From Ruminococcus sp. (GTDB taxonomy: Bacteria > Bacillota > Clostridia > Oscillospirales > Ruminococcaceae): a stretch of 39,446 nucleotides of DNA. Positions 1 through 39,446 of this stretch are shown here, piece after piece; position 1 is the first letter of the stretch, and every line of letters begins with the position of its first letter. The notes beneath the pieces are model-generated. The model worked only from the letters and a program-made list of their open reading frames with translations, was not told the origin of the DNA and searched no databases. Made by a program: the position numbers and the translations under genes. The stretch spans positions 1 to 39,446 of the forward strand of contig JAKSQT010000013.1 of NCBI GenBank assembly GCA_024403995.1, given 5' to 3'.

Positions 1-54
1 AAGATACAAGTTTATGACGTACAAAGTCGTCAGACGTGCTTTGTGCGGTGTTGC
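1..54. repeat. Right-hand part of a family B MITE-like element
   Basis: These 54 bases are identical to 37306-37359, the right half of a complete 180-bp element at 37185-37364. The piece ends in CTTTGTGCGGTGTTGC, the inner part of that element's terminal inverted repeat. The left half lies outside the window. The element stops two bases from the stop codon of the amidase gene, which is read toward it, so it may form the 3' end of that transcript. Confidence 0.85.
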
Positions 55-56
55 AT

Positions 57-791
57 TTATGAGATAAAAACGCTTTTTGAGTAGCCTGTGATTCCGTGAT
101 AGTTTACAACATACCAGCCATTGATCTCACCTGTGATAGTCAGGGACGCGCCGTTTGGGGCAGAACCGATAATTCTTCCTTCAAGCGACGGATAGCTTCT
201 GATATTCAGACCTGAGCCGTTAGTTCTTACAGTTCCACGCCGTACAGGTATTGGACTTATGAACGGTATCCCGAAATAATCGCAGAGAGAGCGTACCAGA
301 TTACGTGCGATGCTTTCAAGATTATTTTTCAGCCATGCCTCATCTGCGTAGTTGTCATGATAGCCAAGTTCACAAAGAACAGCGACTGCCTTTGTCCGCA
401 GTACTTCACCGAGATAATCTGTCGGCAGGGCACGTACCTTTTCGGGCAGCGGATAGATACTTTTCAGATTATTTGCGGTTATATTCGCAAGATTCTCACT
501 GTATCGGCTTTTAGGAGCGAAATACACATCAATTCCACGCAGCCTGCCTGCAAGATTTTGCGGAGCGGCATTTGAATGCAGAGCAAAATGTACATCATAA
601 TAATCAGCATTGGAGTCCTGAATAGCGCCGTTTACATTGCGTTCAGGATCGTTTCGTACAAAAATTATGCCTGATGAACGCAGATAAGGCTCCATTTTGT
701 CGGCAAGGCGGTTCATGTAAAGTTCCTCATTGCCCTCGGTCGCATACTGATTCCATTCCTGAGTGGACGGACTTAAAAATACCTTTGGCAT
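57..791 (-). CDS. N-acetylmuramoyl-L-alanine amidase with C-terminal SH3b domain
   Basis: This 244-residue protein has an Amidase_3-type zinc amidase domain at about residues 3-175 and a bacterial SH3 domain at about 183-244. Family motifs seen are LSPSTQEWN at the N-terminus (a variant common in clostridial and phage-type amidases), HSNA near residue 72 and CELGYHDN near residue 140, which supply metal and catalytic residues. The enzyme would cut the bond between MurNAc and the stem peptide, and the SH3b part probably binds cell wall. No signal peptide is visible, so release by lysis, a holin or non-classical export is possible. AAAGGAA lies about nine bases before the ATG. The start codon lies inside a long inverted repeat, described separately. 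The family is firm; the physiological role (autolysin or phage remnant) is not. Confidence 0.85.
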   Translation of the reverse strand: MPKVFLSPSTQEWNQYATEGNEELYMNRLADKMEPYLRSSGIIFVRNDPERNVNGAIQDSNADYYDVHFALHSNAAPQNLAGRLRGIDVYFAPKSRYSENLANITANNLKSIYPLPEKVRALPTDYLGEVLRTKAVAVLCELGYHDNYADEAWLKNNLESIARNLVRSLCDYFGIPFISPIPVRRGTVRTNGSGLNIRSYPSLEGRIIGSAPNGASLTITGEINGWYVVNYHGITGYSKSVFIS

Positions 792-847
792 AAAATCATT
801 CCTTTCGTTGAGACATTGGTCTCATTTCATTTTATGCCAAAGGTATT
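778..847 (-). promoter_or_regulatory. 19-bp inverted repeat enclosing the amidase start codon; terminator or attenuator
   Basis: Bases 778-796 and 829-847 are perfect inverted repeats of 19 bp. The inner arm contains the amidase ATG and its first four codons. Nested between the arms is TGAGAC-ATTG-GTCTCA at 809-824. Read on the minus strand the long stem is followed by a run of five T, so it resembles an intrinsic terminator for the upstream serine hydrolase gene. Because the second arm is coding sequence, the same fold would also hide the amidase start codon. The structure is seen; the regulatory effect is inferred. Confidence 0.6.
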
Positions 848-854
848 GAATTGG

Positions 855-2012
855 TTATTTTCTTATAAGTTTGTCATAGACTGCCTTATCGATCTCAACA
901 GCCTGCGGAGTAGTGCTTGCATGGCAGATTTGCGTAAAATAGAGAATAGTGATCTTGTTTTTTACATCACAGCAGAAATATGTCCCTGACCAGCCGTCCC
1001 AGCCGAATTCGCCGTTTGCTGTATGTATCTGAGAGTCGGAGACATTGGCCATTACTCTCATGAAGCAGGAATAATTATAGCCTGAAAGTCTGTCCCACCA
1101 GCCTTTGAGGGCATTTGCAGAAAGTTTAGGGGATGTCATGTAATCAAAGGCTTTTTCACTGATGAACCGTCTGCCGTTATAAACTCCGCCGCTGCACAGC
1201 ATATTTGCAAATTTTGCGTAGTCATCAATAGTGGAGAACAGACCTGCGCCGCCCGATTCAAATGCAGGAGGTTCGGTTCTGTCTTTTATGCCGAGATGAT
1301 CGATATTTTCCTTTACAAGACCGATTTCGGTGTATTTGTAAATAGATGCAAGACGGCTGAATTTTTCTTTCGGGACATAGAAATCAGTGTCGGTCATGCC
1401 AAGCGGATCGAGGATATATTTATGCAGAAATTCGCTGTATTTCATGCCTGATGCTTTTTCTATCACGGCAGCCGTAACATCTGCTGAAATGCCGTAAAGC
1501 CAGTATTCACCCGGAATATTGTACAGCGGAAGTCCGGCTGCTCTGCTTATGATATCGGCAGTGCTAAGATTATTGCTCATTGCCTCCTCTAAAAGCTTTG
1601 CCGAGGCTTTTGCGGATTCACACCAGTCTCCGGGATATGCAAGTCCTGATGTCATTGTGAAAAGATGCTCCATAGTTATCGGTATTTGGCATTTCTCGGC
1701 TTTGCCTTCAGGTGTAATATATGTCATGTCTGAAAATTCAGGAAATATCTCACGCAATTCGGTATCAGGAGCAAAAAGTCCCATATCAGCTGCAATCATA
1801 GCAGCGGCAGCAGTAATTGGCTTTGTAAGTGAGAAAAGACGGCATATGCTGTCACGCCGCATAGGCGAAGCCGACTCTTTATCGGCATAACCGAAACATC
1901 CCGAATAAATTTCTTCACCGTTATGGAAAACAAGACAATCAGCGCCAATAGTTGAGCCGTCAGAAACAGATTTCTGAATGATGTTATCAATAGTATTTCT
2001 CGTAAAAATCAC
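855..2012 (-). CDS. Beta-lactamase-family serine hydrolase (class C/esterase-like)
   Basis: The 385-residue protein belongs to the Beta-lactamase (PF00144) superfamily of penicillin-binding-protein-like hydrolases. The catalytic SxxK is SLTK at residues 61-64. A second-motif tyrosine lies in LYGISADVTAAVIEKASG near residue 172, and the conserved C-terminal FGWDGWSGTYF block is present. Such proteins are mostly esterases or D-amino-acid peptidases rather than resistance enzymes, and the substrate cannot be predicted. No signal peptide is seen, suggesting a cytoplasmic location. The start is uncertain: the longest frame begins at a GTG fused directly to the GAGG ribosome site, which leaves no normal spacing. 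The gene is divergent from tyrA and precedes the amidase gene on the same strand. Confidence 0.85.
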   Translation of the reverse strand: MIFTRNTIDNIIQKSVSDGSTIGADCLVFHNGEEIYSGCFGYADKESASPMRRDSICRLFSLTKPITAAAAMIAADMGLFAPDTELREIFPEFSDMTYITPEGKAEKCQIPITMEHLFTMTSGLAYPGDWCESAKASAKLLEEAMSNNLSTADIISRAAGLPLYNIPGEYWLYGISADVTAAVIEKASGMKYSEFLHKYILDPLGMTDTDFYVPKEKFSRLASIYKYTEIGLVKENIDHLGIKDRTEPPAFESGGAGLFSTIDDYAKFANMLCSGGVYNGRRFISEKAFDYMTSPKLSANALKGWWDRLSGYNYSCFMRVMANVSDSQIHTANGEFGWDGWSGTYFCCDVKNKITILYFTQICHASTTPQAVEIDKAVYDKLIRK

Positions 2013-2038
2013 CTCGTGAAAAAAATAATAAAAAGCAC

Positions 2039-2073
2039 TTGACTTTTCTTGTTTAAAGTGTTATACTTTAAAC
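2039..2073 (+). promoter_or_regulatory. tyrA promoter with a palindromic operator-like site over the -10
   Basis: TTGACT at 2039-2044 and TATACT at 2062-2067 are 17 bases apart, a good sigma-A promoter. A perfect inverted repeat, GTTTAAAGT at 2051-2059 and ACTTTAAAC at 2065-2073, overlaps the -10 box. Its size and position suit a dimeric repressor, but I do not recognise the regulator. Confidence 0.65.
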
Positions 2074-2102
2074 AGCAAAAGAATTTGAAAGGAAGCTTTG
2101 AT

Positions 2103-2954
2103 ATGAATATACTTGTTGTCGGACTTGGACTTATCGGAGGTTCACTCTGTAAGGCTATGAAAAAATACACATACCATACGGTTGCAGGTTCTGACCTCAA
2201 TCATGAAATTGAATTTGCCGCCCTCAGAGACGTGGCAATGGACGAGGCATTTGACGGAGATTACAGCAAATTCGACCTTGCAGTAATTGCACTTTTTCCC
2301 GAGGCAGCAGAGAGATTTTTCACTGAAAATGCTGCAAAATTCCGCAAAGGAACGCTTATTACAGACGTATGCGGAATAAAGGGCGAATTTTCGATGAGAA
2401 TGAAGCAGACTGCTGAGGCTAACGGACTGAGATATGTCGGTATACATCCGATGGCAGGCAAGGAATTCGGCGGATATTCCAACAGTACCGCTGAGCTGTT
2501 TCAGAAAGCCAACTTTATAATTGCACCGTTTGAGGACAGCCGTGAAGATGATATTGAGAAGCTCAGACAGCTTGCTCTTGAAGTTGGTGCAGGAAAAATC
2601 GTTATAACAAGCCCTGAAAATCATGATAAAATGATAGCTTACACATCTCAGCTTGCACATATAGTATCAAGTGCATATGTAAAAAGTCCTGAACTTGGGC
2701 TTGAATGCGGATTCAGCGGCGGCAGTTTTCAGGATATGACCAGAATTGCCACTATGAACGAAAAAATGTGGACTGACCTTTTCATGCAGAACCGTGAGCA
2801 TCTGAAATATGAGCTTAATACACTTATCGACAATCTTAAAAAGTACAGCGATGCGCTTGAAAATGAGGATGCCGAGCAGATGCGCTCACTCATTGCAGAG
2901 GGCAGAAAGCTGAAAGAAGACAACCTTCGTCACAGAGTTGGTCAGCCTAACTGA
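2103..2954 (+). CDS. tyrA: Prephenate dehydrogenase
   Basis: TyrA oxidises and decarboxylates prephenate to 4-hydroxyphenylpyruvate using NAD(P), a step of tyrosine synthesis. The N-terminal Rossmann motif GLGLIGGS follows the first strand at residues 6-13. ITDVCGIKG, HPMAGKEFGGY and the helical-domain SQLAHIVSSAY are typical of the family. The length of 283 residues fits a single-domain TyrA with no fused chorismate mutase or ACT domain, so feedback control by tyrosine would have to come from elsewhere. The start is the ATG after GAAAGGAAGC; a longer frame would run back through the promoter. The 3' end overlaps the convergent pseudouridine synthase gene by 13 bases. Confidence 0.9.
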   Translation: MNILVVGLGLIGGSLCKAMKKYTYHTVAGSDLNHEIEFAALRDVAMDEAFDGDYSKFDLAVIALFPEAAERFFTENAAKFRKGTLITDVCGIKGEFSMRMKQTAEANGLRYVGIHPMAGKEFGGYSNSTAELFQKANFIIAPFEDSREDDIEKLRQLALEVGAGKIVITSPENHDKMIAYTSQLAHIVSSAYVKSPELGLECGFSGGSFQDMTRIATMNEKMWTDLFMQNREHLKYELNTLIDNLKKYSDALENEDAEQMRSLIAEGRKLKEDNLRHRVGQPN

Positions 2955-3898
2955 AAATACTTTTTTTCAAAATCAGGAACAGGGGCATGGACATCAAGCT
3001 TGTTAAGATATTCAAGCGGTGAATTTTCAGGCATATGAAATTCAAGTCTGTATGCGCACAAAGCCTGATAGAATACGCCGTAACGCTTGTTTGCAGCTGT
3101 ATTTCCGTATTTCCCGTCACCAAGAAGCGGTGCGCCGATATGCGAAAGATGTGCTCTTATCTGGTGAGTGCGTCCTGTATAAAGAGTGACTTCAATAAGT
3201 GAAAGAACGCCGTTACGTTTCAGTATCTTGTAGCCGGTCTTAATAATTTTATAATCATCGAGGGGACTGTCGGATATTTTAACAATATTCCGTGAGTCCT
3301 CTTTTTTGTGATAGGCGGTAATGATATCTTCGTTTTTCGGCGGCGGAGCAACGGTTATGCAGTGATAGACCTTATTAACAAGCCCGTCACGGATAGCCGC
3401 ATTCATTTCACGGAGTGCAGCCGCATTTTTCACCGCAGTGACAAGACCGCTGGTATTTCTGTCAAGTCGGCTGCAAAGCGCAGGTGCAAATGAACTTTCG
3501 TTTTCAGGCTGGTATTCCTTCTTATTATAAAGGTAATGTTTTACACGGTCTATAAGAGTATCTTCATGGTTTTCGCCGTTGCTGTGGGAGTCAAGTCCGA
3601 GCGGCTTGCAAACTATAATAACATTTTCATCTTCATAGACAATATCTATATCATCAGGTGCATTCATGAAGCTCATATCGTGCTGTTTAGCGGCAGAAAC
3701 CTCGTCCTTGACATAGACTGTTACGTTATCGCCTTCTTCAAGACGGGTAGATATCTCGCATCTTTTTCCGTTTACTTTGATGTCTTTTTTGCGTATCAGG
3801 CGGTACATCATGCTTTTCGGCAGATCTGGCATCGCCTTTGAAATGAACTTATCGACACGTTGTCCGCTGTCGTTTCCATTAATAACAAAACTTTTCAT
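2942..3898 (-). CDS. RluA-family 23S rRNA pseudouridine synthase
   Basis: The 318-residue protein has an S4 RNA-binding domain at about residues 14-75, followed by the RluA catalytic domain. The catalytic aspartate is in SRLDRNTSGLV, where many family members read HRLDR. The GRTHQIRAHLSHIGAPLLGDGKYG block is also conserved. Enzymes with this layout isomerise uridines in 23S rRNA (RluC/RluD type) during ribosome assembly. The target position cannot be assigned from sequence alone. GAGG lies before the ATG. The gene converges on tyrA with a short overlap and no terminator hairpin between them. Confidence 0.88.
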   Translation of the reverse strand: MKSFVINGNDSGQRVDKFISKAMPDLPKSMMYRLIRKKDIKVNGKRCEISTRLEEGDNVTVYVKDEVSAAKQHDMSFMNAPDDIDIVYEDENVIIVCKPLGLDSHSNGENHEDTLIDRVKHYLYNKKEYQPENESSFAPALCSRLDRNTSGLVTAVKNAAALREMNAAIRDGLVNKVYHCITVAPPPKNEDIITAYHKKEDSRNIVKISDSPLDDYKIIKTGYKILKRNGVLSLIEVTLYTGRTHQIRAHLSHIGAPLLGDGKYGNTAANKRYGVFYQALCAYRLEFHMPENSPLEYLNKLDVHAPVPDFEKKYFQLG

Positions 3899-4009
3899 TA
3901 TTCAACCTCATGATAAACATTACTTATATAAAACGCCTAATAAACAACATGAAAAATATACATAATTACTAAAGAATTTGTGTGAATTAATTTTTTCGTG
4001 TAACTTATG

Positions 4010-4038
4010 TTGAAATCAGTGCTGGAGTATGGTATAAT
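4010..4038 (+). promoter_or_regulatory. Promoter of the double GH25 gene
   Basis: TTGAAA at 4010-4015 and TATAAT at 4033-4038 are spaced by 17 bases. Transcription would start near 4045, leaving a leader of roughly 97 bases before the ATG. Confidence 0.7.
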
Positions 4039-4044
4039 ATATAG

Positions 4045-4141
4045 CGAACCGCACAAATAGGTGCGAACAAAAAAGCAAAAGCTTGTATGGCTTAACCGCA
4101 GACAGGCTTCACAAGTGAATGTGAAAGGAGAATTATCAGTA
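4045..4141 (+). other. Structured 5' leader of the GH25 gene, class unknown
   Basis: The leader can form a CGCAC/GTGCG hairpin around 4050-4065. It can also form a second stem pairing CTTGT (4082-4086) with ACAAG (4111-4115) and GGCTT (4089-4093) with AGGCT (4104-4108), before the AAAGGAG ribosome site. I compared it by eye with c-di-GMP-I and ydaO riboswitches and could not place it in either. It is noted as possible RNA regulation only. Confidence 0.3.
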
Positions 4142-5776
4142 ATGAAGCTCTCTCAACGTTTGCTTTCCGCTGTTCTTTCATGTGTGTTCATAGGTTCATC
4201 TGTGATATCTCAGGCAGCATATGCCGATGAAACAGAAACCACAGTATCAACTGATATATATGATACCACAACTTCAACGGAAAGTAAAGAGGAATCAGAA
4301 GAAACAACTGTTACCGAAGCTGACCGGACTTCAGAAACTATTTCCGAAACGACCGTAGCAGAGGCTATGGGTGCGGTTATTGCGGCAGGTGACGCTGCGG
4401 CAGAAATACCGTTCAATGTATTTGAAATTTACGCTGCTCATCAGGGATATATGGAAAACCTTAAAAAAACTCCGTATAAATATCGCAGAGCAGAAGGAAT
4501 TGATGTTTCTGCATGGCAGACTGAGATCGACTGGAAACAGGTCAAGAGTGAAGGCATTGATTTTGCCATTGTCAGAGCCGGTTACGGAAAATTTGCAAAT
4601 CAGGAGGACAAGTATTTCGACAGAAATGTTCGTCAGGCTCAGGCTCAGGGCATCGAAACCGGTGCATACTGGTACAGTTATGCTATGAACGTGGAAGAAG
4701 CAAGAATGGAAGCCGAAGCTTGCTATGAAGTAATCAAGGATTATGATTTTACATATCCTGTTTATTTCGATATTGAAGATCCTACACAGCAGAATCTTTC
4801 AACAAAGGAAATTTCGGCAATGATCGAGACCTTCTGTTCATATTTGCAGGACAGAGGCTACTATGCAGGTCTTTACAGCTATTCAAACTTCCTGAGTACT
4901 CACGTTTATCCGTCAGTGCTTGCAAAGTATGACATATGGGTTGCAAACTTTGCGGTTGCAGTTCCGGCATATTCGTCCGAATACGGAATATGGCAGTACA
5001 GCGACTGCGGACTTGTTGACGGAATTGAAGGCGTTGTTGACCTCAATCATGCATATGTTAATTATCCGAGCATAGTTTCGCCGAATACATATGATCCTTC
5101 AAAATATCCCGATATCACAGAAGGACCTGTTTATCCTGTATATGAGGTCGATAAGGGCATTGCCGAAGGAATAGACATTTCTCAGTGGCAGAAGGATATA
5201 AACTGGGAAAAGGTCAAGAACAGCGGCATGAAATTTGCTATTATCCGTGCAGGATACGGTAAATTTGCTGATCAGGTCGACAGAGATTTTGAAAAAAATA
5301 TGAAGGAAACAGAAAGATTAGGCATAGACAGAGGCGTTTACTGGTACAGCTATGCTACATCTGTTGCAGATGCAGAGCTTGAAGCACAGGTTTGTCTTGA
5401 TACTATCAAGGGATACAAGCTTGAATATCCTGTTTACTTCGATATTGAAGATGAAGTTATCAGAAAGCTTCCGAAGTCAACTGTTACTGCAATTACAAAT
5501 GCATTCTGTTCAAAGATCGAAAGCGCAGGTTATATGGCAGGAATTACAAGCTACACCAATTTCTTGAATACTAAAATAGACCAGTCGCTTTACAAGAAAT
5601 ATGCTGTATGGGTCGCTCATTATAATATATTCAGACCGCAGTTCAGCAAGCATTACGGAATGTGGCAGTATAACAACAAGGGTAAGATTGACGGCATCGA
5701 AGGAGATGTTGACTGTGATTATCTCTATGATGACTACCCGTCGATAATAAAAGAAAGACATCTCAACGGATATTGA
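4142..5776 (+). CDS. Secreted protein with two GH25 muramidase (lysozyme) domains
   Basis: The 544-residue product starts with a signal peptide (KLSQRLLSAVLSCVFIGSS, probable cleavage near AYA-DE). A Thr/Ser/Glu-rich linker runs to about residue 90. Two complete GH25 domains follow at about 118-310 and 340-535. Each begins with GIDVSAWQ or GIDISQWQ and carries the catalytic DxE in YFDIED (D210/E212 and D434/E436). GH25 enzymes cut the MurNAc-GlcNAc bond of peptidoglycan. The domains are clearly homologous but diverged, so the duplication is not recent. The start is the ATG after GAAAGGAG. It probably acts on the cell's own wall or on competing bacteria. A family A repeat follows within seven bases of the stop codon. 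Confidence 0.9.
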   Translation: MKLSQRLLSAVLSCVFIGSSVISQAAYADETETTVSTDIYDTTTSTESKEESEETTVTEADRTSETISETTVAEAMGAVIAAGDAAAEIPFNVFEIYAAHQGYMENLKKTPYKYRRAEGIDVSAWQTEIDWKQVKSEGIDFAIVRAGYGKFANQEDKYFDRNVRQAQAQGIETGAYWYSYAMNVEEARMEAEACYEVIKDYDFTYPVYFDIEDPTQQNLSTKEISAMIETFCSYLQDRGYYAGLYSYSNFLSTHVYPSVLAKYDIWVANFAVAVPAYSSEYGIWQYSDCGLVDGIEGVVDLNHAYVNYPSIVSPNTYDPSKYPDITEGPVYPVYEVDKGIAEGIDISQWQKDINWEKVKNSGMKFAIIRAGYGKFADQVDRDFEKNMKETERLGIDRGVYWYSYATSVADAELEAQVCLDTIKGYKLEYPVYFDIEDEVIRKLPKSTVTAITNAFCSKIESAGYMAGITSYTNFLNTKIDQSLYKKYAVWVAHYNIFRPQFSKHYGMWQYNNKGKIDGIEGDVDCDYLYDDYPSIIKERHLNGY

Positions 5777-5782
5777 TAATAT

Positions 5783-5922
5783 ATATGCATACCGCTGTTA
5801 ACGGTGGTACTCATACAGAAGTTTTTACTATTTATCGGGGAAAACCTTTCTGAGGAAAGGTTTTCCCTCAATAATAAGTACAAAGTTTCTGTATAGGTAT
5901 CACTGTTAAGCGGTATGCATAT
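5783..5922. repeat. Family A palindromic repeat, copy 1
   Basis: The element has perfect 12-bp ends (ATATGCATACCG and its complement) and long imperfect arms. The central hairpin is GGGAAAACCTTTC, loop TGAG, GAAAGGTTTTCCC at 5838-5867, flanked by TTATCGG and TCAATAATAAG. The same core occurs at 22866-22988 and 33301-33574. It sits between the GH25 gene and addB, so it could end the first transcript, although no T-tract follows. Confidence 0.75.
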
Positions 5923-5943
5923 TTCTTTAGGCAGGTGAAGAAA

Positions 5944-8900
5944 ATGGTATATTTTATAACAGGTCAGGCAGGAAGCGGAAAGACTACCGTCATGTTTGAG
6001 AAGATAAAAAATACATCCGGCAGGCAATGCGTGATAGTGCCTGAACAGTTTTCATATGATTTTGATAAAAAGCTGTACTATTACCTTGGAGCAGAGCGTT
6101 TCAATGAGCTGACCTCACTCAGCTTTACGGGACTTTCACGACAGCTTTTCCAGTTATACGGCGATCCGTCAAGAAACGGCGAATATGCCGATGACCTTGC
6201 AAAAATGATACTTGTATATCAGGCTGTTGCCGAGGCAAAGAAAAAGCCGGGCGGAATAAACTTTTTCCACACGGATCATAACGGTTTTGCCGAAAATATC
6301 CTTGATATAATAAACGATATGAAAAGCTCCGGTGTAACTCCAGAGGAACTTGAAAAAAAGGCTGGCTGCTTTGATGACAGGCTGATGTACAAGGCAGGAG
6401 ACGTTGCTTTGATATTTTCTGAATATCAGAGGCTTATGGAGAAATATGGTTTCAAGGACAATCTCGAAAATACCCGTGAGGCTGCAAAACTTGCAGATCT
6501 TCATGGATTTTTCAAAGGACAGAACGTGTATATTGATGAATTTGACAGCTTTTCAGCTGATCAGATCAGAATGATAGATGTTATTGTCTCATCAGCGGAC
6601 AATGTCTGCATAACTTTAAAGACAGACGACCTGAATGCAGGCGATTTTACGTTGTTTGAGCTTGTAAACAAGACTTACAGATGTATTGCGGATATCTGCC
6701 GTTTGCGTCATATTCCATACCGTGTGATCGATTGTGACTCAAATTATCGTTTTGTCAATCCCGAACTTGAATATGTAAGCTCACATATTCTGAGAAATTT
6801 CAGGTATGAGCCTGAAAAAGTGCCTGAACCGAAAAATCTGCACATTTTTGAGGCGAGGGATATGTATAGTGAGGTGGAGTATGTCTGTGCGACAATAAAA
6901 CATCTCATTCATGAGGACAAAAGACTGAAATACCGTAATATAGCGATAGTTTCAAATGATATAACGGCTTATGCCGGTGTTTTGAGGGCAGCATTTGAGA
7001 GATATGACATACCATATTTCATGAGCTTTGAAAAATCGGTGGCTCATACGGCAATAATGGTTTATTTTACGTCAGTTCTTGATTTGCTGAGAACAAATAA
7101 GCTGAAAAGCGAGACAATTTTCCGAATGCTGAAAAGCGGAATGACGGACATATCGCTCACGGACATATCGCTGCTTGAAAATTACTGTTATAAATGGGGC
7201 GTTGACGGAGATATGTGGAAAGAAAGCTTCGCTGCCCCGGATTCCATGCTTGAAAAACTTGAACAGTTGAGGGTATCAGTCATTGAGCCTGTTATTATGC
7301 TGAAAAAACGCCTCAGCAGAAGGAACACTGCTGAGAAAATGTGTGGCCATCTCTATGATTTCCTTGTTGAAAGCAAGGCGGAGAGGAATGTCAGCCGCAT
7401 AATGAATGAGCTTATCAGAAACAGCCGTGACTATGAAGCATCTGAGCTGAAAAGGCTGTGGGGCTGTCTCATTGATATCCTTGACAGCATATATGACACT
7501 CTTGGCGAACAGGAGATAAGTTTTTCAGAGCTGGCACGCATCATAAAATCAATGATAGGCAAGATAAATTATTCATTGCCGCCGCAGACTCTCGATGCAG
7601 TAATGACGGCATCTGCACGCACTGCAAGACTGAATGCGCCGAAGGTAGTTTTTGTCATGGGCGCAAATGATGGCGATTTTCCCAATCAGGTCACGGTTCA
7701 CAGTCTGTTTTTGGAACCCGACAGACAGAAGCTTGCCGAAATGGATATAAGGATATCCACACCTATAGAGGACATGATCGCAGCAGAAAGGCTTGTAGTA
7801 TACAAGGTGCTTTCATCGGCATCGGAAAAGCTGTATATCAGTTATCCGCTTTCAGATCTGTCGGGTCAGTCAAAATATCCTGCACAGACTGTTGACAGTA
7901 TTATCAGAATGTTTGGTACAAGAGTCAGGATTACGGAAAATGATATTCCGATTCATTATTATGCGGCAACATTGCATTCTGCGTTCTATCATTATATGCA
8001 GAACCGGAATTCTGATTCGGTCTCATCAGCATCAGTAAGGGAGGTGCTGATGCGAAGCCCCGAGTATAAGCGCAGAATAGCCTATGTTCTGAGTCGTTCG
8101 GATTATCGGCAGGAATATCATATCGACAAGGATATAATGAAAAAAATCTGCAATTTTGAGCCGCTGATACTGTCTCCGACAAGTGTTGAGGAATACAATC
8201 TGTGCCATTTTAAATACTTCTGCAACCGCTGTTTAAGGCTTCAGACCTGTGAGAAGGTCGAGCTTAATGCAAGAGTTTCGGGCGATATAACTCACGAATG
8301 CATTTATTCGATATTTGCAAAGAGAAGTAAAGATGATTTCCTTAAAATGACCTATGACGAACTTAGACAGGAGATCGATCAGCAGTCAGAAAACTACAGG
8401 CGTGACAAGCTTGCGGGAGATTACGGAAAAGATGCAAAATTCGGGCTGTTTTTCAACAAGTTTACTGACAGGCTTTCGGAATTTTTCCTTTATACACAGC
8501 AGTCGCTTATGGCTTCGGATTTCGTTCCGCACAGATTTGAGGTCGATCTCCGTGAGATGCATTCTGTTGTACTTCCGTTTGCTGACGGCAAAAAACTGAG
8601 TTTCGGCGGCATTGTTGACAGAGCAGATGTGTGTGTGATAAACGGCAGAAAATATGTCAGAATTGTCGATTACAAAAGCAGCCGCAAGGAAATAAATGCT
8701 GAAAATCTTGCAGGCGGAGTCAATATGCAGATGCTTCTCTATATGTTTGCAACAACTGATAATGGCGGTCTGTATGAAGGTTATGAGCCTGCGGGAGTTC
8801 TGTATTCGCCGTTTTCAGTAAATGAAGTTGAACTTGAACGACACAGAATAGACGAGAAAAATATTTCAGCGGTCAACTCTGCACTGAAAACTTCGGCACT

Positions 8901-9264
8901 TGTTCTGAGTGACAATGATGTGCTTGAGGCTATGGAAAACGGAGTCGGCGGAAAATATGTTCCTGTAAAATTTGACAAAAAAGGCGTGATAACCAAAAGT
9001 TCAGGCTGTATAACCAAAGAGGGAATGAATAAGCTGAAAAAGCTGACATACAGAAATCTCACGGAAATGGCAGAGCTTCTGTATAATGGAAATGCGGAGG
9101 CTGAACCACTTCTGCTTAGCAAAAAGCTGCCGTGCAGATACTGCGAATATGTAAATGTGTGTGACAATTCACAGTCAGAAAGATACAGAGAACCTGATGC
9201 CGAAAAACTTGCTGAGGCAGAGTCGATTCTGAGCATGAAAACAGAGGAAAAGGAGAAAGAATGA
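5944..9264 (+). CDS. addB: AddB, ATP-dependent helicase/nuclease subunit B
   Basis: AddB pairs with AddA in the helicase-nuclease that resects double-strand breaks to a recombination hotspot and loads RecA, the Gram-positive counterpart of RecBCD. The 1106-residue protein has a Walker A GQAGSGKTT at residues 6-14. Its C-terminal PD-(D/E)XK nuclease has IVDYKSS at 907-913. It also has the four iron-sulphur cysteines of the AddB nuclease: C754 in NLCHFKYF, then C1064, C1067 and C1073. The start is the ATG after AGGTGA; an upstream GTG lies inside that ribosome site. The last four bases overlap addA (ATGA), showing translational coupling. All key motifs appear intact. Confidence 0.95.
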   Translation: MVYFITGQAGSGKTTVMFEKIKNTSGRQCVIVPEQFSYDFDKKLYYYLGAERFNELTSLSFTGLSRQLFQLYGDPSRNGEYADDLAKMILVYQAVAEAKKKPGGINFFHTDHNGFAENILDIINDMKSSGVTPEELEKKAGCFDDRLMYKAGDVALIFSEYQRLMEKYGFKDNLENTREAAKLADLHGFFKGQNVYIDEFDSFSADQIRMIDVIVSSADNVCITLKTDDLNAGDFTLFELVNKTYRCIADICRLRHIPYRVIDCDSNYRFVNPELEYVSSHILRNFRYEPEKVPEPKNLHIFEARDMYSEVEYVCATIKHLIHEDKRLKYRNIAIVSNDITAYAGVLRAAFERYDIPYFMSFEKSVAHTAIMVYFTSVLDLLRTNKLKSETIFRMLKSGMTDISLTDISLLENYCYKWGVDGDMWKESFAAPDSMLEKLEQLRVSVIEPVIMLKKRLSRRNTAEKMCGHLYDFLVESKAERNVSRIMNELIRNSRDYEASELKRLWGCLIDILDSIYDTLGEQEISFSELARIIKSMIGKINYSLPPQTLDAVMTASARTARLNAPKVVFVMGANDGDFPNQVTVHSLFLEPDRQKLAEMDIRISTPIEDMIAAERLVVYKVLSSASEKLYISYPLSDLSGQSKYPAQTVDSIIRMFGTRVRITENDIPIHYYAATLHSAFYHYMQNRNSDSVSSASVREVLMRSPEYKRRIAYVLSRSDYRQEYHIDKDIMKKICNFEPLILSPTSVEEYNLCHFKYFCNRCLRLQTCEKVELNARVSGDITHECIYSIFAKRSKDDFLKMTYDELRQEIDQQSENYRRDKLAGDYGKDAKFGLFFNKFTDRLSEFFLYTQQSLMASDFVPHRFEVDLREMHSVVLPFADGKKLSFGGIVDRADVCVINGRKYVRIVDYKSSRKEINAENLAGGVNMQMLLYMFATTDNGGLYEGYEPAGVLYSPFSVNEVELERHRIDEKNISAVNSALKTSALVLSDNDVLEAMENGVGGKYVPVKFDKKGVITKSSGCITKEGMNKLKKLTYRNLTEMAELLYNGNAEAEPLLLSKKLPCRYCEYVNVCDNSQSERYREPDAEKLAEAESILSMKTEEKEKE

Positions 9265-12200
9265 TGGGCTGGAACGAACAGCAGATAAATGCAATAAATG
9301 CGAGAAATTCATCGGTCATCGTATCAGCGGCGGCAGGAAGCGGAAAAACAGCAGTTCTTACAGAGAGGCTTGTACAGCTTATCGCTGACCCTGATTCGGG
9401 AGTACGTGCTGACAGGATAGTTGTTGTAACATTTACGAATGATGCGGCTTCGGAGCTGAAAAATCGTCTTGATTCAAAGTTAAGAAAGCTTATCAATGAA
9501 AAAGGTGCGAATACTCATCTTCTACGTCAGCAGACACTTCTCCAGAGTGCAAAGATCTCCACAATTAATTCCTTCTGTTTTGATCTGTTGAGGGACAATA
9601 TTTCGGATAACGGCATAACATCGGGATTTGGCGTACTTGATGATACTGACAGCAAGGTACTGAAGGCGCAGGCTATGGACAGGCTGCTGAATTATTACAG
9701 TGAAAATGACTATGACAAAATATCTTTTCTTTATGACCGTTTTTGTATCAAGGACGAGAAGCGTCTCATTACTGCGCTGACTCTTATAGATAACTTTCTT
9801 GGTTCGGTTGCACTGAGGGATAAATGGCTTGATAAAGCCGTCAGTGAATATGAAAAGGAACTGACTGATTCGGTTTATTTTGGCAGACTGATCGATTTTG
9901 TCATTGAAATTCTTGAAAAGGCAAAAAAGCTTGCCAATGAAAATATGGCGCTTATAAGCAGGATTTATGCGGATATGTCATCACGGGCGGCTGAAAAGGC
10001 GTTTGCACAGGCTGTTAATGACTATGACAAAATTTGTGAATATCTTGAAATACTGCGTTCAGGCAGACTTCCGGATGAAACTGAGACTGAAAATTTGTGC
10101 ACCTTCGATTCATTTGTAGTTGCAGGCAAAGCAGAGCATGACAAAAATCTGCGTGAAATTAACAAGAAAAAGCGCAATCTTATCAAGGAGTTTGTCAATA
10201 AAGCCGCAGAAAGTCTGAGATCAATTGAAAGTGATTTTCAGGAATCAGGTGAACTTACAAAAATAATCGCAGAGGTGCTCAGAAAATATCAGGAAATTAT
10301 CTGGGAGATGAAGTGCGAAAAAAATGCGCTGAGTTTTGATGACGGTGAACGTCTTGCACTTGAACTTCTTGCGGATGCCGATGAGAACGGCAGGCTTATC
10401 CAGTCTGAAACCGCTCGTAAAATGGCTGATTATTACGATATTATCATGATCGATGAGTATCAGGACTCAAATAACAAACAGGATATCATTTTCAAGCTGT
10501 TGTCTAAAAATTATCGTCTTTCTGAGGATGGCAGACCGCTTTATGGTAATAATGTGTTTCTTGTCGGCGATGTCAAGCAGTCGATATACAGCTTCCGACT
10601 TGCTAATCCGAAGAATTTTCTTGATACGCTTAAAAGTTCAGAGCCATACAACGAAAACAGCAAAGCTGCGAACAAGGCAATATTTCTTAACAGGAACTAC
10701 AGAAGCACACGCAGTGTCATTAATTTCATAAATTTTGTTTTTTCCGAAATAATGACTGAAAAAACAGGCGGAATTGAATATAATGATGATGAAAAACTCT
10801 ATTACGGCGCTGAATACTATGACGGCACTGACAGCCAGCGCACGCTTACATCAATAAATTTCATATTTGAAGATGCGTCTGATGATGATGAAAAAACAGC
10901 CGATAAGACACTGAATCGTGAGGCGGTCTGGACAGCTCAGAAAATTGCCTCCATGCTGAAAAACGGCGAAATGGTCACAGAGGCTGACGGCACATCAAGA
11001 CCATGCCGACCGTCTGATTTCAGTATTCTTGTGCGAAAAAACAAGTTTATCAACATCTACGCCGAACAGCTCAGAAAGTACGGAATACCCGCAAAAGGCA
11101 GGGAAGAAAGCGGCTATCTCAAATCGAGGGAGATATCGGTCCTTATCGATTTACTGAGAATAATCAACAATCCGCTGCTTGATGTTTCTATGGCGGCGGT
11201 TATGACATCGCCCATGTATATGTTCAGTATCAACGAGCTTGCCTATATAAAATCACTGGACAGGGAACGACCGATATATTCTGTGATGCTTGAACTTGCG
11301 GACGGCGGTTTTGATGAATGTCCTGATATGTTTCTGCGTGAGAGATGTCGTGATATGCTTGATTCGCTGAATTCATTCCGACTTGATGCCGTAACAATGA
11401 CGATAGGCGAGCTTATAAGCACTATATATGATACGACCGATTTTATTTCAGTAATGCAGCTTTACAGCGACGGTGAGAAGAAAAAAGCTAATCTCAGGGC
11501 ACTTATCAAATATGCCGAAAATTATGAAAGCTCGGTCGCTTTTGAAGGTTCTGGCGGCCTTAATGGTTTTCTGCGTCATCTTGACAGGGTTATGGAGAAC
11601 GGCGATTATTCACAGGGCAAAATTTCGGCGGCATCAGGAGACTATGTGTCAGTGCAGACGATACACAGTTCAAAGGGACTGGAGTTTCCGTTTGTATTCA
11701 TGGCAGAAACATCGTCCAAATTCAGGTTTGATACTGAAATTGTAAAATGTTCAGATGACGGCGAGATCGGCTATATTCTTTATGATCCGAAAATTTACAG
11801 AAAATACAGAACATTTCAGCAGGTCATTCTTGAAGAAAATGAAAGGCGTGATATTCGTTCTGAGGAAATGCGTCTGTTCTATGTGGGACTTACCCGTGCG
11901 AAGCAGAAGCTTTTCATAAATCTGAAATGCGGCGAAAAAGCACTGAAAAGCCTGAGCGGAAAAATTGAAGACTGCGTGGTCAGCAATGGCAGAACGGATG
12001 AGATCGTATCTGAGGCAAAAATGTATTCCGACTGGATATGGGCTGCTTTGATGAAGCACACTGAATTTCCGAAGATCGCTGCCAGACTCGGCTTGTCTGA
12101 AGAAACAGCGGAGATGCTGAATGCAGTAAACGACGAGCTTCTTTTTGAATGGGAAACTGCTGAAAATATTTCTGAGCTTGAATTTATGCTTGAAGATGAA

Positions 12201-12911
12201 AATGATGTAAAGCAGTCTGACAGTAAGCTCTGTGATGAGATAGAGGATATAATAAATGACGATTATGACAGAAGTCTGTCGGATATGCCTGCGAAGCTGA
12301 GTGTTACGCAGATCATTACCAAACTGAAAAAAGAGGACGAGATCATTGATTACCGACTAAAGCGCCCACGTTTTAAATCCGGTGCTGAAAAGCTGACTGG
12401 TGCTGAGAGGGGAACTGCGATACATACATTTTTCCAGTACTGTGATTTTGACGGTGCTGTTGGTGATATAAAAGCAGAGATCTCGGCTGTGGCTGCTATG
12501 GGATATATTACAAAAACTCAGGCGGAGGCTATTGATGAGGATAAGGCGGCGGCTTTTTTTGAAAGCGACCTTTATAAGCGTATCAAAGCGGCAGGGGATA
12601 AAGTGTGGCGTGAGAAAAAATTCATGGTTGCTCTTTCTCAGCTCAAAATTGACAGTGAATTGTTTGATGCACTGAAAAGCTCTGACGGTATGATCAAGGG
12701 CATTGCTGATCTGATGTTTGAGGAAGACGGCGAGATCGTGCTTGTGGATTATAAGTCTGACAGGGGAATTTCAGAAAACAGGCTGCGTGAAAAATATAAG
12801 GCACAGCTTAGTCTTTATAGATCTGCAATAGAGCTTACCATGAAAAAAAAGGTAAAACAGGCACTGCTTTATTCGTTTGAACTGAAAAAAGCTGTTGATG
12901 CTGAAATTTGA
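9261..12911 (+). CDS. addA: AddA, ATP-dependent helicase/nuclease subunit A
   Basis: This 1216-residue UvrD/Rep-type helicase and nuclease is the motor subunit of AddAB. Visible helicase motifs are SAAAGSGKT (residues 22-30), IDEYQDSN (near 397), VGDVKQSIYSFR, NRNYRST, VQTIHSSKGLEFPFVF and RLFYVGLTRAKQKLF. The C-terminal nuclease has VDYKSD (D1163, K1165) in an exonuclease-V fold, so both strands can be cut by AddA and AddB together. The ATG overlaps the addB stop. A second in-frame ATG follows directly, and either could be used. A good terminator lies 34 bases after the stop codon. Length and motif order match the family. Confidence 0.95.
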   Translation: MMGWNEQQINAINARNSSVIVSAAAGSGKTAVLTERLVQLIADPDSGVRADRIVVVTFTNDAASELKNRLDSKLRKLINEKGANTHLLRQQTLLQSAKISTINSFCFDLLRDNISDNGITSGFGVLDDTDSKVLKAQAMDRLLNYYSENDYDKISFLYDRFCIKDEKRLITALTLIDNFLGSVALRDKWLDKAVSEYEKELTDSVYFGRLIDFVIEILEKAKKLANENMALISRIYADMSSRAAEKAFAQAVNDYDKICEYLEILRSGRLPDETETENLCTFDSFVVAGKAEHDKNLREINKKKRNLIKEFVNKAAESLRSIESDFQESGELTKIIAEVLRKYQEIIWEMKCEKNALSFDDGERLALELLADADENGRLIQSETARKMADYYDIIMIDEYQDSNNKQDIIFKLLSKNYRLSEDGRPLYGNNVFLVGDVKQSIYSFRLANPKNFLDTLKSSEPYNENSKAANKAIFLNRNYRSTRSVINFINFVFSEIMTEKTGGIEYNDDEKLYYGAEYYDGTDSQRTLTSINFIFEDASDDDEKTADKTLNREAVWTAQKIASMLKNGEMVTEADGTSRPCRPSDFSILVRKNKFINIYAEQLRKYGIPAKGREESGYLKSREISVLIDLLRIINNPLLDVSMAAVMTSPMYMFSINELAYIKSLDRERPIYSVMLELADGGFDECPDMFLRERCRDMLDSLNSFRLDAVTMTIGELISTIYDTTDFISVMQLYSDGEKKKANLRALIKYAENYESSVAFEGSGGLNGFLRHLDRVMENGDYSQGKISAASGDYVSVQTIHSSKGLEFPFVFMAETSSKFRFDTEIVKCSDDGEIGYILYDPKIYRKYRTFQQVILEENERRDIRSEEMRLFYVGLTRAKQKLFINLKCGEKALKSLSGKIEDCVVSNGRTDEIVSEAKMYSDWIWAALMKHTEFPKIAARLGLSEETAEMLNAVNDELLFEWETAENISELEFMLEDENDVKQSDSKLCDEIEDIINDDYDRSLSDMPAKLSVTQIITKLKKEDEIIDYRLKRPRFKSGAEKLTGAERGTAIHTFFQYCDFDGAVGDIKAEISAVAAMGYITKTQAEAIDEDKAAAFFESDLYKRIKAAGDKVWREKKFMVALSQLKIDSELFDALKSSDGMIKGIADLMFEEDGEIVLVDYKSDRGISENRLREKYKAQLSLYRSAIELTMKKKVKQALLYSFELKKAVDAEI

Positions 12912-12944
12912 CCCCAAAATACAATTTGATAGATTTGTACAATT

Positions 12945-12982
12945 ATCAGGTGCGGGATTTATATTCTGCACCTGATTTTTTG
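12945..12982 (+). terminator. Terminator of addBA
   Basis: ATCAGGTGC at 12945-12953 pairs with GCACCTGAT at 12968-12976 around a 14-base loop, and a run of six T follows. Confidence 0.85.
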
Positions 12983-13273
12983 TTTATTCATCGTTGATTT
13001 TTAATGTGTATAATAAATAGTATGAATATATCAAAAAGCAAAGTGCTTCTAATCTGCATAATATAAAAAATCAGGCGATAAATTGAGGAAAAGCCGCCGA
13101 TTACAATTTGTATACCAAACATTTACCCTTTAAAAGAATATCTATTCATTATGCACTTTTGAATGAATAAATATTCATAATTGGTATGGATATTGGATAA
13201 TTTCATTTTTTCTCCAAATATCGGCTTTTGTTTGTAAATTATCTTTGTGCAATAAAAAAATTATTTTTTTCTG
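12983..13273. other. AT-rich intergenic stretch with an inverted repeat
   Basis: No gene is visible here. An inverted repeat pairs GAATATCTATTCATT (13136-13150) with AATGAATAAATATTC (13162-13176) with one mismatch, flanked by ATACCAAA and TTGGTAT. It may be an operator or the remains of a mobile palindrome upstream of the D,D-carboxypeptidase promoter. Confidence 0.4.
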
Positions 13274-13302
13274 TTGACTTTTGTTGAATGATGCCTTATA
13301 AT
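13274..13302 (+). promoter_or_regulatory. Promoter of the D,D-peptidase gene series
   Basis: TTGACT at 13274-13279 and TATAAT at 13297-13302 are exactly 17 bases apart, 79 bases before the ATG of the first carboxypeptidase gene. Confidence 0.8.
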
Positions 13303-13380
13303 ATTTATAGAGCGTTGACATAAAGACAGGTTTCTGTCGGTCGGCGCTTTAATAATGCAGTGATATTTGCGAGGTGTGAA

Positions 13381-14463
13381 ATGGATAAGGAAAAGAAGAA
13401 AGCACTGCCTTTCAGACTGCTTCGTGCAGGTGCAGCAGCTATACTTGTTGTTCTTATTGCATATGGCATTTCTCTGAATGATCCCGGACAGTTAGAGATC
13501 AACAGAGCAGCCACGGCACCGAATACTGTAGGTGCTGCGGAGCTATCGTGCACTTCGGCAGAGCAGACCACATCAGCTGCGGTGTCTGAAACGACACAGA
13601 AGCAGCCTGAAACAATGTCTGTTCTGAAATATCCTGAAAAAAACAAAGATACTGTCGTGTTCGGAAAAGAATACGATGTTAAGAATGCTGTTCTCATAAA
13701 CGTCGATGACAATATCGTAACGGCTGCAAAGGACGAAAGGATGCGTATGTATCCTGCATCGCTGACGAAAGTGATGACGCTCATAGTAGCTGTAGAGAAT
13801 ATTGAGGATATGCAGGATACGGTGCTTATAACAGACAGCATGGTCACCCCTTACGTCGAGCAGGACGCTTCACTTGCAGGTTTTCTTCCCGGAGAGACAC
13901 CTTCGGTCAAGGACCTTTTATACGGCATGATCCTCACCTCCGGTGCGGACGCAGCATCGGCAGTTGCGGAATATGTCGCAGGCAGTGAAGAAAAATTCGT
14001 CGCACTCATGAACGAAAAGGGCAGGGAAATGGGATTATACGCAACTCATTTTACCAACGTTGTGGGACTTCACGATAGCGGCCATTACAGCACAGCCGAA
14101 GACATGGCGATGATCCTGGAATACGCTGTCAACAATAAGGCATGCCGTAAAATTCTTTCCACTGAGGACTACAAGGTCAAAAAGACAGAACAACATCCTG
14201 ATGGACTTTCATTCAAAAGCACTCTTTTCAGCAGAATGTACGGCGATGAAATGCCTAATGTCAGGATAATAGGCGGAAAAACGGGATATACCGACAAAGC
14301 CGGAAACTGTCTGGAAACTTTTGCGGAAATCGGCGGACAAACATATATACTTGTATTCTGCGGAAGTTCAACGAAGTGGAATATAGTGTATGATACTCTT
14401 TCTGCATACAGCGTATTGGCTGCGGGAGGAGATCCATATGATTCCTCACGATCACACAGTTAA
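13381..14463 (+). CDS. D-alanyl-D-alanine carboxypeptidase (peptidase S11), probably active
   Basis: The 360-residue protein has an N-terminal membrane anchor (AAAILVVLIAYGISL) and a linker rich in Ala, Thr and Ser. The penicillin-binding catalytic domain follows. The nucleophile motif SLTK is at residues 127-130 and KTG at 300-302. The middle SxN motif reads SGA at 187-189, a replacement that I believe is frequent in clostridial homologues and need not mean inactivity. Such enzymes remove the terminal D-Ala from pentapeptides outside the membrane and limit cross-linking. The ATG follows GAGGTG. Two further D,D-peptidase-like genes follow on the same strand, both with damaged active sites. 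Confidence 0.88.
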   Translation: MDKEKKKALPFRLLRAGAAAILVVLIAYGISLNDPGQLEINRAATAPNTVGAAELSCTSAEQTTSAAVSETTQKQPETMSVLKYPEKNKDTVVFGKEYDVKNAVLINVDDNIVTAAKDERMRMYPASLTKVMTLIVAVENIEDMQDTVLITDSMVTPYVEQDASLAGFLPGETPSVKDLLYGMILTSGADAASAVAEYVAGSEEKFVALMNEKGREMGLYATHFTNVVGLHDSGHYSTAEDMAMILEYAVNNKACRKILSTEDYKVKKTEQHPDGLSFKSTLFSRMYGDEMPNVRIIGGKTGYTDKAGNCLETFAEIGGQTYILVFCGSSTKWNIVYDTLSAYSVLAAGGDPYDSSRSHS

Positions 14464-14531
14464 GCAAAAAATAAAATAAATGCGGTCGGTATGACTGCAA
14501 AAAAATGTAGAACAAAATCGGAGGAAGGGTA

Positions 14532-15506
14532 ATGGCTGGCAAAACGAGTAAGTATAAGCCAAGACTGAGCCGCTTTTGCGGTGCAGCCGTGATTATTTTA
14601 TTGGTTACGTTCGGTATTGATCAGTTCAGGCGTGAGATGTCAGACGATGAGTACCAGAATCTGGTTGTTAGCGGCAGCTTCAGAACTGTCGATGCACCAT
14701 ACATTCCCGAGCCTTCAACAGAAATAGCCTTATCTCTTGGCAGCAGCGCAGATCAGAATTCTGCTGCGGCTGAAAATATCGGGCAGTTCCAGATAATTCT
14801 TCCGGAATCAACGATAACCGAGGGAATGCTGACGCTTCACGATGATCTGCACCCTGTAAAATCCGGATTTACAGGTGAAATGGTCAGTCTGCTCAGCAAG
14901 AAAAACGAATATTATTCATTATCTTCCGAGTCCGTTATGCTTCAGACAGACGCAGCGGAAGCGTTGAACAAGCTGATGGAGGATTATAACAAGGCAACAG
15001 GTCTTTCTGACTTTGTGGTCTACGGAACGACGGATACCTTCGCAGGTGAGGGTTCATGCTGTCCCGAAATTTTCTCTGAGTCACAGCTCGGAACGACGGT
15101 GGATCTTGCATTGAAGGCTTACGGCGAAACAATTGCCTTTGACGGTAATGATGCCGAAAGCTGGATAACAGAGAACTGCTGGAAATATGGATATATTTTA
15201 AGATTTCCACAGGGCAAAGAAAATTCAACAGGTCACAGCTATTGCCCGTGGCATTTAAGATTTGTGGGAAAAGCGCATTCTGCTTTAATGCATGATAAGC
15301 AGCTCAGTCTCGAAGAATATCTGAATTTTATTTCAGAATACACAGCCGAACATCCGCTTGCATTTTCGTTTAACGCAGTGGATTACAAGGTGTTCAGTGT
15401 TGAATCGACGGGAGAGAGTACAATAGCATATGTGCCGAGCTCAGGAAGCTACAGTACTTCCGGTAACAGTGAGAGCGGATTTATCATTACTGTGCCGAAG
15501 GGCTGA
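14532..15506 (+). CDS. VanY/M15B D,D-carboxypeptidase homologue with degenerate active site
   Basis: The 324-residue protein has one N-terminal membrane segment (CGAAVIILLVTFGI) and a VanY-like domain at about residues 125-265. The family's zinc motif SxHxxGxxxD is here SESQLGTTVD, so the histidine is Ser184 while Asp191 remains. The catalytic E-P-W-H is here C-P-W-H, with Cys238 in place of the glutamate and His241 kept. The surrounding WITENCWKYGYILRFPQGKE block is well conserved, so the fold is probably intact. Loss of one metal ligand and the general base predicts a non-catalytic, peptidoglycan-binding or regulatory protein. CGGAGGAAG precedes the ATG. It lies between an active-looking and an inactive-looking S11 carboxypeptidase gene. 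Confidence 0.78.
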   Translation: MAGKTSKYKPRLSRFCGAAVIILLVTFGIDQFRREMSDDEYQNLVVSGSFRTVDAPYIPEPSTEIALSLGSSADQNSAAAENIGQFQIILPESTITEGMLTLHDDLHPVKSGFTGEMVSLLSKKNEYYSLSSESVMLQTDAAEALNKLMEDYNKATGLSDFVVYGTTDTFAGEGSCCPEIFSESQLGTTVDLALKAYGETIAFDGNDAESWITENCWKYGYILRFPQGKENSTGHSYCPWHLRFVGKAHSALMHDKQLSLEEYLNFISEYTAEHPLAFSFNAVDYKVFSVESTGESTIAYVPSSGSYSTSGNSESGFIITVPKG

Positions 15507-15519
15507 TAAGCGTGATTTT

Positions 15520-15551
15520 CAGAATGGGCGGCTTTAAAACCGCTCATTCTG
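15520..15551 (+). terminator. Hairpin between the VanY-like and S11-like genes
   Basis: CAGAATGGGCGG pairs with CCGCTCATTCTG through a 12-bp stem with one G-T pair and an eight-base loop. The T-tract is poor, so it may be a weak terminator or an mRNA processing structure. Confidence 0.5.
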
Positions 15552-15596
15552 CATATTTCTGCCTGCGTTTCAGTATAATGAAGCGAGGTGGTAATG

Positions 15597-16718
15597 ATGA
15601 AAATATTAGTTGCGGTGATGCTTGCAGCATCGTTTTTTTTATTTGGTGCGGATATGGCGGACAATGCCGTGAAGAAAACGGCGTATGTGCTTATGGAAGC
15701 GGATACACGGACTGTTCTTGACGGCGAAAATGAAAATGTCCGCATGAATGCAGGGTATATGTCAAAGCTTATGACCGTGCTTCTGATAGCTGAGGATATT
15801 GAGACAGGAAAGTTTTCTGTCAATGATGAACTGACGGTGTCTGACATTGTTTCGGGCATGAAAGGATCAGTGATATGGCTTGAAAAAGGAGACAGAATTA
15901 CGGTTGACGAGCTTCTGAAAAGCGTTATTATCGGAAATGCCAATGATGCGTCAGCAGTTCTTGCGGAGGCTTCCGAAGAAACGGCTGAGGATTTTGTCAG
16001 ACGTATGAATTCAGTGGCATTTGACCTTGGTCTGCGTGATACGTTTTTTTATTCGCCTTACGGATTTGTCGGCGAGGGGAGTTATACAACAGCTCACGAT
16101 CTGGGCGTGATCTGCTGCAGGCTTGCGGAATTTGAGTTTCTTCGTCCGTATTTCGGTACATGGCGTGATTTTGTCCGTGACGGGAAAGTTGAGCTTGTGA
16201 ATGAAAATACTCTGTCACGCACATATGAACCGCATATCGGCTTCAAAGCCACACATTCGGATGAAACGGGATACTGTATTGCCGAGGGCGCAGAAAGCGG
16301 AGGTATGACCTGTATTGCGGTTGTACTTGGAGCTGACAATGAAGATGCGTCGTTCGGAAAGGCAAAGAAACTGCTGAAAGAAGGGTGCAGGGATTACTGC
16401 GTGATACCGACCATGTTTCCCGATGAGATGCTGAAGCCACTGAGAATAAGGAATGGGGAGAATACGGCTGTTGAGATAGCCATTGAAAGACAATGGCAAT
16501 TTGCTGTTCCCGAAAGTGAAAAAAGAGTGAAAACGGCGGTTGTACTGCCGGAATTTGCAGATGCCCCTGTTGCAAGCGGACAGCGGGTCGGCACGGCTGC
16601 ATTTTATGTTGGTGATACGTTGGTTTATGAGTCACCGATAATTGTTAAATCTAATGTCAAAAAGCTTTCTTTGAAGTATATTGTGTTGAAAATGTTAGTT
16701 AAAATAGCAGAAAAATAA
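15597..16718 (+). CDS. Peptidase S11 (D,D-carboxypeptidase) homologue with all three motifs altered
   Basis: The 373-residue protein has a signal peptide (LVAVMLAASFFLFG), an S11-like domain, a C-terminal beta region at about 270-350 as in PBP5-type proteins, and a basic tail that may sit on the membrane. The nucleophile motif SxxK is YMSK (Tyr54 to Lys57), SxN is NAN (114-116), and KTG is KAT (217-219). The landmarks around them are normal, for example RMNAG, KLMTVLLIAEDI and THSDETGYCIA. It therefore looks like a D,D-carboxypeptidase fold that lost its catalytic serine. It should neither hydrolyse nor be acylated by penicillin through the usual serine. The start chosen is the second of two adjacent ATGs, five bases after GAGGTGG. 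Confidence 0.8.
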   Translation: MKILVAVMLAASFFLFGADMADNAVKKTAYVLMEADTRTVLDGENENVRMNAGYMSKLMTVLLIAEDIETGKFSVNDELTVSDIVSGMKGSVIWLEKGDRITVDELLKSVIIGNANDASAVLAEASEETAEDFVRRMNSVAFDLGLRDTFFYSPYGFVGEGSYTTAHDLGVICCRLAEFEFLRPYFGTWRDFVRDGKVELVNENTLSRTYEPHIGFKATHSDETGYCIAEGAESGGMTCIAVVLGADNEDASFGKAKKLLKEGCRDYCVIPTMFPDEMLKPLRIRNGENTAVEIAIERQWQFAVPESEKRVKTAVVLPEFADAPVASGQRVGTAAFYVGDTLVYESPIIVKSNVKKLSLKYIVLKMLVKIAEK

Positions 16719-16769
16719 TGTTGAAACTATCCTGAATGAACAAATGTTGAGATTTTGTTCCATATGTAC

Positions 16770-16798
16770 TTGCAATAATCTTAAAAATATAGTATTAT
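16770..16798 (+). promoter_or_regulatory. pgi promoter
   Basis: TTGCAA at 16770-16775 and TATTAT at 16793-16798 are 17 bases apart. Just upstream, GAACAAA and TTTGTTC form a 7-bp inverted repeat at about 16738-16760 that could be an operator. Confidence 0.55.
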
Positions 16799-16854
16799 AA
16801 AGATGGTAATTTATATTTGTATGGTTATTCGTACATATCTGGAGGTAATTTTTA

Positions 16855-18189
16855 ATGTCATTAAAACTCAACACAAAGTATTTGAAAGATTACGTCAATG
16901 CTGACGAGCTTGCAGGCATCAAGGCACAGGTTGAAGCCGCAGCAGCTTCGCTTCACAGCAAGACCGGTCTTGGAAATGATTTCTTAGGTTGGGTAGATCT
17001 TCCCACAGCTTATGACAAGGACGAATTCGCAAGAATCAAGGCTGCTGCCGAGAGAATCAAGAAGAATTCCGATATCCTTATCGTTATAGGCATTGGTGGT
17101 TCATACCTCGGCGCAAGAGCTGCTATCGAGCTTCTCAAATCGCCGCTTTACAACAACATGAAGAAGGATACTCCTGACATCTACTATGTCGGAAACAGCA
17201 TCAATCCTACATACCTCAATGAGATCATCTCTCTCTGCGAAGGCAAGGATTTCTCTGTCAACGTCATTTCAAAGTCAGGTACAACTACAGAGCCTGCCCT
17301 TGCTTTCCGCATCTTCAAGAAGATGGTAGAGGACAAATACGGCAAGGAGGAGGCAAAGAACAGAATTTTTGCCACAACTGACAAGGCAAGAGGTACTCTC
17401 AAGAACCTTTCAGATGCAGAAGGCTATGAAACATTCGTAATTCCTGATGACGTAGGAGGACGTTTCTCTGTTCTTACTGCTGTAGGTCTTCTCCCGATAG
17501 CTGTTGCAGGCTGCGATATCGATGCACTCATGAAGGGCGCAGCTAAGGCACAGAGTGATTTCTGCGCTGATTTTGACAGCAACGACTGCTATAAGTATGC
17601 TGCTCTCAGAAATATCCTTTACAGAAAGGGTAAGTCTGTTGAAATGCTCGTATCCTATGACCCAAGCTTTGTTATGATGTCCGAATGGTACAAGCAGCTT
17701 TTCGGCGAGAGCGAAGGCAAGGACAACAAGGGTATCTTCCCGTCAGCAGCAGTTTTCTCAACTGATCTCCACTCAATGGGACAGTACATTCAGGACGGCG
17801 CAAGAATCATGTTTGAAACTGTCGTTGACATCAAGACTCCAAAGAAGGATCTCTTCCTTGAAGCTGATGCAGAAAATCTCGACGGACTCAACTTCCTCAC
17901 AAACCAGAATATGTCTGTTGTAAACAGAAAGGCTTTTGAGGGCACTGTTCTTGCACATACAGAAGGCGGAGTTCCGAATATCATCATCGAGCTTGATGAT
18001 ACAACAGAAGAAAATGTCGGCTATATGATCTATTTCTTTGAGAAAGCCTGCGCTATTTCAGGTTATGTTCTCGGAGTAAATCCATTCAACCAGCCTGGCG
18101 TTGAAAGCTATAAGGCAAATATGTTCGCACTTCTCGGAAAACCGGGATATGAAGGTGCAAAGGCTGAACTTGAGGCTAAGCTTGGCTGA
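16855..18189 (+). CDS. pgi: Glucose-6-phosphate isomerase
   Basis: Pgi interconverts glucose 6-phosphate and fructose 6-phosphate in glycolysis. The 444-residue length fits the shorter Firmicutes form. The sugar-phosphate-binding motifs [13 protein letters not shown] and [16 protein letters not shown] are clear. Further family blocks are [19 protein letters not shown] and the C-terminal [16 protein letters not shown], with the conserved lysine. GGAGG lies eight to nine bases before the ATG. Codon use is more biased than in neighbouring genes (many CTC, AAG and ATC codons), as expected for a highly expressed glycolytic enzyme. The P-loop gene follows after 64 bases and may share the transcript. 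Confidence 0.96.
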
Positions 18190-18253
18190 TGCCAACTTAA
18201 ACTATATTACTAAAATACGTCACAAATGCCGCATGGCATGGAAGGAGTAAATT

Positions 18254-18661
18254 ATGATTAAACTTATTACAGGTAAAAAGGGAACAGGAAAAACAAAGAT
18301 TCTCATTGACCAGATCAACGATGCTGTTAAATCAACAAACGGCAACCTCGTATGCATCGAAAAAGGCGATAATATCAGACGTTCCATCAGCTTCAGAGTA
18401 AGATGGTGTGATACAGAGAGCTTTGCAATTGAAGGCTATGATTCATTCTATGGCTTCGTTGCAGGTATGCTCGCAGGCAACTATGATATCAAGGACATTT
18501 TCGTTGACGGCATCCTCAAGATCGGCGGTCACGATTTAGAGGCATTCGGCTGTCTCCTTGAAAAGCTTGACAAGCTCACAGGCGAAGAAGCTACTATTGT
18601 TTTCACAGTTTCTGCTGATGCAGAGGAGCTTCCTTCAAACGTAAAGCAGTTTATTAAGTAA
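18254..18661 (+). CDS. Small P-loop NTPase-like protein, function unknown
   Basis: The 135-residue protein begins with a strand and a canonical Walker A motif, GKKGTGKT (residues 7-14). A Walker B-like strand, IKDIFVDGIL, lies near residue 80, and TIVFTVSAD near residue 118 is a later core strand. The domain is too short for a full helicase or ABC ATPase and is closer in size to a minimal RecA- or kinase-like fold. Its codon use resembles pgi, which suggests high expression and cotranscription. A terminator follows immediately. Database copies of such proteins may be labelled PilT-like, but no pilus genes are nearby and I do not assign that function. Confidence 0.75.
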   Translation: MIKLITGKKGTGKTKILIDQINDAVKSTNGNLVCIEKGDNIRRSISFRVRWCDTESFAIEGYDSFYGFVAGMLAGNYDIKDIFVDGILKIGGHDLEAFGCLLEKLDKLTGEEATIVFTVSADAEELPSNVKQFIK

Positions 18662-18667
18662 AATATT

Positions 18668-18706
18668 ATTTCCTTTCCCGTTTTTGCATCGGGAAAGGAA
18701 ATTTTT
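18668..18706 (+). terminator. Terminator after the P-loop gene
   Basis: ATTTCCTTTCCCG pairs perfectly with CGGGAAAGGAAAT around a nine-base loop, followed by T5. Confidence 0.9.
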
Positions 18707-18726
18707 GAAAAAATTTCGCTGAACTA

Positions 18727-18755
18727 TTGACAACTTGTCTTGTTTGGTGTATAAT
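18727..18755 (+). promoter_or_regulatory. Promoter of yceD-rpmF
   Basis: Consensus TTGACA at 18727-18732 and TATAAT at 18750-18755 are separated by 17 bases. The strength fits a ribosomal protein operon. Confidence 0.85.
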
Positions 18756-18785
18756 TTAGTTTGTGGTGCTCTGAAGGATTTTAAT

Positions 18786-19235
18786 ATGAAAGTAAATTTA
18801 AAGCAGATTTTTAATATTGTCGGAGAATCAAAGGATATCGCATACTCAATTTCTGAGAGCGAACTTTCGGATATACGTGGTTTTGTCTTTTCTTCACCTG
18901 TTGAGGTAAAGGGCAGAGTCTATAACCGTGCAGGTGTGGTATATCTTGAATATTCCGTTGATTTCACTTTGTCGCTCACCTGTGACAGATGTCTTGTTCC
19001 TTTTGAAAAGGAATACAGCTTCGGCTTTGAGCATATTGTTGTTCCTTCCATCAGCGGCGATAATGATGATTATATCGTGGCAGAGGGCGAGAGCATTGAA
19101 TTGAATGATATTGCAGTGACAGATTTACTGCTACAGCTTCCTACAAAAATTCTCTGCAAAGATGACTGCAAGGGATTATGTATGATATGCGGCTGTGACC
19201 TTAATGAATCACAATGCAATTGTCTGAATAACTGA
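18786..19235 (+). CDS. YceD/DUF177 family protein
   Basis: The 149-residue protein matches the DUF177 family, which lies next to rpmF in most bacteria and is linked to 23S rRNA accumulation or ribosome maturation. Family features are the central LTCDRCLVPFEKEY block near residue 65 and the C-terminal cysteine-rich tail with CKDDCKGLCMICGCDLN, which could bind zinc. The start is the ATG after GAAGGA; an upstream extension would overlap the promoter. rpmF follows after 34 bases with its own strong ribosome site, so the two are cotranscribed. Confidence 0.88.
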   Translation: MKVNLKQIFNIVGESKDIAYSISESELSDIRGFVFSSPVEVKGRVYNRAGVVYLEYSVDFTLSLTCDRCLVPFEKEYSFGFEHIVVPSISGDNDDYIVAEGESIELNDIAVTDLLLQLPTKILCKDDCKGLCMICGCDLNESQCNCLNN

Positions 19236-19269
19236 GCTGTGAAGCTCTGTCTGATAAGGAGGTGCCAGA

Positions 19270-19455
19270 ATGGCTGTACCAAAGAGAAAAACTTCAAAGG
19301 CAAGACGTGACAAGAGACGTTCTGCTGTTTGGAAGCTTGAAGTACCTGCAATGTCCAAGTGTGATAACTGTGGTGCAATTAAGGCTCCACACAAGGTTTG
19401 CAAAAACTGTGGTTTCTATAAGGGCGTTGAGGTTATTAAAGTTGACGCTGAATAA
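19270..19455 (+). CDS. rpmF: 50S ribosomal protein L32
   Basis: This 61-residue basic protein starts [17 protein letters not shown], the L32 signature, and contains a four-cysteine zinc ribbon (CDNCG and CKNCG, the C+ form). It is part of the large ribosomal subunit. AAGGAGGTG precedes the ATG. A C+ zinc ribbon means the protein needs zinc, unlike the C-minus paralogues induced by zinc starvation. A terminator follows 20 bases after the stop codon. Confidence 0.97.
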
Positions 19456-19475
19456 TCGGCTAATGCATGAATGAG

Positions 19476-19507
19476 AAGGAGAGGAGAGTGATTCTTCTCT
19501 CCTTTTT
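19476..19507 (+). terminator. Terminator of yceD-rpmF
   Basis: AAGGAGAG pairs with CTCTCCTT, and T-rich sequence follows. The hairpin ends just before the DUF512 gene. Confidence 0.75.
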
Positions 19508-19525
19508 AACTTAATGGAGCGAATT

Positions 19526-20827
19526 ATGGTTAGGATACAAAGTGTGACACCGCATTCTCCGGCTGATATCTGCGGCGTAAAAGAAGGGGATATTCTCGAA
19601 AAGATCAATGGGCATGATGTCAAAGATGTCCTTGATTATATGTATTATGCCGCTGATACGTCTGTTGAGCTTGAAATTATGCGTGACGGCGAGAAAATGG
19701 TGTTTTGGGCTGAAAAAGACGAATATGATGACCTCGGACTTGAATTTGAAACGTTTCTCATGGATAAAAAGCAGTCCTGCACGAACAAGTGCGTGTTCTG
19801 CTTCATTGACCAGATGCCTGAGGGAATGCGTGAAACGCTTTATTTCAAGGACGATGATGCTCGTCTTTCTTTTTTGCAGGGAAACTATGTCACACTGACA
19901 AATCTTGAACAGTCGGATATTGACAGGATAATTCAGATGAAGCTGAATATCAACGTTTCCGTTCATACCACAAATCCTGAACTGCGTGTTGAGATGATGC
20001 ATAACCGCTTTGCAGGAGAAAAGCTGAAATATATACGTCAGCTTGCGGATAACGGTATAAAGCTGAACTGCCAGATCGTTTGCTGTCCCGACCTGAATGA
20101 CGGAGATGAACTTCGCCGTTCGCTGAGCGACCTTGGAGAGCTTATGCCGAATATCACAAGCATGGCAGTTGTCCCTGTCGGACTGACAAAATTCCGTGAG
20201 GGACTGTATCCGCTTAAAAGCTTCACTAAGGAAAAAGCCGCAGAAACTCTTGATATCATTGAGGAATTTCAGCGTGAATTTCTTGAAAAATATGGTACGA
20301 GAACTGTCTTTCCGTCAGATGAATTCTATATTATTGCAGAGCGTGAACTGCCGTCATATGAAGAATATGAGGACTTTTCACAGTATGAAAACGGCGTTGG
20401 TATGCTACGTTCTCTGATATATGAATTTGACAGTGCTTTAGAAGATGCAGAATGGGAAGGCGGAGAGCGCCATGTTTCGATAGCAACGGGCTATTCTGCA
20501 TATAATACCATGTGCGGACTTGCAAAAAAGGCTGAGGAGAAATTTCCTGAGCTGAAATGTGATGTATTCCGCATCAGAAACGACTTTTTCGGCGAATCAA
20601 TAACAGTATCAGGACTTATTACAGCCCGTGACCTTATAGCTCAGTTAAAACACGAAAAACTCGGTGAAGAACTGCTTATTTCACAGTCTATGCTCAGAAG
20701 CGGTTCAGATGTTTTTCTTGATGATATGACAGTATCAGATGTTGAAAATGAGCTTAGAGTAAAAGTCAGAGCCTCCGCAAATGACGGTTATGAGCTTCTT
20801 GACGCAATAATGGCATTATTAGCCTGA
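19526..20827 (+). CDS. DUF512 protein with PDZ and radical SAM-like domains
   Basis: The 433-residue protein has an N-terminal PDZ-like domain (residues 1-65; ADICGVKEGDILEKING). A radical-SAM-like TIM barrel with a CxxxCxxC cluster follows in CTNKCVFCFIDQMP near residue 85, and the DUF512 C-terminal domain completes it. The cysteine pattern predicts a 4Fe-4S cluster and S-adenosylmethionine chemistry. To my knowledge the reaction is not established. In Clostridia the gene often precedes der, as here, which hints at a link with ribosome or RNA maturation. The start chosen is the ATG six bases after GGAG; an ATG four codons earlier overlaps that ribosome site. Confidence 0.88.
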   Translation: MVRIQSVTPHSPADICGVKEGDILEKINGHDVKDVLDYMYYAADTSVELEIMRDGEKMVFWAEKDEYDDLGLEFETFLMDKKQSCTNKCVFCFIDQMPEGMRETLYFKDDDARLSFLQGNYVTLTNLEQSDIDRIIQMKLNINVSVHTTNPELRVEMMHNRFAGEKLKYIRQLADNGIKLNCQIVCCPDLNDGDELRRSLSDLGELMPNITSMAVVPVGLTKFREGLYPLKSFTKEKAAETLDIIEEFQREFLEKYGTRTVFPSDEFYIIAERELPSYEEYEDFSQYENGVGMLRSLIYEFDSALEDAEWEGGERHVSIATGYSAYNTMCGLAKKAEEKFPELKCDVFRIRNDFFGESITVSGLITARDLIAQLKHEKLGEELLISQSMLRSGSDVFLDDMTVSDVENELRVKVRASANDGYELLDAIMALLA

Positions 20828-20858
20828 CATAAAAATTTGAATGAAAGGAGTGACGGAA

Positions 20859-22187
20859 ATGTCAATTCCAATAGTTGCAGTCGTTGGCAGACCTAATGTC
20901 GGCAAATCAACGCTGTTCAACAAGCTTATAGGACAGCGCCTTTCCATTGTTGAGGATACTCCCGGTGTTACCCGTGACCGTATCTATTCAAAGTGTGAGT
21001 GGCGAAACAGAGAATTCATGGTCGTTGATACAGGCGGTATCGAGCCTGACAGCGATGATGTTATTCTTGCACAGATGAGACGGCAGTCCGAGCTTGCAAT
21101 TGAAAAAGCTGATGTTATCGTGTTTGTTACGGATATACGCTGCGGTGTTACTGCTGATGACTATGCCGTTGCACAGATGCTTCTGAAAAGCGGCAAACCA
21201 ATAATCCTTGCAGTAAATAAGGTGGATAATCTTGGTGAACCACCGCTTGAACTGTATGAGTTCTATAATCTTGGTCTCGGTGATCCGTTTCCGGTATCGT
21301 CAGTTCACGGTCATGGTACAGGCGATTTGCTCGACAAGGTTTTTGAGTATCTTCCTGACGGCGATGAACAGCAGTATGATGAGGATTACATCAAGGTCGC
21401 TGTAATAGGCAAACCGAATGCAGGCAAATCCTCACTTATAAATAAAATTTCGGGCGAGGAGAGAGCGATAGTTTCTGATATTGCAGGAACTACCCGTGAT
21501 TCTACAGACTCGATAGTTGAAAATGAATACGGTAAGTTTGTGTTTATAGATACCGCAGGCATCAGAAAGAAGTCCAAGGTCACTGAAAAAATAGAGCATT
21601 ACAGCGTTCTGAGAGCCTATATGGCTGTTGACAGGGCAGATGTATGCGTTATCATGCTCGATGCTGTGGAGGGCTTTACAGAACAGGATTCAAAGGTCGC
21701 AGGCTATGCTCATGAACAGGGCAAGGCTTGTGTCGTAGCTGTAAACAAATGGGATCTTGTCGAAAAAGATGACAAGACCATGCAGGAATTCCGTACAAAG
21801 CTTGAAAATGATTTCAGCTTTATGTCATATGTTCCGTTTGTTTTCATTTCGGCTAAGACAGGACAGCGCATCAATAAGCTGTATGAGCTTATCAAGTATA
21901 CTTTTGAGCAGAACAGTATGAGAATTTCAACAGGTATGCTCAATGACGTGCTTGCATATGCCACAACAAGGGTGCAGCCGCCGTCTGATAAGGGCAGGAG
22001 ACTGAAGATATACTATATGACTCAGCCTTCAACAAAGCCTCCTACGTTTGTAATATTCGTGAACAGGGCAGATCTTTTCCATTTCTCATACAGACGTTAT
22101 ATAGAAAATCAGATACGTTCAACTTTCGGTCTTGAAGGTACGCCCGTGCGCTTTATAGTGCGTGAGAGAGGAGGAAGCGACAAATGA
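20859..22187 (+). CDS. der: Der (EngA) double GTPase for 50S assembly
   Basis: Der is an essential GTPase of large-subunit maturation. The 442-residue protein has two tandem G domains, with P-loops GRPNVGKST near residue 9 and GKPNAGKSS near residue 183. DTGGIE and DTAGIRKKSK are the G3 motifs, and NKVD and NKWD the G4 motifs. A C-terminal KH-like RNA-binding domain includes RRYIENQIRSTFGLEGTPVRF. AAAGGAGTGACGG precedes the ATG. The stop overlaps plsY by four bases (ATGA), giving translational coupling. All motifs are intact. Confidence 0.96.
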   Translation: MSIPIVAVVGRPNVGKSTLFNKLIGQRLSIVEDTPGVTRDRIYSKCEWRNREFMVVDTGGIEPDSDDVILAQMRRQSELAIEKADVIVFVTDIRCGVTADDYAVAQMLLKSGKPIILAVNKVDNLGEPPLELYEFYNLGLGDPFPVSSVHGHGTGDLLDKVFEYLPDGDEQQYDEDYIKVAVIGKPNAGKSSLINKISGEERAIVSDIAGTTRDSTDSIVENEYGKFVFIDTAGIRKKSKVTEKIEHYSVLRAYMAVDRADVCVIMLDAVEGFTEQDSKVAGYAHEQGKACVVAVNKWDLVEKDDKTMQEFRTKLENDFSFMSYVPFVFISAKTGQRINKLYELIKYTFEQNSMRISTGMLNDVLAYATTRVQPPSDKGRRLKIYYMTQPSTKPPTFVIFVNRADLFHFSYRRYIENQIRSTFGLEGTPVRFIVRERGGSDK

Positions 22188-22861
22188 AAATCGCTCTTTC
22201 ACTTTTCCTTGCTGCGGCTATCGGATATCTTCTCGGCAGCATAAATTCGTCAATACCCGTCGTGAAGTTCTTCCTTGGCAAGGATATACGTACACTTGGA
22301 AGCCGTAATGCAGGACTGACGAATACTTTCAGATGTGCAGGAAAAAAATGTGCGGCAATAACTCTTGCAGGAGACCTTCTTAAAGGCGTTATTGCAGTTG
22401 CACTTGCAAGGGCTATATGCGGTGCTATCGGTGCAGGTCTTATGCCTGACAATGATACTCACTATATCGGATATATCACAGGATTTTTTGCGATAATAGG
22501 ACATATTTTCCCTGTATACTACGGATTTAAGGGCGGCAAGGGCGTACTTGTAGGCGTTTCGGTATTCATTATCGTTGATCCGAAGGTATTCTGCGCACTG
22601 CTTGCAATATTCATAGTAATTCTTGCAATCACAAAATATGTTTCGCTCGGCTCGATAATAGCTACTTCGTTCTGTCCGATAGCAACATTTCTTATGTCGC
22701 TTATCGTTGACGGATATGGTCTTGGAAGAAGTGCGCTTTATATGGCGCTGTCACTTCCAATGGCGGCAATTATCATATTCATGCACCGTTCAAACATCCA
22801 GAGACTTCTAAGCGGAACAGAAAACAAATTTTCATTCAAAAAATCAGGAATGGCAAAATAA
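22184..22861 (+). CDS. plsY: Glycerol-3-phosphate acyltransferase PlsY
   Basis: PlsY transfers acyl groups from acyl-phosphate to glycerol 3-phosphate, the first step of phospholipid synthesis, in the cytoplasmic membrane. The 225-residue protein has several hydrophobic helices and the three loop motifs. These are GSRNAGLTN (usually GSGNxGxTN, so one glycine is Arg), FKGGKGVLVG, and HRSNIQRLLSGTENK. The Gly-to-Arg change in the first motif is worth noting, but the rest is intact. It is translationally coupled to der. A family A repeat follows directly after the stop codon. Confidence 0.92.
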   Translation: MKIALSLFLAAAIGYLLGSINSSIPVVKFFLGKDIRTLGSRNAGLTNTFRCAGKKCAAITLAGDLLKGVIAVALARAICGAIGAGLMPDNDTHYIGYITGFFAIIGHIFPVYYGFKGGKGVLVGVSVFIIVDPKVFCALLAIFIVILAITKYVSLGSIIATSFCPIATFLMSLIVDGYGLGRSALYMALSLPMAAIIIFMHRSNIQRLLSGTENKFSFKKSGMAK

Positions 22862-22865
22862 TATC

Positions 22866-22988
22866 CACCGCACATTTCAGTCGGTACTGATGCAGAAATT
22901 CTGCTTTTTATCGGGAGAAACCTTTTTCAAAAGGGGTTCCCTCAATAAAAAAACGAATTTTTGAATTAGTACCACGTTATGTGCGGTG
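22866..22988. repeat. Family A palindromic repeat, copy 2
   Basis: Perfect 10-bp ends, CACCGCACAT and ATGTGCGGTG, enclose the same core as copies 1 and 3 (TATCGGGAGAAACC, then GGTTCCCTCAATAA). GGTACTGATGCAGAAATT in the left arm matches GGTACTCATACAGAAGTT of copy 1. It lies between plsY and the asparagine-synthase-like gene. Confidence 0.72.
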
Positions 22989-23056
22989 TTCTCCTAAAAT
23001 GGAGAGAATGTGCATATAATAACTGTACAGCAAAATAAATAATGAGGTGAACAGCA

Positions 23057-24595
23057 ATGACTGAGATACGTGATTACAGAGGTCATATCCGCAACTGGAG
23101 AGAACTTTGCAGTGAACTTGGGATCGATACAGCACTCGGACGTGATGAGCGTGAAAAGGAAATAATCGTGAAAGCCTATGAAAAATGGGGACACGATATG
23201 GCAGACCATTTATACGGAATGTTTGCATTCGGTCTGTATGACAGTGATAATGACAAATACTTCTGTCTGCGTGATCATTTCGGCACAAAGCCGTTTTACT
23301 ACTATGTAACTGCTGACAACAGACTGCTTTTCGGTACAAAGATAAACAGCATAATCGGTCAGGAAGGTTTTGTCAAGGAACTGAATGTGGATATGCTTCA
23401 GATCTATATGACACTTACCTATGTTGCAGGCGAGGATACATTCTTCAAGGGCGTGAAAAAGCTCATGCCGGGACACTGGCTTGAATTCAGCGGCGGAAAG
23501 CTTACTGTTGAGCGCTACTGGACACCGACCTTCAATGCAGATGACAGCAAATCGGTTGACGAATGGGCTGACGAGATACACGAAACTATCAGAAAAATCA
23601 TGCCGGAGGTCAAGGATGACGGCGAAACTGCCGAGTCATTCCTTTCGGGCGGCGTAGATTCATCATATGTGCTTGCAATGTCAGATGTAAAGGTAACTGA
23701 TTCATGCGGCTATGATGATGAGAGATTTGATGAATCAGGACTTGCAAAGAAAACAGCCGACATTCTCGGACGTGAAAACAACCGCTGTCTCATTACTCCG
23801 CAGGAATACTTCGATATCGTTCCGTATGTAATGTACAATATGGAACAGCCGTTGGGAGATGCCTCTGCAATTGCATTTGCGCTTGCCTGCAAGGCAACTG
23901 CCGGACATACGAAACTCTGCTATTCAGGCGAGGGTGCAGATGAATTTTTCGGCGGCTACAATATGTACCGCAATGCCGAGCGCTACGGTGAGAACCTGAA
24001 AACCTTCTATGTTGGCAATACCAACATTATGAAGGAGGAAGAAAAGCAGAGAATCCTGAAAAGCTATGATCCAGATGTTCTTCCGATAAATCTTGTTAAG
24101 TACATTTATGACGAGACAGAGGGACTTGATCCGCTGTCAAAGATGTCAGATGTTGATATACAGATATGGCTTGAGGGCGACATTTACCTCAATGTAGACA
24201 AGATGAGCACAGCCTGCGGACTTGAGATAAGAATGCCGCTGACTGACCGCAGAATATTTGACATTGCATCAAGAATGCCGTCAAAATATAAGGTCAACGA
24301 GGAAACGAACAAGGTCGCATTCAGAACAGCCGCATCAAAGGTACTGCCGGAGGAGATAGCATTCCGCAAGAAGCTCGGATTTATCGTTCCGATAAGAATA
24401 TGGCTTGCTGATGAGCGATATAACGCAGACGTAAGGGCAAAATTCAGCAGTGAAATGGCAGCACAGTTTTTCAACATTGATGAGATAAAGGCGATATTTG
24501 ATGAATATATCGGCGGAAATTCCGACAACTGGCGCAAGGTATGGACGATATATACCTTCCTTGTGTGGTATGAGGAATATTTTGTAAAGAGATAA
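23057..24595 (+). CDS. Asparagine-synthase-like protein lacking the glutaminase active site
   Basis: AsnB enzymes use a glutaminase domain to make ammonia, which a synthetase domain adds to AMP-activated aspartate. Here the C-terminal synthetase domain is complete, with the ATP pyrophosphatase loop SGGVDSS at residues 187-193, GEGADEFFGGYN, and the conserved region LYLNVDKMSTACGLEIRMPLTDRR. The glutaminase domain starts about 70 residues late. There is no Cys2, and the glutamine-binding NGE is replaced by RGH at residues 8-10. The ATG is preceded by a well-placed GAGGTGA, and no missing N-terminus is visible upstream, so this appears to be the true start. The protein probably uses free ammonia or makes another amide. 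The length is 512 residues. Confidence 0.82.
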   Translation: MTEIRDYRGHIRNWRELCSELGIDTALGRDEREKEIIVKAYEKWGHDMADHLYGMFAFGLYDSDNDKYFCLRDHFGTKPFYYYVTADNRLLFGTKINSIIGQEGFVKELNVDMLQIYMTLTYVAGEDTFFKGVKKLMPGHWLEFSGGKLTVERYWTPTFNADDSKSVDEWADEIHETIRKIMPEVKDDGETAESFLSGGVDSSYVLAMSDVKVTDSCGYDDERFDESGLAKKTADILGRENNRCLITPQEYFDIVPYVMYNMEQPLGDASAIAFALACKATAGHTKLCYSGEGADEFFGGYNMYRNAERYGENLKTFYVGNTNIMKEEEKQRILKSYDPDVLPINLVKYIYDETEGLDPLSKMSDVDIQIWLEGDIYLNVDKMSTACGLEIRMPLTDRRIFDIASRMPSKYKVNEETNKVAFRTAASKVLPEEIAFRKKLGFIVPIRIWLADERYNADVRAKFSSEMAAQFFNIDEIKAIFDEYIGGNSDNWRKVWTIYTFLVWYEEYFVKR

Positions 24596-24620
24596 ATCAG
24601 GTTTTTAGAGATACTCTTAA

Positions 24621-24659
24621 AAAGTCACTTCTGACCATTGTTTAGAAGTGACTTTTTTA
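24621..24659 (+). terminator. Terminator after the asparagine-synthase-like gene
   Basis: AAAGTCACTTCT and AGAAGTGACTTT form a perfect 12-bp stem with an 11-base loop, continuing into a T-tract. Confidence 0.92.
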
Positions 24660-24688
24660 TTGACATTTTGCACAATATATAGTATAAT
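24660..24688 (+). promoter_or_regulatory. Promoter of the transglutaminase-like gene
   Basis: TTGACA at 24660-24665 and TATAAT at 24683-24688 are 17 bases apart, directly after the preceding terminator. Confidence 0.8.
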
Positions 24689-24719
24689 TGATACATACAA
24701 ATATCATCGGGGTGATGAA

Positions 24720-25607
24720 ATGGATAACAAAAAATCCAAAATCGGTATGCTAATATTGCTGGCACTGTTTCTTTTCAGTTTATGTGTTAATTTTTACTGC
24801 ATTTTCTTCTATGAGAATTACACCACCTATTTGCAGGATACAAATGAAATATATATCATGGAAAGCGGTATCATAGAAGCAAATCGTCAGTTTCGTGACG
24901 GCGAAGATAAAGAGATACAGTACGATTTCAACCATGCAAACAGAAATGAACTGCTGAAAAAGTATAATATCCAGACAATTGCAGGCAACGGAAGTGAATT
25001 CGGCAAAGCGGTCAATCTGATGCACGAATATTCAGAAAGGCTGCGTCATGAAAGTAATTCGGAACTGAAGTCTGAACAGATGGATGCGATGTTTTTACTC
25101 GATTATGCTCTTGATGATTCGGATCATGGAATAAATTGCAGGGCAAAATCGCAGATTTTAAACGAAATGTGTCTTGCGCTCAAAATTTATTCACGAAAGG
25201 TATGGCTCATGCCTATATCAAAGTATGATACAGACTGTCATGTGGTGAATGAGATATGGGACAGCAAGCTGAATAAGTGGATAATGCTTGATATAACCAA
25301 TGATATGTACTGGGTCGATGAAAACAAGACACCGCTTTCAATAGTCGAAATACGTGAAAAGCTTGCAGATCAGCAGTTCTGTACACCGATCAGCGTTTCC
25401 GACGTTCACAGTGATCTGAAAAATGTTCTTGATGACAATTACGATAATTTTTTGTATATTGCCAAGAATATGGTATATCTGGAGTATATGGTAAATAATG
25501 CCGCAGGTGAGAGTGATGTGTATACTCTGATGCCTGAAAATCTTGATAAGCCGTATGACTTTCTCATATCAGAAAAAGCGGTGAAATCTCCGCCTGAAAC
25601 AAAGTAA
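24720..25607 (+). CDS. Membrane-anchored transglutaminase-like protein, function unknown
   Basis: The 295-residue protein has one N-terminal membrane helix (GMLILLALFLFSLCVNFYCIFFY) and an extracytoplasmic domain. A possible papain/transglutaminase triad is Cys140 in GINCRAKSQILNEMCLAL, His174 in DCHVVNEIWDS and Asp191 in WIMLDITND. Spacing and context match the transglutaminase-core fold of bacterial proteases and peptide-processing enzymes. The assignment rests on motif reading, so it is tentative. GGGGTGATG precedes the ATG. The gene has its own promoter and terminator and stands alone, pointing toward the cellulase gene. The substrate cannot be guessed. Confidence 0.65.
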   Translation: MDNKKSKIGMLILLALFLFSLCVNFYCIFFYENYTTYLQDTNEIYIMESGIIEANRQFRDGEDKEIQYDFNHANRNELLKKYNIQTIAGNGSEFGKAVNLMHEYSERLRHESNSELKSEQMDAMFLLDYALDDSDHGINCRAKSQILNEMCLALKIYSRKVWLMPISKYDTDCHVVNEIWDSKLNKWIMLDITNDMYWVDENKTPLSIVEIREKLADQQFCTPISVSDVHSDLKNVLDDNYDNFLYIAKNMVYLEYMVNNAAGESDVYTLMPENLDKPYDFLISEKAVKSPPETK

Positions 25608-25611
25608 ATTA

Positions 25612-25653
25612 AAAAATACCCTTTCTGTATTGATTTACAGAAAGGGTATTTTT
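25612..25653. terminator. Bidirectional terminator between convergent genes
   Basis: An 18-bp perfect stem (25612-25629 with 25636-25653) has A5 on one side and T5 on the other. It can stop both the transglutaminase-like gene and the GH9 gene. Confidence 0.93.
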
Positions 25654-25675
25654 GTAGATATTGGAAGATATCTGA

Positions 25676-28210
25676 TTATTCAGCAGAAGCAGCCTCAGGG
25701 AGTGTGTCTATGAGGTCGAGGAGGTACTTCTGAACAGAAAGGGCATCTGCATTTGTAACGCCGCTGCCGTAGTCATATGCATCAGCATTCTTGTAGCCCT
25801 TTGCAGTGATATGGGACGGGTCAGAACCGTCAAGACCATATTTTGGCTGGTTAGCGATCGACTGCATGATAAGAACAGTATCGCCCATGTTTATTTTGCC
25901 GTCGCAGTTTGCATCACCGAATACAATGTCAGGATCGGTTCCGATCGTAGTAGATGTGGTTGCAGCAGTTGTTGATGTAGTAGTTGATGATGTTGTTGTG
26001 CCTGTAGTAGTGGTTGTTGTTGTATCCTCAGGAGTTGTTTTCTTAGTTGCTTCTGTAAGTGAAAGGAGGCAGGTAAGAGGTGAGTTCCAGTAAATAGTGA
26101 TCTCGTTTGTTGAATAGCTCTCTGAGTTATCAACATAGCACTTTGCACTTGGAGAATACTTACAATAAGCCTTTGCAGCACTGTCTTCAAGGTTCTGGTT
26201 AACACCGCCTGCGAGCATACCCTTCATAGCCTTGCCGACAGCCATTGATGGTCTGTGGTGTGGATTCTTAGGTGAATCTGTACCGTAGCCGGAAACGAAG
26301 CATTTAGCAAGCGGATTTACGCCAAGGAGGTAGTTGAGCTGTGATTCAGCACAGTTGAGGTACTTGCTGTCGCCTGTGAGGTTATATGCTGTACCGAGAA
26401 TCATACCTGCATTGGCAATTGTCATATTGCTGCCCCAGTTAAATTCAGAAAGAGTAACGTCATATGCGTTTTTAGCAGTACTTGCAACATGGTCATCAGC
26501 CTGTGAGATAACAGCTTCCTTTGCGTTCATGTAAATTGTTGATTCCTTATCTATACCGTCCATTGTAAGGATAGCGATATTGCCATAGTCGCCGACAGTA
26601 GTCCAGTCGAGACCCTGTGAAGTCTTCATGCCTTCAAGAGCCTTGGAGTATTTTTCGTCGCCTGTAGCACGGAACATCTGAGCAGCAGCCCAGTAACGTT
26701 CGTCCTTGTCGCTGAGGTCACCGTAGTCACCGGTAACGATGTCGGCAGGGTTTTTGAAGTTGAATTCAGGATGTGCTTCAAGGTATGCCCATGACTTTTC
26801 AGCAGCAGCAAGGCATTTTGCAGCGAAATCCTTGTCAAATTCCTTGAAGTATTCTGAAGCCATAGCCATTGCAGCACAGAAGTCAGCAGTAGCAGTTGAA
26901 GAAACAGGAGTTACGATAAGTTCACCGACTTCAGCAGTAGGCATAACATAGCCCGGGAAAGTAGCGCATGAAACCTTGTGGTGAACGCCGCCGTCAGAGT
27001 CCTGCATTTTGAGCATCCATTCAAGTTCAAAGCGTGCTTCGTCGAGAATATCAGGAGTTTTGTTGCCGCTTTCAGGGATACCTGTAGCATCACCGAAAAG
27101 CTGTGGGTTAGTATCATAAGCATAGAAAAGGTCAGCGATGGTTTTAGCGCCCGGAACAACATAGCGTCCGTAGTCGCCGGCATCATGCCAGCCGCCTGAA
27201 ACATCGATCTTATCGCTTGTACCATAGAGAGTAGCCATATCTGTATGGCAGGCTTTATGACCGAATTCGCTGTCGTTGACTTCCACGCCGCAGCGCTGTA
27301 AATAAAGCATCTTTACAGTGTCGTCAAGAAGACTTGAATAAACGCTGTCAGAGATCTCAAATGGATATGAGTTATCGAGAGTACCGCACTTTATGCAGTA
27401 TTTACCCGGCTTGTTGAAGTCGGAGAAATCAGCGATACGATTTGTTTCTTCAGCAGTCTTGTTTTCAACGGGAGCGCTGAGTTTGCCCTTATATACAGAT
27501 TCCTTTGTTTCAGCATTGATTATCTCAAATTCATCAGCAGCGCCTTCGCCACGGATAACTGCTTTTTTCTCGGCATTTGTTCTGTAACCAACCTGATTTA
27601 CGTTGATAGGAGCTTCATACTCCTTCATTTCGTCATAGTTTACGTTGCTGTCATCAACAAGTTCAAGAGAAACGTTATCGATGTAAACAGTATGCTCAGG
27701 CATTTCGCCTTCGTGCTTTGTCTGGATACCGAGGTTGAAGCAGAGCTTAGCCATGATATCGCTTTCTTCCTTCATTGTGAAGGTGTATTCAATTGTCTGA
27801 GGCTCAGAGATGAGTTCGAGGCCTTTCCATGTATATGACTGGTATGTACCGCCGTTCTGCTGAATCATAGCTTCGATATAGCGGTCTTCTGTTGAATAGA
27901 TGTCATACTTGAATTTGTAAACACCGTTTTTGTAAAGCGGAATGATGTCATAGTAAGCCTGTACAGCATAGTTTACCTTGCCGACATCAGAGATGTGGAT
28001 AGCAAGCTTGCCGTCTTCAGCAGCAAGAGTAGCTTTGCCGCCGCTTTCCTTGTACATACCCCAGTCAGCTATACCTTTTTCAAAATCGGAATTGCTGATG
28101 AGATTGCCGGCAGCAGAAGCAGTCATAACAGAAGTCACAGGCATAGCAGAAGCCATTACCGTGCAGGCTGCAAAAGCTGCTGAAATACGTTTGAATGTGC
28201 GTTTTTTCAT
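25676..28210 (-). CDS. Cellulosomal GH9 endoglucanase with CBM4-like module and dockerin
   Basis: The 844-residue secreted enzyme has a signal peptide (cleavage near ASA-AG at about residue 34). A CBM4/9-like beta-sandwich at 36-187 and a cellulase N-terminal Ig-like domain at about 200-288 (PINVNQVGYR) come next. The GH9 catalytic domain runs from about 293 to 720. Its catalytic aspartates are in WHDAGDYGRYV (D343, D346), HHRPSMA lines the active site, and the acid Glu is in NEITIYWNSP. A Thr-rich linker leads to a dockerin at 762-840 with GDANCDGKINMGDTVLIMQ and a second repeat, NADAYDYGSGVTNADALSVQ. It would bind a scaffoldin cohesin and cut cellulose or related beta-glucans. The second dockerin loop is longer than usual. 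An AraC regulator gene lies just upstream. Confidence 0.95.
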   Translation of the reverse strand: MKKRTFKRISAAFAACTVMASAMPVTSVMTASAAGNLISNSDFEKGIADWGMYKESGGKATLAAEDGKLAIHISDVGKVNYAVQAYYDIIPLYKNGVYKFKYDIYSTEDRYIEAMIQQNGGTYQSYTWKGLELISEPQTIEYTFTMKEESDIMAKLCFNLGIQTKHEGEMPEHTVYIDNVSLELVDDSNVNYDEMKEYEAPINVNQVGYRTNAEKKAVIRGEGAADEFEIINAETKESVYKGKLSAPVENKTAEETNRIADFSDFNKPGKYCIKCGTLDNSYPFEISDSVYSSLLDDTVKMLYLQRCGVEVNDSEFGHKACHTDMATLYGTSDKIDVSGGWHDAGDYGRYVVPGAKTIADLFYAYDTNPQLFGDATGIPESGNKTPDILDEARFELEWMLKMQDSDGGVHHKVSCATFPGYVMPTAEVGELIVTPVSSTATADFCAAMAMASEYFKEFDKDFAAKCLAAAEKSWAYLEAHPEFNFKNPADIVTGDYGDLSDKDERYWAAAQMFRATGDEKYSKALEGMKTSQGLDWTTVGDYGNIAILTMDGIDKESTIYMNAKEAVISQADDHVASTAKNAYDVTLSEFNWGSNMTIANAGMILGTAYNLTGDSKYLNCAESQLNYLLGVNPLAKCFVSGYGTDSPKNPHHRPSMAVGKAMKGMLAGGVNQNLEDSAAKAYCKYSPSAKCYVDNSESYSTNEITIYWNSPLTCLLSLTEATKKTTPEDTTTTTTTGTTTSSTTTSTTAATTSTTIGTDPDIVFGDANCDGKINMGDTVLIMQSIANQPKYGLDGSDPSHITAKGYKNADAYDYGSGVTNADALSVQKYLLDLIDTLPEAASAE

Positions 28211-28280
28211 AAAAATTCCCTCTCAATCAGTGATAAAATCACAATTCTAAGCGGCAGAATTAAAAACCGCTCCAATAATT

Positions 28281-28309
28281 ATTTTATCAGAAATTTAAGT
28301 ATCATACAA
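28281..28309 (-). promoter_or_regulatory. Probable GH9 gene promoter
   Basis: On the minus strand TTGTAT and TAAAAT are 17 bases apart. The leader then holds an AGCGG/CCGCT hairpin and a GTGAT/ATCAC hairpin near 28230-28242, just before the GAGAGGGAA ribosome site. Confidence 0.5.
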
Positions 28310-28325
28310 TAACATATTGTGTCTG

Positions 28326-29117
28326 TTAGGTAACATTTTGGTTTAATTTTCTGTATTCTGACGGAGTTATCTTGTTTTTATATTTAAAACGACGTATAAA
28401 ATGCACATAAGTTTTATATCCGCTCATAAGTGCGATATCTTCAATAGTGAGTGAAGTTGTGGTGAGAAGCATTTCAGAATATGCTATGCGGCTGTTGTTG
28501 AGGTCTTCAACAAAAGTAACGCCGAACTGTTTTTTGTAAGCTTTCTGGAAAGCTGAGCGGCTCATGCTGATCTCATGTGCGGCTATGTCAACAGTACGCT
28601 GTTCATACGGCTTGCTGTATATTTTGCTGCGTATCGTGGATATCATGTCAAACCTGAAATCCGACGGGGCTTCATGTTTATCAAGAAGCTGTTCATGAAG
28701 TTTGATAAAGATAAGCTTCATGAAACATTCAATAGTCTCACGGCTGCACGGATTATTTGCATAGTGTTCGTATGATACTGATTTAATGCAGTAGCTGAGA
28801 AAGCGTATATCGAGTGTTATAGGAGTTTCAAACGGAATATGATATCCGAGAAATTCATATTTTTCCTCATCGGAGTCAAAGTCAAAATGAATCCAGTCAT
28901 TTTCAAAGAAACATCCTTTGACACATCTGTAAAACTGAGGTTTGCCTTTGGGATAAAGAAAAGCAGTACCTTCAGAAGCAATAATATCTTTGCCGTCAAT
29001 CGTGAACACGGCTTGAGTTTTCAGGAGGAGAAGGAGATAGTCACCGCTTCCTTCGGGACGGTCGATAAAAAAATCAGCATCATGTCTGTGGTCATATCCG
29101 ACATTAATAATTTTCAT
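28326..29117 (-). CDS. AraC-family transcriptional regulator
   Basis: The 263-residue protein has an N-terminal cupin-like sensor domain (about residues 5-130) and a C-terminal pair of helix-turn-helix motifs (about 165-260). These include MSRSAFQKAYKKQFGVTFVEDLNNSRI and IEDIALMSGYKTYVHFIRRFKYKNKITPSEYR, the AraC signature with the usual PSEYR end. Members with this layout often sense sugars or oligosaccharides. It lies 115 bases upstream of the GH9 gene on the same strand, so control of the cellulase is a reasonable inference. GGAGATGA precedes the ATG, and a separate promoter lies at 29175-29203. Confidence 0.9.
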   Translation of the reverse strand: MKIINVGYDHRHDADFFIDRPEGSGDYLLLLLKTQAVFTIDGKDIIASEGTAFLYPKGKPQFYRCVKGCFFENDWIHFDFDSDEEKYEFLGYHIPFETPITLDIRFLSYCIKSVSYEHYANNPCSRETIECFMKLIFIKLHEQLLDKHEAPSDFRFDMISTIRSKIYSKPYEQRTVDIAAHEISMSRSAFQKAYKKQFGVTFVEDLNNSRIAYSEMLLTTTSLTIEDIALMSGYKTYVHFIRRFKYKNKITPSEYRKLNQNVT

Positions 29118-29174
29118 TATAAATCATCTCCTTTATAGCTGCATCACATGGCATTATCCGGATGCCACACTTAT

Positions 29175-29203
29175 ATTATACCATAATTGAACACTGAATT
29201 CAA
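29175..29203 (-). promoter_or_regulatory. Promoter of the AraC gene
   Basis: On the minus strand TTGAAT and TATAAT are 17 bases apart, about 58 bases before the ATG. It is back to back with the tRNA promoter. Confidence 0.75.
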
Positions 29204-29251
29204 GAAAAATATCAAATTTATAGTTAAAAGGTAAAAATATATATTTTGCTA

Positions 29252-29280
29252 TTGACAAAATTGGTTTTGCGTTGTATAAT
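29252..29280 (+). promoter_or_regulatory. Strong promoter of the tRNA pair
   Basis: TTGACA at 29252-29257 and TATAAT at 29275-29280 are 17 bases apart and 14 bases before the first tRNA. Confidence 0.9.
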
Positions 29281-29293
29281 ATTAAAGTACTTT

Positions 29294-29378
29294 GCGAGTG
29301 TGCTGGAATTGGCAGACAGGCACGTTTGAGGGGCGTGTGTTGCATGACGTATGGGTTCAAGTCCCATTACTCGCACCA
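29294..29378 (+). tRNA. tRNA-Leu (anticodon GAG)
   Basis: The acceptor GCGAGTG pairs with TACTCGC. The anticodon stem CACGT/GCGTG encloses the loop TTGAGGG with anticodon GAG, a long variable arm follows, and the T arm is ATGGG-TTCAAGT-CCCAT. The encoded 3' end is ACCA. Confidence 0.95.
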
Positions 29379-29384
29379 TAGTAT

Positions 29385-29473
29385 GGACAGATGGCTGAGC
29401 TGGTCTAAGGCGCACGACTGGAACTCGTGTATACGTTAATAGCGTATCGAGGGTTCGAATCCCTCTCTGTCCG
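29385..29473 (+). tRNA. tRNA-Ser (anticodon GGA)
   Basis: The acceptor GGACAGA pairs with TCTGTCC. The anticodon stem CACGA/TCGTG has the loop CTGGAAC with GGA, the variable arm is long as in class II tRNAs, and the T arm is GAGGG-TTCGAAT-CCCTC. The discriminator base is G. CCA is not encoded, unlike in the neighbouring tRNA-Leu. Confidence 0.95.
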
Positions 29474-29484
29474 TTGCTGATAAA

Positions 29485-29516
29485 AGCCTGCATTCAATAT
29501 TGGATGCAGGCTTTTT
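29485..29516 (+). terminator. Terminator of the tRNA pair
   Basis: AGCCTGCAT pairs with ATGCAGGCT around a ten-base loop, followed by T5. Confidence 0.9.
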
Positions 29517-29606
29517 CGTTATATGTTCACATTCAGAAATTATTTATTGACAAAACTTTAGTAATATGATATACTTTTATAAGCAGAATTGATTTTTGAT
29601 TATGCT

Positions 29607-29772
29607 TATAGGGCACCTCTAATAACCCGTTTTGAGTAAGAAAAAACAGATAGGTGCAGTAGATGCAAGGAAAGCCCTTGAAGGCGTGCTTTCGCACTAC
29701 GAAAGGGGGGGACGCAGCATATGCTGTACATAGCTGCTTTTTCTCAGAAGGGGTTTTTAGAGGTGCCCTATA
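29607..29772. repeat. Family C MITE-like element with 30-bp terminal inverted repeats
   Basis: The ends at 29607-29636 and 29743-29772 are inverted repeats with only three mismatches, beginning TATAGGGCACCTCTAA. The 106-base interior has no credible gene. Short length, long inverted ends and flanking TATA are features of a non-autonomous transposable element. It lies downstream of the tRNA terminator. Confidence 0.8.
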
Positions 29773-29784
29773 GTTATTTGTTTT

Positions 29785-29870
29785 TAGGCAATACCACATA
29801 AAGAACGTGCGGAACACAGAAGTTCTCTTGAGCTATAGTTTTTTGACGTGCTTTGTGCGGTGTTGTTTTA
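29785..29870. repeat. Family B MITE-like element, short diverged copy
   Basis: The right end CTTTGTGCGGTGTTG and the preceding GACGTG match the full copy at 37185-37364. The left end, GGCAATACCACATAAAG, is a diverged version of GGCAACACCGCACAAAG. Only 86 bases long, it follows the family C element by 12 bases and ends 25 bases before the export-adaptor gene. Confidence 0.65.
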
Positions 29871-29894
29871 AGTATTAAAAGGAGTATGTGAAAA

Positions 29895-31295
29895 ATGGGT
29901 ACAGGAAAAAAGAAAGCCGTTACAGGCGGAATTATCGCAGGAGTGGCTTTAATAGTTTTGGGCACAGCAGGATATTTTATCTTTTCACAGGATGATTCTT
30001 CCGGAGCTGTTCCTGAATTTACTGTTTCAGCAGTCAGACTTGAAAAACAGGATCTTGAAAACAGCATTAATATTTCAGGAGTGATCAAGGGTGAAGAACA
30101 TCCTATTGAAAACTTGCAGAGAACAAAATGTATAAAGGTAAATGTTTCGGAAGGAGATTTTGTCAATAAAGGAGATGTTCTTTTTGAATTTGACAGAACT
30201 ACTATCCAGAACGAATACAATAAGCTTGTGAAAGAGTATAATAATGAAAGAGGCAAGCTTGAAAGCCAGCATCAGATAAACCAGCGCAATCTTGTAAAAG
30301 CCGAGGAAAGTCATAATGCTGAATATGCTGAGGCACAAAAGAAGGTAGACGATGCAGAGAATGCAAGAAATGCCGCATACAGCAAATATAATGAGCTTGT
30401 TGATCGCTTTAATTCCCTCAGTGCAAAAATCGTAGAGCTTTCAGAGCTTGGCGAAGAATATGCTGCTGAATATGCTGCTGTTGTTGAAGAATATGATGCA
30501 CTTGACAGTCAGATAGAAGAATTAAAGTCCGGACTTGATGCATATGAAAATGCAGTTACTGCGGCATATGCTGAATTAAAAAGTATAAGAAACAATGATA
30601 CGGTCCAGCAGGCAAAGGATGCACTTGATTCTGAAAAGTACTATTCATTCTCGGTTGAACAAAAGGATCTTGATATTTTGACTGAACAGATGGAAAACTG
30701 CGTTATAAAGGCAGAATGTTCAGGCATTATAACCGGTCTTGGAGTTTCAGAAGATGCAGTTCCTTCAGGTCAGCTTCTTGCTACAATAGTTGATAATTCA
30801 GACTATTTTGTAACTGCTGAACTTCCCGAAACTAAGGTCTACAAGCTCGAGGAAGGCATGAATGCTGTCCTTAAAACTGTTGCCACTGAGGAAATGGAGA
30901 TTCCCGGCGTTATAAAGAGCGTTTCAAAGCTTGCGACCCAGACAGGCGAAGGCAACAGCTATTCGGTAAAAATAGATATTACTGATGATAAAATTATGGA
31001 TAATGTATTTATCGGCATGACTTCATCGGTAAAAGTTATCCTTAACGTTACCAATGACGTATATGCTGTTCCGTATGATTCAATAATGACCGACAAGGAC
31101 GGAAATAAATTTGTTTATACTGCGGAACCTTTCAGGGATATTTACAAGGTCGGCACAATTGAAGTGGAAACAGGCGAGGAAAACGGCTATTACACTGAAA
31201 TTTCCGGTACTAAAGTCGTAAAGGATGTAATCGTTATCACCAATCCTGCAAAGCTTGAAGAAGGTACAAAAATTGATGTAACTTTTGAAGAATGA
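29895..31295 (+). CDS. MacA/HlyD-like adaptor subunit of an ABC exporter
   Basis: The 466-residue protein has an N-terminal membrane anchor (TGGIIAGVALIVLGTAGYFIFS) and a first half-lipoyl segment (IKVNVSEGDFVNKGDVLFEFD). A long coiled coil follows at about 110-240, rich in Lys, Glu and Ala. The second lipoyl half (CVIKAECSGIITGLGVSEDAVPSGQ) and beta-barrel and membrane-proximal domains complete it. In Gram-positive bacteria such adaptors join a MacB-like permease and ATPase to move peptides or drugs out of the cell. It is the first gene of a three-gene operon, with AGGAG before its ATG and the ATPase gene following after 15 bases. Confidence 0.88.
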   Translation: MGTGKKKAVTGGIIAGVALIVLGTAGYFIFSQDDSSGAVPEFTVSAVRLEKQDLENSINISGVIKGEEHPIENLQRTKCIKVNVSEGDFVNKGDVLFEFDRTTIQNEYNKLVKEYNNERGKLESQHQINQRNLVKAEESHNAEYAEAQKKVDDAENARNAAYSKYNELVDRFNSLSAKIVELSELGEEYAAEYAAVVEEYDALDSQIEELKSGLDAYENAVTAAYAELKSIRNNDTVQQAKDALDSEKYYSFSVEQKDLDILTEQMENCVIKAECSGIITGLGVSEDAVPSGQLLATIVDNSDYFVTAELPETKVYKLEEGMNAVLKTVATEEMEIPGVIKSVSKLATQTGEGNSYSVKIDITDDKIMDNVFIGMTSSVKVILNVTNDVYAVPYDSIMTDKDGNKFVYTAEPFRDIYKVGTIEVETGEENGYYTEISGTKVVKDVIVITNPAKLEEGTKIDVTFEE

Positions 31296-31310
31296 TAACA
31301 GGTGCAGACT

Positions 31311-32009
31311 ATGAATGATTCTATTATTTCACTCAAGAATATAGACAAAAAATTCAATATCGGTCAGGACAATGAATTGCAGATTCTATTTGATATTTCA
31401 CTTGAAATACCAAAGGGACAGTTTGTTTCGATAGTTGGTTCATCCGGTGCGGGAAAAAGTACTCTTATGAATATTCTCGGACTTCTTGATAAACCGACAA
31501 GCGGTTCATATACACTGAACAGATTTTGCACAAGCGAGCTTAATGATAAACAGCTAAGTAAAATTAGAAATGCCGAGATCGGCTTTGTGTTCCAGACATT
31601 CAATCTGATACCACGTCTGAATGCCATAAAAAATGTCGAACTGCCTATGCTTTATAAAGGAGTGGCACAGAAGGAACGTACTGAAAATGCCAGAAAGCTT
31701 ATGGAAATGGTCGGAATGAGTGACAGATGCGAACATTTCCCTAATCAGCTTTCAGGTGGTCAGAAGCAGCGTGTTTCCATAGCACGGGCTATGGCGAATG
31801 AACCTTCTATAATTCTTGCCGATGAGCCTACAGGCGCTCTTGATACTGTCACAGGCAGAAAGATAATGGATATTTTCCATCGCCTGAATAAAGAACAGGG
31901 AAAAACTATTGTTCTTATCACTCACAGCCCTGAGCTTGCAAGTGAGACGGACAGGATAGTCACTATCAGCGACGGAAAAATTATTTCGGATTCGGAGGGG
32001 ACACAATGA
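31311..32009 (+). CDS. MacB-type ABC transporter ATP-binding protein
   Basis: The 232-residue ATPase has Walker [11 protein letters not shown]-loop [10 protein letters not shown], signature LSGGQKQR, Walker [13 protein letters not shown] and the switch histidine in LITHS. It belongs to the LolD/MacB/SalX type that serves FtsX-like permeases. The ATG six bases after AGGTG is preferred to an upstream GTG that lies within the ribosome site. The stop overlaps the permease start by four bases (ATGA), so the two are coupled. The substrate is unknown. Confidence 0.94.
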
Positions 32010-33286
32010 ATTTGATTGAATGCGTAAAAATGGCTGTATCTTCGATAAAAGCTAACAAAATGCGTTCACTTCTTACAATGCTCGGAATAATTATCGGTAT
32101 TTCAGCAGTAATTATTATCACAACCATCGGCGGTTCTGTCAAAGCTACCATGAACAATGCCTTCAACAGCTTTGGAATGAATTATTTTTACGGCTGGTTT
32201 ACCCCCAAAGAGTATACTGAGGATGTATATGATAAACTTGAGGCTGATGATCTGCCGACTTTGCAGATGTATTATGATCTCGTTGAAAAGTATCCTGATC
32301 AGTTTGAAATTTCAGAAAATGAATTTTACTGCGACGGCAAGGTGCTTAATCAGAAAAATGATTATCAGAATATTAGTCTGCGTTGTACCACCAGCGGGTA
32401 TTTCAGTATGACAAACAAAAAATTAGCAGAGGGACGTTTTCTTACATTACGTGATGATCTCGAGAAAAAATCAGTTGCTGTTGTTTCACAAAGCTTTGCC
32501 CATAAATACTGCGGCAATTCTTCAATTATCAATAAACCGATAACAATTGCCCTTCAAACAGGAGAAGAAGCAATCTTTTATGTTGTCGGCGTTTATGAGG
32601 ACAATACAACTGATGTTGAGCGTTCTTCATCCGAGAAGACTAATATATATGTTCCTTTTCAATATTTAGTCGATCCTAAGAATTGCAGTTCAAATTATGT
32701 TACTGTTGTCTGGAATCAGGATATGGGAATTAAATCTGCAAAGGAAAACTTTACAAGATTTTTTGAAAATATTTATCACAGCAATGAATACTGGCACGTT
32801 GAAGTTGATGAATATGATCAGGAAATGCTCGGTACGATAAATATTGCTCTTAACATACTTACGATAGCATTTTCAGTCATTGCCGCAATTTCGCTGCTTG
32901 TCGGCGGTATAGGCGTTATGAATATCATGCTTGTAAGCATTGTTGAACGAACAAGTGAGATCGGTGTACGAAAAGCTCTTGGTGCACAGAATTCATCGAT
33001 ACGTATACAGTTTGTCATGGAAGCTATCATGATATGCATTATCGGAAGCATTATCGGAATACTTATCGGTCTCGGTTTCAGCTATCTGCTTGGATTTGTT
33101 GGTTCATATGTTGTTACGACGGTTGTTCCTGAATATGCCGATGTTGTGGATGTAACAGTCAAGCCGTCAGTTATCGCAATCATTATTTCTGTATTATCAT
33201 CAATATTGATAGGCGTGACATTTGGTTTCTATCCTGCAAACCGTGCCGCAAAGATGAATCCTATCGATGCTTTGAGACACGAATGA
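32006..33286 (+). CDS. MacB/FtsX-like ABC transporter permease
   Basis: The 426-residue protein has the MacB topology. One N-terminal helix follows the MRSLLTMLGIIIGISAVI signature, a MacB_PCD extracytoplasmic domain spans about residues 45-275, and three C-terminal helices follow. The loop VERTSEIGVRKALGAQNSSI is typical, as is the end NRAAKMNPIDALRHE. With the adaptor and ATPase it completes an export or signalling complex. No bacteriocin or two-component genes are adjacent, so the cargo is open. A large family A repeat starts 15 bases after the stop codon. Confidence 0.93.
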   Translation: MNLIECVKMAVSSIKANKMRSLLTMLGIIIGISAVIIITTIGGSVKATMNNAFNSFGMNYFYGWFTPKEYTEDVYDKLEADDLPTLQMYYDLVEKYPDQFEISENEFYCDGKVLNQKNDYQNISLRCTTSGYFSMTNKKLAEGRFLTLRDDLEKKSVAVVSQSFAHKYCGNSSIINKPITIALQTGEEAIFYVVGVYEDNTTDVERSSSEKTNIYVPFQYLVDPKNCSSNYVTVVWNQDMGIKSAKENFTRFFENIYHSNEYWHVEVDEYDQEMLGTINIALNILTIAFSVIAAISLLVGGIGVMNIMLVSIVERTSEIGVRKALGAQNSSIRIQFVMEAIMICIIGSIIGILIGLGFSYLLGFVGSYVVTTVVPEYADVVDVTVKPSVIAIIISVLSSILIGVTFGFYPANRAAKMNPIDALRHE

Positions 33287-33300
33287 TCATATGGATATAA

Positions 33301-33574
33301 AAAACCTCACAGTTTTAACAGCGATACTCATGTAGAAATATTATACTTATTATTGAGGGAAACCCTTTTGAAAAAGGGTTGTCCCTCAAACTCCCTTCCT
33401 AAAACTTTTGGGTGTTTTAGCGTATTTGGTATAGGACATATGTCCTATACCAAATACGCCATAATACTAAAAGTCTTTGGAAAGGGGTTCGGGGAAAAAA
33501 CTTTCCTCAGAAAGGTTTGCCCCGATAAAGAGTAAAAATTTCTATATGAGTACCGACGTTAACTGTGAGGTTTT
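33301..33574. repeat. Family A palindromic repeat, long copy with a perfect 40-bp palindrome
   Basis: Ends of 14 bp, AAAACCTCACAGTT and its complement, are perfect. Inside are two copies of the family A core hairpin in opposite orientation, near 33350-33390 and 33490-33530. Between them lies a loop-free 40-bp palindrome at 33420-33459 centred on GGACATATGTCC. The element fills the space between the convergent permease and zinc-ribbon genes and ends nine bases from the latter's stop codon. Copies 1 and 2 look like internal-deletion forms of this longer version. Confidence 0.8.
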
Positions 33575-33582
33575 GTTTTTTA

Positions 33583-35028
33583 TTACCAGTCTGAATCCCA
33601 GTCGTAGGAGTCGCTGTCCCAAGTGTCATCGCTGTCCCAGTCATAATCATAATCATAATCATCGTCATCATAATCGTAACTGCGGTTTGCTTCTTCTGCG
33701 GCACGGTTTTCTTCTTCGATATAGCTTGAATAGAAGCCTGTGTCTTCAAAATCAGTGATCTGAGTTTCAGAATTCCATGTCGGAGTGTAGTAGAAGTCAA
33801 CGGTTTTTGAAGCGTGCTGCAGATCGTCAGGCAGTTCGGAAGCAGCGATAGCCTCCCAGTCCTCATCAGGTGAATAATAATACCAGCCTGTGGAACTGTC
33901 GCCGTAAAGATGATAGTAATAGCTGTCATCATAATGATAATAGCCTCTGTCAACGGCATTATCGATAGCCTTGTCCTTAAAGAATACTGTATTGCTGAAA
34001 TCCGTGACATTAAGATCGTCCGAAAATGTTTCCGAGATGAAAAACTCGTTTGCTTTTGAAGAATGCCATAATAATTCCGGAAGTTCTTCTATATTTACGG
34101 CAGTCCAGTCATCTGAGAAAGAGTACCAGCCTGTGTTGTATTTATCGTAAAAATGATAGAAAACATTGTCCTCGGATTTGAAATATCCTTCCTTTATCCA
34201 GAAACCTGCATCAATATCTTTTTGATAGATCGAATTTGCAAAATCTTCGCATTGATATTCTTCATCCCATAGAAGACCGAGAAAATATTTTTTTGAAGGC
34301 TTTTTAGTTCTCATTTCTTCCGGCATGATATCAATATTTATCGGCTCAGACCATTTCTTTTCATCATCAAGATATCTGTACCAGTTATATCCGTCCTCGT
34401 TATAGCTTTTGTAGCAGTAGTAATAATATGAATCATCATATTTATAATATCCGGTTTTTGGATCTTTGCCGAAAATCAAAAGACCTATGGCGACAACCAG
34501 AAAAATAATGAAACATAAGATTGGCATACATATCAGATAGACGAGCATCTGTCCTATTCCCGTACCAAACATGACATCCTTGACCGCATCAAATGCATCT
34601 TCAAGCTTTTCACCGACGCTTTCGCCGACAGAACTTTTTAAGGCATCATTGCGTTTTTTCTGGTCAATGATCTGCTCTTTCAGTTTGGTATAGATCTCGT
34701 TTACTGCATATGCTTCATCTGTGCCCTCATATCTTATAGCTCTTTCGCCCGATGCCTTGTTTTTATAGACGATGAAATTTCCTGATATTTTATCCTGATA
34801 AATTCCGAAAGCCTTTGGCGATTTGCAGTTAACTCCGATAAAAAATCTTGTAACATTAGGCGGCGGAAGATGTCTGTCTGAATACCATTTTTTCAGTGCA
34901 GTGATAGTTTTCGGTTTGCCTTTTGAATCTTTGGCATTTTTATATGATGCATTTTCGCCTCCGCAGTCGGGGCATACCTTTTCAGAATCGTCGAAATAGT
35001 TTCCGCAGAAACTGCATTTTATCTTCAA
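33583..35028 (-). CDS. Zinc-ribbon membrane protein with Tyr/Trp-rich repeats, function unknown
   Basis: This 481-residue protein has an N-terminal zinc ribbon (CSFCG and CPDCG, residues 5-23). A domain at about 41-125 (LPPPNVTRFFIG, AFGIYQDK, YEGTDEAYAVNE) is shared with the next gene upstream, and one membrane helix spans about 162-187. Three tandem repeats of roughly 75-80 residues follow at about 193, 281 and 362, each with a GYYxYDDSYYYxxY start, GWY and DFxxTxF. The tail (451-481) is almost only Asp, Tyr, Trp and Ser. The start is TTG, seven bases after GAGGTGG. It is the last gene of a three-gene operon. The zinc ribbon would be cytoplasmic and the repeats outside if the helix runs N-in. 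No function is known to me. Confidence 0.72.
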   Translation of the reverse strand: MKIKCSFCGNYFDDSEKVCPDCGGENASYKNAKDSKGKPKTITALKKWYSDRHLPPPNVTRFFIGVNCKSPKAFGIYQDKISGNFIVYKNKASGERAIRYEGTDEAYAVNEIYTKLKEQIIDQKKRNDALKSSVGESVGEKLEDAFDAVKDVMFGTGIGQMLVYLICMPILCFIIFLVVAIGLLIFGKDPKTGYYKYDDSYYYYCYKSYNEDGYNWYRYLDDEKKWSEPINIDIMPEEMRTKKPSKKYFLGLLWDEEYQCEDFANSIYQKDIDAGFWIKEGYFKSEDNVFYHFYDKYNTGWYSFSDDWTAVNIEELPELLWHSSKANEFFISETFSDDLNVTDFSNTVFFKDKAIDNAVDRGYYHYDDSYYYHLYGDSSTGWYYYSPDEDWEAIAASELPDDLQHASKTVDFYYTPTWNSETQITDFEDTGFYSSYIEEENRAAEEANRSYDYDDDDYDYDYDWDSDDTWDSDSYDWDSDW

Positions 35029-35040
35029 CTTCGAGCCACC

Positions 35041-35430
35041 TCACTTTTTCTTAGCATTCAGCATTTTCTGCTGTAAAATTTCTGCTTTAAGCCGCTGAAA
35101 CATTTCATTTACTGCATATTCCTCGTCATTGCCCTCATAGTGAATGCATCTTTTTCCTGATGAAGTGTTCTTGTAAACGACGATATTTCCGCTGTTTGTA
35201 TCAAGGTAAATTCCGAAAGCACGTTCGCCCTTGTAATTTTCTCCGATAAAAAATCTCGTTACATTATAAGGCGGAAGCCCCTTGGACTTGTACCATTCTA
35301 TAAGTTCATCAATAGTATGCGGCTGATCAGCAGCGGTTCTGGCGATCGAATCGTTCTGTGCTCCACAGTTCGGGCATTTTGTCAGTGCTGCACTGAACAG
35401 ACTGCCGCAGTATTCACATTTTACTTCCAT
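35041..35430 (-). CDS. Small zinc-ribbon protein, paralogue of the larger zinc-ribbon gene product
   Basis: This protein of about 129 residues has a zinc ribbon (CEYCG and CPNCG) and the same following domain as its neighbour: LPPYNVTRFFIG, AFGIYLDTNSGNIVVYKNTSSGKR and YEGNDEEYAVNEMFQRLK. It has no membrane segment or repeats. The start is placed at the ATG that aligns with the paralogue's start, four bases after GGTGAG; an ATG at 35442 overlaps the stop codon of the preceding gene. Its own stop codon overlaps the ribosome site of the downstream gene. Tight packing and paralogy suggest the two zinc-ribbon proteins work together. The function is unknown. Confidence 0.72.
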   Translation of the reverse strand: MEVKCEYCGSLFSAALTKCPNCGAQNDSIARTAADQPHTIDELIEWYKSKGLPPYNVTRFFIGENYKGERAFGIYLDTNSGNIVVYKNTSSGKRCIHYEGNDEEYAVNEMFQRLKAEILQQKMLNAKKK

Positions 35431-35441
35431 ATCTCTCACCA

Positions 35442-36827
35442 TTATTCTTCTTCAAAATTTGTACAGCCCATATTCGTGAAGAAATTGCTGTAATCCTTTT
35501 TTCTCAGGCGGCGGATATTATCCATATAGTGTCTTACCGCAATAGAATCGTCAAGCTCTGTATATTCGCCTATTCTTTCGCAGAACGACTCGGTTTCTTC
35601 CATAAGCACCGAATAATAAAGTCTTTGTCTTAGCCATGTTTCCCTATGTGCAAGCACCTCGGAAAGATTTGTGACCGCAGTCAGCAATGCAGACAATGTT
35701 GTGGAAATAATACCGAAGATCAGGCATATTGCCGATGATGAATTTTTGCTTGAAAAAGCTGTGAATATCGCTGATGCGAGCGTTATCAGCACAGGCAGGG
35801 TATAAGTTGTAAGTGCAGTGTACCATCCGTGTTTTTTGCGGTGAGTATTTGCACTTTTGGAAACATCACGAATTTCCTGCATAACGCCGTCGAAGAAATC
35901 CTCATCAAAACTGTCGATACAGCCGTTTTCCACAAGATGATCCCAGTGCTTTCTGTAATAATCAAGCTTGATATTTTCAGCTTTCCAGCGTCCTTTGAGA
36001 GTTGTTTCTTCATGATCGGTGACAGACACTTCACGCTCGGATTCGGTATGTGAAAGGCTGTGCTGCATTTCATCAAGTAAGGGATACAGATATTTTTTCA
36101 GGAAATCATTTACTGTTTTGGAAATAAGAGCATCGATCTCATTACTTTTGATCGAAGCAGTGCTTGATCGCAGCGTTTCGGTGTTTCCGCTGCTGATATC
36201 TTCATCAGCTTTGCCGAACATAACAGATATCTCGTCATGCAGTTTTCTGTACCATGAGATCTGTTCGGCGTTTTCCGCATCAGCAAATTCGTCAACTGTA
36301 AGGAAATCGCTCATTTTCAAACCGTATTTCTGTTTATAGTAAGGATTGAGCTTTGTGTAGTCATTGTAGATGTCATGCCAGAAGTCTTTGCAGTTTATGA
36401 TTTTCAAAGTTTTATCGGGCTGTCTTTGCACAAAATGAGGCGCTTCAGCAGCCGTACCTGATACAAATGAAGCAATTCCCTTTATGTAATTTTCAAACTG
36501 AATATCGAGGTAAAGATGCAGCGCATATCCGATATACAGCGGTTCATCGAGGCGGAGACGGTGCTTTTTTATAAAATACTCCATATCAGGTGTTTTGAAA
36601 TATGAATATTTATCAGGGGCATAATGTGCTTTTCGGTTCATGGCATCCGCATCTTTGCAGGCTGCAAGCTTTGCGGCATCGGGAAGGACACTTCCTGTCA
36701 TGAATTTTTTTCTGTCGTTTTCGCTGAAAATCGGCGTGGAAATAGCGGGACATTTTTCTGATGCATATTTTTCTGCAAGCTGCATGGCTTTTATTCCGCA
36801 GGCTGAATGAATACTGTAACCCGGCAT
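35442..36827 (-). CDS. Zinc-dependent phospholipase C-like domain fused to a SLATT/DUF4231-like two-helix module
   Basis: The N-terminal part (about residues 1-200) has the pattern of the Zn_dep_PLPC family. H7 is in YSIHSACGIKAM, D50 in GSVLPDAA, H68 in AHYAPD, and H104 and D108 in GYALHLYLD, all possible metal ligands. A linker with charged and Ser-rich stretches follows. The C-terminal part has two hydrophobic helices at about 338-359 and 366-386, then the soluble helix ETWLRQRLYYSVLMEETESFCERIGEY. This resembles DUF4231/SLATT modules, which form membrane effectors in several nucleotide-signalling defence systems. AGGAGAG precedes the ATG. It heads the operon with the two zinc-ribbon genes. 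The domain calls rest on reading by eye. Confidence 0.6.
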   Translation of the reverse strand: MPGYSIHSACGIKAMQLAEKYASEKCPAISTPIFSENDRKKFMTGSVLPDAAKLAACKDADAMNRKAHYAPDKYSYFKTPDMEYFIKKHRLRLDEPLYIGYALHLYLDIQFENYIKGIASFVSGTAAEAPHFVQRQPDKTLKIINCKDFWHDIYNDYTKLNPYYKQKYGLKMSDFLTVDEFADAENAEQISWYRKLHDEISVMFGKADEDISSGNTETLRSSTASIKSNEIDALISKTVNDFLKKYLYPLLDEMQHSLSHTESEREVSVTDHEETTLKGRWKAENIKLDYYRKHWDHLVENGCIDSFDEDFFDGVMQEIRDVSKSANTHRKKHGWYTALTTYTLPVLITLASAIFTAFSSKNSSSAICLIFGIISTTLSALLTAVTNLSEVLAHRETWLRQRLYYSVLMEETESFCERIGEYTELDDSIAVRHYMDNIRRLRKKDYSNFFTNMGCTNFEEE

Positions 36828-36903
36828 TGGTTTCTCTCCTAAGCTTTTAGCAGCGCCGTTTGATTTTATGTGGAACTGCTATAAAAATTTCATGTAATAA
36901 TAT

Positions 36904-36932
36904 ATTATAACATATTTCAAAATAATGGTCAA
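36904..36932 (-). promoter_or_regulatory. Promoter of the zinc-ribbon/SLATT-like operon
   Basis: On the minus strand TTGACC and TATAAT are 17 bases apart, about 77 bases before the ATG. Confidence 0.75.
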
Positions 36933-37079
36933 GGATTATATTTGAATCACTGCACTGCTTATATGTGAATACAATTGATTGATATTAATTAGATATTACA
37001 AACACTGCAATAATTGTAGAAAAGGTGTAATAAATGAAGAATTTTCTGCGTTTTTTCCACCTTATTCGCAATAAATAGG

Positions 37080-37108
37080 TTGCAATTGAAAAAAATGTGT
37101 GATATAAT
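37080..37108 (+). promoter_or_regulatory. Possible promoter of the esterase gene
   Basis: TTGCAA at 37080-37085 and TATAAT at 37103-37108 are 17 bases apart. If used, the leader is about 330 bases and includes the whole family B element at 37185-37364. The stretch from 36933 to 37079 shows no gene. Confidence 0.45.
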
Positions 37109-37184
37109 GACAACATAAATGACTGCAAGTCAGTTTTTATACCGCCAATAGATATAACAGAAACGGCAGCAATATATTTTATTT

Positions 37185-37364
37185 TTAAGGCAACACCGCA
37201 CAAAGATTGTGCGGCAGAAACGCAGTTAGATTTTTCGTCAGATTGTACAGAAATTTTGCAGGCATACTGTCGTATGGCAAAGAATTTCTGTGCAAGATGA
37301 CGGAAAAGATACAAGTTTATGACGTACAAAGTCGTCAGACGTGCTTTGTGCGGTGTTGCCTTAA
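37185..37364. repeat. Family B MITE-like element, complete copy
   Basis: The 180-bp element has perfect 21-bp terminal inverted repeats containing GGCAACACCGCACAAAG, with TTAA at both outer ends. An internal inverted repeat pairs the stretch near 37237 (CGTCAGATTGTACAGAAATT) with the one near 37285-37303, so the whole element can fold on itself. It encodes no protein. The right half recurs exactly at 1-54, and shorter forms lie at 29785 and 39345. Confidence 0.85.
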
Positions 37365-37446
37365 TTAATATGTATGATTTAACTGATGTACCGACGGCTC
37401 TTCACTGTCGAAAAAATAAAGATGCAGTCAGAAGGAGGAATTGAAA

Positions 37447-39159
37447 ATGAAGAAGATGGTATCCATCACAACGGCAGCTGCAATATCTGCTCTCTCGGTT
37501 GCAGGCTGCTTCCCGACGGTTTATGCGGAAGAAACTGCAGATTACCAGCCGGAAACTGCAAATGTACTTTTTGCAGAGAGTATACCTGACAGTATTCCGC
37601 TGCTTGATGACGAAAGTGCTGATTACATCTTTCATGACTCATTCGAGGGCGGAGAGAACGGCTGGGGCGGCAGAGCATCAGAAACAGTTGCTTCATCCAC
37701 AAAAGCTGCATATCAGGGCAGCGGTTCACTTTATGTTTCCGGCAGAAGTGATTCGTGGAACGGTCCTATCAAGTCACTCGGTTCTGAATTTGCGGCAGGT
37801 GAAACTTACAGTTTCAGCTGCAACGTAATGTATGAGACAGGCTCGGCAGATGATCTGTTTCATTTCACCATGCAGTATGACGCAGGCGGCGAAACACATT
37901 ATGACAAAATAGCATCCGCAACAATTCCAAAGGGCGAATGGGGACAGCTTGCAAACAAGGAGTTCAAAATTCCTGACGGTGCCGAAAATATCTCAATATA
38001 CGCTGAAACTGACACAAGTAAGGTCTCTTTCTATATTGATGAGGTAATTGCAGCAAAGGCAGGTACAGAAATTAAGGGCGCAGTTCCGAGAACACTTCTT
38101 CTCGGTGATGTAAACTTTGATGGTCAGATCGATGCTCTTGATGTTGCTATGGCAAGAGACGGACTTATCAATGAGTTCAGCGATAAGCTTACAAAAAGTG
38201 CAGCAGACGTAGATAAGAGCACTGAATTTGAAATTAATGACCTCGTTCTCATTCAGGAATTTGCTCTTGGCAAAACAACGGAATTCCCTGACAATGCTCC
38301 TGAACTTCCGCCTGAGCCTGTATCCACATTTGAATATAATTCTGCTGTTTCATATCATGCAGCTCCTAATGACTATCTTGGCAACTGCTCGCAGAAGGGA
38401 ACGGTACACAAGGAAACATACAACAGCATCAACGGCAACAAGACACTTTATGTCTATACTCCGTACAACTATGATCCTGAAAAGAAGTATAATATCTTCT
38501 ATATCATGCACGGCGGCGGAGAAAATGAAAATACTGTTTTCGGAACAGATGTTGAGCTTGACAATATTCTTGACCATATGATCATGAACGGCGACCTTGA
38601 ACCGATGATAGTTGTTACACCTACATTCAACGGCGGCAACTGTTCTGCACAGAACTTCTATCAGGAATTCAGAGCAAATGTTGTACCGTTTGTTGAGGGC
38701 AAGTATTCAACATATGCAGAATCCACGGATGCCGCAGGTATTGAGGCTTCAAGAATGCACAGAGCATACGGCGGCTTCTCAATGGGCGGCGTTTCAACAT
38801 GGGCTGTAATGCAGAACTGTCTTGATATGGTTGGATATTTCATGCCTCTCAGCGGCGACCACTGGGATGGCAACTCTGCTCAGGAAAAGGCACAGTCAAT
38901 CGGAAATGCAATCAATAAAGCCGGTCTTACACCGAGAGATTACTTCATCTTTGCCGCTACAGGTTCAGATGATATCGCATATCCTAACATAAGTCCACAG
39001 GTTGAGGCAATGAAGCCGATGTCACAGTTTGTATATACTTCCGACTTCTCACAGGGTAACTTCTACTTCCTTGTAGCTCCGGGATTGACTCACTGGTGGG
39101 GATATGTAAGACATTATGTATATGATGCACTTCCTTATTTCTTCCATGAAAATCAGTAA
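37447..39159 (+). CDS. Cellulosomal CE1-type esterase with CBM22-like module and internal dockerin
   Basis: The 570-residue secreted protein starts with a signal peptide. Cleavage at VYA-EE is likely, but LSVAGC is also a possible lipobox. A CBM22-like module lies at about 58-207 (SFEGGENGWGGRA and SLYVSGRSDSWNGP). A dockerin at about 218-285 (LLGDVNFDGQIDALDVAMARDG and ADVDKSTEFEINDLVLIQEF) is followed by a CE1/esterase D-like alpha/beta hydrolase at about 300-570. That domain has the nucleophile Ser445 in GFSMGG and a probable catalytic His549 in GLTHWWG. Such enzymes remove ferulate or acetate from xylan. The dockerin differs clearly from that of the GH9 enzyme. The start is the ATG after AAGGAGGAATTG. 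Confidence 0.92.
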   Translation: MKKMVSITTAAAISALSVAGCFPTVYAEETADYQPETANVLFAESIPDSIPLLDDESADYIFHDSFEGGENGWGGRASETVASSTKAAYQGSGSLYVSGRSDSWNGPIKSLGSEFAAGETYSFSCNVMYETGSADDLFHFTMQYDAGGETHYDKIASATIPKGEWGQLANKEFKIPDGAENISIYAETDTSKVSFYIDEVIAAKAGTEIKGAVPRTLLLGDVNFDGQIDALDVAMARDGLINEFSDKLTKSAADVDKSTEFEINDLVLIQEFALGKTTEFPDNAPELPPEPVSTFEYNSAVSYHAAPNDYLGNCSQKGTVHKETYNSINGNKTLYVYTPYNYDPEKKYNIFYIMHGGGENENTVFGTDVELDNILDHMIMNGDLEPMIVVTPTFNGGNCSAQNFYQEFRANVVPFVEGKYSTYAESTDAAGIEASRMHRAYGGFSMGGVSTWAVMQNCLDMVGYFMPLSGDHWDGNSAQEKAQSIGNAINKAGLTPRDYFIFAATGSDDIAYPNISPQVEAMKPMSQFVYTSDFSQGNFYFLVAPGLTHWWGYVRHYVYDALPYFFHENQ

Positions 39160-39172
39160 CATATAAATTAAG

Positions 39173-39201
39173 GGCGGTACTGCGAAATTTGCAGTACCGC
39201 C
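39173..39201 (+). terminator. Hairpin after the esterase gene
   Basis: GGCGGTACTGC pairs perfectly with GCAGTACCGCC around a seven-base loop. No good T-tract follows. Confidence 0.65.
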
Positions 39202-39202
39202 T

Positions 39203-39343
39203 CAGTCTGTTGAAAAAGTCGAAATTATTTCGTTAAACAAGGGCTGTCGAGGACGCCAGCCCCTACAATTCAGCTATTCTTCGTTAATGTATTTGTAGGG
39301 GACGGCGTCCTCGACGTCCCCAAATAAGTTTTTTGACACGCTG
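39203..39343. repeat. Family D MITE-like element
   Basis: The imperfect ends are CAGTCTGTTGAAAAAGTC and AAGTTTTTTGACACGCTG. Inside, GTCGAGGACGCC at about 39246 and GGCGTCCTCGAC at about 39304 belong to a 28-bp inverted repeat with four mismatches (39241-39268 and 39293-39320). The GC-rich arms stand out from the AT-rich surroundings. No gene is inside. Confidence 0.72.
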
Positions 39344-39344
39344 G

Positions 39345-39377
39345 GGCAACACCGCACAAAGATTGTGCGGTGTTGCC
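39345..39377. repeat. Family B minimal copy: hairpin made of the two element ends
   Basis: GGCAACACCGCACAA, loop AGA, TTGTGCGGTGTTGCC form a perfect 15-bp stem. It looks like the two ends of the 180-bp element with the interior deleted. It lies one base from family D and overlaps the end of the next gene's transcript, where it may act as a terminator. Confidence 0.78.
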
Positions 39378-39446
39378 TTAATAGTTTTCAAGCGGTAATT
39401 CATTGCTTGTTGTGATGATATCCTCAGAATCGAAAACAATGATCTG
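39378..39446 (-). CDS. C-terminal end of a gene cut by the window edge
   Basis: On the minus strand the last 22 codons before a TAA read QIIVFDSEDIITTSNELPLE and then NY. The reading is open to the window end. The stop codon is formed by the TTAA at the edge of the family B hairpin. The acidic tail gives no family. Confidence 0.55.
   Translation of the reverse strand, partial: QIIVFDSEDIITTSNELPLENY

Follow-up and report, generated by a model that had tools for sequence, protein, structure and literature searches.

RADAR loci that include a SLATT protein are already in print (PMC7699616, PMC11676413), and the passages available from this literature do not state the role of the SLATT protein in them. 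Membrane-disrupting effector activity of SLATT proteins is a published prediction, as given in an excerpt of PMC7159879. While SLATT-associated RADAR itself is known, the RADAR adjacency of the SLATT relatives described below and their pairing with a PLC-like domain are new. Both were found from one stretch of DNA, the window, which comprises 39,446 nt of Ruminococcus sp. (GCA_024403995.1, contig JAKSQT010000013.1, positions 1-39,446). Its reading frames reveal an operon of three almost touching minus-strand genes with the following features.

36904..36932, minus strand: sigma-70-like promoter TTGACC-17-TATAAT with extended TG, 11/12 (consensus match only)
36834..36840, minus strand: AGGAGAG, ribosome-binding-site-like, ahead of gene 1 (read directly)
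35442..36827, minus strand: gene 1 (P0001, 461 aa), PLC-like domain plus SLATT/DUF4231-like 2TM module (ORF and relatives)
36228..36827, minus strand: PLC-like domain, residues ~1-200, with H7, D50, H68, H104xxxD108 and Y154/Y157/T158/N161 (sub-threshold PF00882 match, conservation in 5 relatives, profile comparison)
35442..36005, minus strand: SLATT/DUF4231-like region, residues ~275-461 (PF14015, PF18142, alignments)
35748..35819, minus strand: predicted membrane helix 1 of gene 1, residues 337-360 (hydropathy)
35664..35741, minus strand: predicted membrane helix 2 of gene 1, residues 363-388 (hydropathy)
35041..35442, minus strand: gene 2 (P0002, 133 aa), zinc ribbon and 'TRFFIG' domain
33583..35028, minus strand: gene 3 (P0003, 481 aa, TTG start), zinc ribbon, TRFFIG domain, membrane helix, three Tyr-rich repeats and acidic WDSDW tail
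34453..34575, minus strand: hydrophobic stretch (membrane helix) of gene 3, residues 152-192 (hydropathy)
33709..34458, minus strand: three ~80-aa Tyr-rich repeats of gene 3, residues ~191-440

Organization of the operon

The original prediction of a three-gene operon was borne out by the minus-strand reading frames at 36827-35442, 35442-35041 and 35028-33583. The stop codon of gene 1 overlaps the first ATG of gene 2 by one base (TAATG), and gene 3 starts 12 bases past the gene 2 stop, with GAGGTGG preceding its TTG codon. A second in-frame ATG of gene 2, 12 bases further (35430), is a better fit to the starts of the relatives and may be the start in use. A single promoter had also been proposed; a site directly ahead of gene 1 is indeed the closest match to a promoter in the region, although the 14 such sites counted there are no excess over the shuffle mean of 13.0. 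The operon is more than a chance arrangement, since relatives of each of its proteins exist elsewhere. An ABC efflux system and a dockerin esterase flank it, and inverted-repeat elements are present on both flanks. Relatives of the flanking ABC-transporter gene were found in 8 of 40 genomes, its own included, and the others share at most 51% identity, too little for the gene to serve as a marker of an empty insertion site.

The two parts of the gene 1 product

The residues H7, D50, H68, H104 and D108 of P0001, which we take to be zinc ligands, are located where they had first been placed. Four of them (H7, D50, H104 and D108) are invariant in the alignment of all five PLC-like domains, the H68 position reads [A/S/T]H[F/Y] by eye in the same five, and this subfamily has a further conserved Y/YT/N motif, YxxYTxxN. 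The proposed relation to zinc-dependent PLC enzymes (PF00882) held up in part. The N-terminal metal-ligand residues of PF00882 (His, Asp, His, HxxxD) are present, and a local profile comparison of the PLC-like domain with PF00882 scored 27.8, with controls at 9.5-14.5. For this comparison 12 loci were retrieved, which gave 8 usable proteins under a motif filter, all over the cut-off; L096, L098 and L101 (no usable protein), L102 (wrong frame) and L034 were left out. On the other side, P0001 (16.8 bits) and its first 276 residues (15.2 bits) score below the Pfam cut-off of 26.8, the global-mode profile alignment gave no support (score 1.6), and in an alignment to 8 PF00882 members the downstream His and HxxxE-type ligands have no counterpart in P0001. 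PF00882 matched three of the five subfamily members at E<=10 (best E 0.0074), and a profile search of solved structures with the PLC-like domain gave no match. Judged from these alignments, the PLC-like part is probably a divergent PF00882 relative.

The predicted resemblance of the second part to SLATT/DUF4231 gained support from homology. P0001 scores 0.3 bit short of the cut-off of PF14015 (DUF4231; 24.4 vs 24.7 bits) and below those of PF18142 (24.3 vs 26.5) and NCBIfam SLATT_1 (21.2 vs 41), and the assignment is proposed because two relatives, L024 (31.7 bits) and L026 (34.1 bits), exceed the Pfam DUF4231 cut-off. A third relative, L042, reached only 16.7 bits, and the SLATT regions of L043 and L044 had no match with SLATT/DUF4231 models. 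Hydropathy predicts two neighbouring membrane helices in P0001, as in SLATT/DUF4231 proteins. Searched as a profile against solved structures, the SLATT part had a single match, at E 0.83, which was of no use.

Relatives of gene 1 and their RADAR neighbours

SLATT relatives directly adjoin RADAR genes in four of six loci. In L024 and L026 the relative is located beside RdrB (8.5e-30 and 3.6e-23, respectively) and an RdrA-like gene, in L042 (on the same contig as L025) beside RdrB pieces (7e-13 and 7e-8), and in L043 beside an RdrA-like gene that matches the one of L024 at E 2.2e-118. The label 'RdrA-like' refers to position before RdrB and mutual similarity, as the PADLOC RdrA model was silent on all three ATPase genes. 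In four of the five close PLC-domain loci the domain is fused to SLATT or next to it, and in the fifth (L103) it stands alone; L034 is a distant PLC relative without SLATT. The two parts are fused in the window, overlap by 4 bases in L044, are 12 bases apart in L043 and abut in another frame in L042. Taken together, these two sets of loci make the PLC-like domain a partner in some of the SLATT-associated RADAR loci. In two cases, the window and L044 (14-kb contig), the PLC-SLATT combination has no adjoining RADAR genes.

The SLATT protein of L043 has a degenerate PLC-like N-terminus that lost its metal ligands (35.7 vs <=23.9 in 60 shuffles), and the locus also has a separate intact PLC-like copy. 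The former, together with the missing later His/Glu ligands of P0001, would suit a non-enzymatic domain for ligand sensing or assembly that gates the SLATT module, a variant of our preferred explanation which we consider rather unlikely; the intact second copy in L043 and the five ligand residues and Y/YT/N motif kept in five relatives speak against it.

The distribution of P0001 relatives is patchy (4 of 125 genus genomes, that of the window included), and the SLATT profile matched one of 391 class genomes, that of the window. Pattern-limited scans of viral contigs detected no relative of P0001, SLATT or PLC. In plasmid searches P0001, the L044 SLATT and the L103 PLC had no relatives. Three records labelled as phage, L103 (PLC match) and L046 and L047 (P0002 matches), were rejected as such and treated as bacterial DNA, because their genes appear chromosomal by eye; presumably these include EF-P, serine dehydratase and phosphoglucomutase.

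The zinc-ribbon/TRFFIG proteins

As first described, P0002 and P0003 have a zinc ribbon and several motifs in common, and P0003 adds a membrane stretch and Tyr-rich repeats. The two proteins are ~50% identical and share the zinc-ribbon cysteines and LPPxNVTRFFIG, AFGIYxD and YEGxDExYAVNE; no membrane helix was detected in P0002 by hydropathy. The repeats of P0003 are 30-37% identical (49-70 bits pairwise), compared with <=23.5 bits in 100 shuffles of one pair. The family is sparse and found in Clostridia, Pfam recognises its zinc ribbon only, and no relatives were detected in the other 124 genus genomes (E<=1e-6). A profile search of solved structures with alignment A5 gave twenty matches at E 0.021 or worse, none useful.

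The notion of one conserved three-gene system was not sustained: homologues of P0001, P0002 and P0003 were never all together in the other loci examined, an outcome that the original prediction had named as a refutation, and the trio was seen only in the window, though a P0003-like/P0002-like tandem exists elsewhere. In 13 class-scan loci the relatives of P0002 and P0003 have no general common neighbour, neighbour families being shared by locus pairs only, and no common defence neighbour was found. These neighbours look mostly like housekeeping genes, and one relative, on a 284-kb viral contig, is two genes away from an SPFH/Band-7 zinc-ribbon protein. Together with the solitary PLC-like relatives and the window flanks, among which the scanned neighbours are not defence genes, this would fit an operon for envelope maintenance, in which remodelling of membrane lipid would fall to the PLC-like/SLATT protein, with P0002 and P0003 as sensors or stabilisers of the envelope. 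Such a role instead of defence seems somewhat unlikely to us, given the RADAR genes that adjoin SLATT relatives and a distribution of gene 1 too patchy for maintenance.

RADAR genes in the window and its genome

RdrB had no match in the genome of the window (86% complete, 179 contigs), in a search whose 14 control genomes were also silent; the RdrB model matched 3 of 125 genus genomes. RdrA had no match in this genome or among the window ORFs with a query that also misses the divergent copy of genome G242; six genomes were searched and three had matches, the query's own among them. The sole PADLOC match of P0001 was weak (PtuB, 15.5 bits, E 0.0033), and a PADLOC scan of 10 other proteins of the window detected no cyclic-nucleotide synthase or SLOG sensor. 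A complete RADAR or CBASS locus was considered for the operon and rejected. The anti-phage role in the original prediction is supported for gene 1 only, by association, because four of six SLATT-relative loci adjoin RADAR genes; genes 2 and 3 have no such association and the window lacks RADAR.

The same results could be read as an accessory gene stranded after RADAR loss and cotranscribed with two unrelated acquired genes, with no joint function. The negative RdrA and RdrB searches of the genome, the gene trio seen only in the window, the lack of matches to P0002 and P0003 in the other genus genomes and the inverted-repeat elements agree with this, but three intact frames with plausible starts in one tight operon, the retained N-terminal metal ligands and the independent PLC-SLATT pair of L044 make it the most doubtful of the explanations considered.

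Proposed function

The explanation that we prefer, tentatively and at just short of an even chance, is that the gene 1 product is an effector acting on the membrane, of the type that occupies the accessory position in SLATT-associated RADAR loci. The two helices of the SLATT module would be located in the cell membrane, which would be opened or damaged upon a trigger. For the fused PLC-like domain we propose a metal-dependent phosphoesterase, or a protein derived from such an enzyme, that lies in the cytoplasm, is tethered to the membrane by SLATT and might cut phospholipid head groups or sense a phosphorylated ligand. RdrA/RdrB would supply the trigger in RADAR loci; in the window, the PLC-SLATT protein would act alone or under the control of P0002 and P0003. 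P0002 would be soluble and P0003 anchored, its Tyr-rich part probably facing outward, and both would report envelope disturbance. Observed in this picture are the order of the genes, the pairing of PLC with SLATT, the RADAR genes next to relatives and the conserved residues; membrane damage, enzymatic activity, topology, the part played by P0002 and P0003 and a defence function as such are inferred. A bolder version, which we hold to be improbable, is that PLC-SLATT constitutes an undescribed phospholipid-cutting and membrane-opening unit, interchangeable as a RADAR accessory and here an autonomous defence under a zinc-ribbon/TRFFIG sensor pair, one of which reads the envelope. The presence of a metal-enzyme-like lipase domain on the SLATT chain suggests that the accessory acts on the membrane, and the operon ties the TRFFIG/WDSDW membrane proteins of Clostridia to a PLC-SLATT unit.

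Comparison with known systems

Like Zn_dep_PLPC proteins (PF00882), P0001 has MPxxxxH, FxxGxxxPD, a His and GYxxHxYxD at its N-terminus in family register, whereas the conserved YxxYTxxN replaces the downstream His/Glu and the score is below the cut-off. P0003 is a member of an unnamed zinc-ribbon/TRFFIG/WDSDW membrane protein family of Clostridia, but it has three Tyr-rich repeats where six aligned full-length relatives have one (by eye), and it shares an operon with PLC-SLATT. With SLATT/DUF4231 2TM effectors (PF14015, PF18142) P0001 has the two-helix module in common; it differs by its N-terminal PLC-like fusion, and its subgroup by a C-terminal Y(x)2FFxN signature, with L043 and L044 too divergent for the models. 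The link to SLATT-associated RADAR (rdrABCD) is through four relatives in which a SLATT protein from the family of P0001 directly adjoins RADAR genes, while in the window rdrA and rdrB are absent and SLATT is fused to the PLC-like domain. Between rdrB and SLATT, L024 and L026 have a membrane-type protein (272 or 243 aa, by eye), and L042 has a PLC-like gene in this position.

Operon structure and flanking genes

The window represents an entire contig of a 2.58 Mb genome that is 86% complete. Genes 1-3 are all located on the minus strand, flanked by an ABC efflux system and a dockerin-bearing esterase.

25676-28210: GH9 cellulase-type gene
29895-33286, plus strand: ABC efflux system (HlyD, ABC_tran and MacB/FtsX by Pfam)
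35442-36827, minus strand: gene 1, encoding P0001 (461 aa)
37441-39159, plus strand: dockerin-bearing esterase

All three genes are open frames, each with a plausible ribosome-binding site. Between genes 1 and 2 there is either a one-base overlap or a gap of 11 bases, and genes 2 and 3 are separated by 12 bases, which verified the proposed arrangement of overlapping or nearly touching genes; the residues and motifs named in the original prediction were likewise found at their expected positions. PADLOC was applied to ten other proteins of the window. The three ABC-transporter proteins matched models that include components of a generic ABC/AAA ATPase, LolE-type or coiled-coil kind; their best matches were mad3 for the ABC ATPase (4.8e-35) and CARF_LolE_TM for the permease (1.3e-11). 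No match at 1e-3 was obtained for the remaining seven. Based on PADLOC and Pfam, this neighbour is read as an efflux system of the usual kind rather than as a defence island.

Upstream of the operon (37185-37364) lies a 180-bp element that resembles a miniature transposable element: its terminal inverted repeats are perfect over 21 bp (TTAAGGCAACACCGCACAAAG), and it contains another inverted repeat internally. A second inverted-repeat region, with 14-bp perfect arms (AAAACCTCACAGTT) 246 bp apart, is found just downstream (33301-33574). The GH9 cellulase-type gene and the dockerin-bearing esterase give the genome a cellulosomal appearance.

The SLATT module of gene 1 and its distribution

P0001 has three Pfam matches, each below its cut-off, with 24.3 bits for SLATT_fungal (cut-off 26.5), 24.4 for DUF4231 (24.7) and 16.8 for Zn_dep_PLPC (26.8). 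The DUF4231 cut-off is passed by the related proteins of loci L024 (31.7) and L026 (34.1); L042 scores 16.7, and the SLATT regions of L043 and L044 matched no SLATT or DUF4231 model. Through homology to L024 and L026, the predicted SLATT/DUF4231 module of P0001 stands.

Relatives of P0001 are rare. Counting the window, they were detected in 3 of 197 family genomes, one of which (G162) is distant and matches the PLC-like part only, and in 4 of 125 genus genomes (G000, G201, G286 and G305). A pattern-limited scan of the GTDB species genomes, with 67 stretches fitting a pattern, yielded three loci, two of them contigs of G305 and G286. When a SLATT profile was searched against 391 class genomes, the window was the only match.

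The PLC-like domain and its pairing with SLATT

Close relatives of the PLC-like part are present at five loci: the window, L042, L043, L044 and L103, the last being a 4.3-kb "phage" record of chromosomal appearance. H7, D50, H104 and D108 are invariant in all five members, and P80-D81, G100-Y101, Y154, Y157, T158 and N161 are also invariant. The histidine at H68 was misplaced by the aligner by one or two columns; by eye, [A/S/T]H[F/Y] is present there in every member. H7, D50, H68, H104 and D108 are presumed to bind zinc, by analogy with B. cereus phospholipase C.

For comparison with PF00882, an alignment of eight such proteins from the family's genomes was used (12 loci were retrieved, four being lost or dropped beforehand). 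Local hhalign gave a score of 27.8 (P 0.0042, probability only 8%) against 9.5-14.5 for the controls (eight column shuffles, the SLATT profile and the TRFFIG profile); global mode gave 1.6 and no support. In an extended local alignment the five presumed ligands fall on or near PF00882 His/Asp positions, and the PLC-like part has nothing to match the family's later His and HxxxE positions. The match is therefore credible in the N-terminal part and weak elsewhere. A zinc-dependent PLC, as predicted, is probable, though in a divergent form.

At four of these five loci, SLATT is fused to or adjoins the PLC-like part. Both are fused in the window, overlap by 4 bases in L044, lie 12 bases apart in L043, and abut in different frames in L042, a 3.3-kb contig on which rdrB is likewise split into frames. 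SLATT was not found on the 4.3 kb of L103, nor on the 14 kb of a distant PLC relative (L034).

At 10001-14286 of L043, an intact PLC-like gene is followed by the gene for a SLATT protein (413 aa), whose PLC-like N-terminus is degenerate and lacks the ligands, and then by an RdrA-like gene. The degenerate copy, in which H104 and D108 are replaced, scored 35.7 by hhalign compared with at most 23.9 in 60 shuffles; no Pfam match was obtained for this protein. The two copies may constitute an enzyme/pseudo-enzyme pair.

Association with RADAR genes

SLATT relatives occur at six loci (the window, L024, L026, L042, L043 and L044), four of which directly adjoin genes of the anti-phage system RADAR. 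The order is an ATPase gene and rdrB, a membrane-type protein and SLATT in L024 and L026; rdrB, PLC and SLATT in L042; and PLC, SLATT and an ATPase gene truncated by the contig end in L043. RdrB was identified by PADLOC (L024, 8.5e-30; L026, 3.6e-23; L042, 7e-13), with A_deaminase above the Pfam cut-off. The ATPase genes of these loci gave no PADLOC match to RdrA and are termed RdrA-like by position and mutual similarity.

Between rdrB and SLATT, membrane-type proteins are encoded at 8471-9289 of L024 (272 aa) and 1602-2333 of L026 (243 aa); on inspection by eye, the L026 protein begins with what looks like a zinc ribbon. In L042 this place is taken by the PLC-like gene, which makes it a variable accessory slot.

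RdrB was detected in 3 of 125 genus genomes (G201, G242 and G305), two of which also carry P0001 relatives (hypergeometric P 0.0023). With G286 added on account of its ATPase gene, a gene searched for in only some of the 125 genomes, three of four are common to both (P 5e-5). G242 contains RADAR, and this SLATT was not seen in the 19 kb examined. Neither RdrB nor RdrA was found in the window's incomplete genome; the RdrA result is weaker because the query also missed the divergent copy of G242.

Genes 2 and 3

P0002 (gene 2) and P0003 (gene 3) belong to the zinc-ribbon/TRFFIG family, which was detected in 7 of 197 family genomes at E<=1e-6 (12 at 1e-3). At 1e-8, 12 of the 391 genomes of the class have a member, and among 125 genus genomes a single one does, that of the window. 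Joint occurrence of all three genes was not observed at the other loci examined: BLAST revealed no P0001, RADAR or SLATT relative in 13 class-scan loci, and no P0001 relative was found in six family-scan loci (L046-L048 were inspected by eye). Neighbour families in the 13 class-scan loci are common to pairs of loci only. In L074 a P0003-like gene is followed by a P0002-like gene, and the tandem is therefore not unique to the window. P0003-type members all have the helix, together with a YYxY block and, at the C-terminus, a tail of the WDSDW type; three repeats set P0003 apart from these relatives. TRFFIG/WDSDW-type proteins of L033 and L083-L086 lack the zinc ribbon, which identifies the TRFFIG domain as the constant part of the family. 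On a 284-kb viral contig (L048, 6392-8741), the gene for a zinc-ribbon/TRFFIG protein lies two genes away from that for an SPFH/Band-7 zinc-ribbon protein.

Proposed role and relation to known systems

The reading we favour most, and to which we give slightly less than even weight, is that gene 1 encodes a membrane-acting effector of RADAR-accessory type. SLATT would act as a pore or anchor, the PLC-like part would provide a lipid-cutting or ligand-sensing head, and P0002 and P0003 could be local regulators; activity, trigger, topology and the part played by genes 2 and 3 are what we infer. For gene 1, the defence role originally proposed is favoured by the RADAR genes beside SLATT relatives. 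The effector reading is weakened by the failure to find RADAR genes in the window's own genome, the ordinary genes on either side of the operon, the PLC relatives that stand alone and the missing downstream ligands; the folds of the two parts of P0001 are predicted from sequence.

SLATT is predicted to be a pore-forming effector in PMC7159879, and SLATT-associated RADAR is already described in PMC7699616 and PMC11676413; a term search of PMC9994260 returned neither SLATT nor Csx27. Limited text searches for zinc dependent phospholipase C, or for phospholipase/defense, with SLATT returned no description of the combination. SLATT effectors and the SLATT-RADAR association are already known and, as far as these searches go, the PLC-like partner, fused or adjacent, is new.
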